Assembly (NCBI RefSeq): GCF_010550675.1
Contig: NZ_JAAGOA010000011.1
Coordinates: 124,001 to 188,000, forward strand
Length of the DNA: 64,000 nucleotides
Reading direction: 5' to 3'
Source of the DNA: Phytoactinopolyspora halotolerans
GTDB taxonomy: Bacteria > Actinomycetota > Actinomycetes > Jiangellales > Jiangellaceae
Shown here: positions 1-64,000 of the stretch, one piece after another
Numbering within the stretch: position 1 is the stretch's first letter
Layout of the letters: each line of letters opens with the position of its first letter
Position numbers and translations under genes: made by a program
The notes under the pieces: model-generated
The model's input: the letters and a program-made list of their open reading frames with translations, nothing else
The model's database searches: none
What the model was told of the DNA's origin: nothing

Positions 1-2
1 AC

Positions 3-617
3 CAGGCGAAACTGCTCGCCGAGGAGGAGCGTGACCGCGCGAGGGCGATCGAGGAGGAACTCGAAGAGACGAAGGCCTCGATCGAGGAGAAGCTCTCCGA
101 GTCCGAGGAGATCCTCGCCGAGCTGGAGGAAGAGGAACGCCAGCGGCTTGAGGAGGAACGTCGCCGCCAGGAAGAGGAGGAGGCGCGCCGCAGGGCTGCC
201 GAAGACGAGAGCCGCGGCGAGGACCGTGACGACGGTTCGGACGACGAGACCGACCCGCCGCCGGTGAGCGGTGATGCGGGCGCCGTCGTGCAGTTCGCAC
301 TCGCCCAGGTCGGCGACATGTACCAGTGGGGAGCCTCGGGGCCGGACCTCTGGGACTGCTCCGGTCTGACGTCGGTGGCGTGGGCGCAGGCCGGTGTCTC
401 GCTGCCGCGTTCGTCCGCGTCGCAGATCAACGTCGGGACGCGGGTGTCGAAGAGCCAGCTGCAGCCGGGCGATCTTGTCTTCTACTACAGCCCGATCAGC
501 CATGTCGCCATCTACATCGGCAACGGCCAGATCGTGCACGCCACCCACCCGGGAAGTCCGGTCAGCGTCGATCCCGTCGACCTGATGCCGTTCGCGGGCG
601 CCAGCCGACCCGGCTGA
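3..617 (+). CDS. NlpC/P60 (C40) peptidoglycan hydrolase, 5' truncated
   Basis: The last 204 residues are visible; the gene begins left of the window. The first ~80 visible residues are a Glu/Arg/Lys-rich heptad-like stretch that reads as a coiled coil, followed by an Asp-rich hinge and a C-terminal NlpC/P60 domain. The catalytic Cys is in WDCSGL and the His in SHVAIYIG, with HATHPG near the end. This coiled-coil plus C40 layout is that of RipA-like D,L-endopeptidases, which cleave peptidoglycan stem peptides during cell separation. A signal peptide would be expected upstream but is outside the window. The gene is followed by a 639-bp spacer and converges on the response regulator. Family assignment is firm; the exact bond cleaved is inferred. 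Confidence 0.93.
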   Translation, partial: QAKLLAEEERDRARAIEEELEETKASIEEKLSESEEILAELEEEERQRLEEERRRQEEEEARRRAAEDESRGEDRDDGSDDETDPPPVSGDAGAVVQFALAQVGDMYQWGASGPDLWDCSGLTSVAWAQAGVSLPRSSASQINVGTRVSKSQLQPGDLVFYYSPISHVAIYIGNGQIVHATHPGSPVSVDPVDLMPFAGASRPG

Positions 618-703
618 TCCGCGACGCAGCCCTTCCGAACGCCGCGCCAGGTGCAGGCGCTCCACGGGCGGCCGACGAGGCGCCGTTACTGAGCCGGTCG
701 CGT

Positions 704-1146
704 GGGGCCGGAGAATTCTCCTCGCTCTCACGCGATCGGCGGGCAGCACGATCAGTCTGGTTGCGTGGTCTGCCGCCGATCGAAGATCGCTCGGAGAAGG
801 TTCTCCGCCCCTCGTCCGTGCGTTGCGGTTCCGGTCTCGGACTGGGTGATATCGGCCACGGACACAGCCGCAGTTGCGCTGATCTCGACCGCTTGAACCG
901 GCTCGAGCGTGCGCACGACGTCGATCGGCAGCGACGTACACCGCTGCCGCCGCGGAGTTCCTGGGGCGAGGCCAAGGCGAGAAGGCCATCGGACCGACCG
1001 AGGCGAGAAGGCGATCGGACCGACCGAGGCGAGGAAACGATGGGGCCGGGGAGATTCGTCGAGCGATCTTCGATCGGCGGCAGACCAACGCAGCCCGTCC
1101 GCGAACCGTCCGCCGATCGCGTGAGAGCGAGACGAACTCCCCGGCC
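704..1146. repeat. Long imperfect inverted repeat between convergent genes
   Basis: A ~90-bp block at about 704-795 recurs in inverted orientation at about 1058-1146. The best-conserved pieces are a 28-base match centred on GATCTTCGATCGGCGGCAGA (766-793 against 1060-1087) and a match around CCGATCGCGTGAGAGCGA (719-741 against 1110-1131). Each block also contains its own smaller dyad (CGATCGGCGG against CCGCCGATCG). It could be a pair of oppositely inserted intergenic repeat units or a large terminator-like structure. Confidence 0.7.
975..1048. repeat. 26-bp tandem repeat, about 2.8 copies
   Basis: Units begin at 975, 1001 and 1027. Each starts AGGCGAGAAGG and ends ATCGGACCGACCG. The first two differ at one base and the third is degenerate and truncated. 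It lies in the loop of the larger inverted repeat. Confidence 0.8.
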
Positions 1147-1256
1147 CACCCAAGCCGACCACAGCCTGTCCGCCCGCCTCGGGCGGCCACGATTGGCGCG
1201 CCCCGAGTGTTGGGAGCGTCCCGTCAGTGCGTCGTTGAGACGCGCGCGCAGGCCGC

Positions 1257-1895
1257 TTAAGGCTCAGTGGTGCTGTCGAGCAGGCCGGCGCGGACCGCGG
1301 CCATGATCGCCTGAGCCCGGTTACCGGCGCCGAGCTTGTCGTACAGCTTCGACACGTGGGTCTTCGTGGTCGACTCGCTGATGTAGAGCTTGCGGGAGAT
1401 GCTCGACACCCCCAGGCCCTCGGCGAGTAGTCCGAGCACTTCGCGTTCACGCCGGGTGAGCTGTGGACCGCTGGGATTGAGCTTGCGATGCATCGCCTCG
1501 GCCAGATCGGCCGCGATGAACGAGGACGGTTTGGCAGCGGCGTGCCGTGCTGCGGCCACCACGTCGTCACTAGGAGCGCTCTTGGGCACGAACGCCGAGG
1601 CTCCGGCGTCCAGGGCAGCGAAGAGTTGGTCATCGCCGGCGTACATGGTCAGGATGACGAGACCGACGTCGGGCCGTGCCGCACGCAGCGCTTGAGCGAG
1701 GTCGAGTCCGCTGCCGTCCGGCAGGCGCACGTCCAGAACGGCGACGTCCGGCTGAGTGGTATCGGCCAGTCGGCGAGCGTCGGCCACGGAGGCAGCCTCA
1801 CCGACTACTTGGAACTCCGAGTCACGCTCGAACGCGCGGCGCAGTCCTTGACGGATAAGCTCGTGATCATCGACCAGCATGACCGTCACTGGCAC
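1257..1895 (-). CDS. NarL/FixJ-type response regulator
   Basis: A 212-residue two-domain regulator. The N-terminal receiver domain has the acidic pair D9-D10 and the phospho-acceptor Asp near residue 55 (VAVLDVRLPDG), with the conserved Lys in FVPKSAPS. The C-terminal LuxR-type helix-turn-helix (LTRREREVLGLLAEG ... SESTTKTHVSKLYDKLG) binds DNA. Its start overlaps the last 29 bases of the upstream histidine kinase, so the two are translated as one unit and are the cognate pair. The signal and regulon cannot be read from sequence. Confidence 0.95.
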   Translation of the reverse strand: MPVTVMLVDDHELIRQGLRRAFERDSEFQVVGEAASVADARRLADTTQPDVAVLDVRLPDGSGLDLAQALRAARPDVGLVILTMYAGDDQLFAALDAGASAFVPKSAPSDDVVAAARHAAAKPSSFIAADLAEAMHRKLNPSGPQLTRREREVLGLLAEGLGVSSISRKLYISESTTKTHVSKLYDKLGAGNRAQAIMAAVRAGLLDSTTEP

Positions 1896-3477
1896 GGATT
1901 AACCCCTCTTCGTAGTCATTTCCCAGGGATACGCTCACGACCGTACCCCCTTCTGGCGCGTCTTCGATCACCAACGTAGCTCCGATACGCCGGGCTCGCT
2001 CCGACATGATGTCCAGCCCGTAGCGGTCGCTCGGGCGTTCTCTCATCCCCGTGCCGTCGTCGGCGACGCGAATGTGAGCCGATGGTGGGTTCACACTGAC
2101 GGTGACCCACAGATTACGGGCTTTTGCGTGCTTACGCACGTTGGTGATGGCTTCTTGGCCGATTCGTAGCAGTTCGGCTTCGACCTCGGGGCGGAGCCGC
2201 TCCTGGCCCTCCTGGTTGACCAGGTGGACGTTGAGCCGCGCCTGGGCGCCGATCTGCCGGGCATATCCGGACAGCGTCTCGCCGAGCCCGGCGTCGCGAT
2301 CCAGATCGCTGCGGAGGTCGAACACGGAATGGCGCAGCTCGGTCACGATCCGGGTGAGCTCTCGACGCAGAGTCGTGGCGAGCGACGCGGCGTCGGCGTT
2401 GGTGGTACGTGCCAGTAGATCGTCGACCAGGTAACCGAGGGAGGCGAGTTCCTGGGCGATGCCGTCATGGATCTCTCGAGCCAGCCGCTGCCGCTCTTCG
2501 CGGGTGGCCAGTTCGCGCACCTCGTCGAACAGCAGCGCGGTCTCCAGCCGGACCGCCCCCTCGTCCGTGGATCGGGCCAGTTCGGCCAGCTCGTCCGAGG
2601 ACACCTGCTCCGGTACGTCCGCGACGACCGCGCCGATCGTGCGGGATCCGACCCGTAGCGGGAGCACGACCCGGTACCCGCGTCTGCCTGCCGGGGCCCA
2701 GGCCGGCACCTCGTTGGTCCAGGCGTCCAATACGACCGGGTCTTTCTCCGCGCCGACCAGCCAGCCGTCGTCGTCGCCGCGCCTGGCAAGCGGGAACAGC
2801 ACGCCCCCGTCGCGGCGGACCAGCAACGCGGACCGGCGGACGTCGATATGGGAGGCGACGTGGTCGAGGATTCCCTCGGCCAGAGTCATCGGATCCAGCC
2901 CGCCGGACAGCCGCCGGGAGACCACACGCAGTTCGGACAGCAGCCGGTAGGCGGCGGCGTAGCGCTCGCCGTCGGCCACGTGCACGTTCTCCTGGCGCAG
3001 CAGCCACGCTCCGATGGCGCCGGTGACGAAGACGATCACCAGCCAGGCGGCCAGGCTTCCGGCGGACGTGCCGTTCAGCAGGGCGTTCCGGGCGAGGATG
3101 TCGCCGGCGGCCATGCCCATGCCGGCGATGATCGTGGCGAGAATCGCTCCCGCCGCGCCACCGGCAAGACCGCCGGCGAACGCCGGCAGCAGGAGGTACG
3201 GCAGCGCCAGGTAGGCGTCTGGGAAGCCGAGCCCGATCACGATCGAGGCCAGCCCCATCTCGGCGGCCGCGCGCAACCGCGAGGGCGGCATGACGCGCTC
3301 GGCGATGGCCGCGGCCAATGCGACGAGTGCTAGCGCGCCGAGCCACCACCAGTCGTCGACGAAACTCCGCGCCGAACCGGTAAGGGCCACGACCAGGGCG
3401 AGCATGCCAGGGCGGGCCACCGCGAGCGCGCGCCAGTGGCGTTGCGCCGCAGCAGGATCAGACGTCAGGACGCTCAC
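1867..3477 (-). CDS. Membrane sensor histidine kinase, HisKA_3 (NarL/DesK) type
   Basis: A 536-residue kinase. The first ~165 residues hold several hydrophobic helices, including a Gly/Ala-rich MASE-like membrane block. A GAF-like sensor segment follows (about 180-320), then the HisKA_3 dimerisation box with the phospho-accepting His near residue 336 (REIHDGIAQELASLG). The C-terminal HATPase_c domain has its N box (EAITNVRKHAKA) and G boxes (DDGTGM, GLDIMSERA). It phosphorylates the response regulator encoded immediately downstream, whose start lies inside this gene. GTG at 3477 is the natural start. The membrane and GAF regions imply a diffusible or membrane signal; which one is unknown. Confidence 0.94.
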   Translation of the reverse strand: MSVLTSDPAAAQRHWRALAVARPGMLALVVALTGSARSFVDDWWWLGALALVALAAAIAERVMPPSRLRAAAEMGLASIVIGLGFPDAYLALPYLLLPAFAGGLAGGAAGAILATIIAGMGMAAGDILARNALLNGTSAGSLAAWLVIVFVTGAIGAWLLRQENVHVADGERYAAAYRLLSELRVVSRRLSGGLDPMTLAEGILDHVASHIDVRRSALLVRRDGGVLFPLARRGDDDGWLVGAEKDPVVLDAWTNEVPAWAPAGRRGYRVVLPLRVGSRTIGAVVADVPEQVSSDELAELARSTDEGAVRLETALLFDEVRELATREERQRLAREIHDGIAQELASLGYLVDDLLARTTNADAASLATTLRRELTRIVTELRHSVFDLRSDLDRDAGLGETLSGYARQIGAQARLNVHLVNQEGQERLRPEVEAELLRIGQEAITNVRKHAKARNLWVTVSVNPPSAHIRVADDGTGMRERPSDRYGLDIMSERARRIGATLVIEDAPEGGTVVSVSLGNDYEEGLIRASDGHAGR

Positions 3478-3664
3478 AACGGATAAGTTTGCCCTATGAG
3501 ATCAAAAATGGCGTGTTGAAGCAGATCTTGAACGCATTGTCCATGGTCATGCGTGGGTGCGCAACACAGCGCGACCGAATGTATCGGATTTGCGACCATT
3601 GCTCCGGGTTGGCGGCAGAGCTGTCACGGGTGAGCGCGACCGCGTGTGGTGGTGAGAACGAGCA

Positions 3665-4627
3665 ATGAGCTTAGGCCGGCGTTGGTCCGTCGATGTGATG
3701 GACGACAGCTTCATCGTCGCCGAGCCGGCGATCGTGCGGCGGTACATCGCCGACCCCGGACTGTGGCGCACCTGGTGGCCCCGGCTGACGCTCACCGTCA
3801 GCGAGGATAGGGGCACTGAGGGTCTGCGTTGGGATGTCCAGGGCGAGCTGACCGGCACCGCGGAGATCTGGCTGGAGACCTGGCACGACGGCGTACTGGT
3901 GCACTGGTTTCTGCGGGCGGACCCGGACCGCGTCCGCCGGCGCGGTTTCCGGCGGCCGGACGCGGCCTGGCTCCGCGAGCACTACGTGCGTTCGTTCAAG
4001 AGCCGTGTCCATGCGCTCAAGGACAGTCTCGAGGCCGGCCGGGAAATCGGGACGCCCCGCATCCGTCCGACCGGCGCGCGCGAGCGGCCTCGGAAACCGT
4101 CCGCGGACAAGCCATCGACGGCAGCAACTGCGCACCCACCCCTAGCCGAGACCCTCGGGGCAACCACTAAGGTTGAGCGCATGGCTGCACAGACCACGTC
4201 GAGCATCACGGTGGATGCGCCCGCGTCCGCTGTCATGGCCGTGATCGCCGACCTCGAGGCCTACCCGGAGTGGACCACGTCGGTTCGCCGGGTCGACGTA
4301 CTCGGTACGCATCCGGACGGCCGCCCGAGCCAGGGACGGTTCGTCCTGGATGCCGGCCCCATCAAGGACACCTACACGCTGGCCTATGAGTGGCACGGCG
4401 ACGACGAGGTGCGGTGGAGCCTGGTGGAGGGGTCGCTGATCAAGGCGCTGGAGGGTTCCTACCGGCTGGACGAGGCGGCCGCAGGAAAGACCGAAGTGAC
4501 CTATCAGCTCACCGTGGATGTGGCGATTCCCATGTTGGGGCTGATGAAGCGCAAGGCGGAGAAGGTCATCATCGATACGGCTCTGAAGGAGCTGAAGAAG
4601 CGGGTGGAGAGCAGGTCGGCGGCGTGA
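3665..4627 (+). CDS. Tandem SRPBCC-domain protein (possible fusion of two genes)
   Basis: An uninterrupted 320-codon frame with two SRPBCC (START-like, polyketide cyclase/dehydrase) domains. Domain 1 spans about 1-130 (MSLGRRWSVDVMDDSF onward). A Pro/Arg/Ala-rich linker without recognisable domain covers ~130-172, and domain 2 begins at an internal ATG at 4181 (MAAQTTSSITVDAPASAVM). Such domains form hydrophobic ligand-binding cavities, but no ligand can be inferred. The internal ATG sits 7 nt after TAAGGT, the spacing seen at other probable leaderless starts here, so domain 2 is probably also made alone as a 148-residue protein. It overlaps the downstream glucokinase by 4 bases (GTGA), indicating coupling. 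Confidence 0.8.
   Translation: MSLGRRWSVDVMDDSFIVAEPAIVRRYIADPGLWRTWWPRLTLTVSEDRGTEGLRWDVQGELTGTAEIWLETWHDGVLVHWFLRADPDRVRRRGFRRPDAAWLREHYVRSFKSRVHALKDSLEAGREIGTPRIRPTGARERPRKPSADKPSTAATAHPPLAETLGATTKVERMAAQTTSSITVDAPASAVMAVIADLEAYPEWTTSVRRVDVLGTHPDGRPSQGRFVLDAGPIKDTYTLAYEWHGDDEVRWSLVEGSLIKALEGSYRLDEAAAGKTEVTYQLTVDVAIPMLGLMKRKAEKVIIDTALKELKKRVESRSAA
4168..4173 (+). promoter_or_regulatory. Candidate -10 for internal leaderless start of second SRPBCC domain
   Basis: TAAGGT lies exactly 7 nt before the in-frame ATG at 4181, matching the hexamer-to-start spacing at several other genes in the window. Confidence 0.45.
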
Positions 4628-5574
4628 CGTACAGCATCGGTGTCGACGTCGGCGGGACCAAGATCGCGGCCGGCGTCGTCGATGAGAAGGGCGCGATCGT
4701 CGCACGCACGCGGCGGGACACACCGTCTCGGGACGTGGCCGGCATCGTCGGCGCGATCGTCGCGGTGACCCGTGAGCTGGCGGCCGACCATGACGTAGAT
4801 GTCGTCGGCGTGGGTTGTGCCGGCTTCATCGACGCGGGCCGCTCGCGGGTCATGTTCGCGCCGAACCTGGCCTGGCGGGATCTCCCGCTCCGGGACGACG
4901 TCGGCGCGGCGACCGGCCTTCCGGTGGTGGTCGAGAACGACGCGAACGCGGCGGCGTGGGGCGAGTTCCGCTTCGGTGCGGCCGAGGACGTCGACGACAT
5001 GGTGCTGCTCACCGTCGGAACCGGTGTGGGCGGCGCGGTCATCCTCGACGGCGAGCTGCACCGTGGCGCCAACGGCATCGCGGGGGAGCTCGGCCACATG
5101 CGACTGGTCCCGGACGGCCAGTACTGCGGCTGTGGCTTGCGTGGTTGCGTCGAGGCGTATGCCAGTGGAACGGCGCTGGTGCGCAACGCCCGGGCGGCCG
5201 CCCAGGGGTCGGCGGCGTTCCCCGGTTCACCGGAGCGCCTGCTGGACCTGGCGGGCGGTGATGCGCAGGCGATCACCGGGCCGATGGTGACACAGGCCGC
5301 ACAGGACGGTGACCCGCTGGCACGGCACCTGATCGCCGAACTCGCCGGCTGGCTCGGCGCGGCGATGGGATCCTTCGTCTCCATCTTCGATCCGGGCGCG
5401 TTCGTGATCGGCGGCGGGGTGGCCGACGCCGGCGAGCTGCTGCTGGAGCCGGCGCAAGAGGCCCTGTGGCGCAACATCACCGGGGGGACACACCGGCCGT
5501 TCGCGACGGTCCGGCTGGCCACCCTGGGCAACGATGCCGGCATCGTCGGCGCCGCGGACCTGGCGCGCATCTAG
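4624..5574 (+). CDS. ROK-family glucokinase
   Basis: A 316-residue ROK-family sugar kinase, the usual actinobacterial glucokinase that phosphorylates glucose with ATP. The N-terminal phosphate-binding motif is DVGGTK (8-13). The substrate/catalytic region is VVENDANAAAWGE, the ATP loop is TVGTGVGGAVI, and the ROK zinc motif is CGCGLRGCVEAY with the preceding GELGHM. The GTG at 4624 overlaps the previous stop as GTGA, so it is coupled to the SRPBCC gene. In streptomycetes glucokinase also has a role in carbon catabolite control. Specificity for glucose over other hexoses is inferred from family and context. Confidence 0.93.
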   Translation: MTYSIGVDVGGTKIAAGVVDEKGAIVARTRRDTPSRDVAGIVGAIVAVTRELAADHDVDVVGVGCAGFIDAGRSRVMFAPNLAWRDLPLRDDVGAATGLPVVVENDANAAAWGEFRFGAAEDVDDMVLLTVGTGVGGAVILDGELHRGANGIAGELGHMRLVPDGQYCGCGLRGCVEAYASGTALVRNARAAAQGSAAFPGSPERLLDLAGGDAQAITGPMVTQAAQDGDPLARHLIAELAGWLGAAMGSFVSIFDPGAFVIGGGVADAGELLLEPAQEALWRNITGGTHRPFATVRLATLGNDAGIVGAADLARI

Positions 5575-5617
5575 GTCCCGAGTACTTCAGGTGAAGTCTT
5601 CACCGATAGGTGGGTCG

Positions 5618-6427
5618 ATGGCAGCACAGAGAGACGACGACCCGGCGAGCGACGCCGGCCCGGCGACGGTCCGGCTGCGGCTCGTCAGCTACAACGTGCA
5701 CGGCTTCAAGCGGGATGCCGCGGCCGTGGCCGCGGTGCTGCGGGAGCTCGACCCGGATGTGGTGTGTCTGCAGGAGGCGCCGTCCAGGCTGGCCTGGCGC
5801 GGCAAGTGCGCGGCGCTGGCCCGCCGTGCCGAGCTGCTCTATGCGGGCGGGGGCGGGACCAGCGCGGGAACGGCCCTCTACACGGCGGTACGGGTGGACG
5901 TGCATGATCGGCAGGAGCACCTGCTGCGCAGAACGCCCGGGTTGCGCCGGCGTGGGGTGGTGATGGCGGCGCTCGGGAAGGGGCCCGTCCGGTTCGCCGT
6001 CGCATCGGTCCAGCTCGGCGTGGACGCCGGTGAGCGAGCCCGGCACCTGACCGAGATCACCGGCCTGTTCAACCGGGTGATCCGCGCCCCGGGCAGTGCG
6101 GCGGCGATGCTGGCCGAGCCGGAGAGCGACGTCGGGCGGATCACCCGGCCGGTGGGCGCGGGTCCGTTGCCCGCCGCCATCATCGCCGGAGACCTCAACG
6201 AGGCGCCGTCGGCGGCCACCTGGAGCCGGCTCGCGTCCCAGTACACGGACTTGGGCGCCGCGGACGCCGTGCCGACGTATCCGGTGGATCAGCCGCGCGA
6301 ACGCCGCGACGCGGTGTTCGCGCGGGGAGCGGTCGAGCTCATCTCCTACGAGGTCGTCGACTCTCCGGCGGTGCGGGCGGCCAGCGACCATCGTCCGGTC
6401 GTGACTGACCTGCAGCTCTCCCTCTGA
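5618..6427 (+). CDS. Endonuclease/exonuclease/phosphatase-family protein
   Basis: A 269-residue EEP-fold protein. Signature pieces are LRLVSYNVHGF (N-terminal Asn), DVVCLQEAPS (metal-binding Glu), IIAGDLNEAPS (Asp/Asn catalytic pair) and ASDHRPVVTDL (C-terminal Asp-His). These mark a metal-dependent phosphodiesterase acting on nucleic acid, phospholipid or a small phosphodiester. The start ATG at 5618 is preceded by AGGTGGG, a good ribosome site; longer in-frame extensions lack one. It follows glucokinase by 43 bp on the same strand and converges on the next gene. No signal peptide is visible, so it should be cytoplasmic. Confidence 0.9.
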   Translation: MAAQRDDDPASDAGPATVRLRLVSYNVHGFKRDAAAVAAVLRELDPDVVCLQEAPSRLAWRGKCAALARRAELLYAGGGGTSAGTALYTAVRVDVHDRQEHLLRRTPGLRRRGVVMAALGKGPVRFAVASVQLGVDAGERARHLTEITGLFNRVIRAPGSAAAMLAEPESDVGRITRPVGAGPLPAAIIAGDLNEAPSAATWSRLASQYTDLGAADAVPTYPVDQPRERRDAVFARGAVELISYEVVDSPAVRAASDHRPVVTDLQLSL

Positions 6428-6443
6428 GCGAGCGGAGGCGGGG

Positions 6444-7085
6444 TCAGACGACGGCCCCGTTGTCCGGGTCGTGCGGGTTGCGGCCACGCATCCGAGCGAC
6501 GAGCGTGACGAATCCGGCGACGAATCCGCCGACCAAAAGGACCATGAACTCATCCGGCGGGGACCAGCCGGCGATCGTGGCGAGCAACAGGGCAGGCGGT
6601 GGTGCGAGCAGCCCGGTCCATGCCCAGCGGGTGATCCGATCGCCGCGGGGGATCGGCGGCGGGATCGGCGGAACGAAATGATCGTCGCCGGAGTCTCCGT
6701 CGCCGGAGCCGGGGTCACCGGGGTCGGCGTTTCCGGAAGCGGGCATGTGCCGAGTGGAACCCGTGGCGTCCGCACGGGACGCATCCGCTCCGCGGCCGCT
6801 CCAGGACGGATGTTCCAGCGTGTCCGAGCCGCCGCCGCTGGATGAGGACCGGTCGGCGCTGTACGGATCGCTGTCGTACGCGTCACTGTCGTACGGATCG
6901 CTGTCGTACGCGTCACTGTCGTGCGGGCCTGAGCCGTACGGATCGGCGTCGCCGTACGGCGAGTCGTCGGGATCGATGTCCTCCGCCGCCGGCCAGCGCC
7001 GGGTGCCGTCGTCGGGTTCCGGCTCGGCATGGAACGTGTCGACCAGCTCGGCCCAGGCCTGCTCGTCATCGCGGCCGGTGCTCAT
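6444..7085 (-). CDS. Asp-rich repeat protein with C-terminal membrane segment
   Basis: A 213-residue protein of unknown function. Residues ~35-75 consist of repeated Asp-Ser-Asp/Tyr units (YDSDPYDSDAYDSD), followed by a Ser/Gly-rich region and a Pro stretch (PPIPPPIPRGD). The C-terminal third has two hydrophobic helices (about 150-170 and 178-198) followed by a positively charged tail. It looks like a small membrane protein with a long acidic disordered N-terminus. Its ATG overlaps the upstream esterase stop by 4 bases, so the two form an operon. Similar short proteins occur beside esterase genes in related actinobacteria, but no role is established. Confidence 0.75.
   Translation of the reverse strand: MSTGRDDEQAWAELVDTFHAEPEPDDGTRRWPAAEDIDPDDSPYGDADPYGSGPHDSDAYDSDPYDSDAYDSDPYSADRSSSSGGGSDTLEHPSWSGRGADASRADATGSTRHMPASGNADPGDPGSGDGDSGDDHFVPPIPPPIPRGDRITRWAWTGLLAPPPALLLATIAGWSPPDEFMVLLVGGFVAGFVTLVARMRGRNPHDPDNGAVV
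6860..6925. repeat. 30-bp in-gene tandem repeat
   Basis: The unit beginning CTGTCGTACGCGTCACTGTC occupies 6871-6900 and recurs from 6901, with a partial copy upstream. It encodes the (Y/D)SD(P/A) repeat of the acidic N-terminus on the minus strand, so copy-number variation would change protein length without frameshift. Confidence 0.75.
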
Positions 7086-7885
7086 CGGCGGACCTCACCC
7101 CTTCCGGTGTCGCTGTTCGGCTGTGCGCCCGTTTTCGCGCGCTGGTTGACGCGTTCGATGAACTCGGCGCTTCGCGTGAAGATCGTGTCCGCGTCGTAAT
7201 CCAGGGTGGCGACGTGGTAGCTGCGATGGAGCACGACCTCGGTGACGTCCGCCGACGAGACGCCGTCGATGATCAGCGGCGCTCCCGAACCATCCACGAC
7301 GTGGTCGGTGGCGCTGCGGAACATCAGCAGTGGCTGAGTGACTGCGGGCAGATCGCGCACGACGACCTTCCACAGGTGGGTCAGCGAATGCAGCGCACGA
7401 AGCGGGGTCCGGGGGTAGGCGTGCTCGTCCTGGCCCGGCTTGGCGATGTCGTTGCCCAGGCCGGCGAGCGAGGGCACGACGTACTGAAGCAAGGGCAGCG
7501 CGCGCAGCCGCCGATCGGCACTGGCGACGGAGGGGTTCACCAGCACCAGAGCCGATACCGCGGACGGATGCACCTGGGCGAGCCTCAACGCCAGGCCACC
7601 GCCCATGGACAGGCCGGCCACGACCACGGAATCGCACCGTTCGTCCAGCCGCAGTAGCGCGTTCTCCACCGCCGCGAACCAGTCGGGCCAGCGGGTGAGA
7701 TTCATCTCGCGCCAGGACGTACCGTGGCCGGGAAGGAGCGGGACGTGCACGGTATGTCCGGCCGCCGCCAGCTGTTCCGCCCATGGCCGCATCGACGCGG
7801 GAGATCCGGTGAATCCGTGACACAGCAGGACGCCGGTGGGACCGCCGTCGCGGAAAAACGGAGCGGCGGCCGACGGTGCGTGCAT
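7082..7885 (-). CDS. Alpha/beta-hydrolase, Est30/monoacylglycerol-lipase-like carboxylesterase
   Basis: A 267-residue esterase from ATG 7885 (MHAPSAAAPFF). The frame stays open upstream, but that part is a repetitive RHPVGSHPVG tract encoded by a tandem repeat and is unlikely to be translated. The oxyanion-hole motif is VLLCHGFTGSP, the nucleophile Ser is in VVAGLSMGGG, the Asp is in RSATDHVV, and the His is in RSYHVATLD. This set is typical of Est30-type carboxylesterases, which hydrolyse medium-chain esters. It is probably cytosolic. It overlaps the acidic membrane-protein gene by 4 bases (ATGA) and is the first gene of that operon. Substrate is not known. Confidence 0.92.
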   Translation of the reverse strand: MHAPSAAAPFFRDGGPTGVLLCHGFTGSPASMRPWAEQLAAAGHTVHVPLLPGHGTSWREMNLTRWPDWFAAVENALLRLDERCDSVVVAGLSMGGGLALRLAQVHPSAVSALVLVNPSVASADRRLRALPLLQYVVPSLAGLGNDIAKPGQDEHAYPRTPLRALHSLTHLWKVVVRDLPAVTQPLLMFRSATDHVVDGSGAPLIIDGVSSADVTEVVLHRSYHVATLDYDADTIFTRSAEFIERVNQRAKTGAQPNSDTGRGEVRR

Positions 7886-7963
7886 GCCCCCATCATCCCA
7901 CGGAACCCGGCTCGCGTGCCCGGCCGGATCTCGGCGGCGTGATACCGCACCGGATACCGTGGC

Positions 7964-8037
7964 CGGATGGCTGCCGACCGGATGGCTGCCGACCGGATGC
8001 CGGCCGACCGGATGCCGGCCACCTGATGTCGGCCGCC
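7964..8037. repeat. 15-bp tandem repeat upstream of plsC-like gene
   Basis: Units beginning at 7964, 7979, 7994 and 8009 read CGGATGGCTGCCGAC (twice) then CGGATGCCGGCCGAC with drift, followed by a decayed copy. It lies in the divergent spacer between the esterase and the acyltransferase. Confidence 0.8.
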
Positions 8038-8102
8038 TGGTGCCACGTGCGTGGGCTGACATCCGCGCGTGGAGGTGGGCGCGCGTTCCCGGCTTCACGT
8101 TG

Positions 8103-8108
8103 TAGTGT
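8103..8108 (+). promoter_or_regulatory. -10 hexamer of probable leaderless acyltransferase promoter
   Basis: TAGTGT is followed by 7 nt and then the GTG start at 8116. No ribosome-binding sequence is visible, so transcription probably begins at the start codon. Confidence 0.5.
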
Positions 8109-8115
8109 TCGCTTC

Positions 8116-8826
8116 GTGCTCTACTGGCTGCTGAAGAAGGTGCTCCTCGGCCCGCTGTTGCGCATCTACTACCGGCCGTGGGCGGAAGGAACCGAGAACG
8201 TGCCGAAGGAGGGCCCGGCCATCCTGGCCGGAAACCACCTGACGGTGGTGGACTCCTTCTTCATGCCGCTGACGCTGGAACGCAAGGTCACCTTCTGGGC
8301 CAAGAGCGATTACTTCACCCAACCGGGGATCAAAGGCTGGTTCAAACGGTTCTTCTTCTCCCGGACCGGCAACCTGCCGGTGGACAGGTCGGGCGGTCGG
8401 GCGAGTGAGGCAGCGATGCGCAGCGCGCTGAAGCTGCTGCGGCAAGGTGAACTGCTGGGACTTTATCCGGAGGGTACCCGCTCGCCGGACGGTCGGCTCT
8501 ACCGAGGCAAGACGGGGGCCGCCCGGCTGGCCCTGGAAGCTAGGGTCCCGGTCATCCCCGTGGCGATGATCGGTACGGCGGAGATGCAGCCTCCGGGCCG
8601 CCTGATTCCGAAGCGGATGCGGCCCGGCGTCCGGTTCGGCAAGCCGCTGGACTTCAGCCGGTACGAGGGCATGGAGGCGGACCGCTACGTGTTGCGGGCC
8701 GTCACCGACGAGATCATGTATGCCCTGATGGAGCTCTCCGGGCAGGAGTACGTCGACGTGTACGCCGCGACGGTCAAGGCCAAGCTCGCGGCGGAGCAGC
8801 GCAAGGACGGCAAGGACACCGCGTAG
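8116..8826 (+). CDS. 1-acyl-sn-glycerol-3-phosphate acyltransferase (PlsC family)
   Basis: A 236-residue membrane-associated acyltransferase. It would transfer an acyl chain to lysophosphatidic acid to give phosphatidic acid for phospholipid synthesis. The HX4D catalytic motif is NHLTVVD, and the glycerol-phosphate binding motif is YPEGTRSPDG. The block RVPVIPVAMIG completes the family pattern, and the N-terminus is hydrophobic (VLYWLLKKVLLGPLL). GTG 8116 is chosen because it sits 7 nt after TAGTGT and starts at the conserved domain. The longer open frame upstream runs through a tandem repeat. It converges on the M42 peptidase gene. Confidence 0.92.
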   Translation: MLYWLLKKVLLGPLLRIYYRPWAEGTENVPKEGPAILAGNHLTVVDSFFMPLTLERKVTFWAKSDYFTQPGIKGWFKRFFFSRTGNLPVDRSGGRASEAAMRSALKLLRQGELLGLYPEGTRSPDGRLYRGKTGAARLALEARVPVIPVAMIGTAEMQPPGRLIPKRMRPGVRFGKPLDFSRYEGMEADRYVLRAVTDEIMYALMELSGQEYVDVYAATVKAKLAAEQRKDGKDTA

Positions 8827-8925
8827 TCTCCCCGCGTAACGACACCGCGTCACGTCCCCGCGGCGGGTGTCCGCGGCAGGTGTCCGGCGAAGGCACCGGT
8901 CGCAAGGACGCCACGCGACGTGGGG

Positions 8926-10089
8926 TCAGCCGTGCCGGCCGGGCGCGGTCTCGGGCTCGGGCTCTGCCGGCTGCACGCTGTGGCTGGGGAAGTCCTCCAG
9001 CTTGCCGGTGGGATCCTCGTCCCAGTCGGAGAAGGTCAGCGGACTGGTCAGGTAGATGGTCAGCAGCTCGGCGATGCGCTGGACGCCGTCCAGATGGGTA
9101 CGCTCATGCCCGTGGCTGGAGTCCACGCCGAAACCGACCAGAGCGGTGCGGGCCTCCATGCCGGACTCGATCGCCGGCGCCGCGTCGGACCGGTAGAAGC
9201 GATACACGTCTCGCCGGTACGGCAGCTGGTGCTCCTCGCACAGGCCGATGAGCCGTCGGGTGAGGTGGTAGTCGAACGGCCCGGTGGAATCCAGCATGCC
9301 GATGTTCACGGTGTCCTCGCGGGACTGCTGGCCCTCGCTGACCACGGCGTTGTCTACCGCGACGAGTTCGGCGACCCGGTCGTCCAGTCCGTGCGTGGCC
9401 CCCATCCCGACCTCCTCACCGATGGTGACCAGCAGGTACGCGTCGACGGGAAGAACGGCGTCGTGGTCGACCAGGGCCTTCACCGCCGCGAGACACGCGG
9501 CCAGTCCGGCCTTGTCATCGAGGTGGCGGGACTTGATGTAGCCGTTCGGGGTGATCTGCGGAGCCGCGTCGAGGGCGACGAAATCACCCACCCGGATGCC
9601 CAGATCATGCACGTCCGCGGCGCTGGCCACATCCTCGTCGATCCGGATCTCCACCTGGTGCCACCCGACGCCCTGGGTGTCGACGGCCTCGCCGAAGTTG
9701 TGCCCGCTGGACATCAACGGCAGCACGGTACCGGTGTAGATCTGAGTCAGGTCGTCGACGAACACCGTGACGTGCGCACCCTCGGCAAATCGCGCACTGT
9801 GGGTGCCGACCGGTACGACCTCGATGCGGCCGTTCTCCTTGACCCGCTTGACCATGCAGCCGATCGTGTCCGCGTGGACGGCGACCGCCCTAGCCGTGTC
9901 CGACGTCTCGCCGCGTAACGTCGCACGGAGCACGCCTCGTCGGGTGACCTGCATCGGCAGCCCCAGCTCGGCCAGATGGTCTCCGATGATCTGCATGACG
10001 GCGTCGGTGCGGCCCGACGGGCTCGGTGTGCGCAACAGCTCCAGCATGACGTTGCGCATGTAGTCCAGGTCGATCTCAAGGCGGTCCAT
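8926..10089 (-). CDS. M42-family metallopeptidase of the NAGGN osmolyte trio
   Basis: A 387-residue cocatalytic-metal peptidase. Metal ligands are visible in AVHADT, KSRHLDDKAG, TIGEEVG and SSHGHERTH. Long segments (DTIGCMVKRVKENGR, FVALDAAPQITPNG, DSTGPFDYHLTRRLI) match what I know of the M42 subfamily that accompanies N-acetylglutaminylglutamine amide synthesis (the trio_M42 family), rather than general glucanases or aminopeptidases. Its exact step is not settled; processing or turnover of the dipeptide is a reasonable inference. The other two trio genes lie at 16396-19973, about 6 kb away, whereas in proteobacteria the three are adjacent. Start ATG 10089 (MDRLEIDLDYM) is chosen over an upstream in-frame ATG lacking conservation. 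Confidence 0.88.
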   Translation of the reverse strand: MDRLEIDLDYMRNVMLELLRTPSPSGRTDAVMQIIGDHLAELGLPMQVTRRGVLRATLRGETSDTARAVAVHADTIGCMVKRVKENGRIEVVPVGTHSARFAEGAHVTVFVDDLTQIYTGTVLPLMSSGHNFGEAVDTQGVGWHQVEIRIDEDVASAADVHDLGIRVGDFVALDAAPQITPNGYIKSRHLDDKAGLAACLAAVKALVDHDAVLPVDAYLLVTIGEEVGMGATHGLDDRVAELVAVDNAVVSEGQQSREDTVNIGMLDSTGPFDYHLTRRLIGLCEEHQLPYRRDVYRFYRSDAAPAIESGMEARTALVGFGVDSSHGHERTHLDGVQRIAELLTIYLTSPLTFSDWDEDPTGKLEDFPSHSVQPAEPEPETAPGRHG

Positions 10090-10188
10090 GCGACTAAGGT
10101 TGGCACACTCGCCGCGGTGCCCTGCGAGCGCCTCGACCGGCGTCTCAGCCACAGCGTACCGGGTATCAACCCGTGCGTCCGCGGAGGG

Positions 10189-10194
10189 CAGAAT
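10189..10194 (+). promoter_or_regulatory. -10 hexamer, probable leaderless promoter of hydrolase
   Basis: CAGAAT is followed by 7 nt and then GTG at 10202 (ATG follows at 10205). The divergent M42 gene starts only 113 bp away, so both promoters share this short spacer. Confidence 0.4.
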
Positions 10195-10201
10195 CGGTGC
10201 C

Positions 10202-11011
10202 GTGATGGTGCGTTCCGCATTGCCGCTGCCGGTGACCGACTACGGTGGTACGGGGCCGGTCGTGCTTGCCTTGCACGGGCATTTCGGCTCCGCCCGGACA
10301 TTCGGCGCACTGGCATGGGAACTGCGCGGACGCGCCCGCGTGGTCGCCGTCGATCTGCGTGGGCACGGGCACGCCGAGCGCGGCGGACCATTCACCAGGG
10401 ACGCCTACGTGGGTGATGTCGCGGAGCTGGTGGCCGACTCAGGTGTGGCGCCCGCCGTCGTCTTCGGCCATTCCATGGGCGGGGTCACCGCCTTTCAGCT
10501 GGCGGCCCGTCGGCCGGAGCTGGTGCGCGCGGTGATCGTCGAGGAGGCACCGGCCGTCGTGCAGCCGTTGACACTGGACGTGCGGGACTGGCCGCGGCGA
10601 GCGCCGACGCTGACCGAACTGGGGGTGGCCATCCAGCGGCGGGGCGTGCCGGATCCGTCGTACTTTCTGCAGGGCGCGATCCGCTACCCGGATGGGTGGG
10701 GCCTCGGTTTCGACTACGACGACATGATGCGGTCGCAGGAGCTGCTGGTCGGCGATTGGTGGGCCGATTGGACGTCCGTGACGGCCCCGGTCCTGCTCAT
10801 GCACGGCACACGCAGCGAGGTACTGCCGACCGTCCACGCGCACGAGATGGTCCGGCGTCGCCCGGAGACGTCGTACGTCGAATTCGACGGCTGCGGGCAT
10901 TGGATTCATGATGACGACGTCCGGGGCGTCGCCGCCGCCGTCGCTGGATTCCTGGAGACGGTGGACGCACCAGCGGGCCGCGACCACCGGGCATCACGCG
11001 AGGCCTCGTGA
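10202..11011 (+). CDS. Alpha/beta-fold hydrolase
   Basis: A 269-residue hydrolase. Motifs: LALHGHFGSARTFG (oxyanion hole), VAVDLRGHGHA, nucleophile Ser in VVFGHSMGG, acid near HGTRSEVLPT, and His in DGCGHWIHDDD. The overall pattern is that of small-molecule alpha/beta hydrolases such as haloalkane dehalogenase or lactone/ester hydrolases. The substrate cannot be assigned. GTG 10202 has a -10-like hexamer at 7 nt and ATG 10205 is an equally possible start. Divergent from the M42 peptidase; convergent with the cytosine permease with only 20 bp between. Confidence 0.88.
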   Translation: MMVRSALPLPVTDYGGTGPVVLALHGHFGSARTFGALAWELRGRARVVAVDLRGHGHAERGGPFTRDAYVGDVAELVADSGVAPAVVFGHSMGGVTAFQLAARRPELVRAVIVEEAPAVVQPLTLDVRDWPRRAPTLTELGVAIQRRGVPDPSYFLQGAIRYPDGWGLGFDYDDMMRSQELLVGDWWADWTSVTAPVLLMHGTRSEVLPTVHAHEMVRRRPETSYVEFDGCGHWIHDDDVRGVAAAVAGFLETVDAPAGRDHRASREAS

Positions 11012-11031
11012 TCACGGACGCTTCCGAGGTG

Positions 11032-12333
11032 CTATGACGTCGCCGCTCGTGGCCGCGACAGGGCGCCGACGATCACCGGGATGAGCGCGGCGACGAGGAT
11101 GCCGTTGACGGGCGGTATTCCCCAGCCCCACTCATCGGTGGCCTTCGCGACCAGTGCTCCGGCGGCATAGGCGGCGATGTTCCCCCAGCGTACTGGGGCG
11201 AACGCGTAGGTCGACGGTGACGGCAGCCCGCGCCGCCAACGCGCCCACCAGTCGCCGATGATGACGCCGCCGACCGGCGGGATGATGATTCCCAGCCAGT
11301 TCAGGTAGGTGATCAGATTGTCGTAGATGCCGGTCACGGCCAGTGCGGTGCCGATCAGCACGCCACCGATGACGTAAGGCTTCTTCGACCGGGAATCGGC
11401 TATCTCGGCGCCGGCCACGCCGAAGTTGTACGCGGTGTTGTCGTTGGTGGTCCAGAGGTTGCCGACCAGGAAGACGACACCCCAGCCGGTGAGGCCCAGG
11501 CCGTACAGCACGAGCACGAAGTCGGGCTCGCCGAAGGCGATGGCGCCGATGGCGCCGAAGAACAACATGAGGAACTGTCCGACCAGGAAGGCGACGAGCG
11601 AGGCACCGAAGCCCTGACGCGGGTTCCGCGCGAACCGCGTCCAGTTGGGCGCCTGCGTGCCGCCCGAGGCGAAGGTGCCGACGATGATGGTGATCGCGGC
11701 GGCCACGCTCATGGTGGCGGTGGGCTCCTGCTCCAGCATGCCGGACACCCCGCCCACCTCGTCGAACGAGCGCACGGTCACCCAGGCGGCGAGCACGAGC
11801 AGGAGGGGGACGGAGACCACGGACAGTCCGTACATGCCGCGGTAGCCGAAGTACGCCGTGGCGCCCATCACCAGGCCGCCCGCCACCATCAGCAGCCGCT
11901 CGGCGGTGTCGCCCTCCCAGCCGGCCGCCTGCGCGACAAACTGGGCGAGCGTGGCGACGGTGACCCCGTACCAGCCCACCTGTGTCCCGCCCAGCAGCAA
12001 TGAGCTCAGCTTCGATCCCTTGTCGCCGAACGCGTAGCGACACATCACGACGGTGGTCAGGCCGGTGCGGGTCCCGATCCCGCCCAGGATGGCGACGTAG
12101 AGCCCGAGGACCACGCTGCCGAAGACCAGTACACCCATGAGCGGCCAGAACTCGAACGCGGCACCGACCTGAGCGCCGGCCAGCATGGTGGGCGTGAAGA
12201 AGGTGAATCCGAGCAGGACGATCGACACCGAGAACAGTGACTTGCGCGCGTGCGCCGGAACGGGGTCGACCGGGTAGTCGGGGTCGACCGGGCGTTCCGG
12301 GGTGGCGCTGGGGGCCTCAGGGTTGCTCGTCAT
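11032..12333 (-). CDS. Cytosine/purine permease, NCS1 family (CodB-like)
   Basis: A 433-residue integral membrane transporter with about 12 hydrophobic segments. It matches the CodB branch of the nucleobase:cation symporter-1 family, for example GTFASGGTQAPNWTRF in the middle and TTNDNTAYNFG. It would import cytosine with a proton or sodium ion. Its start overlaps the deaminase gene by 17 bases, so uptake and deamination are encoded as one unit. The pair diverges from a PucR-type regulator, a class often controlling nucleobase catabolism. N-terminal ~30 residues are Pro-rich and cytoplasmic. Confidence 0.92.
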   Translation of the reverse strand: MTSNPEAPSATPERPVDPDYPVDPVPAHARKSLFSVSIVLLGFTFFTPTMLAGAQVGAAFEFWPLMGVLVFGSVVLGLYVAILGGIGTRTGLTTVVMCRYAFGDKGSKLSSLLLGGTQVGWYGVTVATLAQFVAQAAGWEGDTAERLLMVAGGLVMGATAYFGYRGMYGLSVVSVPLLLVLAAWVTVRSFDEVGGVSGMLEQEPTATMSVAAAITIIVGTFASGGTQAPNWTRFARNPRQGFGASLVAFLVGQFLMLFFGAIGAIAFGEPDFVLVLYGLGLTGWGVVFLVGNLWTTNDNTAYNFGVAGAEIADSRSKKPYVIGGVLIGTALAVTGIYDNLITYLNWLGIIIPPVGGVIIGDWWARWRRGLPSPSTYAFAPVRWGNIAAYAAGALVAKATDEWGWGIPPVNGILVAALIPVIVGALSRPRAATS

Positions 12334-12847
12334 CGCCGATATCCTCTCTCCACAGCGCGGGGTGTTCCGCGATGAACCGCTCCATCAAGCTCACGCATGC
12401 GCGGTCGTCGAGGATGATCACCTCGACACCGTGGTCAGCCAGCCAGTCGTGTCCGCCGCTGAACGTCGTCGCCTCGCCGATGAGCACCCGCGAGATGCCG
12501 AACTGCCGGACCAGCCCGCTGCAGTACCAGCACGGCGACAACGTCGTCACCATGGTGGTGCCGCGGTAGCTGCGCTGACGACCCGCGGCTCGGAATGCGG
12601 AGGTCTCCGCGTGCAGGGACGGATCCCCGTCCTGCACCCGGCGATTGTGGCCGCGGCCGAGCACCTCACCGTCGGCGCCGATGAGGGCGGCCCCGATCGG
12701 CACACCGCCCTCGGCCAGACCGGCGCGTGCCTCGGCCACGGCGACGCCCAGCCAGTCCCGTAGCACGTCCTCAGCGGGTGCTGGCTGTTGCCGTGCTGAC
12801 TGCTGTGCCGACCGTTGTGCTGATTGCGGTTCCCGTTCCAGACTCAA
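12317..12847 (-). CDS. Cytosine deaminase, fungal FCY1-like (CDA superfamily)
   Basis: A 176-residue zinc deaminase converting cytosine to uracil and ammonia. Zinc ligands and proton donor are in SLHAETSA (His and Glu) and SPCWYCSG (two Cys). The C-terminal half (GISRVLIGEATTFSGG, VIILDDRACVSLMERFI, WREDIGD) closely follows yeast cytosine deaminase, which is unrelated to the bacterial CodA amidohydrolase. Its direct overlap with a CodB-like permease supports cytosine as substrate. The first ~25 residues are Gln/Ser/Ala-rich and may be untranslated. Substrate specificity is inferred from the motif match and the operon. Confidence 0.88.
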   Translation of the reverse strand: MSLEREPQSAQRSAQQSARQQPAPAEDVLRDWLGVAVAEARAGLAEGGVPIGAALIGADGEVLGRGHNRRVQDGDPSLHAETSAFRAAGRQRSYRGTTMVTTLSPCWYCSGLVRQFGISRVLIGEATTFSGGHDWLADHGVEVIILDDRACVSLMERFIAEHPALWREDIGDDEQP

Positions 12848-13142
12848 CCGGCGACCTCCATGTCTCCTCTTCGCATCGAGCGCCCGCGCGGCCCCGCGGG
12901 CCGAAACCCGGCCGGCGACGGTGCAGGAGCGGGTTCAACAAAGCCCGCTCCCGGCGGTGCACATGTCACGGGCCAGGGGGGAAGAGGCCGGAGGGACTTG
13001 ACCGGCACTCAGCACAGGAGCAGGCGGTATCAGCCTGCTGTCTGACGGAATGCGCGGCAACGGACAATACGTCAGCTTTATGCGCCACGATCCAAGACGA
13101 AGCGTCCTTGATTGCGGCCGAGATTTACGAGACGGTCATCTC
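12848..13142. other. Divergent regulatory spacer between cytosine genes and pucR-like gene
   Basis: About 295 bp without a supported gene. It must carry the promoters of both the deaminase/permease unit and the PucR-like regulator, and is the likely site of PucR control. I see no clear palindrome strong enough to call an operator. Confidence 0.5.
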
Positions 13143-14735
13143 ATGTCTCTGACGCTGCGGGAGATCCTCGATCTGGCCGAGGTCAAGGCCGCCGCACCGG
13201 CCCTCACCACCCGGCAGGCCGGCCTGAACCGGGCTGTCACCTGGGCCCACTCGAGTGAGATCTTCGAGATCGGCCCACTGCTCTCAGGTGGCGAACTGCT
13301 GCTGACCACAGGTCTGGGCCTCTCCGGCGTGGACGCAGGCGCTCGCCGGTATTGGATCCGCGATCTCGCTGAGCGGCGCGTGAGTGCCGTTGCGATCGAG
13401 GTGGGTCGTTCCTTCGCCACCGTGCCGGAGGAGCTGGTCGACGAGGCGGATCGGAGCGGCATGCCGCTGATCCGGTTGGACCGGGTGGTGCCGTTCGAGC
13501 GGATCTGCCGCGCGGTCAATACCGTGCTGCTGAACCGGGAGAGCGTCGCCGTCCGGCTTGCCGACGGACTGAGCGACCGGCTCTTCGCGACGCTGGCGGG
13601 TGGCGGGCTGGCTGCCGTCGCACGTAACGCTGCCGAGCAGATCGGACGGGCGGTCACGGTGTCGACCGTGGCCGGCCGGGTTGTCACCGCAGGCGGCCTG
13701 ACTTCGCCGAAGGCGCTGCGGAGAGCGGTCGCGGAGACAGCGGCGCGGGCGGACATCTTCGTCGACGGGCGGCCCTGGGGTGAGGTACGGATCGCCGCGG
13801 ACGACGGCGCGGGGCGATCCCGTGCGGGAAGTGCGGATGCGCAGCCGGCGGATGCGCGGACTGACGAGGCATGGCCGGCCGACGTGTGGACGGCGGACGC
13901 GCTGGCACTGGCTGCCCGCCGGATCGCGGCAGCGGCCGCCGTTGCCGTCGCACACCTCGGTGACTCGTCCGGCGAGCCTGGGACGGCGGCGACCCCGCTG
14001 CTGCAGGACCTGGTGGACGGCGTGCCGGTAGCCGAGCAGGAATTGGTGGTGCGAGCCGGGCTGGCGGGGCTGCACCCACCGGCCGGCGCCGCCGTGCTCG
14101 GTGTGGTGGCGCATGCACGGGAACCGGCGGCCGGGACGGCGCTGATCCGGTCCGCAGCCGCTACCGGCGGTCACGGTGTCCTGATCGGTCGTGTGCGCGG
14201 GCAGCTGCTGGGCATCGTCGTCGCCGAGGCCGCCGCGGCAGACCCGGCCGGAGCCTTCGCCGAGCGGCTGCGCGCGGGAGCAGAACGGCAGGACCAGGAC
14301 GGCGCAGGGGAGACGTTGACCGGCGCCGTCGGACCGCCCGTTCCGCTGGCTGACGCCGGCCGCTCGTTGCGGGAGGCACGGGCCGCGGCCGAGTACATGC
14401 GCGACGGCATCCGGACGTGGCGGGAGACGGTCGCTGACCGCCTGCTGGGCCTGCTCGACGACGAGTCCCGCGCGCACCTTGTCGACGATCTGCTCGGCTC
14501 GTTGCGCCGCTGGGACGCGGCGCACGGCAGCGACCTGGTGCGTACCGTCGACGTCTACCTCCGGTACGGGTGTAGCCCGAGCCGAGCCGCCGCCGAGTTG
14601 CACCTGCGCCGGCAGTCCCTGCACCAGCGGCTCAACCGGGCGGAACAACTCCTCGGCTTCCGCCTCGACGATCCGGCGAGCGCCGCCGCGCTGCTGCTCG
14701 CAGCCCGGGCGGCACGCGCGGACACCCACCCGTAG
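13143..14735 (+). CDS. PucR-family transcriptional regulator
   Basis: A 530-residue regulator. The N-terminal PucR ligand domain (about 1-125; LTLREILDLAEVKAAAPAL, WAHSSEI) is followed by a variable middle, a GGDEF-like CdaR segment, and the C-terminal helix-turn-helix (VDVYLRYGCSPSRAAAELHLRRQSLHQRL in pieces). PucR proteins sense nucleobase or nitrogen-rich metabolites. Divergent position from the cytosine permease/deaminase pair strongly suggests control of those genes. ATG 13143 starts exactly at the conserved domain; the open frame upstream adds unconserved residues. Confidence 0.92.
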   Translation: MSLTLREILDLAEVKAAAPALTTRQAGLNRAVTWAHSSEIFEIGPLLSGGELLLTTGLGLSGVDAGARRYWIRDLAERRVSAVAIEVGRSFATVPEELVDEADRSGMPLIRLDRVVPFERICRAVNTVLLNRESVAVRLADGLSDRLFATLAGGGLAAVARNAAEQIGRAVTVSTVAGRVVTAGGLTSPKALRRAVAETAARADIFVDGRPWGEVRIAADDGAGRSRAGSADAQPADARTDEAWPADVWTADALALAARRIAAAAAVAVAHLGDSSGEPGTAATPLLQDLVDGVPVAEQELVVRAGLAGLHPPAGAAVLGVVAHAREPAAGTALIRSAAATGGHGVLIGRVRGQLLGIVVAEAAAADPAGAFAERLRAGAERQDQDGAGETLTGAVGPPVPLADAGRSLREARAAAEYMRDGIRTWRETVADRLLGLLDDESRAHLVDDLLGSLRRWDAAHGSDLVRTVDVYLRYGCSPSRAAAELHLRRQSLHQRLNRAEQLLGFRLDDPASAAALLLAARAARADTHP

Positions 14736-14780
14736 TCATCAACCGTTGTGCCGTACGGGGGCCGGTCTCACGGTCGATGA
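14736..14780. terminator. Weak bidirectional hairpin between convergent genes
   Basis: TCATCAACCGT (14736-14746) pairs with ACGGTCGATGA (14770-14780) with one mismatch and a 23-nt loop. It lies just after the pucR-like stop and before the M48 protease stop. There is no U-tract, so it is only a possible terminator. Confidence 0.35.
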
Positions 14781-14806
14781 TCACAGGAAAGGGCGGGACG
14801 TGGTGG

Positions 14807-16294
14807 TCAGGCTGGGTCCATCTCCAGCTGTGGCCCGTAGTCGGCGTGGACCCCGCTGCGCGCCAACCAGTCCCGCAGGATCGGTACTTGATTGGCCGGA
14901 TCCGCGACCACGGCCGCGATGAACTCGTCCAGCTTGATCTCCTGGCCGGCCAGGTCGAGCAGTCGCGGGGCGGACGACCAGGACAGGGTCCAGCGGGCGG
15001 AACCGTGGTCGATCAGCGCCGCCTCCACAGCGCGGGCGATCACGTGGTCGAGCAGCCGCTCACCGTCGTTCCAGCCAGCGTTGACCAGCTCGGCCCGCAG
15101 CTGGGGCGCATGACCGCGAGCCAGCGCCTCGAACGCGTCGTCCAGTCGAGGCTGCGGCGATCCGACGAGTCGCTGCCCGGCCGTGGCCAGGTCTCGCGCC
15201 GCCTCCCGGTTGGCAGCGACATACATGCCACGAGCGACGAGGTCCTCCCAACTGGCCGTGGGCAGAGCCAACGCCGGCGGGGCCAGTAGCGACTCTTCGA
15301 CCTGCCTGGCCATCGCCGCCGGATCGGCCAGCAGCGTGGTAGCCGGTCGGTCGTCCGGCCGCGCGTCCGGCTCCGGGGCCCGCTCGATCGCTGCCAGCCG
15401 CTCCGGCAGCGCGGGATGCGAGTCGTACGGCGAGCGCTCGCCCTCTTCGGCGACGACGGCGGCCATCTCGCGCTGCCGTACCGGGTCGGTGACCATGGCG
15501 TGGAAGCCGCCGAACAGGTCGTCCGGGCGGGATTGTGCCGGCCCGATGAGGCCGAGATACGACTCGAGGAAATGGCCCCAGGCGGGTGCGATGCCGTGGA
15601 CCTTGCGCAGCGCGCCGGCGGCTGCCGCCCGGCCCGCCACCGCCACCGAGTGCTCGTCCGCCTCCAACTCCTGCCGTCGGGAGACGGCTTGCGAGACGCG
15701 GAGGTAGAACTTCGCGTAGCCGACGAAGATCTTCTGGACTAACGGGTGCTTCTCCAACCCTTGCACGGTGGCGATGAGCGAGATCCGGCCGCGATAGACG
15801 GGAGCGCCGAGCCGGGTGTGCGACCCGGAATAGTGTCCGAGCTCATGAGCCAGAACCGAGCGCATCTCGCTCACGGTCATCGTCATCAGCAGCGGCATGC
15901 CGATGTACATGCGACGTTTCGTCGCTTTCAGGCCGAGATACCGGGTGTCCTCGGCGACGGCGGCATTGACGTCGGCGATGATCCGGATCTCGTCCGGCGG
16001 CCGGGTCTGCACCCGTTCGGCGAGTTCGGTGACGTTGCGCCAGAGCTCCGGCTCGTCGCCGGTGCCGACCGGGACGCCGTTCTCGCCGCCGGAGCGGCGT
16101 CTGGAGACCACGATCAGTGCTCTGATCAGTGCGATCGCCACCATTGTGAGGACGAGTGCCGCCTGCAGGCCTTGCCCGCCACGGCTGATCGAGCCGATAT
16201 CGATGACGATCGCGGCGACGACGATGATGCCGACAAGAAGGTAGAAACCGCTCAGCAGGCCGAGCGCAGTTGCTGCACGTAATGCGACTTTCAT
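14807..16294 (-). CDS. M48-family membrane zinc metalloprotease
   Basis: A 495-residue HtpX/Ste24-like protease. Two N-terminal membrane helices (about 10-33 and 42-62) are followed by the catalytic domain with the zinc motif LAHELGHYSGSH (near residue 148) and the third ligand in SRRQELEADEHSV. The second half (about 290-495) is a less conserved soluble extension. These enzymes degrade misfolded membrane proteins. The start ATG 16294 has AGGAG upstream. Convergent with the pucR-like gene. Target proteins are not evident. Confidence 0.92.
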   Translation of the reverse strand: MKVALRAATALGLLSGFYLLVGIIVVAAIVIDIGSISRGGQGLQAALVLTMVAIALIRALIVVSRRRSGGENGVPVGTGDEPELWRNVTELAERVQTRPPDEIRIIADVNAAVAEDTRYLGLKATKRRMYIGMPLLMTMTVSEMRSVLAHELGHYSGSHTRLGAPVYRGRISLIATVQGLEKHPLVQKIFVGYAKFYLRVSQAVSRRQELEADEHSVAVAGRAAAAGALRKVHGIAPAWGHFLESYLGLIGPAQSRPDDLFGGFHAMVTDPVRQREMAAVVAEEGERSPYDSHPALPERLAAIERAPEPDARPDDRPATTLLADPAAMARQVEESLLAPPALALPTASWEDLVARGMYVAANREAARDLATAGQRLVGSPQPRLDDAFEALARGHAPQLRAELVNAGWNDGERLLDHVIARAVEAALIDHGSARWTLSWSSAPRLLDLAGQEIKLDEFIAAVVADPANQVPILRDWLARSGVHADYGPQLEMDPA

Positions 16295-16370
16295 AGCTAT
16301 GAACTCCTGGCAGTGATCAAGAAGAACCGCAGGAGCGTAGCACTACCGGGTGACAACGGGAAGGCGCGTC

Positions 16371-16402
16371 GTCACCGAGTCACCGAGTCACCGATTCACC
16401 GA
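16371..16402. repeat. 8-bp tandem repeat, four copies, over a stop codon
   Basis: GTCACCGA occurs at 16371, 16379 and 16387, then TTCACCGA at 16395. The last unit contains the stop codon of the NAGGN synthetase on the minus strand, so slippage here could alter its C-terminus. Confidence 0.75.
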
Positions 16403-18177
16403 TCCGAACTCGGCGGCGGTGGCTGCCAGGCCCGAGGTTCCCCTCGCGTCTCGGGGAAGAGGAGGTCCACGAACGCGGCGGCGGTCGGCTGCGGCTCGTG
16501 GTTGGCCAGGCCGGGCCTCTCGTTCGCCTCGATGAGGACGTAGTCGGGCTTGTCCACTGCGGGGACGATCATGTCCACCCCGGTCACCGGAATGTCGATC
16601 GCCTGGCTGGCGTTGACGGCCGCCTCCGCGAGGTTGGGATGCAGCTGCGCGGTGACATCGTGGATCGTGCCGCCGGTGTGCAGGTTGGCGGTACGGCGCA
16701 CCCGCAACGACTCGTTCTCCGGCAGGATGTCCTCCATGGTGTAGCCGGCGGCACGGACGGTCTCCTCCGTGACGTCGTCCATCGGGATGGTGGACTCGCC
16801 GCCGGTCGCGGCCGCTCGTCGTCGGCTGTGCCGCTCGATCAGCTGGGCGACCGTGTGCCGCCCGTCGCCGACGACGGTGGCGGGCCTGCGGGTCGCCGCG
16901 GCCACGACGTTGTGCCCGATGACGACGATGCGCAGGTCCTCGCCGTCGACGCACTCCTCGAGCAACACATCCGGGCAGTAGGTGTGCGCCAGCTCGACCG
17001 CCCGTCGCAGCGTCTCCGGGTCGATGACACCGACCGTGATCCCGCGACCCTGTTCGCCGCGGGCCGGCTTCACCACCACCTGGCCGACCTCGGCCAGGAA
17101 CGCCGCGTCGGAGGCCTCGTCGCTGGCCACCTTCCCGCGGGGCACTCGCAGCCCTGCCCGTTCGAAGATGCGCCGGGTGACGCGCTTGTCGTCGCACCTG
17201 CTCATGGCCACCGCGGTGGTGAGCTCGGAGAGCGACTCGCGGGTGATGATCTTGCGGCCGCCGTGCACCAGCCGCATCTCGCCCCACTCCGGATCGAGAA
17301 CCTCCACCAGGATGCCGCGGCGGCGCGCCTCGTCGGCGATGATCGTCGCGTACGGATTGAGCTCGGTGAGCTCGGCTTCGGGTTCCGGGACGAACAGCGG
17401 CTCGTTGATGATGTTCTTCCGCTTGACCGCGAAGACCGGGACGCGGCGGAAGCCCAGCTTCTTGTAGAGCCGGATCGCCGGGTCGTTATCGTGCATCACC
17501 GACAGGTCCAGATGGTCACGTCCCCGGCCGATGTACCGTTCGGCGAGCACGCGCACCAATGCCTCGCCGACGCCCGGTATCGGCGACTGCGGATCGACGG
17601 CCAGGCACCACAGGCTCGTGCCCTGGTCAGGGTCGTCGAAGGCCAGCGCGTGGTCGATTCCGGTAACGGTGCCGATCACGGCTCCGGAGTTCTCGTCCTT
17701 GGCGACGAGGTAGCTGAAGGTCCGGGTCCGCTGGTTGGCCCACATCAGTTCGGGATCGGCCGGCACCATGTGACGGGCGGCGTAGATGCGGTTGATCTCG
17801 TCCGCCTCGTCGGCGTCGGCCATGGTGCTGACCACGATGCCCGGGATCAGTTCCCGGCGTGGCCGGTACCGGTGCAGCTCCAGCCGGTAGGTCATCGAGG
17901 GGTCGATGAACAGCTGATCGGGCGCGCGGGAGACGAGAACGTGCGGGTCGGGCACGTACATCGCGATATCCCGGCGGCCGAGCTCTTCGGCGCGGAGCAG
18001 ATCGATGATGTCGTCGTCGTTGTCGAACGTCTGGGCGAAGATCAGCCGGCCCCAGCCGCAATCCATCGCGACGTTGCGCCGCATCCCACGCACCAGGTGC
18101 TCGGGCGTCTCCTGCCAGGGCCGGCTCCACAGCGGTCGCCGCTGGTCACCGGAGCCCCGGCGACGGGCGTCGTTCAC
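16396..18177 (-). CDS. N-acetylglutaminylglutamine synthetase (GNAT + ATP-grasp)
   Basis: A 593-residue two-domain enzyme. The N-terminal part (to ~215) carries a GNAT acetyltransferase fold (NQRTRTFSYLVAKDENSG, IPGVGEALVRVLAERYIG, DNDPAIRLYKKLGFRRVPV). The C-terminal part (~290-580) is an ATP-grasp ligase (VVVKPARGEQGRGITVGV, DVLLEECVDGEDLRIVVIG, YVLIEANERPGLANHEPQP). This fusion is the trio_acet/NAGGN synthetase that acetylates glutamine and joins two glutamines. GTG 18177 overlaps the amidotransferase stop as GTGA, so the two are coupled. The frame is open further upstream only because it shadows the neighbouring gene. Product acts as a compatible solute in osmotic stress. Confidence 0.92.
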   Translation of the reverse strand: MNDARRRGSGDQRRPLWSRPWQETPEHLVRGMRRNVAMDCGWGRLIFAQTFDNDDDIIDLLRAEELGRRDIAMYVPDPHVLVSRAPDQLFIDPSMTYRLELHRYRPRRELIPGIVVSTMADADEADEINRIYAARHMVPADPELMWANQRTRTFSYLVAKDENSGAVIGTVTGIDHALAFDDPDQGTSLWCLAVDPQSPIPGVGEALVRVLAERYIGRGRDHLDLSVMHDNDPAIRLYKKLGFRRVPVFAVKRKNIINEPLFVPEPEAELTELNPYATIIADEARRRGILVEVLDPEWGEMRLVHGGRKIITRESLSELTTAVAMSRCDDKRVTRRIFERAGLRVPRGKVASDEASDAAFLAEVGQVVVKPARGEQGRGITVGVIDPETLRRAVELAHTYCPDVLLEECVDGEDLRIVVIGHNVVAAATRRPATVVGDGRHTVAQLIERHSRRRAAATGGESTIPMDDVTEETVRAAGYTMEDILPENESLRVRRTANLHTGGTIHDVTAQLHPNLAEAAVNASQAIDIPVTGVDMIVPAVDKPDYVLIEANERPGLANHEPQPTAAAFVDLLFPETRGEPRAWQPPPPSSDR

Positions 18178-19973
18178 GGCGTGCCGCCCAGCCCGGACAG
18201 GTGGGTCTGCAGCCACAGCTCGAGCAGCCCGAGCTGCCAGAGCCGGTTGCCGCGTAGCGGCGTGAGCTCGGCGTTCGGATTGGCGAGGAGATGGTCGACG
18301 TAGTCGGGGTTGAACAGTCCTCGCGAGCGTGCGGCCGGGGCGTGCAACGCTTCGCGTACCCGGTCGAGGTAAGGACCGCGCAGGTATTTCAGCGCCGGCA
18401 CGGGGAAGTATCCCTTCGGTCGGTCGATGACCTCGTTCGGGATGACCCGGCGTCCTGCCTGCTTGAGTACGCCCTTGCCCTCGTGTGCGAGCTTGAGCTC
18501 GGGCGGGCATTGCGCCGCCAGCTCGACCAGCTCATGGTCGAGGAACGGCACGCGTGCCTCCAGGCCCCATGCCATGGTCATGTTGTCCACCCGTTTGACC
18601 GGGTCGTCGACCAGCATGACCTGAGTGTCCAGGCGCAGCGCGGCGTCGACGGCGGTCTCCGCGCCGGGCCGCTTCATGTGCGCCTCGACGTACTCGTAGC
18701 TCACCGGGGAACCGGCCAGATGCTCGGGCCGGATCGCCTGCCGCATGCCGTCGTGGTCCCGGTCGAAGAACGCGGCGGCATAGGTATCCACGGCCTGGTC
18801 GCGGTCGACGCCGGCCAGCGGCGGGTACCAGTGGTAGCCGGCGAAGACCTCGTCGGCGCCCTGCCCGGACTGCACGACCTTGACGTGCTTGCTGACCTCC
18901 TGGCTGAGCAGGAAGAACGCGACGGCGTCGTGGCTGACCATGGGCTCGTTCATCGCCTGGATCGCATCCTCCAGGGCCGGCAGCATGCGCTCGGTGCCGA
19001 TCCGGATCTGGTGGTGCTCGGTACCGAACTCGCGGGCGACGACGTCGGAGTACTTGAACTCGTCGCCCTCCTCGCCGCCGACCGCCTCGAAGCCGATGCT
19101 GAACGTGTTGAGCCCGGTCTGTCCCTCTTGCGCGAGCAGACCGACGACGAGGCTGGAGTCCAGCCCGCCGGAGAGGAGAACGCCGACCGGGACGTCGGCG
19201 ACGAGCCGGCGGCGGACCGCGACCCGCAGCGACTCCAGGATCGCGTCCTCCCAATCGGTCTCGCTCCACCCCGCCTTCTCCGGATCGCGGGTGGCGGTCA
19301 GATCCCAGTAGGTCCTCTCCCGGCTGGTGCCGTCGCGCTCGACGACGCGCATCGTGGCCGGGGGCAGCTTCCGGATGCCCTTGAGGATCGTGTACGGCGC
19401 CGGGACGACGGCGTGCCATGACATGTAGAAGTGCAGCGCGACGGGATCGATGCCGGTGTCGACGTCGCCGGCCCGGAGTAGAGCCTGGAGGCTGCTGGCG
19501 AAGCGGATCCGGTCGCTGTTCTCGGAGTAATACAGCGGCTTGATGCCGAGCCGGTCGCGGGCGAGGACGAGGCGGCCCGTGTCGCGTTCGTGGATCGCGA
19601 ACGCGAACATGCCCTTGAAGTGGTCGATGCAGTCTTCGCCCCAGTGATGGTAGGCCTTGGCGATCACCTCGGTGTCCGAGGTGGAGAAGAACGCGTACCC
19701 GGCCCGGCGGAGTTCCTCGCGGAGTTCCTTGTAGTTGTAGATACAGCCGTTGAAGGCGGTGGTCAGTCCGAGATCGGAGTCGACCATGGGCTGGTGGCCG
19801 TGGGGAGAGAGGTCGATGATGGACAGCCGTCGGTGGCCGAGCGCCAGCGACCCGTGCGCGTACGCGCCGTAGTCGTCCGGTCCACGAGCGACCATCGCGT
19901 CGCACATCTGGGCCACGACCGCAAGGTCAGCCTGGCGGCCGTCGAACGTGTACTCGCCTGAGAGTCCGCACAT
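18174..19973 (-). CDS. N-acetylglutaminylglutamine amidotransferase (asparagine-synthase-like)
   Basis: A 599-residue class II glutamine amidotransferase. Cys2 (MCGLSGEYTF) is the glutaminase nucleophile, with RGPDDYGA and AFNGCIYNYKELR as further glutaminase-domain signatures. The synthetase domain has the pyrophosphate loop VGVLLSGGLDSS. The family-specific stretch SGQGADEVFAGYHWYPPL and the RPKGYFPVPALKYL tail mark the NAGGN branch rather than AsnB. It converts N-acetylglutaminylglutamine to its amide. ATG 19973 is required to place Cys at position 2. TAGGGT lies 8 nt upstream, so the mRNA may be leaderless. First gene of a coupled pair with the synthetase. Confidence 0.93.
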   Translation of the reverse strand: MCGLSGEYTFDGRQADLAVVAQMCDAMVARGPDDYGAYAHGSLALGHRRLSIIDLSPHGHQPMVDSDLGLTTAFNGCIYNYKELREELRRAGYAFFSTSDTEVIAKAYHHWGEDCIDHFKGMFAFAIHERDTGRLVLARDRLGIKPLYYSENSDRIRFASSLQALLRAGDVDTGIDPVALHFYMSWHAVVPAPYTILKGIRKLPPATMRVVERDGTSRERTYWDLTATRDPEKAGWSETDWEDAILESLRVAVRRRLVADVPVGVLLSGGLDSSLVVGLLAQEGQTGLNTFSIGFEAVGGEEGDEFKYSDVVAREFGTEHHQIRIGTERMLPALEDAIQAMNEPMVSHDAVAFFLLSQEVSKHVKVVQSGQGADEVFAGYHWYPPLAGVDRDQAVDTYAAAFFDRDHDGMRQAIRPEHLAGSPVSYEYVEAHMKRPGAETAVDAALRLDTQVMLVDDPVKRVDNMTMAWGLEARVPFLDHELVELAAQCPPELKLAHEGKGVLKQAGRRVIPNEVIDRPKGYFPVPALKYLRGPYLDRVREALHAPAARSRGLFNPDYVDHLLANPNAELTPLRGNRLWQLGLLELWLQTHLSGLGGTP

Positions 19974-19981
19974 GTAATTCG

Positions 19982-19987
19982 ACCCTA
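19982..19987 (-). promoter_or_regulatory. Candidate leaderless -10 for NAGGN operon
   Basis: On the minus strand TAGGGT ends 8 nt before ATG 19973. The same TAG is the stop codon of a 14-codon ORF upstream, so the promoter and leader-peptide readings are alternatives. Confidence 0.4.
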
Positions 19988-20029
19988 CACTCCCAGGTTG
20001 TCTCGTACATGCTGGCTGGTGACAAGCAT
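19985..20029 (-). CDS. Possible 14-residue leader peptide upstream of NAGGN operon
   Basis: A short ORF reads MLVTSQHVRDNLGV and stops 11 nt before the amidotransferase ATG. It is preceded by AAGGTGGA on the minus strand. If the mRNA starts further upstream, its translation could influence the operon; if the operon is leaderless it would not be transcribed with it. I do not recognise the peptide. Confidence 0.3.
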   Translation of the reverse strand: MLVTSQHVRDNLGV

Positions 20030-20064
20030 GTCCACCTTGCTGGCTCCTTCCGTCGCTGGTCGAG

Positions 20065-20093
20065 TTGTCTTTGGCGGAGAAAATCGCTAGTGT
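20065..20093 (+). promoter_or_regulatory. Sigma-70-type promoter for a candidate small RNA
   Basis: TTGTCT (20065-20070), a 17-nt spacer and TAGTGT (20088-20093) on the plus strand. It points away from the NAGGN operon and is followed 40 nt later by a strong intrinsic terminator with no ORF between. Confidence 0.45.
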
Positions 20094-20099
20094 TCTTGT

Positions 20100-20158
20100 C
20101 ATACCCCGGCACGTTTTAACGAGCGTGTCCCGACGGCCCTCCTCGGAGGGCCGTTTTT
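20100..20158 (+). ncRNA. Candidate ~59-nt small RNA
   Basis: From the predicted start near 20100 to the U-run at 20158 the transcript would fold into a 5' hairpin (GGCACG with CGTGTC, one wobble) and a 3' intrinsic terminator. No credible coding frame with its own ribosome site lies in it. It is divergent from the NAGGN operon and antisense to its upstream region. Supported only by promoter/terminator pattern. Confidence 0.35.
20133..20158 (+). terminator. Intrinsic terminator with U-tract, plus strand
   Basis: ACGGCCCTCC (20133-20142) pairs with GGAGGGCCGT (20145-20154) and is followed by TTTTTG. It is the clearest intrinsic terminator in the window. Its U-tract serves plus-strand transcription, although no annotated plus-strand gene precedes it; the hairpin could also help end the NYN transcript on the other strand. 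Confidence 0.75.
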
Positions 20159-20163
20159 GTTTG

Positions 20164-20751
20164 TTACCTCCACTTCTTCGGGCGCTCGTAGATGACGCCG
20201 TCCACGGTGACTACTTCCGGCAGCTGGGCAGCCTTGATGCGTCCGGGGCCGATAGTGAACGACGGCATCAGATCGTTCAGAGCGAATGACGCGCGTCGGG
20301 GCGGAAACGCCGCTACGGCGAACAACGCTGGGTCGATCGTCTTGGCCATCTTGATCGCCGGTGCGAGGTCACCGTCGGCGCTTATGAGCAAGGCACTGGT
20401 CATAGCGCGGTTGGAGGCATCCGCAATCATGTGAGCTGAGATGTTGACGTCGGTCTCCTTCTCTTCATAGCTAGTCCAGCGAGCCCCGCACGCGCGACAG
20501 CTCATCTGTTTGCGCTGGTAACGGCCGTAGATGACGCCGAAAGTGTCTGGATGGAGGACGCTGAGCGCGTTGATGTAGGTGTCCTGGCGGGCTTGGCCGT
20601 CTGGGTCGTCGAGCACGCTGGCGGTGAAGTACTTGACCGCGACCAAGTCGTCTCTAGGGCGGAGCGAACGAGCCAGTTCGACGACGTCGAGCCAGAGATA
20701 GCGTCGTCCCCACTTCTCACGGAGACCGTGATACAGGTTGAAGCCATCCAC
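20164..20751 (-). CDS. NYN-domain (PIN-like) nuclease, start codon uncertain
   Basis: A 195-residue PIN-like NYN protein with DGFNLYHG (first catalytic Asp), a CRACGARW Cys pair, EEKETDVNISAHMIAD (central acids) and ALLISADGDLAPAIK (last Asp cluster). NYN proteins are metal-dependent ribonucleases. GTG 20751 is the only canonical start, yet it falls inside the first core beta strand: the frame upstream encodes SQLITY directly before VDGFN. An ACG at 20772, with AAGGGG 4 nt before it, would give the expected N-terminus; just beyond it is an in-frame stop. The start codon is either non-canonical or mutated. Local base composition looks less GC-rich than in the neighbouring genes, suggesting possible transfer. 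Confidence 0.8.
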   Translation of the reverse strand: MDGFNLYHGLREKWGRRYLWLDVVELARSLRPRDDLVAVKYFTASVLDDPDGQARQDTYINALSVLHPDTFGVIYGRYQRKQMSCRACGARWTSYEEKETDVNISAHMIADASNRAMTSALLISADGDLAPAIKMAKTIDPALFAVAAFPPRRASFALNDLMPSFTIGPGRIKAAQLPEVVTVDGVIYERPKKWR

Positions 20752-20772
20752 GTATGTGATGAGCTGCGACGT

Positions 20773-21144
20773 ATGTCCCCTTCAGGTAGTCATCAATTCG
20801 GAACGATCTTGATGTTACTCCCTGAATGAGCTGTCACAGTGTCTAGTGTGGCCTTGACGCCTACGACAGCGGTTATATGTGTGTTATAGGCCTGATGAGA
20901 GCCTACATGTCTACTTCGACGGCTGGCTGTGCCCCAACGGCGCCCATATCTTGACGGACGTGGTCGAGAGTCCCTGGACGGAGATCCGCTGTTGTGTGCT
21001 GAGCTCGGTGATCCCTGGAGGCTTGGTGTCGCTACCGCGGCCATATGTAACCGTGCTGCGCGCGCCGTCGGCGTAGCGCCGTCACAGATTGATCAGCGGG
21101 AACATCGATCACCGGCACGCATCCCCGCCGCGCCCGGAGGAGTG
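20773..21144. other. 372-bp spacer without a supported gene
   Basis: Short open frames on both strands lack ribosome sites and recognisable motifs. The left part (about 20810-20900) is noticeably AT-richer than surrounding sequence. It should hold the NYN promoter (minus strand) and the 3' end of the GH127 transcript. A small GGCGTAGCGCC hairpin near 21068-21078 might terminate the latter. Nothing else is identifiable. Confidence 0.5.
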
Positions 21145-23199
21145 TCAGATGGTCGGTAGCCAGACTCGCATGGTGGACGGCCCGCGCTCTGCCCACGAGT
21201 GGTAAGGGATCAGGGTGATCTCGGCGGGTCGTCCTTGCGCCGGCGGTCGGCTCCCGCTTTCCCGATACGGCCAGGCGTCGTCGTCGCGCTCGGTATCGAC
21301 CAGCGATCCGGCCACGGTGACCTGGCCGTCGTGCTCGGTCGGGGCTACAGTCGGGTCGACGCAGACGGAGTCGACGTCCAGGTCATCCGGCAAATCGACC
21401 GACTCCGCACACATCACCACCGGGCCGCGTTCCACAGCAGCGGTGCCGCGGACGGCGTCGACGCGCGGGTCGGCCTCGATCCAGCGCGGACGCACCGGCA
21501 GCTCCAGGCGGACCTCGTCGCCGCTGCTGAAAGCCCAGTTCACATCCACCATTCCGGGGGACACCGGACGACGCTGGCCGTCGGGCATGGTCAGCCACGC
21601 GCCGTCGTCGGCCCATGCCGGAACCCGCAGAGACAGCGTCCACGGCCGGGTGTCGCTTGCGGAGCGGCCTGCTGAGTCGCTCCGCTGACGGCCGCCCATC
21701 ACCTGCACCACCACGTCTCCGTCATCGGGATAACGGGTCCGGACCCGCAGCGCGATGTCCCGGCCGTCGGCCAGCGATGTCGAGATCTCCGCGTCTGCGT
21801 ACTGGTGGATCTGTATCCCATCGTCGTCGGCTGTCGCCAGATAGGCCTGCAGGCTGGCGAGCGTCCGGGCGATGTTGTTCGGGCAGCATGAGACCGCGAA
21901 CCATGGCGCACGGAGACTGGAGAGCGCTCGCGGGCTGATCCGGTCCGGATCCGGCACCGTGCCGCGGACCCGCTGATGCAGCGTGTTCGCGTAGAAGAAC
22001 GTCTTGCCGTCGGCCGCCGGCGATGTGGCGATGACGTTGTACAGGGTGCGCTCCGTCAGGTCCGCGTACCGGGGCTCACCCGTGGCCAGCAGCAGCCGCC
22101 AGTTCAGCATCACCGACGCGACGCCGGCGCACGTCTCCGAGTACGCGCGGTCTGGCGGGAGGAAGAAGTCCTCCCCGTACGCCTCATCCTGGTGGCGGGA
22201 TCCCATGCCGCCGGTGAGATACGTCCGTCGGGCCACGGTGGCCCGCCATTGCACCTGCACGGCCTCGAGCAGCTCGTCGTCACCGGTCTCCACCGCCACG
22301 TCGACGGCGCCGGCCGCCAGGTATAGGGCTCGCACGGCGTGGCCGCGGAGAACGGTGGCGTGCCGGACCGGCACGTCGTCCTGGTAATACGCCCGCCCGA
22401 ACTCGATGTCGGCGAGCGTCTGCTGCCCGTGCCGCTCGACGAAGAGCCGCGCCTGGTCGAGGTAGCGCTGCTCGCCGGTCAGCCGGGCCAGCTCGACCAG
22501 AGCCATCTCGATCTCCGCGTGCCCGCAGATTCCCGGCTTACGGTCCGGGCCGAAGACGTCGCAGATGTGGTCCGCTGCTCGCCGGGCGATATGCAGCAGA
22601 GCGCTGTCGTCCTCGCCCTGGTGCTGGCCCTGATCCGGAGCGGGTGCGACGCCGGCGACGCGTGTGTGTGCGACCGCCGCCTGAATCAGGAAACCGTAGC
22701 AGTACAGCTCGTGCCCCCACTCCAGGTCGGTATAGCGCGGCTGCTGGCCCGGCCCGTCGAAGGCGGTGTTGAGATACCCGTCGGGCTTCTGGGCCGCACC
22801 GACGATGTCGGTCAGCTCTGCCAGCCACTTGCGGACGCGGCCATTGCCTGTGCGCCCGATCTCCCATGCCATCGCCTCGCTGAGCTTGTAGATCTCCGAG
22901 TCGGAGAACTCCCGGCCGGCCCGAGGCCACGGTTCGTCGTCGCGCGCCGCGGAGCGGAAGTTGCCGATCCAGCCCAGCCGATTCATCCATGTCAGGCAGT
23001 GCTCCAAGGTGGCCGAAGCGTTGACTTCCTGCCGGTGCCCCCAGAATCCACCGGAGATCCGGACCTCGTTCAGTCCCAGCGGACGAAGCCGGCCACGCGA
23101 AGGGACGACGGGACGGCCGGACTGCTCGCTCGGCAATCTCAGCCGACTCGGCTGGCTCCGGCCGTCCGGCTGGCTGGGCTGGCTGGAGGGTGCGTTCAT
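21145..23199 (-). CDS. Glycoside hydrolase family 127 beta-L-arabinofuranosidase
   Basis: A 684-residue GH127 (former DUF1680) enzyme that removes beta-L-arabinofuranose from plant glycoconjugates. Family signatures: ISGGFWGHRQE at the N-terminus, DSEIYKLSEAMAW, TGGMGSRHQDEAYGEDF, and the zinc/catalytic residues in AYSETCAGVAS (Glu and Cys) and AVSCCPNNIAR (Cys-Cys). No signal peptide, so it acts on imported oligosaccharides inside the cell. It is the last gene of the ABC-importer operon, 53 bp after the second permease. ATG 23199 is preceded by GGAG; upstream frame is not conserved. Confidence 0.93.
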   Translation of the reverse strand: MNAPSSQPSQPDGRSQPSRLRLPSEQSGRPVVPSRGRLRPLGLNEVRISGGFWGHRQEVNASATLEHCLTWMNRLGWIGNFRSAARDDEPWPRAGREFSDSEIYKLSEAMAWEIGRTGNGRVRKWLAELTDIVGAAQKPDGYLNTAFDGPGQQPRYTDLEWGHELYCYGFLIQAAVAHTRVAGVAPAPDQGQHQGEDDSALLHIARRAADHICDVFGPDRKPGICGHAEIEMALVELARLTGEQRYLDQARLFVERHGQQTLADIEFGRAYYQDDVPVRHATVLRGHAVRALYLAAGAVDVAVETGDDELLEAVQVQWRATVARRTYLTGGMGSRHQDEAYGEDFFLPPDRAYSETCAGVASVMLNWRLLLATGEPRYADLTERTLYNVIATSPAADGKTFFYANTLHQRVRGTVPDPDRISPRALSSLRAPWFAVSCCPNNIARTLASLQAYLATADDDGIQIHQYADAEISTSLADGRDIALRVRTRYPDDGDVVVQVMGGRQRSDSAGRSASDTRPWTLSLRVPAWADDGAWLTMPDGQRRPVSPGMVDVNWAFSSGDEVRLELPVRPRWIEADPRVDAVRGTAAVERGPVVMCAESVDLPDDLDVDSVCVDPTVAPTEHDGQVTVAGSLVDTERDDDAWPYRESGSRPPAQGRPAEITLIPYHSWAERGPSTMRVWLPTI

Positions 23200-23252
23200 C
23201 GATTCTCCATCGGTGCGAGGTTCGGGTGGGTGGACACGGAGCGGGCGTGTGA

Positions 23253-24077
23253 TCACCCTTTGAGCGCGCCGGACATGAAGCCGCGGACGTAATACCGCTG
23301 CAGGACGAGGAACAGGAACAGGCATGGGAGTGCCATCACGACCACGCCGGCCTGAGTCGCGCCGAAATCGACGGCGCCCATGGTCTGCTGCCGCAGCGTG
23401 GCGATCGCGAGTGGCAGCGGATACGTCGCGCTGTCATTGATCAGGAACAACGGTGCGATGAAGTCGTTCCACCCGTGCAGGAACGCGAACAGTCCGACCG
23501 TGAGCATGCCCGGCCAGACGGCCCGCACCATGATCCGCCGCAGCACGCCGAACGTGCCGCACCCATCCACCAGCGCTGACTCCTCGATCTCCTTGGGCAC
23601 CGCCTCGAATGAGATACGCATCATGAACATGGCGAATGGCAGCTGGTACAGCGTCAACACGAGCGACAGGCCGAACAGCGAGTTCCGCAAGCCCAGGTCG
23701 CCGAAGAGCACCCACAGCGGCACCAGCAATGTCACGTACGGGACCATCAGGATGGCGATGATCAGCAGGAACAGAACGTCGCGCCCGAGGAAACGGAAGC
23801 GGCCGAACGCGTAGCCGCCGAGCAGGGACAGCCCGAGTGTGAGCGCCACCGTCAGTACCGACACGAAGGTGCTGTTCCACAGGTACTGGAGCAGACCCGC
23901 GTCGTAGTCCCACAGGGTCCGGTAGTTGCCGAGGCCGTAGCCGACCTGCTGCGCGGTGGCGCTGTGTGGTGACACCGAGGCCACCGTCGTCCATACCAGC
24001 GGGACGAGGAACATGATGGCCAGGCCACCGGCGACGACGTAGTACGGGGTTCGTCCGAGTGTGTGCTGCAGTCTCAT
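23253..24077 (-). CDS. Sugar ABC transporter permease, MalG/LacG type
   Basis: A 274-residue inner-membrane protein with six helices. The EAA coupling motif, where the ATPase docks, is at ESALVDGCGTFGVLRRI. As the CUT1-family MalG-like partner it forms the channel with the permease encoded 14 bp upstream. Together with the binding protein and GH127 it predicts uptake of arabinose-containing oligosaccharides. No ATPase gene is in the operon, so a shared MsiK-like ATPase elsewhere is expected, as known in streptomycetes. Confidence 0.92.
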   Translation of the reverse strand: MRLQHTLGRTPYYVVAGGLAIMFLVPLVWTTVASVSPHSATAQQVGYGLGNYRTLWDYDAGLLQYLWNSTFVSVLTVALTLGLSLLGGYAFGRFRFLGRDVLFLLIIAILMVPYVTLLVPLWVLFGDLGLRNSLFGLSLVLTLYQLPFAMFMMRISFEAVPKEIEESALVDGCGTFGVLRRIMVRAVWPGMLTVGLFAFLHGWNDFIAPLFLINDSATYPLPLAIATLRQQTMGAVDFGATQAGVVVMALPCLFLFLVLQRYYVRGFMSGALKG

Positions 24078-24091
24078 CTCGTCGGTCCTCG

Positions 24092-25033
24092 TCAGTCGGT
24101 GCCGCGGCGTAGGAATCGGAACTGGACGATGTTGACCACCAGCAGGACCACCAGGACGACGACGGACAGGGCCGCGGCGGTGCCGAGGTCGAACCGCTGG
24201 AACGCCTCGCGGTAGATCAGCATCACGACGGTGACCGTCGAGTTGTCCGGGCCACCGTTGGTGAGGATGAAGAACTGGTCGAAAGCGAGCAGGGAGCCGG
24301 TGATGCTCAGAATCAACACCAGCGCCAGCGACGGTCGCAGCAGGGGCAGCGTGACCCTGAAGAAGGTCTGGACGCGGTTCGCGCCGTCGATCCGTGCCGC
24401 CTCATAGACCTCAGTGGGGATCGACTGGAGCCCCACCAAAAGGATGATCATGAAGAACCCGGCGAACTTCCAGACGACCAGCGCGATGGTGGAGAGCAGC
24501 GCCATGTTCGGGGTGCCGATCCAGCGGATGTTCCCGTCGATCAGGCCGAGGTCACGCAGGATCGGGTCGATCGGCCCGATGGACGGGCTGAAGAACCCCC
24601 AGAACAGCAGCGACGCAGATGCCAGGCCCAGCGCCACGGGCAGGAAGTACGCGGTGCGGAAGAACGTGACCCCGGGCCGTCGTTCCTGCACGATCAAGGC
24701 CATGATCATGGCCAGCACCAGCAGAATGGCGACGACGATGACCGTGTATTTCAGCGTGAACCCGACGGCCGGCCAGAACAGCCGGTCGTCGGTCATGCCG
24801 TCGAAGTTGTCCGGGAAGTTGGTCCCTTGATCGCCCTGCAGCAGCGGCCACTCGCTTGCTGACATCCGGCCGACCAACAGCAGCGGCACGACGAAGAACA
24901 TGACGACGAACGCGGCCGCAGGGGATGCGTACGCGGCTCCCTTGGCGGCCCGAGACCGCCACCACGGTCGACGCGCGGCCGGCGGCCGTGGTGGGGCCTG
25001 CGCCTCCTCGCCCCGTGCCACTGGGCTTCTCAC
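24092..25033 (-). CDS. Sugar ABC transporter permease, MalF/LacF type
   Basis: A 313-residue CUT1 permease with six to seven helices; a basic Pro-rich N-terminus precedes the first helix. The EAA motif is EVYEAARIDGANRVQTFFRV. FILTNGGPDNST near the C-terminal third is typical of MalF-like permeases. GTG 25033 is preceded by GAAGGGAG. It lies 172 bp after the binding-protein gene; that gap probably includes a processing or attenuation site that lowers permease relative to binding-protein output. Confidence 0.92.
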   Translation of the reverse strand: MRSPVARGEEAQAPPRPPAARRPWWRSRAAKGAAYASPAAAFVVMFFVVPLLLVGRMSASEWPLLQGDQGTNFPDNFDGMTDDRLFWPAVGFTLKYTVIVVAILLVLAMIMALIVQERRPGVTFFRTAYFLPVALGLASASLLFWGFFSPSIGPIDPILRDLGLIDGNIRWIGTPNMALLSTIALVVWKFAGFFMIILLVGLQSIPTEVYEAARIDGANRVQTFFRVTLPLLRPSLALVLILSITGSLLAFDQFFILTNGGPDNSTVTVVMLIYREAFQRFDLGTAAALSVVVLVVLLVVNIVQFRFLRRGTD

Positions 25034-25205
25034 ACCGTGCTCCCTTCAGGTGCTCCGGAACGTCTTTGGTGAGCGACAGGGATCGCAGGCTGTGCCTTGG
25101 CCCGGGTGCGGACCTGCGGGGCGTCGGCGGCGTGGAACCGCGCCACCGCGCCGCCGCCGATCGCCGGATCGCGCCGGCCACGCCCGCGTCGATCACCCGC
25201 GTCGA

Positions 25206-26555
25206 TCACCCGCTCTGCAGGACGGCGGTGATGGCCTCGTTGTCCGCCTCGATCGTGCTGCCGTCGCCGAAGACGTAACCGCGGACCAGCGGCAGCCACG
25301 GGCCTTGTGGATCGTTGAACGCCTCCCAGAACTTCAGCGTGTAGGGCGTGCGCCCCTGGGCGGCGACCTCGTTGATGGTCACGAGACGCTCGTCCTGCTC
25401 GGAGTACTTGTTGGTGGCGAGGTCGGTGCGGGCGACCACATCGTCGTTCGCGGCGACGACCTCGATCTGTGCTTCGTCCGACAGCGTCCAGGCGATGAAA
25501 TTCCACGCCTGGTCCGGGACCTCGCTGTTGGCGGCGATACCGACGCTGTCCCCGCCGACGAATGTGGACTCGCCACCGTCGATGCCGCGAATCGGTGCGA
25601 CGCCGGTCTCGAAGTCCTCCGGCATCAGACCGAGCGTGGTGGACGGCATCGGCATGATGCCGATATCACCTTCGGGGAAGACACCGGTCCAGGTGGGCCC
25701 GGCTTCGTCCTGCGTGCCGGGAGCGATGACGTCGTCCTCGACGAGGCCTTTCCAGACGTCGTAGACGGCCTGCGCCTCGGGGCTGTCGAGCATGGCCTCG
25801 GTACCGTCGTCGTTCATGACCTCGTGCCCGTCGGCCCAGATGCTCGGCCACCACGTGAAGACGTAGCACCCTGGGCAGTTGCCGCCGAAGAACGTGCCGT
25901 GGACGTCATCGCCGAGGTCGTCGATGGCGCGTGCGTGCTCGGCGAACTCCTCGAGCGTGGCGGGCGGCTGTTCCGGGTCGAGACCGGCCTGCTCGTACAG
26001 GTCCTTGTTGTAGAAGTAGACGGATAGGTCCATGGTGTGCGGCACCACGTGCTTGCGATCCTCGAACGTGCCGACGTCGACGTGCGACGGGGCGATGCTG
26101 TCGGCGAAGGGCAGCGCCTCGATCCGGTCCGTGATGTCCAGGAACGCCCCGACCGTCGTGAACTGCGGCACGAACACCACGTCCAAGCCGACGACGTCGG
26201 GGAGTTCGCCCGCGCCGGCGGCCGTCCCCAGCCTGGGAAGGTAGTCGTCGGTCGGTACGACGGTCAGCTCCACCTGGTTCTCGTGGCTCTCGTTGTACGC
26301 GTCCACCAGGCGTTGGGACTGGGCTTCCGTCGCGGCGCGAGTCCACATGGTGATGGTGCTGCCGTCGTCGACGCCCATGCCGTCGGCGGCATCGCCTTCG
26401 GCCGCCGTGTCGCCCTCGTCGCCGTTGCCATCACCAGCGTCGCCGTTGCCGTCGTCGTCGCCGCCGCAGGAGCTGGCGACCATGGCGAGGGCGGCGAAAG
26501 ACGCCGCGATACTCACCAGCCTCAGCCGGCGCCGTGTTCGTGTTGCGTGTCTCAT
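25206..26555 (-). CDS. Lipoprotein sugar-binding protein of ABC importer
   Basis: A 449-residue extracellular solute-binding protein (family 1). Signal peptide with lipobox MVASSC (Cys near residue 30), then a Gly/Asp-rich tether (DDDGNGDAGDGNGDEGD) and the mature domain starting STITMWTRAATEAQSQ. It would be anchored outside the membrane and deliver sugar to the two permeases. An odd GNCPGCY pair of cysteines sits near residue 230. Start ATG 26555 has GGAG 8 nt upstream. First gene of the operon and divergent from the LacI-type regulator, with its promoter and an operator between them. Confidence 0.93.
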   Translation of the reverse strand: MRHATRTRRRLRLVSIAASFAALAMVASSCGGDDDGNGDAGDGNGDEGDTAAEGDAADGMGVDDGSTITMWTRAATEAQSQRLVDAYNESHENQVELTVVPTDDYLPRLGTAAGAGELPDVVGLDVVFVPQFTTVGAFLDITDRIEALPFADSIAPSHVDVGTFEDRKHVVPHTMDLSVYFYNKDLYEQAGLDPEQPPATLEEFAEHARAIDDLGDDVHGTFFGGNCPGCYVFTWWPSIWADGHEVMNDDGTEAMLDSPEAQAVYDVWKGLVEDDVIAPGTQDEAGPTWTGVFPEGDIGIMPMPSTTLGLMPEDFETGVAPIRGIDGGESTFVGGDSVGIAANSEVPDQAWNFIAWTLSDEAQIEVVAANDDVVARTDLATNKYSEQDERLVTINEVAAQGRTPYTLKFWEAFNDPQGPWLPLVRGYVFGDGSTIEADNEAITAVLQSG

Positions 26556-26687
26556 GTGCAGTCTCCTCAGCGAAACCGGAACGGACAGGCACAGGCGTGG
26601 ATGGCCCGTGGCGCGACGCCCGCGGAGCGAACCGTCGTGTTCTGTGCTGGTGTTCGGCAGCGGCGGCTCCTAAGCTGACGAAAACAC

Positions 26688-26701
26688 CGAAAAGGCTTTA
26701 T
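26688..26701. promoter_or_regulatory. LacI-type operator overlapping the ABC operon start site
   Basis: CGAAAAGGCTTTAT (AAAG-G-CTTT core) begins 3 nt after the -10 of the binding-protein promoter. Its left half CGAAAAG is shared with the perfect palindrome in front of the large glycosidase at 35918. Position over the transcription start suits repression. Confidence 0.5.
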
Positions 26702-26704
26702 GTG

Positions 26705-26733
26705 ACCCTACGAGTCGGGTCTACGGCCGTCAA
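26705..26733 (-). promoter_or_regulatory. Promoter of sugar ABC operon
   Basis: On the minus strand TTGACG (26733-26728), 17-nt spacer, TAGGGT (26710-26705). Good housekeeping-sigma consensus for an actinobacterium. The leader to ATG 26555 is about 140 nt. Confidence 0.6.
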
Positions 26734-26879
26734 GACCCTTGTATACCGCAGGTTGTGGACGTCATCGAGACGTGACCTGGACATGCTTGGGTATGGAGTG
26801 TTGAAACAATTTCTGGAGTATTTCGGAACGTAGAGTAGAGTCTGAGATGCTGCACACGGAAGATCGGAGCCAGGACACC

Positions 26880-27908
26880 ATGAACGACGGCGCAGCGCCT
26901 CTGAAGGGCCGCAAGGCGACGTTGAGCGACGTCGCCCGGTTGGCGGGCGTGTCGGTCGCGACGGCGTCCAAGGCGCTTAATGGTCGCAGCCAGGTGCGGG
27001 CGGAGACGAGGGCGCGTGTCGAGGAGGCAGCCGAGCAGCTCTCCTTCTCACCCAATGCGCTTGCGCGTGGCCTGCTGGCGGGACGCACGGGAACGGTGGG
27101 ACTGCTCACCAGCGACCTCGAAGGCCGGTTCAGCATCCCGATCCTGATGGGAGCCGAGGATGCGTTCGGTGCAGGTAAGGTCGCGGTCTTCCTATGCGAT
27201 GCGCGCGGCGACTCTATCCGTGAGCAGCACCACGTCCGTGCGCTGCTCGGGAGACGAGTGGACGGCTTGATCGTGGTGGGCAGCCGGACCGATCCACGAC
27301 CCTCGCTCGGGCGCGACCTCCCGGTGCCCGTGGTCTATGTATACGCCCCGTCCGAGGACCCGGAGGACCTGTCGATCATCGTGGACAACGTCGGTGCCGG
27401 TCGCCAGGCTATTGAGCACCTGATCTCGTGTGGCCGGACTCGGATCGCTCACATCAGCGGCGACCCGACGTACGGTGCCTCACAGGAGCGAGCGCAAGGG
27501 GCGCGCGAGGCGCTGGCGGCGCGCGGCCTTGAGCTCATCGGCGACGTCCGGTTCGGCTCATGGACCGAAGGCTGGGGGAGGGCTGCGGCATCCATGCTGT
27601 TGGCTCAGCACCCCGAGGTCGACGCGATTCTGTGCGGCAGCGATCAGGTGGCGCGTGGGGTGATGGACGTCCTTCGGGAGCAGGATCGGAAGATCCCGGA
27701 CGATGTCGCGGTCATGGGGTTTGATAACTGGGAGATTTTCACCTCCCATTCCCGGCCGCCACTGACCAGTATCGACATGAACTTCGAGAGACTGGGGAGA
27801 GTCGCGGCGCAACGACTGTTCGCGGCTATCGACGGCAAGCCCGCCTCGGGCGTTGAGGCGCTCGACACGAGAGTGGTCATCCGCGGCTCGACCGCCCCTG
27901 GTCATTGA
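26880..27908 (+). CDS. LacI-family transcriptional regulator
   Basis: A 342-residue repressor. The N-terminal helix-turn-helix (ATLSDVARLAGVSVATASKALN, residues ~13-34) and hinge (SPNALARGLL) are followed by a periplasmic-binding-like effector domain (RTGTVGLLTSD, DAILCGSDQVARGVM, VAVMGFDNWE). Divergent from the sugar importer, it almost certainly controls it, and a sugar derived from arabinosides is the likely inducer. ATG 26880 has GGAG upstream. An alternative ATG at 26847 lies just after two overlapping TAGAGT hexamers and could be a leaderless start adding 11 residues. Confidence 0.93.
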   Translation: MNDGAAPLKGRKATLSDVARLAGVSVATASKALNGRSQVRAETRARVEEAAEQLSFSPNALARGLLAGRTGTVGLLTSDLEGRFSIPILMGAEDAFGAGKVAVFLCDARGDSIREQHHVRALLGRRVDGLIVVGSRTDPRPSLGRDLPVPVVYVYAPSEDPEDLSIIVDNVGAGRQAIEHLISCGRTRIAHISGDPTYGASQERAQGAREALAARGLELIGDVRFGSWTEGWGRAAASMLLAQHPEVDAILCGSDQVARGVMDVLREQDRKIPDDVAVMGFDNWEIFTSHSRPPLTSIDMNFERLGRVAAQRLFAAIDGKPASGVEALDTRVVIRGSTAPGH

Positions 27909-28014
27909 CGGCGCGTCTGTGCCCAGTCGGGTGCGTTGCGATCTGTACTCGCGGTACGAGGACCCGGTTGTGGCTGTCGAATTGCGTACCGCACCGGATG
28001 GTGAAGCGATCGTC

Positions 28015-28042
28015 TTGCGCTCGTACGCTTGTTCGGTATAGG
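28015..28042 (+). promoter_or_regulatory. Candidate promoter of DUF222/HNH gene
   Basis: TTGCGC (28015-28020), 16-nt spacer, TATAGG (28037-28042), within the 271-bp spacer after the LacI gene. Leader to ATG 28180 would be about 130 nt. Confidence 0.4.
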
Positions 28043-28179
28043 GTGGCTTTATCAGCGTTGGAGCGGTGTTGTTTCTGGTTTCCGCTCGGTGTGTTTGAGT
28101 TCTGTGGTGGTTGGTGTGGGTTCGGCGGGTGCGGCCGGCCCGGTCCGTTGACCGTTGTGCCTTTTGGAGGCCGGCCGCC

Positions 28180-31161
28180 ATGTCCGTTCAACCCCATCCC
28201 AGCGACGACGACGCCGTTCCCGGTGACGCTGTCCACGACGACGGCGTGCCCGGCGACGGCGTGTCCGAGGGCTTCGTGCCCGGCAGCAACGACGATCGTG
28301 TCAACCACGACGCACGCCCCAGCAGCGGTCAGCGCCGCGACGGCGACGGCGAGCCCCGCCGTAGTAATGGCGACGGCGGGGAGCGCCGCAACGACGATGA
28401 CGGCGCCGACGAGCGTCCCCACACCGATGACGAGGGCCTCAGCGACGGTCAGCACCGCGATAACGACCGCGACGTGCCGGTGCGGCGTGGTGGTGATGCC
28501 GCGTCCCGCCGCCGCGACTACAACCAGTCCGGCGTCGGCGGTGGCGACGAGGACTCTGGCGGTGGTGGTGGGGTGCCGTGGCCGGTTCCGCAGGGCCTGG
28601 ATGCGGTGCCCGCGGGTGCGGATCTGCTGGCGATGTTGGAGGACATCCCGATCGCGGGTGTGTCCGGTCGTGACACGGTCGAGGTGATGAAGGCGGCCTA
28701 CCGCCAGGCCACCCGGGACCGGGCGTTGTTCCTGCTGTGTCTGCTGGAGACCGGGATGCGGGTACCCGGTTCGGCGGACACGCTGCAGCGGGTACAGGTG
28801 CCGGGGGAGTTTGCCCCGGAGGAGGCCCGCGCGGCGTTGGTGTGGTCACGTTCACGCGCCGGGCGGGTGTTCGGTTTCGCCTACGACATCCATCACCGTC
28901 TGCCGATGCTGGGTCAGGCGATGCTGGCCGGGGTGTTGGACGAGCCCCGCGCGCAGGCGTTCGTGTCTTGGACCGACGGCCTCGATGATGATCAGGCCGG
29001 TTACATCTGCGCCTTCCTGCTCCCCGACGCGCCGGGGATGACGGTGGCGGAGTTGATCGATGCGATCAAGAAAGCCGCGATCGCGATCGACCCGGAGTTC
29101 GCGGAGAAGAAGTACCGCAAAGCGATCAAGGGTCGGCGGGTGGTGGGTTCGCGTAACCCTGACGGCAGCGCGAACGTGGCCGGCTACGATCTGCCCATCG
29201 ATCGTGCCGCCGCCGCGTGTGAGCGTATCGATGTGTTGGCGCGGGCGTGTAAGAAGGCCGGTGATACCCGCAAGATCGACCACATCCGGGTCGATCTGTT
29301 CCTGGGCATGCTCGACGGGACGCTGGAAGACCTCGACGAAGACCAGATCATCACCCACATCCTCAACCACCCCTTCACCGACGACACCACCACCGCCGAC
29401 AGCGGCGGAACCGGCCATCCCAGCGGCGATGGCTCCGCCACCAGCAGCAGCAACGACCGTCCCAGCAACGACCCCGACAACGGCACCGACGACGACCACG
29501 GCCACGGTGACGACCCCGACAGCGACGACGGTGACGGCTCCAACGGCGGCGGTGACGGCGGACCTGGCGGCGGTGACGGCTGCGGCGACGGGCCTGGTGG
29601 TTCCGACGATCAGGGTGGCGACGGCTCCGGAGACGGTCCTGGTGGTCCTGGTGGTTCCGACGATCAGGGCGACGACAATTCCAGCGGCGGGCTCGGCGGT
29701 AGTGGTGGTGGTTCCTCCAGCGCTTGCGCATCCAGCACGGATACGTGCGATCGTCACGATGACGCAGACGCGGCTCGCCCTGCCGGCCAGACCGATGCAC
29801 CCGGCGCAGGTGCGGCTGGCCCTGTCGGCGGCGACAACACGGCCTCGGCTGGTGCCGCGGCTGATGCTGCGGGTGCGTCATCGTCGCGCCCTGGCACGGG
29901 TGTGGGCGGTTGGTCGGTGCCGGAGTTGCGTATCGGGTTGGCGAGCCTGCTCGGTGTGGACGAGCACCCCGGTGAGATACCCGCCTGGGACTTCATCCCC
30001 GCCGCCGTCGCCCGCCAGATCGCCGCACGAATGCACTCCGCGCAGTGGCGGTTCGCCATCTGCAACGACGACGGGCAGTTGATCCAGACCGGAATCACCA
30101 CCGCCCGGCCCCGCTCACCCGACGAGCAAGCGGTGCGTCGGGATGCCCGCCGTGGCGGGATCCTCGAACTGCATGTCACCATCTCGATGCTGGCCCGCCT
30201 GGCCACCCTGATCCACACCACCACCGACGGCCAGGCGGCGGACGAACCTGCCCACGCCCAGATACCGGTGCAGGAGTGTGCCCGCTGGGCCGCGGTCATC
30301 ACCGACCTCGCCCGCCAACACACCACCGCCACCGCCGGCGAGACCACCACCGCCACCGCCGGGGAGACCACCACCGGCACCCAAACGGGTTCGAGCAACG
30401 GTTCCGACACCGAGACGGGCTCCGGCACCGGCACCGAGACGAGCTCGGGTAACGGTTCCGAGATGGGTTCCGGCGCGGGGCCGGGGGTGCGTCGGCGTCG
30501 GGCCGGGGCGGGGCTGCGCCGGCATATCCAGATCCGGGACCGCTGCTGCACGCATCCGACGTGTCGTATGCCCGCCGTACGGGCGGATCAGGACCACGAA
30601 CACGAGTTCTGCCTCGGCGGGCTCACCGTCGCGGGCAACCTGGCCTGCCTATGCCGCCACGACCACCGCCTACGCCACGACGGCGGCTGGAAAGCCCACC
30701 GCCCCGACACCGGCACCACCATCTGGCACAGCCCGCTCGGACACCGCTATGTCAACCGGGCCCCGGCGATCATCCCCACCCTGCCCAACCCCCGCCCGGC
30801 AACTGACGAAGACAGCCAGGACAGCAGCCACGGCGACCAAGCCGGCGGCAGCGACGGAGCAAGCGACGGCGATGCTGGGCACGGCAGTAAGGCGCGTGTG
30901 GCCGAGAAACTACGCCGCATCCGCCACGCCACCACCACCGCGGCCGCGGACCAGCGTGATCGCCACGCCGATAGCGCCGATCACGCTACGGAACCCGACG
31001 ATACAGAGCGCGACGATACAGGGCCGTCCGATACGGGCTCCGAGGTTGCTACCGAGCCCCACGACAGCACGAACAGCACCGCAGAGCAGAACACGACAAC
31101 AAGCACAGCTCAACAACGCCTCAGCGTCCGCCCCGAAGACGACGAGATACCGCCCTTCTGA
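28180..31161 (+). CDS. DUF222 / HNH endonuclease-domain protein with long acidic linkers
   Basis: A 993-residue member of the actinobacterial DUF222-HNH (13E12-repeat-like) family. Residues 1-130 are an Asp/Gly/Arg-rich disordered region, DUF222 spans about 140-395, then a ~170-residue Gly/Asp/Ser tract, a second conserved segment (about 575-715), a Thr/Gly tract, and the HNH motif at about 787-837 (CCTHPTCRMP, DQDHEHEFCLGG, CRHDHRLRHDGGW). The C-terminal 150 residues are again low complexity. The family is common and multi-copy; its biological role is unproven, possibly linked to mobile or selfish DNA. ATG 28180 has GGAGG 9 nt upstream. Confidence 0.88.
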   Translation: MSVQPHPSDDDAVPGDAVHDDGVPGDGVSEGFVPGSNDDRVNHDARPSSGQRRDGDGEPRRSNGDGGERRNDDDGADERPHTDDEGLSDGQHRDNDRDVPVRRGGDAASRRRDYNQSGVGGGDEDSGGGGGVPWPVPQGLDAVPAGADLLAMLEDIPIAGVSGRDTVEVMKAAYRQATRDRALFLLCLLETGMRVPGSADTLQRVQVPGEFAPEEARAALVWSRSRAGRVFGFAYDIHHRLPMLGQAMLAGVLDEPRAQAFVSWTDGLDDDQAGYICAFLLPDAPGMTVAELIDAIKKAAIAIDPEFAEKKYRKAIKGRRVVGSRNPDGSANVAGYDLPIDRAAAACERIDVLARACKKAGDTRKIDHIRVDLFLGMLDGTLEDLDEDQIITHILNHPFTDDTTTADSGGTGHPSGDGSATSSSNDRPSNDPDNGTDDDHGHGDDPDSDDGDGSNGGGDGGPGGGDGCGDGPGGSDDQGGDGSGDGPGGPGGSDDQGDDNSSGGLGGSGGGSSSACASSTDTCDRHDDADAARPAGQTDAPGAGAAGPVGGDNTASAGAAADAAGASSSRPGTGVGGWSVPELRIGLASLLGVDEHPGEIPAWDFIPAAVARQIAARMHSAQWRFAICNDDGQLIQTGITTARPRSPDEQAVRRDARRGGILELHVTISMLARLATLIHTTTDGQAADEPAHAQIPVQECARWAAVITDLARQHTTATAGETTTATAGETTTGTQTGSSNGSDTETGSGTGTETSSGNGSEMGSGAGPGVRRRRAGAGLRRHIQIRDRCCTHPTCRMPAVRADQDHEHEFCLGGLTVAGNLACLCRHDHRLRHDGGWKAHRPDTGTTIWHSPLGHRYVNRAPAIIPTLPNPRPATDEDSQDSSHGDQAGGSDGASDGDAGHGSKARVAEKLRRIRHATTTAAADQRDRHADSADHATEPDDTERDDTGPSDTGSEVATEPHDSTNSTAEQNTTTSTAQQRLSVRPEDDEIPPF
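29590..29676. repeat. Direct repeats inside HNH-protein linker
   Basis: A ~33-bp block containing CCTGGTGGTTCCGACGATCA occurs at about 29590 and again at about 29644. It encodes the GG(S/P)GGSDDQG repeats of the disordered linker. Confidence 0.7.
30322..30366. repeat. 21/24-bp tandem repeat in HNH-protein Thr-rich linker
   Basis: ACCACCGCCACCGCCGGCGAG is followed directly by a copy with one extra ACC codon. It encodes TTATAGE units before the HNH domain. Confidence 0.65.
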
Positions 31162-31173
31162 AAGGCGAGCTGA

Positions 31174-31212
31174 CTCTGTAGGGCCCGTGAACTCAGAGCG
31201 GGCCCCACAGAG
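31174..31212. terminator. Bidirectional hairpin between convergent genes
   Basis: CTCTGTAGGGCCCG (31174-31187) pairs with CGGGCCCCACAGAG (31199-31212), 13 of 14 positions, loop 11 nt. It sits between the HNH gene and the large glycosidase, which converge. Confidence 0.7.
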
Positions 31213-31235
31213 CGTGCCTCGGGAGCGTCGTGAGA

Positions 31236-34200
31236 TCAGTCGACGTCAGATCTCGCGGCTGCGATGCGGATATCGCGTATCTCGCGGGCGGTGTAGTGTC
31301 CCGCTTCCCGCCACTCGGCGGCGACTCCGTCGACGACCCGGACGAACTGTCCATGACTCTCGAACGGCGCTTCCGCCCAGACCACATCGAGGAACGTACA
31401 GCCGTCACCCCGGTCACGGTTGGGCACGCCGGAGTCCTGGACGGAATCCGTACCGAACGTCACAGTCTCGTCCGGGGAGTAGCCGTCTGGACAGGCATCC
31501 TCTGGCGGGGTGCCGTCAAGCACCACGACCGTGGCGGTCGCCTGGATGCTTGTTCCGGCCACCTGCCCGGTCACGGTGAACGTGCCCGGCTCCGCGTACT
31601 GCCCAGGATCGACATCCTCCCAGTTCACTGTTGTCGAGACGTTGTCGCGGGAGCCGTCGTTGAAGGTGGCGGTGACGGTCGGCGGCAGCTGTGGGGCGAC
31701 TCCGGCGAGCGTCATGACCTCCTCCTCGGCCAGGGAGGTGATCTCGACTGCGTCGGTGAAACGCACGTAAACCGTGGCGGTCGCGGGCAGCGCCGCCCCC
31801 TGCACGACGCCGGTCACCTCGAAACTGGTGCCGCCGGTCGCCACTTGCTCCGGTTCGATGGGCGGCCACACGACGGGCAACTCGGCTCGGCTGCCGTCGC
31901 GGTGGACCGCGGTCACCGTCTCGGGGAAGTCCGGCACATGTCCTTCAAGCGTCGGCACGTGCAGCTCGCGGATCGACTCCGGCGCCTCGGCGTAGACCTT
32001 CCACTCCAGAACCCCGACGCCGCCCGCCTCCGGCCGGCTCTGCAGCGTGGCCCGTAGGCGTGTGGTGCTGACGGTGTCGAATGTCGTGGAGTTGTACTGG
32101 TCGGCTGCGACCTCATAACCGCTCGCGCCCGGGACGTCGACCCACTCGTCACCGGTCCAGTACTGCATCGCCCAGCTCGCCGGGGTCTGCACGCCGCCAC
32201 TGCCACCGGCCGGAACGTCGGCGAAGAAGTACATGTCCGATGCGTCGACCCGGACCGGGTCGTCCCAGGTCAGTTCGACCCAGTGCTCGCCTGTCTCCGG
32301 CCACGTACCCCACCGCGGATTGGAGGAGTCATTGGACTGCGGCGGGTCGATGCCGTCGTTGACGGCGGCACAACTCTCCCACGGTGACGTGTATGAGCAC
32401 GACACGTCGGCGTCTGCGGCGACGTTGACCTGGTCGCCCGCGGCCGAAACATGCACGGTCACCGACGACGACTCGCTCAGCTCGCCGTCGTCGGCCGTGA
32501 GCTCGAGCGTGTACGTGCCGGGCTCGGTGAACGTCGCGACGATGCGCGCACTGCTCGCGTCGTCGAAGATGACGGTTCCGGGACCGTCGGCCTTCGCCCA
32601 GGAGCTCGATAGTGTGCCGTCGACGGGCAGACCATCGTCCTTCACCGTCCCTATCAGTCGGGCCTGCGAACCCTGCTGGAAGCTGTGATCCTCGCGGGCC
32701 AGCACGTACGGGGCCATGTTCTCCGGTGTCGGAGGCTGGACTCCGGTGCCGAAGACCATCGCCTCCTTCAGCCCGGTGCGATGGCCACTCTGGTGGTTCA
32801 GCAGCACCCGCATCCGGTCCGAGGTGACCTCGGGGAACCGGACACGGTTGTAGTTGGCCCGCGGGATGGCCGGTGTCTTCGCTTGGTCCGCCACGGTGAA
32901 CCAGCTGTCACCGTCGTGATACTGGATCTGGTACGACGACGGCTCCCTCAGGGCTGTACCACCCTGGCCACCAGGAGCGACGCGATCCCGGTAGAAATAG
33001 AGCCTGACGTCGTCGAACGTCGTCGGCTCGCCGAAATCGAGCTCGTACCAGTCCTGATCCTCAGACGAACCGCGAGTACTCCAATACGGCAGGTTGATCG
33101 TGGCGCCGTCGACGGCACCGGCGGGCCCGAAGCCGTCCTCGCTGAACGACGCCGTCACATCGGCGCCTTCGGCCAGGTTCGCCGCGTCGCCGGTCCCGGT
33201 CACGTCGGCGCCCGCCTTGGCCATCACGTCGACGACGCGGTCGTCGGCGTCGAACTGCACGTCCTGCGGTGCGGACAACCCAGGCATGGCGGCGGCATAT
33301 AGGATCTCGCCGTCGCCACCCGGCAACTCGACCTCACCGGTCTCCGGATTCCAGACGGCGGCGGTCAGGCTGTCGACGGTGAAAGCACGCTCACCGTTGA
33401 CGTACGCCGAGTACCCCTCGGGCACGCCGGGGTAGTGCGACTCGCCATCGGACGGATCGTCCCAGACGATGGTGAGGTCGGCGTCGCGGTAGCGCAGGTG
33501 GTTGACGGTGAAGTGATCCCAGTCCACGTCGATGGGCGAGAGCTCGATCTTGGTGTCGCTGCGCGGGCGCAGCCCCATCGCGTCCTCGATGACGGTCCAG
33601 TTGCTGCTGCCGAGGATGGTGTGGTGGATCCAGGACCGGTAGTCGATCTGTTGCGTATCCGGGTTCCAGTTGGCCCAGAACTCGTTCGAATCCGGCCAGG
33701 CGGTGTTGCCGCCGATGTAGCCGGCCCAGGCGTTCCAGTAGAGCAGCTTCTTGTAGTCCTCGGCGGTGATGTAGTCCTGGTCGTAGTTGCGCAGCACGGA
33801 CGAGAACAGCCGGAACTGCACCGTGGAGTTGATCTGCGAGAAGTTGTTGGAGCCGGGTTCGCCTTGCTCAGCGGCCTCGGCCTTGTCCCGCTGGTTGGCG
33901 GTGAAGAACGGGAAGAGCGGGTACTCCTCCGGGTCGTCGAACAGGCGCAGCGCATCGATGTAGGGCTCCTCGTTCGGGATCGCGCCGACGGAGAACGGGT
34001 AGTAGTTGTTGATCTCCTTCCACGGCACGTGGTCGCCGCTGGCCACGTGGACGTGTTCGAAGAGTTGACGCTCCGGATTCCACAGCACGTCCAGGAACGC
34101 CTGCCCGATGTTGTCGGCGATGGCACGCATCTCGGCCGCCTTGGCGTCGTCGCCGAGCATCGCGTACGCCTCGGCAGCGGCGAGCGCTCCGCTGTACTGG

Positions 34201-35858
34201 TAGGCGGACTCGGCGCGATCGAGGTTGCCATTGCGCCAGTGGAACGAGACCGCGTCGGCGTCATTGCCGGTCATGGCGCCCCAGTCGTACTCGATCAGCC
34301 AATTGTCGTCGGTGTCGTAGGTGTCGAGCTGACCGCGGACGTCGCCCTCGGCGTAGCGGGCAAGGTTCTCGACGACGGCGCTCGGCCCGCCGTGGATCTG
34401 GTAGCTGCGCAGCGCCGCCTCGGATATGTACTGCGTGTACGAGTTCGACCAGTTCTCCGGATCGCCCGGATTGTCGCGGAACCTGCCGCCCTGAGAGCTC
34501 TCACCGGTGGAGACCCACGGTCCATACGAGTAGGCCGGGTCGCGCAGGTATTTCAGCTCGTCGACGAACATCGGGACGGTCAGGGCGATCGCGTTGTTGT
34601 AGCCGAGCACGCCTTCGATCGACGTGGGGAACTGGAAGTCGTTGCCGGGGATGTCCGCGTCGACGTAGTTGAACCGCATCAGCCACCAGCGGTAGTAGAT
34701 GTACTTCTCGATGGCTTCATCGGGGACGTCGATATAGGGGACGTTGTCGGCCCACCATGTGTTGTAGGCCTGGACATGGGTGGCGAACGCCTCGTCGGGG
34801 GAGAGGTCGCGGTACTGCTCGTACTCCGATTCCGACTCGGCGATCTCGTCGGCGACGACGCCGAGCTGGACTTTCACCGTGGTGGTCTCGCCGGGCTCCA
34901 GCGTGACCTCGCCGGTGAGCCGGCCCTCGCCGTCGGTGGGGCTGTCGTCAGGCGAGCGGCTGTCGTCAGGAGATAAGCCCGTACCGGACAGCCGAGGGAA
35001 GATGGTGGTGAGCGGCTCACGCCGAGAGTTCATCACGTCCAACACACCGGTGAGCTCGTCGCCGTCGGGTGTCCAGACGAACGGCGAGTCGACCGCGATG
35101 GGAACCGTCTGGACCGTGTCGGCGTCGTTGGTGATCGCGATGTTGGCCACGGCGACGTTGTTGTGCGTGATGAACTTGTGCACGTCAGCCGTGAGGTTCT
35201 GCGCGTCGCTGGCGTGCACGCTGTGCCAATGGCTGGGTGTCTGCCGTCGCTGGTCGACTTGTTCGGAGAAGTCGCCGTCGCCGATGGTGACGGTGTAGCC
35301 GTCCTCGCCGCTGAGCCGGTCGAAATAGGGGTCGTAGTACGCCATCTGGCCGCCGAATCCGATGACGCCGGGCTGGTGCGTGCGCATCAGCAGCGCCCGG
35401 CCACGGGTCATCAGCCATTGGTTACCGGCCGGGTCGTCGCCGGCTCGGGCCAGCAACCGGTCCATCCAGAAGTCGGTGCCGTCCTTCTCCGCGTCGTAGA
35501 TGGCCTGCATCATGCCGTCGACGGTGTATTCGGCCGGCTCCGGCGGGACCGGGTCTTCAGGGCCCGCGAACGTGGGATAGCCGATTGTCTGCTCTGCGTG
35601 CGCGAGCTGGGGCGCGACGCTCAGGGTGGCTGCGAGCAGCAGCGCGGAAGCGGCAACGGTGAGGGATCTGGTCAGCAGAAGGGGGAGACGTCTGGTGAAG
35701 GATCGCGGAGGGAGAAGTGAGAGTGACTTGGCTAGTGAGCTGGTGAGGGAGCTGGTGAGGGAGCTGGTGAGGGAGCTGGTGAGGGAGCTGGTGAGGGACG
35801 CGGTGGGCGACGCGGTGGGGAACCTGGTTGGGATCGTCTTCTTCCGTGGGCCTTTCAT
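31236..35858 (-). CDS. Very large secreted multi-domain glycosidase
   Basis: A 1540-residue exported protein. Residues 1-88 form an unusually long signal region: a repeated TSSL tract, then a hydrophobic core and AHA-EQ cleavage site. The catalytic region (about 370-790) looks like an (alpha/alpha)6 barrel of the GH63/MGH1-like type (YIYYRWWLMRFNY, GYNNAIALTVPMFVDEL, WIHHTILGSSNWT). It is followed by a discoidin (F5/8C) domain (~890-1045), a PKD/Ig-like domain (~1053-1136), a second discoidin domain (~1143-1286) and two Ig-like BIG_4 repeats (~1290-1440). Binding domains suggest insoluble plant polysaccharide. A LacI-type palindrome upstream links it to the arabinoside importer. ATG 35858 has GGAGG upstream. 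Exact GH family is uncertain. Confidence 0.85.
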   Translation of the reverse strand: MKGPRKKTIPTRFPTASPTASLTSSLTSSLTSSLTSSLTSSLAKSLSLLPPRSFTRRLPLLLTRSLTVAASALLLAATLSVAPQLAHAEQTIGYPTFAGPEDPVPPEPAEYTVDGMMQAIYDAEKDGTDFWMDRLLARAGDDPAGNQWLMTRGRALLMRTHQPGVIGFGGQMAYYDPYFDRLSGEDGYTVTIGDGDFSEQVDQRRQTPSHWHSVHASDAQNLTADVHKFITHNNVAVANIAITNDADTVQTVPIAVDSPFVWTPDGDELTGVLDVMNSRREPLTTIFPRLSGTGLSPDDSRSPDDSPTDGEGRLTGEVTLEPGETTTVKVQLGVVADEIAESESEYEQYRDLSPDEAFATHVQAYNTWWADNVPYIDVPDEAIEKYIYYRWWLMRFNYVDADIPGNDFQFPTSIEGVLGYNNAIALTVPMFVDELKYLRDPAYSYGPWVSTGESSQGGRFRDNPGDPENWSNSYTQYISEAALRSYQIHGGPSAVVENLARYAEGDVRGQLDTYDTDDNWLIEYDWGAMTGNDADAVSFHWRNGNLDRAESAYQYSGALAAAEAYAMLGDDAKAAEMRAIADNIGQAFLDVLWNPERQLFEHVHVASGDHVPWKEINNYYPFSVGAIPNEEPYIDALRLFDDPEEYPLFPFFTANQRDKAEAAEQGEPGSNNFSQINSTVQFRLFSSVLRNYDQDYITAEDYKKLLYWNAWAGYIGGNTAWPDSNEFWANWNPDTQQIDYRSWIHHTILGSSNWTVIEDAMGLRPRSDTKIELSPIDVDWDHFTVNHLRYRDADLTIVWDDPSDGESHYPGVPEGYSAYVNGERAFTVDSLTAAVWNPETGEVELPGGDGEILYAAAMPGLSAPQDVQFDADDRVVDVMAKAGADVTGTGDAANLAEGADVTASFSEDGFGPAGAVDGATINLPYWSTRGSSEDQDWYELDFGEPTTFDDVRLYFYRDRVAPGGQGGTALREPSSYQIQYHDGDSWFTVADQAKTPAIPRANYNRVRFPEVTSDRMRVLLNHQSGHRTGLKEAMVFGTGVQPPTPENMAPYVLAREDHSFQQGSQARLIGTVKDDGLPVDGTLSSSWAKADGPGTVIFDDASSARIVATFTEPGTYTLELTADDGELSESSSVTVHVSAAGDQVNVAADADVSCSYTSPWESCAAVNDGIDPPQSNDSSNPRWGTWPETGEHWVELTWDDPVRVDASDMYFFADVPAGGSGGVQTPASWAMQYWTGDEWVDVPGASGYEVAADQYNSTTFDTVSTTRLRATLQSRPEAGGVGVLEWKVYAEAPESIRELHVPTLEGHVPDFPETVTAVHRDGSRAELPVVWPPIEPEQVATGGTSFEVTGVVQGAALPATATVYVRFTDAVEITSLAEEEVMTLAGVAPQLPPTVTATFNDGSRDNVSTTVNWEDVDPGQYAEPGTFTVTGQVAGTSIQATATVVVLDGTPPEDACPDGYSPDETVTFGTDSVQDSGVPNRDRGDGCTFLDVVWAEAPFESHGQFVRVVDGVAAEWREAGHYTAREIRDIRIAAARSDVD
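35737..35796. repeat. 12-bp tandem repeat, five perfect copies, in signal-peptide region
   Basis: GAGCTGGTGAGG repeats at 35737, 35749, 35761, 35773 and 35785 without change, flanked by decayed copies. It encodes the TSSL repeats in the N-region of the exported glycosidase; units are in-frame, so copy number can vary without frameshift. Confidence 0.9.
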
Positions 35859-35917
35859 TGCCACTGGAACACCTCCATCGTGCCGGCCGTGGAGGCAGGG
35901 CACGGTGACGAAAGGAA

Positions 35918-35931
35918 CGAAAAGCTTTTCG
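35918..35931. promoter_or_regulatory. Perfect 14-bp LacI-type operator palindrome
   Basis: CGAAAAGCTTTTCG is a perfect dyad 60 bp before the glycosidase ATG. Its half-site CGAAAAG recurs over the ABC operon start site, implying control by the same LacI-family protein. Confidence 0.65.
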
Positions 35932-36072
35932 GAGACGGTAAGGGCAACTGGCCGCGTCGTCAACCCCTCGCCTTGGACGGACATGTTCAGGTGAGATGCC
36001 CACTCGCCGGTTCATCGGTGGTGCCACTGGGCGGCGCACACGATTGTTCCACGTTGAAGACGGAGGACGCTT

Positions 36073-36086
36073 CGATAAGCGTTTCG
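36073..36086. promoter_or_regulatory. Second, imperfect LacI-like site
   Basis: CGATAAGCGTTTCG resembles the half-sites of the perfect palindrome 155 bp away and could act as an auxiliary operator. Confidence 0.35.
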
Positions 36087-36274
36087 GTCTGGACGGCAGC
36101 ATCCCGCCGTCGGACCTCTCGACCTGGAAGCCGTCCTGACGCCCAGTGTGCTCTGGGCCAGTACTCACGGACGACGCGACGATCATCGCCGTCTGACGGC
36201 GCCTCCACGAACTGACCGGGCGGGCGCGGAGGCGCCGTCGTGTGGCGGTTGTCGAAGGATGCCCGGGACGTTTC

Positions 36275-37723
36275 CTAGTCGGCGGTCCAGGCGTAATGCT
36301 CGTCGAACGAGGCACCCTGGTCATCGGAGACCACGATCGACACCGGCAACGCCACGTATATCGAACCGTCCGGGGCGACCGTCAGCGCCTGCGGCCGATC
36401 ACCGAGCTCGGCCCCGGCCTCCCAGGTCGTTCCTCCGTCGGAGCTGCGGTGCACGGTGCCATCCGGGCTGATCCCGTACAGCTCGCCCGAGCGTGGCCAA
36501 TCGACGAACATCAGCACGGGTGCGCCGTCGATCCCGGCGAAGGAACCGCCGCCGTCCGTACTGACCATCGGCCCGGACTCTGCTGTGATGAGGAGCGTGT
36601 CGGTGTCGTCCGGGCTGATTGTGACGTCGGCGATGGCGTACTGGCCGAGCTGCTCCCAGTTCTCCCGGTCGTCGCTGCGCATCAGCTGTGCGGTGCCGCT
36701 GTCGTAGCCCACCACGACGCCGTCCTTCGCGTCCAGCGCGTGGAAATCAACCTCACCGGTGAGGGCGATCTGATCCCAGGTCTGTCCGCCGTCACTGCTG
36801 CCCAGCAGGCCGAGGTGCCCCGGAAGATCGGTGCGGCTGTTCGGATGGCCGCTGGCCAGGAACGAGCCGTCGTCGGCGACCGTGAATCCCATGAAGTCGT
36901 GATCGTCTTCGCTGGTCATGCTGACCCCGCCGCTGTCCACGGAGAACAGGCCGTAATGCGTGGCCACGTGCAGGACGCCGTCGACGACACCGAGGCCGTG
37001 GATGTGCCCGAAGGCCGCACCGGCTTGGTCGTCGGCGTCGGACTCGTCGTCCGCGTGGTCGTGCCCGTCCGCGGATTGATCGTCGGCGGACTCATCGTCT
37101 GCGGGGGCGTCATCACCGAGCAGCTGTCGCATCGTGGCGATCTCTGCCTGCTGGACTTCGATGATCTCATCTGCCAGCTCGCTCACCTCGGCGTCCGAGC
37201 CGTTCGCGAGGACCTCTTCGGACATGGTGATCGCGCCCTCATGGTGCGCGATCATCATGGTGAGCCACATCCGGTCGAACTCGGCGCCGGTAGCGCTGCC
37301 GAGCTCGGTCATCTCCTGGTCGCTCATCATGCCCGGCATCTCACCGGAGCCGTGGCCTTCGTGTCCGGCAGCGTTGGTGTCTGGCACGTCTTCGCCCCAG
37401 GCCCGGAGCATCTCCGACATCAGGTCGATCTCCGGCTGCTGGGCCGCCTCGATGTCCTCCGCCAGTGACTTGACCTCTGCGGATTCGGCACGATCGGCGG
37501 CGAGCGCCGACATCTCGACCGCCTGTGCGTGGTGCGGGATCATCTCTTGGGTGAAGGCGACGTCGGCCGCGTTGTGGCCGGTGTCCGCGCTCGTGCGCGC
37601 GTCGGCGTCACCGGCGTCGTCGTCGGAGCATGCGACCAGCGCACCGCCGGCGAGAACTGCGACGGCGGCCACGGAGGCCACCCTGCTGAGGAAAGAAAAG
37701 GAAGTGGTTGGCATTGCGTGCAT
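36275..37723 (-). CDS. Lipoprotein: DUF305 domain fused to F510_1955-type beta-propeller
   Basis: A 482-residue exported protein. Lipobox ALVAC (Cys near residue 32). The DUF305 domain (about 48-205) has the paired MIPHHAQAVEMS and MIAHHEGAITMS motifs, rich in His and Met and thought to bind metal such as copper. A His/Asp-rich linker (DGHDHADDES) leads to a sortilin/BNR-like propeller (about 232-482; HIHGLGVVDGVLHVATHYG, repeated SDDxGxTW-type boxes). The two halves are usually separate neighbouring genes. It lies 87 bp downstream of the DUF6153 gene in the same direction. Copper or metal handling outside the cell is an inference from the family and from DUF6153. Confidence 0.88.
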   Translation of the reverse strand: MHAMPTTSFSFLSRVASVAAVAVLAGGALVACSDDDAGDADARTSADTGHNAADVAFTQEMIPHHAQAVEMSALAADRAESAEVKSLAEDIEAAQQPEIDLMSEMLRAWGEDVPDTNAAGHEGHGSGEMPGMMSDQEMTELGSATGAEFDRMWLTMMIAHHEGAITMSEEVLANGSDAEVSELADEIIEVQQAEIATMRQLLGDDAPADDESADDQSADGHDHADDESDADDQAGAAFGHIHGLGVVDGVLHVATHYGLFSVDSGGVSMTSEDDHDFMGFTVADDGSFLASGHPNSRTDLPGHLGLLGSSDGGQTWDQIALTGEVDFHALDAKDGVVVGYDSGTAQLMRSDDRENWEQLGQYAIADVTISPDDTDTLLITAESGPMVSTDGGGSFAGIDGAPVLMFVDWPRSGELYGISPDGTVHRSSDGGTTWEAGAELGDRPQALTVAPDGSIYVALPVSIVVSDDQGASFDEHYAWTAD

Positions 37724-37810
37724 CGTCTCTCTGTAGTTACTCCGATGGTGTGATCACTTGAGCGTGCGATGGCCGGTTCAGAGCTGCCGGGCAGTTCGGA
37801 ACCGACGGCT

Positions 37811-38302
37811 CTACACGCGGATCACACAGAGAGACAACAGCAGCGCGAACCCATGCCGTCTTCGTGGCGGACGGGCGTGGACGGCCGGTGGCGCTGTACC
37901 TCTGCGGAGCGGCGATACCATCACCGAGATCCGCGCCAGGAGCAGCCAGAGACCGCCCACCAGCGCCGCCGCCATCAGCACCGCCAGGCACATGTTCAGC
38001 AGATGGTGCGCCGGGCTGTGCTCCGTCGGACCGGACCCCGCGTCGTCGGCGACCGGGATGTGCAGTCCGTGGCCGCCGGTGTCGAAGGTGGCAGCGCCAG
38101 CGTCGACCACGTCGGCAGTGCCAGCGCCGTCGACGGCCGTATCCGTGATGGTGGCAGTGGTGGTCGTGGCGCCGTGCTGCTCGGCACGGTTCGGGGCGGA
38201 GACGTGGTGCATCGCCACCACGGCAAGCATGACGAATGCGAGCAGCGCGAAGCGCCACAGCCGCCGACCGTGCCTGCTGGTGACCATCCCGCTCACGACC
38301 AT
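37811..38302 (-). CDS. DUF6153-family membrane protein
   Basis: A 163-residue protein with one N-terminal helix (WRFALLAFVMLAVVAMHHV) and a second helix near residue 115 (LLNMCLAVLMAAALVGGLWLL). The region between is His/Ala/Thr-rich. The C-terminus is Pro/Arg-rich. DUF6153 proteins commonly precede DUF305 genes in actinobacteria, as here, and are suspected of metal-related roles. ATG 38302 has GAGG 8 nt upstream; the longer frame further upstream reads through the neighbour's antisense. Confidence 0.78.
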   Translation of the reverse strand: MVVSGMVTSRHGRRLWRFALLAFVMLAVVAMHHVSAPNRAEQHGATTTTATITDTAVDGAGTADVVDAGAATFDTGGHGLHIPVADDAGSGPTEHSPAHHLLNMCLAVLMAAALVGGLWLLLARISVMVSPLRRGTAPPAVHARPPRRRHGFALLLSLCVIRV

Positions 38303-38373
38303 CGAGCTTACCTCGCCGGCGGCGATCCGGATCCTCGCCGTGCGCCTTCGATCACACCCGCGCACACCGCTGG

Positions 38374-39261
38374 TCAGCGCAGAGCCGCGACGGCCAGCCT
38401 GGCCGCCTGAGCGATCGCCGCATCTGCGGCCGGTAGTACGAGACGCACCCGCGTGGAGAGCGTGAACACGGCGACCGCGTAGGACTCGCCGTTCGGATAC
38501 TCGACGACGCCGGCCTCGTGCCGCAACGCGACGAAGGTTCCGGTCTTCCCGGAGACGACGACGTCGTCGAACGGGAAACCGGCCGACAGCCGCTGCGTCC
38601 AGACCTGCTGGGCCATGACGCCGCGGATGAAGGCGCATTGCTCGGCCGAGGCCGCCCGGTCCTGCCAGACGGCCTCCAGCAGGAGCAACATGTCGCGACA
38701 GGTGCCCACGTTGTTGTGCGGGTTGGCCGGGTCGAAGCCGGCGAACTCCGCCGGCGAGGTGACGGTCTGCAGGTGCCGGATGGCATCGGCGAGTGAGGTG
38801 CTCCCGAAATCCTTCTGCAGGGCGTCGTACAGATCCCGGATACCACCGACGACGCGGGTCGACCGGGCGCCGAGTCCCGCCAGCGCGGTCCGCACACGTT
38901 CCAGGCCGACGACGCTGAGCAGGGCATCGGCAGCGGTGTTGTCGCTCACGGTCATCATCGAGCGGGCGATGTCGCGCCACGAGACGGTCACCGGATCGGC
39001 CATGGCGGCGAACCCGGTCGGCCCTGGGCTGCGCACGTCCGGGGTCAATGTGGTCAGCTCCGTGGGATCGAGCTCTCCCGCGTCGACCATCTGAGCGAAC
39101 GCGATCATCAGCGGGAGTTTGAACACCGACGCCAACACCACCGGCTCATCCGGGAGGACGCCGATCTCGCGGTGGCGGTCGTGCAGCGCGACTGCGTGCA
39201 GGTGACCGAAGACGCCGGCATCGTCGAAACACTGCTGGATCTTTCGTTCGGCGGCGGTCAT
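38374..39261 (-). CDS. Class A beta-lactamase-like serine hydrolase
   Basis: A 295-residue enzyme of the class A beta-lactamase/transpeptidase fold. The catalytic tetrad pieces are S45-V-F-K48, S106-D-N108 and SGKTGTF near residue 237. The Glu166-type omega-loop motif is not obvious, and no signal peptide is visible, so it may be an intracellular esterase or peptidase rather than a true beta-lactamase. Its ATG overlaps the upstream LysR stop by 4 bases (ATGA), making a two-gene operon reminiscent of AmpR/AmpC but co-directional. Antibiotic hydrolysis is not demonstrated by sequence. Confidence 0.85.
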   Translation of the reverse strand: MTAAERKIQQCFDDAGVFGHLHAVALHDRHREIGVLPDEPVVLASVFKLPLMIAFAQMVDAGELDPTELTTLTPDVRSPGPTGFAAMADPVTVSWRDIARSMMTVSDNTAADALLSVVGLERVRTALAGLGARSTRVVGGIRDLYDALQKDFGSTSLADAIRHLQTVTSPAEFAGFDPANPHNNVGTCRDMLLLLEAVWQDRAASAEQCAFIRGVMAQQVWTQRLSAGFPFDDVVVSGKTGTFVALRHEAGVVEYPNGESYAVAVFTLSTRVRLVLPAADAAIAQAARLAVAALR

Positions 39262-40268
39262 GCGTCGGCTGCCGGGAGTTCGGACACCGCGCGTGGCCGA
39301 CGCATCGCCGGGCTCGCATCCTCCGCGCTGGCCCTGGTGCCGGTGCTGGTGCCGGCGCTGATGCCGGCGCTGGCGATGGCCGAATCCGTCTGCCGGGACA
39401 GCGCGCGGACGATCGCCTTCGGCAGATCGGCGAGCGGCTCGCTCAGGTCGCCTCGCCATGCGATGCGGAGAAGAAGACTCAGCGGTTCGCCATCGAGAGC
39501 GACGACCACGCTGTCGCCGTCGGCCCGTGGAGGATCGGTGGTGAAGGCGACATGTGTTCCTGCGGCGACCAGGCCACGGACCAAGCGCTCGTCCGCGACC
39601 TCCGCCACCGACTCGGGCAGGAAGCCGTGCCGCTCACAGGTGGCGACCACGTCGTCGTGTGCCGCCGGCGCATGCTGACGCGGCGGGAGCACCAGGTGGT
39701 GACCGGAGAGATCACGGAGCCGCACACGTCCGCTATGGGCCGCCGGGTGTACGGCGGGCAGCAGGCAGTTCACGACGACGCCGATCTGCGGCCCGATGGT
39801 GAGCCCACGCGCGACGACGGGTTCGCGCAGCACGCCGATGTCCGCCCGGCCTTCATGCAGGTCGCCGATCTGGTCCGCGGTCGACTGCTCGTCGATGTCG
39901 ACGTCGGCCCCCGGAACCACCCGGTGGCACGCCGCGACCAGCGCCGAGTAATGGGCGCCACCCAGCCCGGGCGCGATCCGCACGGTGACGCGTGCCCGGG
40001 CCGGCTCCTCGCGGCGGCGGGCGAGTAGGCGAAGCTGCTCGACCTCGTCGAGCACCCGATGCGCCGCCGGTAGTAGCGCCAGTCCGGCGTCGGTGAGCGT
40101 CACCCCGCGGCTGTCCCGCTCACACAGCCGCAGTCCGAGCTCCGCCTCGAGCCGCTTGAGCCCTTGCGACAGCGGTGGTTGCCGGATGCCGAGACGTTCC
40201 GCGGCACGTCCGAAATGTCGCTCATGCGCAATCGTCGTGAAGTACTCTAGGTGCCGAACCAGGTCCAC
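39258..40268 (-). CDS. LysR-family transcriptional regulator
   Basis: A 336-residue regulator. The winged HTH is at the N-terminus (LEYFTTIAHERHFGRAAERL, QPPLSQGLKRLEAELG), followed by the LysR substrate-binding domain. The last ~40 residues are Ala/Ser/Thr-rich and not conserved. GTG 40268 follows TATCGT by 8 nt, so it may be leaderless. It is translationally coupled to the serine hydrolase it probably controls. A perfect palindrome at 40289-40298 lies just upstream, shared with the divergent membrane-protein gene. Confidence 0.9.
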   Translation of the reverse strand: MDLVRHLEYFTTIAHERHFGRAAERLGIRQPPLSQGLKRLEAELGLRLCERDSRGVTLTDAGLALLPAAHRVLDEVEQLRLLARRREEPARARVTVRIAPGLGGAHYSALVAACHRVVPGADVDIDEQSTADQIGDLHEGRADIGVLREPVVARGLTIGPQIGVVVNCLLPAVHPAAHSGRVRLRDLSGHHLVLPPRQHAPAAHDDVVATCERHGFLPESVAEVADERLVRGLVAAGTHVAFTTDPPRADGDSVVVALDGEPLSLLLRIAWRGDLSEPLADLPKAIVRALSRQTDSAIASAGISAGTSTGTRASAEDASPAMRRPRAVSELPAADA

Positions 40269-40288
40269 GAGCAGCAACGATATCCGAT

Positions 40289-40298
40289 ACGTGCACGT
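40289..40298. promoter_or_regulatory. ACGTGCACGT palindrome in divergent spacer
   Basis: A perfect 10-bp dyad flanked by two CGATATCC direct repeats (about 40279 and 40310). It lies between the LysR gene and the membrane-protein gene and is a possible regulator site. Confidence 0.4.
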
Positions 40299-40348
40299 TG
40301 GCGACCGATATCCATATTGGACGGCTCCGGCGCCGCGTGGTTGGCTCC

Positions 40349-41200
40349 ATGGCCGTGGGTCGAACGGCACGTGTGTGGATCATAGGGACGCTGGTGGTGT
40401 CGACGATCATCGCCGCCGCGGTGGTGTTCGTGATCATGCACCTGGCCGGCGAACGTTCATCGGTGGCCGGTTCGCGTGACCTGGACGATGTGGCCGCGCT
40501 CGACGCCTACGCGGAGGAGCTCGGCTTGGTGATGATCCGTAACCGTCGGCCGGATCCCGCGGCGTATGCACGACGGGTCGACGGACCCGGCCCTGACGTC
40601 GAGACGCTTGAGTTGTCAGATCCGCCGGATACTGTCGCTCCGGCGGTCGTGTTGCGCATACGGCAGCAGCGACAGGAGCGCATCGGTTGGATATCGGGGC
40701 AGTACGAGGAGTACGAGATCAGTGCGTGTTACCGATGGACCTTCACCGGCATGGAGGACTACAAGCCGGACCGTCTGGAGGAGTGCCCGGAGGTCGACGT
40801 CATCGAACTAGGCCCGCCGCCGGTTGTGCCGGAGCTTCCGGACGGCTTCGGTGACGTGCTGTCCGAGTCGCTCACCTCTCTGTCCGATGCGGAGCGGCGT
40901 GTGCCGGAAACGGTGGTAGCGGCTGTCCGGTCGGCCTACACGGAGGCGGTCGACGATGCCCTGGACGAGCCGGGCGCAGACCCGGCCGGGATACTGAGCA
41001 GCGATGACGTTCTTGCAGGAGATGACTGGGTGGAAACCATAGACGAGGTGATCGGGCTGGCGGTCGGCCGTGGCCGGTCGTGCGTGCTGGCCCGGGTGAC
41101 GGCGGACGACGTTGCCGTCTGGCATCCGGACCGGATCAGTCTGGAGCCCGGCGAGGTAGGCTGTTCCGCTTCGTCGGCGGCGTACAAAGGGGACGAATAG
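40349..41200 (+). CDS. Single-pass membrane protein of unknown function
   Basis: A 283-residue protein with a short cytoplasmic N-terminus, one helix (about 8-30; VWIIGTLVVSTIIAAAVVFV) and a largely acidic extracytoplasmic domain with three cysteines. I do not recognise a family. It ends in TAG directly before the GTG of the penicillin-binding protein gene, with AAGGGG in the overlap region serving as ribosome site, so the two are co-translated and may act together at the envelope. An upstream TTG at 40298 is an alternative start. Confidence 0.72.
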   Translation: MAVGRTARVWIIGTLVVSTIIAAAVVFVIMHLAGERSSVAGSRDLDDVAALDAYAEELGLVMIRNRRPDPAAYARRVDGPGPDVETLELSDPPDTVAPAVVLRIRQQRQERIGWISGQYEEYEISACYRWTFTGMEDYKPDRLEECPEVDVIELGPPPVVPELPDGFGDVLSESLTSLSDAERRVPETVVAAVRSAYTEAVDDALDEPGADPAGILSSDDVLAGDDWVETIDEVIGLAVGRGRSCVLARVTADDVAVWHPDRISLEPGEVGCSASSAAYKGDE

Positions 41201-43312
41201 GTGGAGAATATGACGGCGCATATCCGCGAGCGGCGGAGTCGCCGGCGGATCCTGGTGGGAGCGGGCGTCACGGCCGCGGTCCTGACATTGGTGTCCTGCA
41301 GCGACGATCCGCCGGATCCCGATCCGGCGGCCGAGGCGATGGCCGCGGCGCTGGCGTCGGGAGATCTCAGCGGCGCTCCGCTGGTCGGGGCGGACGCGGC
41401 CGACGCACAGGCCCAGGTCGAGGAGATCACCGAGGGCATGGGCGACACGCCGCGTTCGGTGCAGGTACGCGCGTTGGTACCTGAAGGCGAGGACGACGAC
41501 GCCTGGTCGGTGACGTTCGACGTGTCATGGGACATCGGCGCGGGCAACGGCGAGGCCGCTGACGCCTCGACCGCCGACGACGCCACACCGGACGAAGACG
41601 AGTCGGGCGGCGACGAATCGACCGATACCGAGGAGACGCCCGGCGAGAGCCCTGATTCGGACGACGCCGATTCGGATCGCGCGAGTGCGGACGGCGCCTG
41701 GGCGTACACGACAACGGGGCTGCTCACGCTCAGCGAAGGTGAAGAGCAGCAGTGGCAGGTCGAGTGGTCTCCGGCACTGATCCACCCCGATCTACAGCCC
41801 GGCGACCGGCTCCGTACGCGCAGCAGTGATTCAGAACGCGGCGACATCCTCGGCGCGGACGGCGAGGTGCTGGTCACCGAGCGGGACGTCTACCGGATCG
41901 GGATCGACAAGACCCGATTCGAGGACGGTACCGGCGAGGACGCCATGGCCGACGCCGCTCGTGAGCTGGCCGATCTGATCGACGTGGACGGCGAGAACCT
42001 CGCCGATCAGGTTCTCGCCGCGGGGGAACGCGCCTTCGTGGAAGCGATCACCTTCCGGGAAGAGGACGCGCAGCCGCTGCTGGACGGCATCGCGGAGATC
42101 GACGGCGCGGTGGCGCTGTCGGACACCATGTCGCTGGCGCCGACGCGGGAGTTCGCCCGGCCCATCCTGGGCACGGTGGGCGACGCGACCGCCGAGATCG
42201 TCGAGGAATCGGAGGGCCGGATCGAAGCCGGGGACATCGTCGGACTCTCCGGGCTGCAGCAGCAGTACGACGACGCGCTGCGCGGAACGCCGGGCATCAC
42301 CGTCGAGTTGGTGCCGGCCGAAGGCGATCCCACCCCGCTGTATGAAAGCGAGCCGGTACCCGGCGCGAACCTGGTGACCACGCTGGATCTGGACGTGCAG
42401 TCACTGGCGGAGTCCGTGCTCGCCGACGTCGAACCGGCCAGCGCCATCGTCGCCGTCCAGCCGTCTTCGGGCAACATCCTCGCGGCGGCGAGCGGCCCGG
42501 GTGGCGGGGGATACTCGACCGCGACGCTGGGCCAGTACGCCCCGGGGTCGACGTTCAAGGTGGCGACGTCACTGGCGCTGCTGCGCTCGGGAATGTCGCC
42601 GGACACCACGGTCGAGTGCCCGAACACGATCACCGTGGACGGTCGGGAGTTCGGCAACTACAGCGATTATCCGGACAGCGCCCTCGGCGATATCCCGCTG
42701 GAAACGGCGGTCGCGGAGTCGTGCAACACGGCGTTCATCAGCTCCCGGGACGACGCCTCGCAGGGTGCGATCGCGGACGCCGCGGCGTCGCTCGGGCTGG
42801 TCGCTGGGCAGGACCTCGGGTTCGCGTCGTTCCTCGGAGACGTTCCGGCCGAGGCGGACGGCACGTCGCACGCGGCCGCCATGATCGGCCAGGGCGAGGT
42901 GCTGGCATCGCCGCTGGGAATGGCGACCGTCGCGGCGTCGGTCGCGGCCGGTGAGACGGTCACCCCGCGGCTGCTGGACGAGGTGCCCGGTGGTTCCGGT
43001 GGCGGCGACGAGGGCGACGGCGATGGTGGCGACGGTGCGTCGTCGCTGGAGAGCGGAGAGGCAGCCCAGCTGCAGGAGATGATGCGCGCCGCGGTGGATG
43101 GTGGCAGCGCGTCGTTCCTGGCGGACGTGCCGGGCGACCCGGTGGCGGCCAAGACCGGTACGGCCGAGTACGGCACCGAGACACCGCCGCGGACGCACGC
43201 GTGGATGATCGCCGCCCAGGGAGATCTTGCCGTCGCGGTCTTCGTCGAGGACGGCGAGTCGGGCTCGCAGACCGCCGGGCCGCTGCTGGAGGAGTTCCTC
43301 ACCGGCAGGTGA
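41201..43312 (+). CDS. Lipoprotein penicillin-binding protein (transpeptidase)
   Basis: A 703-residue class B-like PBP. Lipobox LTLVSC (Cys near 33), an NTF2-like MecA-N segment (about 45-185) with an inserted Asp/Glu/Ser stretch, a PBP dimerisation region (~205-360), and the transpeptidase domain: GSTFK (Ser near 450), SCN (near 507) and AKTGTAE (near 650). It cross-links peptidoglycan outside the membrane. The layout matches the actinobacterial PBPs with an N-terminal NTF2-like domain, which can be insensitive to some beta-lactams; that is only an inference here. Coupled to the membrane protein upstream. A Gly/Asp repeat (GGGDEGDGDGGDG) interrupts the C-terminal domain. Confidence 0.92.
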   Translation: MENMTAHIRERRSRRRILVGAGVTAAVLTLVSCSDDPPDPDPAAEAMAAALASGDLSGAPLVGADAADAQAQVEEITEGMGDTPRSVQVRALVPEGEDDDAWSVTFDVSWDIGAGNGEAADASTADDATPDEDESGGDESTDTEETPGESPDSDDADSDRASADGAWAYTTTGLLTLSEGEEQQWQVEWSPALIHPDLQPGDRLRTRSSDSERGDILGADGEVLVTERDVYRIGIDKTRFEDGTGEDAMADAARELADLIDVDGENLADQVLAAGERAFVEAITFREEDAQPLLDGIAEIDGAVALSDTMSLAPTREFARPILGTVGDATAEIVEESEGRIEAGDIVGLSGLQQQYDDALRGTPGITVELVPAEGDPTPLYESEPVPGANLVTTLDLDVQSLAESVLADVEPASAIVAVQPSSGNILAAASGPGGGGYSTATLGQYAPGSTFKVATSLALLRSGMSPDTTVECPNTITVDGREFGNYSDYPDSALGDIPLETAVAESCNTAFISSRDDASQGAIADAAASLGLVAGQDLGFASFLGDVPAEADGTSHAAAMIGQGEVLASPLGMATVAASVAAGETVTPRLLDEVPGGSGGGDEGDGDGGDGASSLESGEAAQLQEMMRAAVDGGSASFLADVPGDPVAAKTGTAEYGTETPPRTHAWMIAAQGDLAVAVFVEDGESGSQTAGPLLEEFLTGR

Positions 43313-43321
43313 TCCGACCCC

Positions 43322-43390
43322 GCTTGTTGAGTGTCAGTGTCGCGTCGGACCCATTCAACCGGTCGGTGACGCCACTGACACTCAACAAGC
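43322..43390. terminator. Large perfect inverted repeat between convergent genes
   Basis: GCTTGTTGAGTGTCAGTG (43322-43339) is repeated exactly in inverted orientation at 43373-43390 with a 33-nt loop. It starts 10 bp after the PBP stop and precedes the phosphofructokinase stop. No U-tract, but position and symmetry suggest a bidirectional terminator. Confidence 0.75.
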
Positions 43391-43429
43391 CGGTGTCCGG
43401 GCAGGTGCGCTCCGGGCAGGTGCGTCGGG

Positions 43430-44644
43430 CTAGTGCACCGGCTGGTCGATCGCGGCGAGGAGGTCGGCGAACCACGGGGTGGAGGCGTCGAACGCCTTGC
43501 CGCCCTTGACCCGGTCGAACTCGATCGCGCGTAGCCGGCCGCCGTGCTCCTCGTCGTGGCCGATCAGGCCGTCCTCGCGACGCAGCGCGCACTCGACCGC
43601 GTAGTCGGTGCAGCTCTTGATCAGCCGCAGGTCGTCCGCATTGGTGGCGGCGGACCGGGCGAAGTAGCCGCTCTTCTGCACGTTCACCTTCTCCGCGCCG
43701 ATGAGGTCGGCGAACTGCTTGGCGAACCACTGCCCGGGATTGATCTTGTCCAGCTTGACGTGGCCGAAGGGATCACGCGGGATCTCCTCGCCGCGCGCTT
43801 CCAGCTCGGCCACGATCTGCTCGACGCCGGCACCCTCGGACAGGAAGATGTTCACGCAGCCGATCTGGTCCATCACCGCACGCAGCCGACCGGCCTCGGC
43901 CTCGATGTCGAGCTTGAGTTCCGGCACGTAGACGCCGTGCACGTCCCAGCGGCGCGGATCGTTGCCGAATTCGGGTACCCACTCCTGGGTGGCCAGCCAG
44001 CCCCGGTAGGCGCGGGCGGTGGCCGCGGTGAGCCAGCCGCAGTTGCGGCCCATGACCTCGTGGATGACCAGCATGCGCGGGTTGGACGAGTGCTCGGAGA
44101 TGACGTTGCGGGCGAACAGGGCGCCCTGCTCCGCGGCGGTCCAGGCGCCGAGGCTCTGCCGGACCGGGACGACGTCGTTGTCCACCGTCTTGGGCAGACC
44201 GACCACGGTCAGCTCGTGCCCGTTGGACTTCAGGTAGGCGGCGAGGTCGGCAGCAGTGGTGTTGGTGTCGTCGCCGCCGATGGTGTGCAGCACGTCGACG
44301 CCGTCTCGGGTGAGCTGCTCCGCCGCGACGTGTAGCGGGTCCTGGCCCTCCTGGACGAAACCTCGCTTGACCGCGTCTTCGACGTTGGTCAGCTTGACCC
44401 GGCTGTTGCCGATGGGGCTACCGCCGAAGCGGTGAAGGCGATGCGCGGTCGCCCTGATCTCGGGCGTGACCGTGATCGACCGGCCGGTGAGCAGGCCGGC
44501 GTAGCCGTCGAGGTAGCCGATGATCTCGACATCCGGGGCGATCTCGGTGTAGCGCTCGATCAGTCCGCCGACGGCAGAGGAGAGGCATGGTGCCAGCCCT
44601 CCGGCGGTGAGCATCGCGACCTTACGAATCGGCTGATCAGACAT
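43430..44644 (-). CDS. pfp: Pyrophosphate-dependent 6-phosphofructokinase
   Basis: A 404-residue phosphofructokinase-fold enzyme for the fructose-6-phosphate/fructose-1,6-bisphosphate step of glycolysis. The phosphoryl-donor signature GGDDTNT and the Lys in LPKTVDND are the residues known to favour PPi over ATP. VIHEVMGRNCGWL is the substrate-binding Met-Gly-Arg motif. ATG 44644 has GGAAGGG upstream. PPi use makes the step reversible. It stands alone, convergent with the PBP gene. Confidence 0.9.
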   Translation of the reverse strand: MSDQPIRKVAMLTAGGLAPCLSSAVGGLIERYTEIAPDVEIIGYLDGYAGLLTGRSITVTPEIRATAHRLHRFGGSPIGNSRVKLTNVEDAVKRGFVQEGQDPLHVAAEQLTRDGVDVLHTIGGDDTNTTAADLAAYLKSNGHELTVVGLPKTVDNDVVPVRQSLGAWTAAEQGALFARNVISEHSSNPRMLVIHEVMGRNCGWLTAATARAYRGWLATQEWVPEFGNDPRRWDVHGVYVPELKLDIEAEAGRLRAVMDQIGCVNIFLSEGAGVEQIVAELEARGEEIPRDPFGHVKLDKINPGQWFAKQFADLIGAEKVNVQKSGYFARSAATNADDLRLIKSCTDYAVECALRREDGLIGHDEEHGGRLRAIEFDRVKGGKAFDASTPWFADLLAAIDQPVH

Positions 44645-44957
44645 GACTGAAGAACCCTTCCGCACACTCGAATCTCTGGCGCCGGCGCGCACATCGTCGT
44701 GCTGTTCAGGTCTCGACCCATGACGGGTCCGCAACCCGCGGTGTGCCGGAACCTCTCCTGGCCCGACGCCTCACCCTAGTACAGGGCAGGGTGGATCGCG
44801 CCAGCGGAGCGTCCGGGGAACGTTCAGGGAAGCGCTCCGGGAACATCGCCGGTGAAGCTCCAGGGAAACGGTCCAGGGAGCGCGGAGATGCCCGCGGAAC
44901 ATCGCGAAGCATCGTCCCAGTGCGTGGGATGTTTCGTCCTCGTGACAGGAGAGGACA

Positions 44958-44963
44958 TACGCT
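44958..44963 (+). promoter_or_regulatory. -10 hexamer of leaderless DAHP synthase mRNA
   Basis: TACGCT is followed by 7 nt and GTG 44971. No ribosome site is visible. Confidence 0.5.
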
Positions 44964-44970
44964 TAGCCGC

Positions 44971-46332
44971 GTGACCTCGCACGCGGATTCTGAGCTGTTC
45001 GCCGACCTGACCGCCGCGCTGGGCAGCCTGCCGGCCGCGCAGCAGCCGGACTGGCCGAACCCTGTGGCCGTGGATGAGGCCGTGGCCGAGCTGCGGTCGA
45101 TGCCGCCGCTGGTGTTCGCCGGTGAATGTGACCAGCTGCGTGAGCATCTCGCCGCCGTCTCGCGCGGCGAGGCGTTTCTGCTTCAGGGCGGCGACTGCGC
45201 GGAGACGTTCGACGGCGTCACCGCGGACAACGTGCGAAACAAGCTCAAGACGTTGCTACAGATGGCGGTCGTGCTGACCTACGCCGCCGGGATGCCGGTG
45301 GTGAAGGTGGGCCGGCTGGCCGGTCAATACGCCAAGCCCCGGTCGAAGCCGACGGAGACGCGCGGCGACGTGACGCTGCCGGCGTTCCGCGGTGACATTG
45401 TCAACGGGTTCGAGTTCACCGAGGCGGCGCGCGTGCCGGACCCACGCCGGCTGGTCCGGGCGTACCACGCCTCGGCGGCGACGCTGAACCTCACCCGCGC
45501 GTTCGTCGGCGGTGGGTTCGCCGACCTGCATCAGGTGCACGCCTGGAACACGGACTTCGTCCGGACCTCGCCCGCCGGTCAGCGGTACGAGCGCCTTGCC
45601 GGGCGGCTCGACCAGGCGCTGCGGTTCATGCGGGCGATCGACATCGAGTCGGAGAATCTGCGCACGGTCGAGCTGTACTCCAGCCATGAGGCATTGCTCC
45701 TGGAGTATGAGACCGCGTTGACCCGGGTGGACGCCCGCACCGGCGCGCCGTACGACGTCTCCGGGCACTTCGTCTGGATCGGTGAGCGGACCCGCCAGCT
45801 CGATGGCGCGCATCTGGAGTTCGCCTCCCGGATCCGCAACCCGATCGGGGTGAAAGTGGGCCCCACGACGTCGCCGGACGACCTGATGGCGCTCGCGGAC
45901 AAACTCGACCCGGAGCGGGAGCCGGGCCGGTTGACCTTCGTCACCCGGATGGGCGCCGGCAAGATCCGGGATGCCCTGCCGCCGCTGATCCAGAAGGCGA
46001 CGGCCAGCGGCCTGGTGGCGTCCTGGGTGTGCGATCCGATGCACGGCAACACGTACGAGGCGCCGAGCGGGCACAAGACCCGTAAGTTCGACGAGGTCAT
46101 GGACGAGGTCCGCGGGTTCTTCGAGGTACACGCCGCCCAAGGCACCCACCCGGGCGGCCTGCACATCGAACTCACCGGCGACGACGTGACCGAATGCGTC
46201 GGCGGGGGAGACCCGATCGCGGAGGACGGTCTGTCCAGCCGGTACGAGACGGTCTGCGATCCCCGGCTGAACCGCACACAGTCTCTGGAACTGGCCTTCC
46301 TGGTCGCCGAACTCTTGGAGACAGCCAACTGA
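44971..46332 (+). CDS. aroG: Class II 3-deoxy-7-phosphoheptulonate synthase
   Basis: A 453-residue class II (plant/mycobacterial type) DAHP synthase joining phosphoenolpyruvate and erythrose 4-phosphate, the first shikimate step. Signatures: FLLQGGDCAETFDG, GRLAGQYAKPRS, SSHEALLLEYE, VGPTTSPDDL, WVCDPMHGNT and HIELTGDDVTECVGG. It starts at GTG 44971, 7 nt after TACGCT; the frame is open further upstream but that part is repetitive Arg/Gly/Ser and unconserved. An unrelated class I DAHP synthase lies at 61729-62796. Confidence 0.95.
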   Translation: MTSHADSELFADLTAALGSLPAAQQPDWPNPVAVDEAVAELRSMPPLVFAGECDQLREHLAAVSRGEAFLLQGGDCAETFDGVTADNVRNKLKTLLQMAVVLTYAAGMPVVKVGRLAGQYAKPRSKPTETRGDVTLPAFRGDIVNGFEFTEAARVPDPRRLVRAYHASAATLNLTRAFVGGGFADLHQVHAWNTDFVRTSPAGQRYERLAGRLDQALRFMRAIDIESENLRTVELYSSHEALLLEYETALTRVDARTGAPYDVSGHFVWIGERTRQLDGAHLEFASRIRNPIGVKVGPTTSPDDLMALADKLDPEREPGRLTFVTRMGAGKIRDALPPLIQKATASGLVASWVCDPMHGNTYEAPSGHKTRKFDEVMDEVRGFFEVHAAQGTHPGGLHIELTGDDVTECVGGGDPIAEDGLSSRYETVCDPRLNRTQSLELAFLVAELLETAN

Positions 46333-46341
46333 GGCGCCCGA

Positions 46342-46363
46342 GCCCCACGCCGTCGTGCGGGGC
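46342..46363. terminator. GC-rich hairpin after DAHP synthase
   Basis: GCCCCACG and CGTGCGGGGC pair with a short loop and a small bulge, 9 bp after the stop codon and before the convergent flavoprotein gene's stop. Confidence 0.5.
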
Positions 46364-46390
46364 GTGAGTGATCCGGTCGAGTTTCCCGTC

Positions 46391-47794
46391 TCAGGCCGGG
46401 ATATGGCCCTCGGAGCTGAACAGGCCGTCCGGATCGTAGGCTCTGCGTAGCGCGGCGAGGCGCTCGTAGTTCGATCCGAACATCCGGCGCAGGGTGCGTT
46501 CGCCGGCCTCGTAGAAGCCGGGGAAGTTGAGGTACTCCGCGCCGGTGGAGAAGCGCTCCATGGTGTCTCGCACCTTGCGTGCCCAGGCGATGTTCGCCTC
46601 GTCATCCGCGTCGTCCTCCCAGTTCGCCTCGACACCGAGCAGGTACGGCGCGGACCGGTCGCCCAGAGCGGTCTCGTCGGCCCCCACCCGGCTGAACGCA
46701 CCGCCGAGCTGCCAGACGTCGAGCGTGGAATGCGGCGACGGACAGGCCTCGTTGAGCTCCCGCAGTGCATCGATCACCTCGTCATCCATGCCGGTCAGAT
46801 AGAGCGACGTCCAGTAGTACCGCATGACGTGCGCCGGGTAGTCCTCGTCGAACAGCTTCTGGGCGTCCACGTATGGCATGACGTCGGTGAGATCGGCGAT
46901 CGGTGAGCCGAAGTCGCGCAACGGCGCCAGGTCGGCCTGAGCCTGTGCCGGATCACCCGAGTGCACCGCGGCATAGGTCACCACCGGCTGATGGTGGTAC
47001 TGCGCCGGAATGTCGTCGATGGCGGGTGCGTGCCACACGATGGCGAACGAGCTCACGTCGTCGGGGGCGTTCTGGCTCCACTCGTGGTAGTTCCGCATTG
47101 CGGCCGCGGCGTCCGTCCATGGGTGGAACACGAGCGCGAGCGTGACGTCCGGCCCCACTGGGTAGGCGCGGAATTCGAAGGAGGTCACCACGCCCAGGCC
47201 GCCGCCTCCGCCGCGCAGCCCCCAGAGCAGACCCGGGTTCTCGGTCTCGCTGGCCCGCACCCGCTCGCCGGACGCGGTGACCAGATCGGCGGCGACCAGG
47301 TTGTCGCAGCTGGCACCATAGGCGCGCCGCAGCCAGCCCAGGCCGCCGCCGAGTGTGAGGCCGGCCAGGCCGGTCTCGCTGTACACCCCGAACGGCACGG
47401 CCAGTCCGTGCTCCTGGGTGGCCCGGTCGACCTCGCCGAGAAGCGCGCCGCCGTCGGCGCGCACTCGTCGGCGGTCGGGATCCACGTCAACGGTTCGCAT
47501 CGGCGACAGGTCGACCACGAGGCTTCCGTCGCGCACGGCAGTGCCGGAGACGTTGTGGCCGCCGCCGCGTACCGAGACCGGCAGGCGGTGGGCGCGGGCG
47601 TGCGCGAGGGCCGCGGCCACGTCGTCGGCATCGGTGCACCGCGCGATGACGGCCGGGCGCCGGTCGATCATGCCGTTCCAGACGGCGCGGGCATCGTCGT
47701 AGCCGGCGTCGTCTGGGGTGATCACCTGTCCGTGCGGCAGGAAGGACGTATCGGACGCCGAGGTGGCCGGCGTGCGGGAGACAGTGGAATCCAT
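46391..47794 (-). CDS. FAD-linked oxidoreductase, berberine-bridge type
   Basis: A 467-residue flavoprotein. The FAD-binding PCMH domain has both covalent attachment residues of this family: His in RGGGHNVSG (near 76) and Cys in YGASCDNL (near 161). LTLGGGLGWL and GLRGGGGGLGVVTSFEF complete the domain; the C-terminal BBE segment has YLNFPGF and LAALRRAYDPDGLF. It oxidises an unknown small molecule with O2. ATG 47794 has GGAG upstream. It follows the 44-residue ORF by 56 bp and lies downstream of a LuxR/TPR regulator on the same strand, so they may form one regulated unit. Confidence 0.92.
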   Translation of the reverse strand: MDSTVSRTPATSASDTSFLPHGQVITPDDAGYDDARAVWNGMIDRRPAVIARCTDADDVAAALAHARAHRLPVSVRGGGHNVSGTAVRDGSLVVDLSPMRTVDVDPDRRRVRADGGALLGEVDRATQEHGLAVPFGVYSETGLAGLTLGGGLGWLRRAYGASCDNLVAADLVTASGERVRASETENPGLLWGLRGGGGGLGVVTSFEFRAYPVGPDVTLALVFHPWTDAAAAMRNYHEWSQNAPDDVSSFAIVWHAPAIDDIPAQYHHQPVVTYAAVHSGDPAQAQADLAPLRDFGSPIADLTDVMPYVDAQKLFDEDYPAHVMRYYWTSLYLTGMDDEVIDALRELNEACPSPHSTLDVWQLGGAFSRVGADETALGDRSAPYLLGVEANWEDDADDEANIAWARKVRDTMERFSTGAEYLNFPGFYEAGERTLRRMFGSNYERLAALRRAYDPDGLFSSEGHIPA

Positions 47795-47850
47795 GTCGTT
47801 CTCCGTTGCTTGACTGCGGACGTGGCGAAGTGCCACCGGACAGCTCGACG

Positions 47851-47985
47851 CTAAGCGAGACGCGGATCCTCCCACAGCCCGAGCATTGTGCAATCGGGCG
47901 CCGCGAGTGAATGGTCAGATCTGACTATCCAGGAATCCAGGTCGAACCGAGCGCATGCCTCGACATCTAGGTCCCGAACCTTCAT
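47851..47985 (-). CDS. 44-residue ORF coupled to upstream membrane protein
   Basis: A 44-residue product starting MKVRDLDVEACARFDLDSW and ending TMLGLWEDPRLA. Its ATG overlaps the upstream stop as ATGA, and GGAAGGAG lies at ideal distance, a stronger ribosome site than most genes here. It contains two cysteines and two tryptophans and has no signal peptide or membrane helix. It is followed by a flavin oxidoreductase. I do not recognise it; a small regulatory protein or a peptide precursor are both possible. Confidence 0.55.
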   Translation of the reverse strand: MKVRDLDVEACARFDLDSWIVRSDHSLAAPDCTMLGLWEDPRLA

Positions 47986-48515
47986 GACGCTCCTTCCACC
48001 AGGGTGTCGAGCAGTGCGCGCGGTTGGTTGCCGCTGTGTGACCGGGCGCAAGGCCGGCGCACCGTGAACCGGCAACGCCAGGAATGCGTACGTGGCCGAC
48101 CAGCCACATGATCAGAATTGAGCACGTGCCGGGCTGCGGCGGACGCGTCGCGCTCACTGAGGAAGTTCTGCAGCTGGACGACGGCCGAGACGAGGCAGCC
48201 GGGAACGAACCCGAGCTGACCCGTCAGGATCGCGTAAACGATCCAGACGGGTTGGACGCAGGCTCCGAGCAGCCATCCCCACCACTTCTGTCGCCCCGCC
48301 GCCCACATGGCGAGAACCTGCAGGCCGGTCAGGATCCAGGCCCAGTACAGCGGAGCTCCGAGCCTGCTCTGGGTTGCCAGGGACGACGCGACTACGAGCA
48401 GCGACGCGCTCGCGCTGAGGGCCATCGCTCCGGCCAGCCGGAGCGTTCGGCGGTGGTGTCTGGCTGTGGGGGCCGGTACTGAGATCGGCGCGAGGGATCG
48501 CACGTCGGAGTTCAT
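47982..48515 (-). CDS. Small multi-pass membrane protein
   Basis: A 177-residue protein. Hydrophobic helices lie at about 24-46 (LAGAMALSASASLLVVASSLA), 54-70 (YWAWILTGLQVLAMWAA) and 75-115 (WGWLLGACVQPVWIVYAIL, GFVPGCLVSAVVQLQNF), a pattern like small PnuC-related membrane proteins. The last ~50 residues are Arg/His-rich and may be poorly conserved. ATG 48515 is chosen as the natural start (MNSDVRSL). Function unknown. Confidence 0.65.
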   Translation of the reverse strand: MNSDVRSLAPISVPAPTARHHRRTLRLAGAMALSASASLLVVASSLATQSRLGAPLYWAWILTGLQVLAMWAAGRQKWWGWLLGACVQPVWIVYAILTGQLGFVPGCLVSAVVQLQNFLSERDASAAARHVLNSDHVAGRPRTHSWRCRFTVRRPCARSHSGNQPRALLDTLVEGAS

Positions 48516-48656
48516 GCCGCCGACGCTAGGAATGCAGGCGTCCAGTCGGCGTCGCCGACAACAATCAATGTGCGGGCGGGCTTCGTGGTCAATGCTGACC
48601 ATGTGGGTAGCAGAAACCGGCTTCTTGGTGGCGGCCGGCGGTAGGCGGGCGAACGC

Positions 48657-50237
48657 TCAGACGAGTCGGTGCTGGTACGCGTACGAGGCGGCGGCGGAGC
48701 GGGAGGCGACGTCGATCTTGCGGAAGATGTTGCTGATGTGCCTGGCTACCGTGTGCTCGCTGATGAACAGCTCCGCCGCGATCTGCCGGTTGGACCGGCC
48801 CTGGGCCACTAGCCGGAGCACGTCCAGCTCACGCGACGTCAGGCCGTCCGGCCTGGACACTGGGCGGCTGCGGAGCTCGGCCACCCGTTGGACGTCAGGC
48901 GTCGCGCCCAGCCGTTCGAAGATCGCGCCGGCGGCGTCGAGCTCCAGAAGCGCGGTCTGCTCGTCGCCCGCGCGACGTGCCGCCATGCCCAGGAGCACCC
49001 GCGTGCTGGCGCCCTCGTAAGGGCACGACAGTTCCCGATAGAGGTCGCACGCCGTGCGCAGTGGGGGCAGCGCACCGTTGACATCGCCCTGGGCGAGGAG
49101 AACGGAACCGTTCGCCGTCGCGGCCATACCGCGCAGATACAGCGCCCGGCTCGCCGCCGCCAGATCGTTCAGCTCTTCGGCGGACCTGGCGGCCGTCTCG
49201 ATGTGTCCCAGGACCAGCTCGACTTCGACGTGCGCGGCCAGGAGGCGTCCTCTGCCGACCGGGCTGCCGGGCCTTCCGGAGATGGCCAGGCGGAGCGCGG
49301 CGGCCGCGTCTTCGGCTTCGCCCTCGGCGAGCCGGAGTAGCGCCAATCCTGGCTGTGGCTCGCGTCCGAGCTCGTGGGCGCGGAGAAAGGCCGCCCTTGC
49401 ACCGGCGTGATCTCCCCTGCGACGCCGGATCTCGCCAGCCAGATACTGCCCCTCGGCGATCAGGTAATCGCCGAACGGCGCGAGCTCCTCTGCGGCGTGT
49501 AGGGCTTCCCGCTCGGCCATCGACCAATCGCCGCGCAGCGACCGGATCTCACATCGGTGAAGGCGGCACAGCCCTGGGTACCAACTGTCCTGGCCCCGCT
49601 CTTCGCTCCACCGGACAGCGATGTCGGTCCACTCGGACGCGCGGCGGACGTCGCCGAGCTCTTGGCAGGTGGACAGGAGCAGGCAGTAGACCCAACCGGT
49701 GGCGAAAGCCGTGAGCTCTCCGCTGAGCGCCGCGACCATCGCCTCGTCCAGCCGGTCGAGCCCCGCCGCCACATCACGGCGCGTGATGAGGATCCGCCCC
49801 TGCACTCCGAGTGCGAGCGCCTCGAGGTCGCGGTCGTCGAACTGCCGTCCGGCCTCGCAGGCACGGCGCGCGGAGGCGAGGGCGTCGTCCAGCTGTCCCT
49901 TGTACAGCGCCCAGTCGGCATCGGCGAGCGCTACGTAATGGCTCTCGATCTGTTCGGGCACTTCCAGGGCATGCCGGTGACAACGCTGGAGCCAACCGCT
50001 GGCCACGGCGGCCTCGTCGAGGTCGAAATGTGCGTAGAACAACCGCCATGCGGCCATGGTGGCCCGACGTGCGTCGTTGGCGTCGCGATGCAGGCGGTAC
50101 GCCTGCTGCCGGGCGGCGATCGATTCTCGCGGCTGTCCGAGCCAGAACTCGGCGTCTGCCCGCGCCTCAAGCTGAGACGCGGTGAGCTCATCGAGCTTGG
50201 CGGCAGCGTGCGCCGCACTCGGTTGTCTGACGTCCAT
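48657..50237 (-). CDS. LuxR-type regulator with TPR-like sensor region
   Basis: A 526-residue regulator. Residues 1-440 are an alpha-helical array of TPR-like repeats (SIAARQQAYRLHRDAND, DDALASARRACEAGRQF, DHAGARAAFLRAHELG). The C-terminal LuxR HTH is at about 458-522 (LTSRELDVLRLVAQGRSN, AAELFISEHTVARHISNIF). No ATPase domain, so it differs from LAL/MalT regulators. ATG 50237 has GAGGGGG just upstream. Its position ahead of the membrane protein, 44-residue ORF and flavoprotein suggests it regulates them. Confidence 0.9.
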   Translation of the reverse strand: MDVRQPSAAHAAAKLDELTASQLEARADAEFWLGQPRESIAARQQAYRLHRDANDARRATMAAWRLFYAHFDLDEAAVASGWLQRCHRHALEVPEQIESHYVALADADWALYKGQLDDALASARRACEAGRQFDDRDLEALALGVQGRILITRRDVAAGLDRLDEAMVAALSGELTAFATGWVYCLLLSTCQELGDVRRASEWTDIAVRWSEERGQDSWYPGLCRLHRCEIRSLRGDWSMAEREALHAAEELAPFGDYLIAEGQYLAGEIRRRRGDHAGARAAFLRAHELGREPQPGLALLRLAEGEAEDAAAALRLAISGRPGSPVGRGRLLAAHVEVELVLGHIETAARSAEELNDLAAASRALYLRGMAATANGSVLLAQGDVNGALPPLRTACDLYRELSCPYEGASTRVLLGMAARRAGDEQTALLELDAAGAIFERLGATPDVQRVAELRSRPVSRPDGLTSRELDVLRLVAQGRSNRQIAAELFISEHTVARHISNIFRKIDVASRSAAASYAYQHRLV

Positions 50238-50446
50238 CTATGCCCCCTCGCACGACCGAGGCTCGCAGCTGGCATCCGAGCGTGCGGTCGTGCACCCGCA
50301 TGATACCGCTGATCCGGCACAGTACGGGTGCGCACGGTGTACCGAGCTGCCCGGACTGATGGGCTGGACGGGCTGCTGGCATGCACGGACTGCTGGTGGC
50401 TGGGCTACTGGGTGTGGAGCGCCGCAGTGCCGACACCGGCCGAGCG

Positions 50447-51508
50447 TCAATAGCGCATCCCCAGGGCATCCTGGACGTCGTCGAGGGTTCTCCGGGCGAT
50501 CGTGCCCGCGCGGTCGGCGCCTGTCCGGAGCACGTCTCGCACCAATCCGTCGTCGGCGGCCAGCTCGGAGCGACGGGCGCGCAACGGCCGTAGGTGTTCG
50601 TTCACGGCCTCGGTGACGACGGCCTTCAGGGCGACGGCACCGCCCGAGCCCACCTGCTCCGCTACCTGCTCTGCCGAGAAACCGGTGCACATCGCCGCTA
50701 TGAGCAGCAGATTCGCCACTTCGGGGCGACGGTCCGGTTCGTAGGTGATATGCCGCTCGCTGTCCGTCACAGCACGGCGGATGAGGCGGGCCGTGACGTC
50801 CTGGTCGTCCCGCAGGGCGATGCCGTTGCCCCTGCTCTTGCTCATCTTCCGGCCGTCCACGCCGAGCAGCACGGGCGTCTGGGAGAGCAGCCCTTGCGGT
50901 GGAGTGAAGAGCTGTCGGCCGCCGCCGAACCGTTCGTTGAAGCGGCGAGCGATGGTTCGTGCCTGCTCGATGTGAGGAAGTTGATCAGCCCCGACAGGTA
51001 CCAGGTTCGCGTGGCAGAACAGGATGTCCGCCGCCTGATGTACCGGGTAGGTCAGCAGCAGCCCGCTGATCGAGCTGATCCCGGCCGTCGTCGCTTCGTC
51101 CTTGACGGTCGGGTTGCGCTGCATCTCCGAGACGCTGGTCAACGCGAGGAACGGCAACAGCAGCTGGTTGAGCGCCGGGACGGTACTGTGCGCGAAGATC
51201 GTGGTCCGGTCTGGATCCAGTCCGGCGGCCAGGTAGTCCAGCACCAGCTCGCGGACGTTCACGCCGACCTCGCCCGGGCGGTCACGGTCCGTGATCACCT
51301 GGTAGTCGGCGATGACAATGAAGGTCTCCACACCCAGGGCCTGCAGGTGCACCCGGTTGCGCAGGGTGCCGAGGTAGTGGCCCAGATGCAACGGACCGGT
51401 GGGCCGATCTCCGGTGAGAACGCGGTACCGCTGGGGATGGGCGGCGACCTCCGTCGTGTCCGCCACGAGCGGGGTGGTCGTCGTGCTGGTCGCGTGCGTC
51501 GTGGTCAT
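50447..51508 (-). CDS. trpS: Tryptophanyl-tRNA synthetase, attenuator-controlled
   Basis: A 353-residue class Ic aminoacyl-tRNA synthetase charging tRNA-Trp. HIGH-type motif in GPLHLGHYLGTL (near 41) and KMSKS in DGRKMSKSRGN (near 219). The N-terminal ~25 residues are Thr-rich. ATG 51508 has GGAG upstream. The leader contains a Trp-codon peptide and mutually exclusive hairpins. In Streptomyces coelicolor an auxiliary, indolmycin-resistant TrpRS is known to be controlled by ribosome-mediated attenuation, so this is probably the inducible, second enzyme rather than the housekeeping one. That assignment is an inference. Confidence 0.94.
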   Translation of the reverse strand: MTTTHATSTTTTPLVADTTEVAAHPQRYRVLTGDRPTGPLHLGHYLGTLRNRVHLQALGVETFIVIADYQVITDRDRPGEVGVNVRELVLDYLAAGLDPDRTTIFAHSTVPALNQLLLPFLALTSVSEMQRNPTVKDEATTAGISSISGLLLTYPVHQAADILFCHANLVPVGADQLPHIEQARTIARRFNERFGGGRQLFTPPQGLLSQTPVLLGVDGRKMSKSRGNGIALRDDQDVTARLIRRAVTDSERHITYEPDRRPEVANLLLIAAMCTGFSAEQVAEQVGSGGAVALKAVVTEAVNEHLRPLRARRSELAADDGLVRDVLRTGADRAGTIARRTLDDVQDALGMRY

Positions 51509-51582
51509 GGTCTGCTCCGATGTGTGTCGGGGCCGCCGACGGCGGGCAGACCGGTTGTGCACCCGTGGGTGTGAGATACCTG

Positions 51583-51605
51583 CTGGCCGCCCGGACGGCG
51601 GCCAG
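51583..51605 (-). terminator. Attenuator terminator hairpin upstream of trpS
   Basis: On the minus strand CTGGCCGCC (51605-51597) pairs perfectly with GGCGGCCAG (51591-51583), 5-nt loop. Its first arm can instead pair with GGCGGCC (51629-51623) inside the leader ORF, forming the antiterminator. Confidence 0.7.
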
Positions 51606-51619
51606 TGGAATGCGCGTGG

Positions 51620-51670
51620 TCAGGCCGCCAGTTTCGGCAGCCACCACCAGCAGCGCAAGGTAGGGATCAC
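51620..51670 (-). CDS. Trp leader peptide with three consecutive Trp codons
   Basis: A 16-residue ORF reading MIPTLRCWWWLPKLAA, from GTG 51670 to TGA 51620. Three UGG codons (51649-51641) sit at the 5' side of a stem (GGCTGCC/GGCGGCC) that competes with the antiterminator. With scarce Trp-tRNA the ribosome stalls on UGG and the terminator does not form. The start is 7 nt after CATACT, so the leader is likely translated from a leaderless mRNA. Confidence 0.75.
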   Translation of the reverse strand: MIPTLRCWWWLPKLAA

Positions 51671-51677
51671 GTCGTCA

Positions 51678-51683
51678 AGTATG
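51678..51683 (-). promoter_or_regulatory. -10 hexamer of trpS attenuator transcript
   Basis: CATACT on the minus strand, 7 nt before the leader GTG at 51670. The -35 region is not clear. Confidence 0.5.
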
Positions 51684-51770
51684 CCATGTCGTCGGGGAAG
51701 CAGGCGGCCCTGTCACGTGCGGTTGTGGACCGTCGGGTGACGGGTGGTGCGGCGGGATGCGTGCGGGCGC

Positions 51771-52391
51771 TCAGGCGACGTACTCGGCGAGCCAATCGTT
51801 GAGCGGCCGCGCGAGGCGCAGGAACTCCACCACCGTGTCCTTGGCGGCCGAAGTGCCGAGCCACGCCTCCGCCGGCCAATGCCGCCACGCGATGATGCCC
51901 TTGTGCCGGAGCAGCTCCACGCGTGGATGATCCTTGGCGTAGCCGCGAGGCGCGGTCTTCAGGTACTCGCGGGCGGTGACCTCCACGTCCTGCTTGATCA
52001 GCTCGTCGACCAGCGCGCGCAGCTCGTCTCCGGTCTCGTCGTCATCGACGGCGTGCCGGTACCGGGACAGCTGATCGGCATCCATCATGTATATGCCCGA
52101 GCCGGCGGCCAATCCGTCGGCGGAGAGCTGGACGTAGCCACCACGGTCCAGCGTGGCGGCGATCGTCGTCTTGTACGGAGACTTGTCCGCGCTGAAGCGG
52201 ACATCCCGGTTCGGGCGGAAGATCTTGCCCTCGCCGAATTCGGGCTCCAGCTCCGTGAGCAGCTCCACCATCGGTCCACGCACGTCACGGTCGTAGATGT
52301 GCTTGTGCGCGGTCCAGTACGTGCGCGAGTTGTCCGCCTCCAGACCCTCGTAGAATTCCAGAGCCTCGGCCGGCCAGCCGTGAAACGCCAT
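51771..52391 (-). CDS. DUF2461-family protein
   Basis: A 206-residue protein of the DUF2461 (TIGR02453) family, widespread and of unknown function. Conserved parts: FHGWPAEALEFYEGLEADNSR, GKIFRPNRDVRFSADKSPYK, AGSGIYMMDADQLSRYR, LLRHKGIIAWRHWP. ATG 52391 (MAFHGW) fits the family start and has GGTGG upstream; an ATG 7 codons earlier is possible. No neighbours suggest a partner. Confidence 0.85.
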   Translation of the reverse strand: MAFHGWPAEALEFYEGLEADNSRTYWTAHKHIYDRDVRGPMVELLTELEPEFGEGKIFRPNRDVRFSADKSPYKTTIAATLDRGGYVQLSADGLAAGSGIYMMDADQLSRYRHAVDDDETGDELRALVDELIKQDVEVTAREYLKTAPRGYAKDHPRVELLRHKGIIAWRHWPAEAWLGTSAAKDTVVEFLRLARPLNDWLAEYVA

Positions 52392-52558
52392 GTGATCCAC
52401 CACCCCTGCCATGTGCAGAGCAGAAGAGAACCCCCTGCGAACGGCAGTCTGCCAGATCGGCCCGACAACCGGCTCAGGCGCTCGGCCGCCGGTGACTGTG
52501 CCACCGGGTTCGCCGCATCACTGCGTCGCGCCGGCCGGGCCTGTTCTGCCTCTGCGTC

Positions 52559-52888
52559 TCAGCTCTGCGCAGGCGTCGGGCGGGGCGGCAGGGCGTGGAT
52601 GTGTACCAGGTCACCGTACGTCTGAAAGTCATCGGGATTCCTGGTGAACAGCGTGGCATCGTACGCGTGCGCCGACGCCGCGATGAGCAAGTCCATGGCT
52701 CGACGGCGTGGAGTACGGTTCAGAGCCTTCGATGCGGCCGCGAGCAGACCATAGCTGGCGGCGACATCCTCTTCGACCCGCAGGACCGTGAAGCCGCGCT
52801 GGACATCATTGAGTCTGACGATTCGCCGCATGCGTTCGTCGGCGTCCGGCGCGGAGACGACCACGCTCGTATCGAGCACACCCAGCAT
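52559..52888 (-). CDS. VapC-type PIN toxin, internally shortened
   Basis: A 109-residue PIN-domain protein. The first catalytic Asp (MLGVLDTSVV) and the C-terminal acidic cluster (RRAMDLLIAASAHA, LFTRNPDDF) are present. Usual VapC proteins of this type are about 130-140 residues; here the segment after DTSVVVSAP joins almost at once to DADERMRR, so the part that normally holds the second catalytic acid (in a V-x-ELxxG-like motif) is missing. It is probably inactive or weakly active. It follows a Phd/YefM-like antitoxin gene by 7 bp. Confidence 0.8.
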   Translation of the reverse strand: MLGVLDTSVVVSAPDADERMRRIVRLNDVQRGFTVLRVEEDVAASYGLLAAASKALNRTPRRRAMDLLIAASAHAYDATLFTRNPDDFQTYGDLVHIHALPPRPTPAQS

Positions 52889-52895
52889 GAAAGGG

Positions 52896-53177
52896 TTACC
52901 GCCCCGTGTCCCGCGCGTCCCCGGTGTCCAGGGTGTTCCCGGTGGTCCAGGGATCGATGAGGTCTTCAGGCTGATCGCGCTCCAGCGGTATGAGCGGCGG
53001 GCCGCTGAGCGCGTTGAGAACGCGATCCAGCGGTGTCCACGACAGACCGCTGTGCGGCACCAGTTCTGCGGCGGGGCGACCTGCAACGGTCACCGTGACA
53101 CGCTCGCCTGCCTCGGCGCGACGCACGTATTCGCTCGCTTTCTGGCGGAGCTCGCGCAGCCCGATGGTGGTTGTCAT
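52896..53177 (-). CDS. Phd/YefM-family antitoxin
   Basis: A 93-residue antitoxin. The N-terminal DNA-binding half (TTIGLRELRQKASEYVRRAE, GERVTVTVAGRPAAELVP) is typical of type II Phd/YefM proteins; the C-terminal half is Pro/Asp-rich and binds the toxin. The gene precedes the VapC-like toxin in the usual antitoxin-first order and would autoregulate the pair. Because the toxin looks truncated, the antitoxin may persist as a relic or as protection against related toxins. Confidence 0.88.
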   Translation of the reverse strand: MTTTIGLRELRQKASEYVRRAEAGERVTVTVAGRPAAELVPHSGLSWTPLDRVLNALSGPPLIPLERDQPEDLIDPWTTGNTLDTGDARDTGR

Positions 53178-53208
53178 GAACGCATGGTAGCGCCTGTGCT
53201 ACCGGAGT

Positions 53209-54057
53209 TCACCGGGTCAAGACGGCGGCGAGCTGCGGCTCGATCGCCACGAGCAATCCGAGCAGTATCAGCGCCGCGCCGGTGATGCCGGTGACGCGCA
53301 TGCCGAACGGGAGTACCTTCTCGATGAAGACCACAGCCGCGATGAGCAGCACCCAAGCCAGCCCCATCGCGCCTGCCGCGACGAGCACCACCATCAACGC
53401 CCAGCAGCACCCGATGCAGTAGGCGGCATGCGCGGTGGCCACCCGCGCCGCACCGCGCAGGCCGGAGCGCCAGCGGGTGGCGAGGAACGGCAGCGGTCCC
53501 CGGCACTGCCGCAGGCAGAGGTGCTTGAGCGGGGAGAACTGGTAGGCGCCGGCGCCCGCCAGCACCACCGCTACGCCGTAGGGTGCCAGCCACGCCGCCG
53601 CCGCGCCGTCGTCGGCGTTGAGTGCCGCCGAGACCGTGACCGAGCTCGCGTATGCGACCACACCCGTGGCCAGCCAGGCGACGACGTACGTACCGGCGAA
53701 CACCGACGCCGGTGTGGCGTGCCCGCCGCGTCGTTCAGCCATGTCCGGCGCGACGGCGCTGTACAGCGTGATCATCGGGATGGCGCTCGGCAGCATCATG
53801 GCGGTCATCATCACGCCCCAGGAACCGACATATGCCGCTGCTTCTCCGAGCCCCAGGGCCGTGCCGATCATGGGCCCGTCGCTCGTGGTCAAGCCGTCGT
53901 CGTGCCCGCTCATCGACGCCGCCTCAGCGAACACCGCGATCCACGCGAAGCCGGCGACCACGACCAGGCCCGCACCGGTGATCAACGACGAGCGACTCAC
54001 CCGCCAGCGCCGTGGCGGAGCCGCGAGTGCACCGGCATGCCTAGCCGGTGGAGCCAT
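53209..54057 (-). CDS. DUF2182 membrane protein
   Basis: A 282-residue multi-pass protein (about seven helices) of the DUF2182 family, often described as metal-binding. Key pieces: WGVMMTAMMLPSAIPM, GAYQFSPLKHLCLRQCR and AHAAYCIGCCWALMV, with clustered Met, Cys and His. Its start overlaps the DUF1326 gene by 17 bases. DUF1326/DUF2182 pairs recur in actinobacteria and proteobacteria; transport or handling of a metal or small molecule is suspected but unproven. Confidence 0.88.
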   Translation of the reverse strand: MAPPARHAGALAAPPRRWRVSRSSLITGAGLVVVAGFAWIAVFAEAASMSGHDDGLTTSDGPMIGTALGLGEAAAYVGSWGVMMTAMMLPSAIPMITLYSAVAPDMAERRGGHATPASVFAGTYVVAWLATGVVAYASSVTVSAALNADDGAAAAWLAPYGVAVVLAGAGAYQFSPLKHLCLRQCRGPLPFLATRWRSGLRGAARVATAHAAYCIGCCWALMVVLVAAGAMGLAWVLLIAAVVFIEKVLPFGMRVTGITGAALILLGLLVAIEPQLAAVLTR

Positions 54058-54691
54058 CGCTGCTCCAGTCGAACGAATACAGGTGCGAGTAGGTGTTCTC
54101 ATGCTGCAGGGTCAGCGGACTGTCCGCGGTCACCTGCCAGTTGACCGAGTTGGCGACCTCGGCCCGTTTGAACTCGAAACCGTTCGGCAGGTCGATGCGG
54201 GCGCGGTGTTCGTCACCGGTGACGGGGTTGCGGATGGGCGCCACGGTGGCCGCGATGATGCCCGGAATATCCACTTTCGCGTGCCGAGCGTCGCGATCGA
54301 TCTCGAGCTCGATCGACGCGACGACGGGCTCGGGGACGTTCGGCGTGACCGACGCGAAGATCTCGAAGAAGGGGTGACCGTGCCGGCCGCTGGTGAGCTG
54401 GAGCACCGCATCGCGCTGTGCGTCGGCGCTGGCGGAGTCCAGGATGACCAGACGGGTGCCGCCGCCCTCGTGGACCGCTCCGGGCCAGAAGAACGCCTCG
54501 GCGAACCTGACACCGGCCATATCCGTGCTGCCGAAGTGGCCCTCGCTGATCTGCCACACGGTGATCGCCTCACAGTTGCCTTCGGTCGGCAGTGCCGCGA
54601 ACTGACACGGACACGCCCCGTTGCAGTTGCAACTCCCGACGGATTCCCCCGCGATCCGCCACTGCGTCGTAGTGAGTGTCGCTTCGGTCAT
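54041..54691 (-). CDS. DUF1326-family protein
   Basis: A 216-residue protein. The N-terminal Cys motif CNCNGACPCQF is the family hallmark and suggests metal binding. The rest is beta-rich (AFFWPGAVHEGGGT, HPFFEIFASVTPN). ATG 54691 has GGAGG at ideal distance. Translated as a unit with the DUF2182 membrane protein, probably its soluble partner. Function is not known. Confidence 0.88.
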   Translation of the reverse strand: MTEATLTTTQWRIAGESVGSCNCNGACPCQFAALPTEGNCEAITVWQISEGHFGSTDMAGVRFAEAFFWPGAVHEGGGTRLVILDSASADAQRDAVLQLTSGRHGHPFFEIFASVTPNVPEPVVASIELEIDRDARHAKVDIPGIIAATVAPIRNPVTGDEHRARIDLPNGFEFKRAEVANSVNWQVTADSPLTLQHENTYSHLYSFDWSSDGSTG

Positions 54692-54708
54692 GGTGCCTCC
54701 TTGCGTGG

Positions 54709-54789
54709 CTACGCACACACCGCCCCGCCGAAGCCGATGCCGAGCGCGATGCCGATCGCGATCTCGACTCGACGCGACCGGGTGTGCAC
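54709..54789 (-). CDS. Possible 26-residue hydrophobic peptide
   Basis: A GTG-started ORF ending 17 bp before the DUF1326 gene. Its C-terminal half is IAIGIALGIGFGGAVCA, a Gly-zipper-like hydrophobic helix. No good ribosome site; a weak TAGACG lies 7 nt before. It may be a chance ORF. Confidence 0.22.
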   Translation of the reverse strand: MHTRSRRVEIAIGIALGIGFGGAVCA

Positions 54790-54918
54790 GGTCCAACGTC
54801 TATGTGTCTCGGCAGGGTTGTGCACGCGGGTCAACGCCGATTCAAGGTTCGGTAAAACTCGTCCGCGCGGCGGAGCCCGGCGCATGGTCACGGCTGTGGG
54901 ACGACGTCGTGTCGGAGA

Positions 54919-54924
54919 TAGAGT
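54919..54924 (+). promoter_or_regulatory. -10 hexamer of leaderless threonine aldolase mRNA
   Basis: TAGAGT is followed by 7 nt and ATG 54932. Confidence 0.5.
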
Positions 54925-54931
54925 GGCGGCC

Positions 54932-55975
54932 ATGTCCTCCGGCGTGATCGATCTTCGCAGTGACACCGTGACCAGACCCACGTCGGCGATGCTGGCAGCG
55001 ATGGCGGCGGCGGACACCGGTGACGATGTCTACGGCGAGGACCCGACCGTCAACGCACTGGAGGAGCGGGTCGCCGACCTGTTGGGGCACCAGGCAGGGC
55101 TGTTCACCGTCACCGGTTCGCTGGCCAACGTCCTCGGTGTCGGCGCCTGGGTGCGGCCGGGGCAGGAACTGCTGTGCGAGGCGCGGGCACACGTGGCCCG
55201 AGCCGAGCTCGGCGCCCATGCCGCTGTGCGTGGAGTGACCACACGCACCTGGTGGGACGTGCGCGGCCGGGTCGACCTGGAGGCGATCCGCTGGATGATG
55301 GCCCCGGACGCCGGGCCGTACCTGGTGTCCACGGCGGCGATCACGGTCGAGAACACGCACAACTTCGCCGGCGGCACGGTACAACCGTGGGAAGACCTCC
55401 AGGCGCTGCGCACAGCTGTCGACGGCACCGGGATCCGGCTGCACATGGACGGCGCACGAATCTGGAACGCGCAGGCCGCGACCGGAGTCGACGTCGCGGA
55501 CTATGCCACATTCTTCGATTCGGTGTCCGTCTGCCTGTCCAAAGGACTCGGTGCGCCGGTGGGATCGGTGCTGGTCGGACCGGCCGACGCGATCGCCGAG
55601 GCGCGTGTCTGGCGTAAGCGGCTGGGCGGCGGCTGGCGGCAAGCGGGTGTGCTCGCCGCGGCCGGTCTGTACGCGCTTGGCCACCACGTCGAGCGGCTGG
55701 CGGAGGATCATGTCAACGCCCGGACGATCGCCGACCTGATCGCAGCGGCGGACGCTTCGGTGGTGGATCCTGACGCCGTCGAGACCAACATCGTGCTGCT
55801 CGACGTGGGGGACCGGGCGGAACGTTTCGTGGCGGAGGCGCGCGCTGCGGGGGTGCTGACCGGCGTCGTCGGGCCCGGCGTCGTCCGCCTCATCACCCAT
55901 CTCGACGTGTCGGCCGCCGACGCCCGCAAAGCCGGCGAGATCCTCGCCACCATCCTCCACGCCCGACCTAAATGA
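54932..55975 (+). CDS. Low-specificity L-threonine aldolase
   Basis: A 347-residue PLP enzyme cleaving threonine/allo-threonine to glycine and acetaldehyde. Motifs: DLRSDTVTRPT at the start, GDDVYGEDPTVNALEE, TVENTHNFAGG, LHMDGARIWNA (PLP-binding Asp) and the Schiff-base Lys in VCLSKGLGAPVGS (residue ~204). ATG 54932 starts the conserved domain and has a leaderless-type hexamer. The stop codon TGA is inside the left arm of a 34-bp inverted repeat shared with the convergent LysR gene. Confidence 0.93.
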   Translation: MSSGVIDLRSDTVTRPTSAMLAAMAAADTGDDVYGEDPTVNALEERVADLLGHQAGLFTVTGSLANVLGVGAWVRPGQELLCEARAHVARAELGAHAAVRGVTTRTWWDVRGRVDLEAIRWMMAPDAGPYLVSTAAITVENTHNFAGGTVQPWEDLQALRTAVDGTGIRLHMDGARIWNAQAATGVDVADYATFFDSVSVCLSKGLGAPVGSVLVGPADAIAEARVWRKRLGGGWRQAGVLAAAGLYALGHHVERLAEDHVNARTIADLIAAADASVVDPDAVETNIVLLDVGDRAERFVAEARAAGVLTGVVGPGVVRLITHLDVSAADARKAGEILATILHARPK

Positions 55976-56060
55976 TCATGTGAAGTAGGTTTTCTCGTGC
56001 ACCCCCATGTCTGCAGGCCTGTTACGGCACGAGAAAACCTACTTCACATGATCATTTAGG
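55967..56060. terminator. Perfect 34-bp inverted repeat spanning two convergent stop codons
   Basis: Left arm 55967-56000 starts CCTAAATGATCATGTGAAGT; right arm 56027-56060 is its exact reverse complement; loop 26 nt (56001-56026). The aldolase ends (CCT AAA TGA) in the left arm, and the LysR gene's last codons (NDHVK, TAG) are in the right arm. Likely bidirectional terminator or a mobile palindromic unit. Confidence 0.85.
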
Positions 56061-56965
56061 GTGCGGACATGGTTGCGGAAGGCGTGGACGGCGGGGGTTG
56101 ACCACTGGTCGCGGGGCCAGGTGAGTCCGATGGTGCGGGTGACCTTCGGGGTCAGCGGCACCTCGGCGACGCCCGCGGGCGTGCCCGGGTCGAAGTGCGG
56201 GAGCAGTGCGACGCCCAGACCGGCGGCGACCAGTCCGCGAACGGTGTCGGACTCCTGTCCTTCGAACGCGATCCGCGGCGTGAATCCGGCGTCCGCACAC
56301 ATCCCATCCATGATCTGCCGAAGGCCATAGCCCGGCTCCAACGTGACGAACTCCTCCTCGGCCAGCTCGGCGAACCGCACCCGGCGCCGCGCCGCGAGCG
56401 GATGTGTGTCCGGCACCGAGAGCAGCAGTTCCTGCTCGGTGACCGGGAAACCGGTCAGCCGGGGATCCTCGGCCGGTAACGGCGCCAGCAGAGCCAGATC
56501 GACCTCGCCGGCTCGCAACTGGTCGAGCATCTGCTGCCGTGAGCCCTGCACCAGGGTGAAGCGTACGCCGGGATACGAGCGCCGGAAGTCGCGCAGCAGC
56601 CGCGGCACCAGGGACCTGCCCAGCAGGTGGAGGAAGCCGAGGACGACGTGACCGGTCTCCGGTGCGACCTCCTCCCGTGCCTGCCGTGCGCCGGCCTGGA
56701 TCACGGCCAGCGCCTCCGCGGCCGCCTCGGTGAGGATGGTTCCCGCGCGGGTGAGCCGCACGCCGCGGCCTGAAGGTTCGATCAGCGCCGCGCCCAGGGC
56801 CGTGCTCGCCGCGGCCAACCGGCGGCTGACGGTCGGCTGTGGCACCTGAAGTGCCTCCGCGGTTCGGGTGATGTTGTGCGTCTCTCTCAGAGCGGCGAGC
56901 AGCACGATTCCCGGTGCGATCTTCTCGACCAGCTGCTGGTCAAGGGCGTCGGGCCGAATAGGCAT
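56039..56965 (-). CDS. LysR-family transcriptional regulator
   Basis: A 308-residue LTTR with N-terminal HTH (LAALRETHNITRTAEALQVP, PTVSRRLAAAS) and a substrate-binding domain (GRSLVPRLLRDFRRSYPGV, LVAAGLGVALLPHFD). It diverges from an MFS exporter gene with only 70 bp between, the usual arrangement for a regulator and its target. The last five codons lie in the 34-bp palindrome. Confidence 0.93.
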   Translation of the reverse strand: MPIRPDALDQQLVEKIAPGIVLLAALRETHNITRTAEALQVPQPTVSRRLAAASTALGAALIEPSGRGVRLTRAGTILTEAAAEALAVIQAGARQAREEVAPETGHVVLGFLHLLGRSLVPRLLRDFRRSYPGVRFTLVQGSRQQMLDQLRAGEVDLALLAPLPAEDPRLTGFPVTEQELLLSVPDTHPLAARRRVRFAELAEEEFVTLEPGYGLRQIMDGMCADAGFTPRIAFEGQESDTVRGLVAAGLGVALLPHFDPGTPAGVAEVPLTPKVTRTIGLTWPRDQWSTPAVHAFRNHVRTLNDHVK

Positions 56966-56975
56966 ACTTCAGTGT

Positions 56976-56995
56976 ATGGAATAGTGCTGTTTCAT
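56976..56995. promoter_or_regulatory. Candidate LysR binding site
   Basis: ATGGAA-N8-TTTCAT, a near-dyad in the 70-bp spacer between the LysR gene and the MFS gene, fits the general T-N11-A symmetric form. Confidence 0.4.
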
Positions 56996-57022
56996 GTATT
57001 AGACGTATGAGTCGAGGCTCCG

Positions 57023-57028
57023 TAGCGT
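57023..57028 (+). promoter_or_regulatory. -10 hexamer of leaderless MFS mRNA
   Basis: TAGCGT, 7 nt before ATG 57036. Confidence 0.45.
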
Positions 57029-57035
57029 CCAAGCT

Positions 57036-58286
57036 ATGGCTTCAGCGACGTCGGCACAGACCCGGTCCGCGAGCGGGCGCATCACGCTCGGCGTCGCCGC
57101 CGCCGGCACCTCGTCGTTCGCGCTGCTGTACGCGCCCCAACCGGTACTCGCGCAGCTCGCGGCGGAGTACCGGCTTGATCCGGCGACCGCGTCGCTCGCC
57201 GTCAGCGTCGCGACCGGTGCGCTGGCGCTCGCCGTACTGCCGATCGCACTTCTGTCCGAGACGGTCGGCCGGCACCGCACCATCGTCATCTCGCTGCTCG
57301 CTTCACTGGTGACCAGCATGGTGCAGCCGCTGGCGCCGACATATGCCGTGCTGCTCGTGCTGCGCGCCGTGCAGGGCGCGGCCATCGCCGGGGTGGCCGG
57401 TGTCGGGGCCGCGTACCTGGTGGAGCGGCTCGGACGGTCCGGCGTCGCGGTCGCCGTGGGCGCGATGATCGCCGGAAACACGATCGGCGGAATGCTGGGC
57501 CGGCTCTCCGTCGGGTTCAGCGCGGACCTGCTGGGCTGGAGAGGCGCGTTCGGCGTCGTCGCCGGTGTCGCGGCGGGATGCACGGCGCTGAGTCTGGCAT
57601 CACTTCCGCGGCCGACGACGGAGGGCCGCACGCCGATGTCGCAGCGTGGTGAGCCGGCGTCGGGTCCGCGCCGCCCACACCCACGGTCGCACCTGCTGCG
57701 CGCTCTCGGGACTGCCCTGCGCACGCCGGTGTTGCTGCTCCAGTATGCGGTGGCGTTCGTCGGCATGGGGGCGTTCGTCGCGATGTACAACACGATCGGG
57801 TTCCGGCTGATCGAGCAGCCGTTCGCGCTGTCCGCCGCCGCGGTGTCGCTGCTCTTCCTCTGCTACGCGCTGGGTGCGGCATCGTCGGTGACGGCCGGCA
57901 TGCTGGTCGGGCGGGTCGGCCGGCGGCCGGCGTTGGCAGGCGCGTTGCTGACCATGGCCGGCGGCGCGGCGCTCACGCTTCCCGACGCGCTGGCCTGCGT
58001 CGTGGCCGGATTCGCGCTGCTGACGGTGGGGTTCTTCGCGGCGCACTCGGTGGCCAACGGCTGGGCCGCCGCAGCCGCCCCGGAACGTGCGCGGGGACAG
58101 GTCTCGGGTGTGTACACCACCTCGTACTACCTGGGCAGCAGCGTGCTCGGCACAGCCGGGAGCGCCGTCTTCGCGCACGGGGGATGGGGCTGGCTGATCA
58201 GTGCGGTCATCGTCGTCGTCGCCGGCCTCGGTACTGTAGTGGCGGCCGTGGCGGTCGTGGCTGCGCGGTCCTCAGCGCGACCGTGA
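57036..58286 (+). CDS. MFS transporter (drug/metabolite exporter type)
   Basis: A 416-residue transporter with 12 predicted helices. It looks like the YnfM/AraJ-type MFS group (APQPVLAQLAAEYRLDPATA, ETVGRHRTIV as the A-like motif, RAVQGAAIAGVAGVGAAYL as a motif C-like region). Expected to export a small hydrophobic compound. Transcription is probably set by the divergent LysR protein. Its last 15 bp overlap, in the opposite direction, with the VWA gene. Confidence 0.92.
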   Translation: MASATSAQTRSASGRITLGVAAAGTSSFALLYAPQPVLAQLAAEYRLDPATASLAVSVATGALALAVLPIALLSETVGRHRTIVISLLASLVTSMVQPLAPTYAVLLVLRAVQGAAIAGVAGVGAAYLVERLGRSGVAVAVGAMIAGNTIGGMLGRLSVGFSADLLGWRGAFGVVAGVAAGCTALSLASLPRPTTEGRTPMSQRGEPASGPRRPHPRSHLLRALGTALRTPVLLLQYAVAFVGMGAFVAMYNTIGFRLIEQPFALSAAAVSLLFLCYALGAASSVTAGMLVGRVGRRPALAGALLTMAGGAALTLPDALACVVAGFALLTVGFFAAHSVANGWAAAAAPERARGQVSGVYTTSYYLGSSVLGTAGSAVFAHGGWGWLISAVIVVVAGLGTVVAAVAVVAARSSARP

Positions 58287-60263
58287 CCGGGTATGCAGGT
58301 AATCGCCGACGACGGCGGCCCCCAGCCCGTCCAGGTCCGGCACCACCACACGGCCGCCGCAGCGCCGGGCCAGCAGATCGACGAAGGCCGCCAGGCCGGG
58401 ATCGTCCCCGAGCCGGAACACCGTCAGCGACGCCCCGATGCCGGCGAGCCGATCGACCTCGGACACGGTCCGTTGCAAGGTCCGCGCGGAGGGCGGGTAG
58501 CTGAATTCCGCGTCGCCATCCGGCTCCAGGTGCGCGGTCGGTTCGCCGTCGGTGACCATGAGGACGACGGGCGTGGCGTCCGGGTGGCGGCGCAGATGAC
58601 GGCCCGCCAACAGCAACGCGTGGTGGGCGTTGGTGCCCTGCTCCCACGCCCCGTCCAGCCCGACCAGCTCGTCGATCTCCACCGACGCGGCGAGCCGGCC
58701 GAACGTGATGAGCTGTAGCGCATCGCCGCGAAACCGGGTGGAGATGAGCTGGTGCAGGGCGAGCGCGGTCCGCTTCATCGGTAACCAGCGTCCCTCTTGA
58801 ACCATCGACCACGACGTGTCCACGCACAGTGCCACCGCGGCCCGGGATCGATGCTCGGTCTCGACCACCTCGACGTCGTCCACGTCGAGCCGTACCGGTC
58901 CGGATTCCGCGGACGAGGCGGACTCCGCGGACTTCGCAGAGGACGCGTGCCGCAGCACGGCATTGTGCACCGTGCGGGGCACGTCCCATGGCCGGGAATC
59001 GCCGAACTGCCAGGGCACACTGGCGCCGGTCGGCTCTCCGGCGGCGCCGGCCGATTCGGTCCGTCGCTGACCGGTGCGCCCACGCAGCGCGCGGACCACC
59101 TCCGCCAGCGCTGTCTCGCCGAGGCGGCGCATCGCCTTCGGCGACAGCCGCAGCGAGCCGTCGGGCGCCCGTTCCAGGATCCCCTGGCGACGGAGTTCGC
59201 GTTCCAGCTCCGCGAGCCTGCGGGCGTCCACCACGGAGTCGTCCCCGAGCTGCCGTGCGAGGGCCTCCAGGTCGATGTCCTCCAGGCTGGAGCCCGGATA
59301 GGCCTGTCCCAGCTGCTCGGCCAGTTCATCCAACTCGGCGAGATCCGTCATGGCCTGCGCCCCGTCCGCGAATCCGAGCGGTTCGTCTCCGCTGAACTCG
59401 CCTGATGAGGTCCAGTCCGCGTCCGGTCGCAGCGCCTGCAACTGCGCGTCCAGGGCGGCGAGCTGCTGTGCCAGCCGCGGATCGCCGAACGCCTGCTGGG
59501 AGAGTTCGGCCAGCTCCGCACGCTGCTCGGCCGTCATCGAGTTCAACGCCCGTTGCGCGGCGGCGGCCCGCGCGGCGAGCGTGTCGATCAGCTCGTCGAC
59601 GTCGCGCGGGTTCTCCGGGAAGAACTCCCCGTGCCGGCGCATGAACTCGTCGAACCGCTCGTCGATGTCGTCCGCGCCTTGGGCGTGGGCACTGAACAGC
59701 TCGTTGAGGTCGGTGAGCATGGTCCGCACCCGCTCGGCGTCCTCATCCGAGACGTTGCGCAGGGCGTCCTTCATGCCCTCGAACCGCGAACCCATCAGCT
59801 CGCGGCCGAGCAGTTCCTGGATCTGGCGGTAGTTCTCTCGTGCCTGCTCGGAACGCCATCGGTACTCGGCGAGCTGCCGCACGGCCGCCGCGGTCCCGGC
59901 GGGCAGCGCGTCCAGTTCGGCCTCCTGCAGTCGGGCGTCGTCGGACGGGTCGGGGAACAGCGCCCGGCGTTCCGCCTCGATCGCCTCGTCGAGCAGCCGC
60001 CGCGCCTCCTGGAGTGTCCCGTCCAACCGGTGCCGGCGCAGGATCTCCGCACGACGCTTCCACAACCGCCGGGTCAGCTCGTCCAAGCCGTGGGTGTCGC
60101 GGGTGCCACGGCGGAGCAGCTCGTCAAGGGCGGATCGGGGCGAATAGCCCTCCATCACGTCGCGGCCGATGGCATCGACCGCATCTCGCAGATCCACCGG
60201 CGGCGCGAGGGGGTCCGGACCGCCGTGCCAGCGCCGGTACAGGTACCGTCCGGGGTCGCTCAT
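58272..60263 (-). CDS. VWA-domain protein, MoxR partner
   Basis: A 663-residue protein. Residues 1-440 are long charged helices (AEILRRHRLDG, ERVRTMLTDLNELFSAHAQG) resembling a coiled scaffold. The C-terminal von Willebrand factor A domain (about 465-660) has the MIDAS motif CVDTSWSM and later MVTDGEPTAH. The gene follows the MoxR-like ATPase directly (13 bp). MoxR-VWA pairs act as chaperones that insert metals or remodel complexes, by analogy with magnesium chelatase. Start 60263 (MSDPGRYLYRRW) is preferred; ATG 60287 is an alternative that would overlap the upstream gene. Confidence 0.87.
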   Translation of the reverse strand: MSDPGRYLYRRWHGGPDPLAPPVDLRDAVDAIGRDVMEGYSPRSALDELLRRGTRDTHGLDELTRRLWKRRAEILRRHRLDGTLQEARRLLDEAIEAERRALFPDPSDDARLQEAELDALPAGTAAAVRQLAEYRWRSEQARENYRQIQELLGRELMGSRFEGMKDALRNVSDEDAERVRTMLTDLNELFSAHAQGADDIDERFDEFMRRHGEFFPENPRDVDELIDTLAARAAAAQRALNSMTAEQRAELAELSQQAFGDPRLAQQLAALDAQLQALRPDADWTSSGEFSGDEPLGFADGAQAMTDLAELDELAEQLGQAYPGSSLEDIDLEALARQLGDDSVVDARRLAELERELRRQGILERAPDGSLRLSPKAMRRLGETALAEVVRALRGRTGQRRTESAGAAGEPTGASVPWQFGDSRPWDVPRTVHNAVLRHASSAKSAESASSAESGPVRLDVDDVEVVETEHRSRAAVALCVDTSWSMVQEGRWLPMKRTALALHQLISTRFRGDALQLITFGRLAASVEIDELVGLDGAWEQGTNAHHALLLAGRHLRRHPDATPVVLMVTDGEPTAHLEPDGDAEFSYPPSARTLQRTVSEVDRLAGIGASLTVFRLGDDPGLAAFVDLLARRCGGRVVVPDLDGLGAAVVGDYLHTRSRSR

Positions 60264-60276
60264 GGTCTGTACACCG

Positions 60277-61674
60277 TCATCGTCCATACACCGCGGTGTC
60301 GTCGTCGGAGTCCTTGGCGAGTCGCCGCGCCAGGTACAGCGACTCCAAGGCGAGCTCGACGGCGGCGGCCAGCCGGCCCGGGGGATCGCCGGGACCGGCA
60401 CCGACTCGTTGCGCCACGTCGTGCAGGACGGGCAACTCGGGCAGATCGGCGAGCAGCGCACCGGCCGGAACCCCGGCACCGGTGGTCACCATGTGACCGT
60501 CGGCCACCGCTTGGGCGAGCGGCTCCAGGTCCAGCCCGGCGAACCGGCGCCGCGCGGTGTCGGCGACGGCCAGCCGCAGCATGTGCACAAGCTGTTCGGT
60601 CTCCCGCCCCTCCTCGGCGGGTTCGAACTCGACCTTGCCACGCAGCACGTCGGGCACCGTCTCCAGGTCGATGGGACGCGCCACGGCTGGGCTCTCACCG
60701 GTGAGCGCGGAACGACGTAGCGCCGCGGCCGCGACCGTCTCCGCGGCCGCGACGGCGAACCGCGCCGAAACGCCCGAGCGGTGGTCGACCGCCGAGGACT
60801 CCCGCAAGCGGCGGACGAACGACGCGAGCACCTCCAGCAGCGGTTCGCCGACCTCGGCGACGAGCCGTGCCTCCTGGCGTACCAGATCCACCTCGGCGGA
60901 GACATCCAGCGGATAGTGTGTGCGGACCTCGGCACCGAACCGGTCTTTGAGCGGTGTGATGATCCGGCCCCGGTTGGTGTAGTCCTCCGGGTTTGCGGTG
61001 GCCACGACCAGCACGTCGAGCGGCAGCCGCAGCGTGTACCCGCGGATCTGGATGTCGCGTTCCTCCATGACGTTGAGCAGCGCCACCTGGATCCGTTCGG
61101 CCAGATCCGGAAGCTCGTTGACGGCGACGATGCCCCGGTGCGCCCGAGGAACGAGGCCGAAATGGATGGTCTCGGGGTCGGCCAGGCTGCGGCCCTCGGC
61201 GACCTTCACCGGATCGACGTCTCCCACCAGGTCACCGACCGACGTGTCGGGCGTGGCGAGCTTCTCCGAGTAGCGCTCGTCCCGATGGACCCAGCCCACC
61301 GGAAGCTCATCGCCCAGCTCCGCGGCCCGCCGGATGGACGCCGGCGTGATCGGCTGCAGCGGATGTTCGTGGAGTTCGGCCCCGGCGATGACGGGCGTCC
61401 ACTCGTCCAGCAACCCGACGATGGTGCGCAGCAGGCGCGTCTTGCCCTGGCCACGCTCGCCCAGCAGCACGACGTCGTGCGAAGCGAGCAGCGCACGTTC
61501 GAGCTGCGGGAGCACCGTGGTGGAGAAGCCGACGATCCCGGGCCACGGATCGCGGCCCTCGCGCAGGGCGCTGATCAGGTTGTCATGGATCTCGGTCTTC
61601 ACGCTGCGCGGCGGATATCCGGCGGCGCGAAGCTCGCCCACGGTCCGCGGCCTCCGCGGTTCACTTCCAGTCAC
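60277..61674 (-). CDS. MoxR-like AAA+ ATPase (Mg-chelatase I type)
   Basis: A 465-residue AAA+ protein. Walker A is LLGERGQGKTR; the Walker B region is GIVAVNELPDLAERIQ (Asn instead of the usual Asp at one position); sensor 1 is VVATANPEDYTNRG. The C-terminal lid domain is helical. GTG 61674 sits 7 nt after TAGGTT. It forms a chaperone pair with the VWA protein downstream. Client protein is unknown. Confidence 0.9.
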   Translation of the reverse strand: MTGSEPRRPRTVGELRAAGYPPRSVKTEIHDNLISALREGRDPWPGIVGFSTTVLPQLERALLASHDVVLLGERGQGKTRLLRTIVGLLDEWTPVIAGAELHEHPLQPITPASIRRAAELGDELPVGWVHRDERYSEKLATPDTSVGDLVGDVDPVKVAEGRSLADPETIHFGLVPRAHRGIVAVNELPDLAERIQVALLNVMEERDIQIRGYTLRLPLDVLVVATANPEDYTNRGRIITPLKDRFGAEVRTHYPLDVSAEVDLVRQEARLVAEVGEPLLEVLASFVRRLRESSAVDHRSGVSARFAVAAAETVAAAALRRSALTGESPAVARPIDLETVPDVLRGKVEFEPAEEGRETEQLVHMLRLAVADTARRRFAGLDLEPLAQAVADGHMVTTGAGVPAGALLADLPELPVLHDVAQRVGAGPGDPPGRLAAAVELALESLYLARRLAKDSDDDTAVYGR

Positions 61675-61681
61675 CCTGTCG

Positions 61682-61687
61682 AACCTA
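61682..61687 (-). promoter_or_regulatory. -10 hexamer of leaderless MoxR-like mRNA
   Basis: TAGGTT on the minus strand, 7 nt before GTG 61674. Confidence 0.45.
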
Positions 61688-61728
61688 CTGCCGGTACGGG
61701 CCGATCGAGAAACCCGGCCGGTCTCGGA

Positions 61729-62796
61729 TCACCGTGGTTCGGGTACCAGAACCGACGTCACGTCGGCGGTGTCACGGTCCAGCAGCGGCGCCAGGCGGCG
61801 GATGGCCGAGGCGAGCACGCGGACGTCGGCCCCGGCCAGCGCCTGTGGCCCGTCGCACAATGCGGATTCCGGATCGGGATGCACGTCGATGAGCACACCG
61901 TCCGAGCCCACGGCGATCACGGCCCGCGCCAACGGCAGCACCAGGTCGCGACGGCCGCTGGCATGCGTCGGATCGACAACCACCGGAAGGTGTGACAGCC
62001 GCTGGACCGTGGGCACGGCCGAGATGTCCAAGGTGGCCGGCGTCGTCGGTTCGAAGGTGCGGATCCCGCGTTCGCACAGCACGATGTTGAGGTTCCCGCG
62101 CTGTGCGATGTACTCGGCCGCCATCAGCCACTCTTCGATCGTGGCTTGGATTCCTCGCTTCAGCAGTACGGGTTTACCGGACTGCGCCACCGCGTCGAGC
62201 AAGGCGAAGTTCTGCATGTTGCGTGCGCCGACCTGCAGCATGTCCGCCTGCTCGGCGACCGCCTCGACATCGCGAGCGTCGGCGGCCTCGGTCACCACCG
62301 GCAGACCGGTCGCCGCTCCCGCCTCGGCCAGCATGTGCAGGCCGGACCGGCCGAGCCCTCGGAAGGTCTCCGCCGACGACCACGGGCGGAAGGTGCCGCC
62401 GCGCAGCAACGTGGCACCGGCCGCCTTCGCCAGCTCGGCGGTCTCCAGGATCTGATCCAACGATTCGACGGCGCACGGACCGGCGATGAGGGTGAAGTAC
62501 TCGGGACCTATCCGCACCTCTGGTCGTCCGCCGGATCCACCGACGACCACCGTGCTGCGACTCGGGAAATGATGGCGGCTCACCAGTTTGTAGGGCGTCG
62601 ATACGCGTATCACCTCGGCTACTCCGGCCATTCGACGCAGGTTGAGCGCGCGGAACTGTTCCACGTCACCGACCAACCCGATGATCGTGCGACTGACGCC
62701 ACGACTGACGAACGCTTCGCCGCCGGCTTGACGGACGCGTGCGATGACGGCCTCGACCTGCGCTTCGGTTGCGCCGGGTGCCATCACGACCACCAT
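61729..62796 (-). CDS. Class I (type I-beta) 3-deoxy-7-phosphoheptulonate synthase
   Basis: A 355-residue KDO8P-synthase-like DAHP synthase with an N-terminal ferredoxin-like regulatory domain (about 1-70; MVVVMAPGATEAQVEAVIAR) and a catalytic barrel (LIAGPCAVES, LRGGTFRPW, LQVGARNMQNF, KPVLLKRG, VDPTHASGRRDLV). It makes the same product as the class II enzyme at 44971. The start ATG 62796 has a strong GGAAGGAGG. N-terminal domains of this type mediate feedback inhibition in Thermotoga/Bacillus enzymes. It is flanked by unrelated genes. Confidence 0.93.
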   Translation of the reverse strand: MVVVMAPGATEAQVEAVIARVRQAGGEAFVSRGVSRTIIGLVGDVEQFRALNLRRMAGVAEVIRVSTPYKLVSRHHFPSRSTVVVGGSGGRPEVRIGPEYFTLIAGPCAVESLDQILETAELAKAAGATLLRGGTFRPWSSAETFRGLGRSGLHMLAEAGAATGLPVVTEAADARDVEAVAEQADMLQVGARNMQNFALLDAVAQSGKPVLLKRGIQATIEEWLMAAEYIAQRGNLNIVLCERGIRTFEPTTPATLDISAVPTVQRLSHLPVVVDPTHASGRRDLVLPLARAVIAVGSDGVLIDVHPDPESALCDGPQALAGADVRVLASAIRRLAPLLDRDTADVTSVLVPEPR

Positions 62797-62876
62797 GGCC
62801 GCCTCCTTCCGCCGCAGACGACGTTAGGTCAGATCGGCGCGAAACCGAGTGCCAGGTCCGGTCAGTAAGACGATTG

Positions 62877-62904
62877 GTTACAGTCCGGTCACTGTTGGCG
62901 TCAA
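62877..62904 (-). promoter_or_regulatory. Promoter of class I DAHP synthase gene
   Basis: On the minus strand TTGACG (62904-62899), 16-nt spacer, TGTAAC (62882-62877). Leader ~75 nt with a strong ribosome site; no leader ORF rich in aromatic codons seen. Confidence 0.45.
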
Positions 62905-62943
62905 GTCCGCGACAGCGGGAACTCGAAGTGCAATCGCAGGAGG

Positions 62944-63825
62944 TCACGGACGTGCAACGGGCAGATCGCGAGCCGGCTGTCGCAACCCGTCCAGCAACGC
63001 GATGTCCGCCGCGTACGCGTCCGGCCCGCCGGGCGTCTCCAGCACGACCGGAAGCCCGGCCACCTCGGGATGGTCGAGTAGTTCGCCGAACGGCTCCGCC
63101 CCGATGCGGCCGCTGCCGATGCGCTGATGCCGATCCCGGAAGGAACCGCACACGTCCATCGAATCGTTGGCATGTACGGCGGCGAGCCGGCCCGGTCCCG
63201 CCACGCGCACCAGCTCGTCCAGCGCCGCCGCCATGCCACCCGGGGTGGCCAGATCGTGTCCGGCGGCGAAGATGTGGCAGGTATCGAAACAGATCCGCGC
63301 CCTCGGGTGCCGGTCCAGCACGTCCAGGTACTCGGCGAGGTCGTCGATGGTCGCACAGAGCGACTGCCCCTGGCCGGCCGTGGGCTCGAGCAGCAGCGCC
63401 GGACCGTCGTCGACGCCGTCGAGGATCGGAAACAGCGCCTCACGCACCTGCTTCAGCGCGGCATCGCGGTTGCTCTCGGCCACACAGGAGCCGGTGTGTA
63501 CGACGACGCCGGCGGCGCCTACGTCTCGCCCGCGCCGCATGGCATGGGTCAGACTGGCGACCGAACGTTCGTACGTCTGCGTCGTGGGGGAGCCGAGGTT
63601 GATCAAGTAAGCCGAGTGCACCAGCACCGGCATCTCCAGCTCCTCGGCGGCACCGCGGAACGATGCGCTCACCGCGGGATCGCCCTCGGTGACCGCCCAT
63701 CCGCGTGGGTTTCCGAGGAAGACCTGGACACTGTCCGCGCCGAGCGCCTTCGCTCGCGCGGGCACGGTCGCCAGCTTGCCGGCCGCGGGCAAGTGGGTGC
63801 CGATGAGAGCGCGAGGGGATGTCAC
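62944..63825 (-). CDS. nfo: Endonuclease IV (AP endonuclease family 2)
   Basis: A 293-residue TIM-barrel metalloenzyme that cuts DNA 5' to abasic sites in base-excision repair. Metal-ligand motifs: LVHSAYLINLG, VVHTGSCVAE, LLLEPTAGQG, CFDTCHIFAAG, AVHANDSMDVCGS, DRHQRIGSGRIG and VVLETPGG. GTG 63825 sits 7 nt after CACAAT; upstream frame is unconserved. The gene begins 29 bp after the stop of the PASTA protein gene and may follow it. Confidence 0.92.
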   Translation of the reverse strand: MTSPRALIGTHLPAAGKLATVPARAKALGADSVQVFLGNPRGWAVTEGDPAVSASFRGAAEELEMPVLVHSAYLINLGSPTTQTYERSVASLTHAMRRGRDVGAAGVVVHTGSCVAESNRDAALKQVREALFPILDGVDDGPALLLEPTAGQGQSLCATIDDLAEYLDVLDRHPRARICFDTCHIFAAGHDLATPGGMAAALDELVRVAGPGRLAAVHANDSMDVCGSFRDRHQRIGSGRIGAEPFGELLDHPEVAGLPVVLETPGGPDAYAADIALLDGLRQPARDLPVARP

Positions 63826-63832
63826 GGCTCCG

Positions 63833-63838
63833 ATTGTG
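63833..63838 (-). promoter_or_regulatory. -10 hexamer of leaderless endonuclease IV mRNA
   Basis: CACAAT on the minus strand, 7 nt before GTG 63825. Confidence 0.4.
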
Positions 63839-63854
63839 ACACGTGCGCCGCGCG

Positions 63855-64000
63855 TCAGAGCACGTACAGGGTGACCGTCGAACCTTCCGGAAGCGTGCCG
63901 CCGCGGGGATCCTGCTCCACCACCCACCGGTCCCGGTCACGACGTCCGCCGCCGGGGAAGGTCTCCTCCACGTCCACCTTCAGGCCGGCCTTCTTCAGCA
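63855..64000 (-). CDS. C-terminus of a PASTA-domain protein (probable Ser/Thr kinase), truncated
   Basis: Only the last ~48 residues are in the window; the gene continues past the right edge. They form the end of a PASTA repeat (KKAGLKVDVEE, VVEQDPRGGTLPEGSTVTL, YVL-stop). PASTA repeats bind muropeptides and in actinobacteria cap PknB-type kinases or PBPs. A kinase is the likelier reading because such kinase genes often sit near DAHP synthase genes, but the kinase domain itself cannot be seen. Confidence 0.75.
   Translation of the reverse strand, partial: LKKAGLKVDVEETFPGGGRRDRDRWVVEQDPRGGTLPEGSTVTLYVL

Follow-up and report, generated by a model that had tools for sequence, protein, structure and literature searches.

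An auxiliary trpS gene behind a short leader ORF

The window, by which we mean the whole 64,000-nucleotide stretch of Phytoactinopolyspora halotolerans DNA that was analysed, carries on its minus strand a gene for a tryptophanyl-tRNA synthetase (TrpRS), preceded by a leader ORF and by a series of complementary RNA segments (Table 1). The 16-codon leader with its three consecutive UGG codons and the pairings 1:2, 2:3 and 3:4 in front of trpS, which the original prediction had read from the letters, were all confirmed on that strand. A search of the genome for a second trpS, which had also been proposed, was successful: there are two trpS genes, the one in the window and a housekeeping gene on contig C23.

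Table 1. Features of the trpS leader region, with positions as in the window
Feature	Sequence	Position	Strand	Evidence or remark
-10 promoter element	CATACT	51678..51683	-	7 nt upstream of leader GTG; leaderless transcript predicted
Leader ORF	MIPTLRCWWWLPKLAA	51620..51670	-	GTG...TGA
Leader start and stop	GTG, TGA	51670-51668, 51622-51620	-	16 codons
5′ arm, lower stem of hairpin 1:2	UGCGC	51653..51657	-	fold; cross-family cognate pairing; in-family compensatory changes
Sensing codons (Trp)	UGG x3, consecutive	51641..51649	-	WW or WWW kept in relatives
Segment 1	GGCUGCC (DNA GGCTGCC)	51636..51642	-	fold; cognate pairing
Segment 2	GGCGGCC	51623..51629	-	pairs with 1 or 3; fold, cognate pairing, geometry
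3′ arm, lower stem of hairpin 1:2	GCGCA	51611..51615	-	fold
Segment 3	DNA CTGGCCGCC, RNA CUGGCCGCC	51597..51605	-	pairs with 2 or 4; fold, covariation, cognate pairing
Segment 4	GGCGGCCAG	51583..51591	-	forms the putative terminator hairpin with segment 3; hairpin not followed by a U-tract
Hairpin sequestering the trpS Shine-Dalgarno (SD)	arms GGUCUGC (51552-51546) and GCAGACC (51515-51509); SD GGAG (51518-51515)	51509..51552	-	fold; SD occlusion; anti-SD/SD cognate pairing
Possible fifth segment	GGCGGCC	51531..51537	-	complementary to segment 3; moderate statistical support
Auxiliary TrpRS, TrpRS II-like (type B)		50447..51508	-	353 aa; ATG start

The synthetase is of a TrpRS II-like type

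The best PDB match of the encoded enzyme was 1yi8, the TrpRS II of Deinococcus radiodurans (2.2e-64). In a quick tree, the enzymes of this kind, here called type B, grouped with Deinococcus TrpRS II and apart from the housekeeping TrpRS (SH-aLRT 100), and the Streptomyces TrpRS1-like enzymes (type A), which share about 38% identity with type B, the window's type, formed a clade of their own. Since this is a quick tree with long branches (L027 and Deinococcus), the exact root of type B is uncertain. All 103 type B sequences have Gln at the His43 site and Arg in place of Gln9, positions that rest on the numbering of what we take to be the B. stearothermophilus TrpRS sequence. His43 was present in all eight housekeeping-set sequences compared, one of which, the divergent TrpRS L027, has Arg9, and type A sequences combine His43 with Lys9 or Gln9. 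Type A, type B and housekeeping TrpRS are nevertheless clearly separated in it. The original prediction had suggested that the window's enzyme is the auxiliary TrpRS of Streptomyces, an identity that does not hold: the enzyme is outside the type A clade, has no Lys9/His43, and belongs to type B with Deinococcus TrpRS II.

Type A was linked to S. lividans by the leader peptide, not by a named SCO3334 sequence, since the leaders of type A genes (MTTRTCTQLWWAA) agree with the TrpL2 peptide of S. lividans, MMTRTCTQLWRAA (PMC8079986). The H43N exchange leads to indolmycin resistance in the B. stearothermophilus TrpRS (PMC4899734), and the Gln at the His43 site makes resistance of the window's enzyme plausible, as a suggestion only. 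Type A trpS genes (L134, L139, L141, L154, L155, L157, L149, L159 and L162) were seen to have a leaderless WW leader of their own, with similar hairpins. In three Streptomyces with three trpS genes, the WW leader is on type A and none is on type B.

The leader ORF and its occurrence

Tandem Trp codons within a short leader ORF, as expected of an attenuator, are present in the window, and a WW or WWW leader was found upstream of all 18 trpS2 genes of the window's family (own genome included). The leader peptides of relatives also end alike (WWLPS, WWPS or WWRPS). In 45 of 46 candidate leaders, the start codon is preceded at 6–8 nt by a -10-like hexamer A....T, with A as its second and T as its sixth letter, a spacing that speaks for leaderless translation. 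The spacing in the window is comparable, in line with the leaderless leader originally suspected, and from it we infer that transcription starts at or adjacent to the GTG and that ribosomes read the leader ORF on a leaderless mRNA. A consensus promoter scan of the window leader was empty and gave no -35 match. Leaderless TrpL leaders are known in S. lividans (PMC8079986).

All type B genes fetched were put to a strict test for a leaderless promoter, a short ORF and WW. Of the 103 type B trpS, 45 passed and the other 58 had no such leader by this test, whereas none of 25 housekeeping trpS passed it and 3 of 2258 control windows (0.13%) did. A relaxed test added three, with separated or single Trp codons. 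A covariance model (R1) found the trpS2 element in all genomes of the window's family with a trpS2 gene and did not find it in the four genomes lacking one; there was one additional weak match in genome G003. Outside the family, it matched in one Streptomyces-like genome, upstream of a type A trpS. No Rfam family matched the window leader, even permissively.

The leader was present in 38 of 44 genomes with a second trpS versus 4 of 24 with a single one, a tie for which p is only indicative because the genomes are related. As the leader is so closely tied to a second trpS, the switch may mark a stand-by enzyme. In Austwickia and Ornithinimicrobium (L065, L066 and L082), an attenuator was observed upstream of what is apparently the sole trpS. 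Type B trpS was also seen in metagenome-assembled genomes labelled Bdellovibrionales, Acidobacteria, Paludibacter and Tannerella (L091, L098, L112 and L113), probably by misbinning or gene transfer.

Folding, covariation and geometry of the RNA segments

Folding of the 87-nt leader gave -48.9 kcal/mol, compared with -33.8 ± 3.4 for its shuffles (z -4.47), and none of 200 shuffles was as good. Hairpin 1:2 contains GGCTGCC/GGCGGCC as originally described, and is larger than had been stated: UGCGC pairs with GCGCA in a lower stem, and the Trp codons themselves are taken in, through UGGU pairing with ACCA (51620-51617). The loop of hairpin 3:4 is GTCCG.

Within the window's family, six pairs differed on both sides where shuffles gave 2.0 (0/500), and most of these six belong to the lower stem of 1:2. 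In a set of 30 diverse sequences, 93.6% of the cells of helix 3:4 were paired, with a covariation score of 0.491 versus 0.214 (0/500). In the family, the cores of helices 1:2 and 3:4 hardly vary. Covariation support for the two therefore derives from the lower stem and from distant relatives, whose sequences are not independent. MAFFT alignment loses the register of segment 2 across families, and pairing 2:3 was therefore assessed by comparing cognate with non-cognate pairing between 18 groups; cognate pairing was better (p 0.0006). The same was true of the lower stem of 1:2 in the 18 groups (0/20000 permutations). The cognate scores of 1:2 and 3:4 themselves are not independent evidence, since both were chosen as hairpins in each sequence. 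All three mutually exclusive pairings thus show compensatory change, 1:2 and 3:4 by covariation and 2:3 by cognate pairing. The original prediction had staked itself on a conserved WWW leader and compensatory stem changes in relatives; a WWW or WW leader and such changes were both found, so that this check did not refute it.

The geometry needed for a ribosome to choose between these pairings is conserved as well. The distance from the first UGG to segment 2 is 14–21 nt, and segment 2 ends at most 12 nt past the beginning of the stop codon, so that a stalled ribosome would mask segment 1 and a ribosome at the stop codon would mask segment 2.

The Shine-Dalgarno hairpin and a possible fifth segment

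Further downstream, the SD of trpS is enclosed in a hairpin. Such trpS SDs are more occluded than those of other genes (median unpaired 0.21 versus 0.50, p 8e-7), and the anti-SD and SD arms pair better within than between groups (p 0.005). The hairpin probably lowers the translation of leaky read-through. A GGCGGCC-like stretch, the possible fifth segment, with homologous sites in relatives, lies about 30 nt upstream of the trpS start. Its complementarity to segment 3 exceeded that of shuffles in 22 of 46 loci and was greater for cognate than for non-cognate pairs (p 0.0002–0.0006); composition contributes to this signal, because a control with segment 4 was also weakly positive (p 0.02).

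In the window, segment 4 looked by eye like a plausible translational antisequestor, a candidate that the accessibility test rejected. Accessibility of the SD was 0.245 with segment 4 freed and 0.237 with a shuffled segment 4 (p 0.97), and in the window it went from 0.20 to 0.21. A Trp-responsive translational switch through the SD hairpin was thus not supported by accessibility.

Proposed mechanism and alternatives

We consider it very likely that the region is a ribosome-mediated attenuator, responsive to charged tRNA-Trp, of the gene for an auxiliary TrpRS II-like synthetase. The leader, the pairings, their covariation, the geometry, the restriction to auxiliary types and the tie to a second trpS, all drawn from sequence and comparison, bear out the attenuation logic originally proposed; ribosome stalling and the response to Trp are what we infer. 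When Trp-tRNA is ample, the ribosome would reach the UGA and mask segment 2, hairpin 3:4 would form, and most transcripts would stop before trpS. When starvation or a blocked housekeeping TrpRS leaves too little Trp-tRNA, the ribosome would stall on the UGG run and mask segment 1, and 2:3 would form in place of 3:4, letting trpS be transcribed.

Termination is the weak link of the attenuator reading, against which the lack of a -35 match and the 58 type B trpS with no such leader also count. The terminator had been predicted to lack a U-tract, and indeed the tail after 3:4 in the window (CAGGUAUC) has 2 U in 8, unlike a canonical intrinsic terminator, and a consensus terminator scan of the window leader was empty. 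Nearly all members of the window's family are without a U-tract at this place, one having 3 U in 8, and the sequence by itself does not make termination evident; the claim is therefore that the element works like a Trp attenuator, not that it holds a canonical intrinsic terminator. Presumably 3:4 ends transcription without a U-tract, with Rho or as a hairpin that needs no U-tract. Structured 3′ ends poor in U are a common sight in Streptomyces (PMC8269248, PMC12207403), and for the U-less ones of S. clavuligerus the authors invoke I-shaped terminators or Rho (PMC8269248). Rho would also suit a version in which the translated leader shields the RNA from Rho and 3:4 merely stabilises the 3′ end that Rho leaves. 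By itself, such a version leaves the conserved alternative pairing 2:3 and the ribosome geometry unexplained, and we regard it as unlikely.

The missing U-tract, together with the sequestered SD and the cognate pairing of its arms, could also point to translational attenuation, in which stalling in the leader frees the trpS SD (for example, through segment 4 pairing with the anti-SD arm) and 3:4 is no terminator. There is a precedent in the mycobacterial cysteine-responsive leaderless leader ORFs, as cited in PMC13236596. Against this, freed segment 4 does not raise SD accessibility over a shuffled one, and a U-tract does follow 3:4 in several Streptomycetaceae and Streptosporangiaceae-type relatives of like architecture. 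This mechanism is accordingly the less likely one, and we think it quite improbable. A chance origin, in which the WWW ORF and the hairpins are accidents of a GC-rich leader, has to be weighed too, as hairpins are frequent in GC-rich DNA and the triple UGG motif (UGGUGGUGG) occurs 404 times in the own genome. The motif alone being so common, the case for an attenuator rests on comparison and conservation, and it is the conservation, covariation, promoter spacing and specificity that refute chance, to which we give practically no credence.

Comparison with known attenuators

The attenuator of an auxiliary trpS, that of S. coelicolor TrpRS1, was reportedly described by Kitabatake et al. in 2002. 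Streptomyces trpS attenuators have been published for trpS2 of S. avermitilis (PMC1262725) and as TrpL2 of S. lividans (PMC8079986). The window element shares with them a leaderless leader ORF with Trp codons, alternative hairpins and an auxiliary TrpRS gene downstream, and with S. lividans TrpL2 also the lack of a U-rich tail. The synthetases differ: the Streptomyces TrpRS1-like enzymes are of another clade with Lys9/His43, whereas the window's enzyme has Arg9/Gln43. These two residues are common to it and D. radiodurans TrpRS II, which lies on the same side of the fully supported branch. The element is a further case of published trpS attenuation, on another TrpRS family and absent from Rfam.

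The attenuators of the Streptomyces and Corynebacterium trp operons (PMC1262725) resemble it in their WW/WWW leaders and gGCC-type complementary triplets, but they control biosynthesis genes and their terminators are followed by poly-U. With the E. coli trp attenuator (Rfam trp leader) it shares the four-segment logic, and it differs in its lack of an Rfam match, its leaderless start and its missing U-tract.

The Streptomyces-type control is hereby extended to another TrpRS family, across many actinobacterial families and with leaderless leaders whose promoter spacing is fixed. The close tie to a second trpS suggests a stand-by TrpRS, called on when the main one is out of action, as it would be under natural TrpRS inhibitors among other conditions. 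The element also adds a conserved example lacking U-tracts to the question of how transcription is ended in the attenuators of GC-rich actinobacteria. That one attenuator design was adopted by two non-orthologous auxiliary actinobacterial TrpRS families, and that the fifth segment and the SD hairpin add to it so that transcription and translation are both controlled, is a tentative idea which we hold to be doubtful.

Neighbouring and other genes

Like D. radiodurans, the window's genome has a gene for a bacterial nitric oxide (NO) synthase (contig C34:266442-267482). Unlike the D. radiodurans case, it is unlinked to trpS2. Within the window's family, 17 of 18 trpS2 genomes have an NO synthase gene, versus one of five type B genomes outside it; as the two genes do not track each other there, a link between them is kept only as a lead.

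A class-II DAHP synthase gene, for the first step of aromatic amino acid synthesis, lies in the window at 44743-46332, roughly 5 kb away from trpS. The gene immediately upstream of the leader, on the same strand, is a DUF2461 gene (51771-52412), the 3′ end of which seems to lie upstream of trpS2 in a congener (L006) as well.
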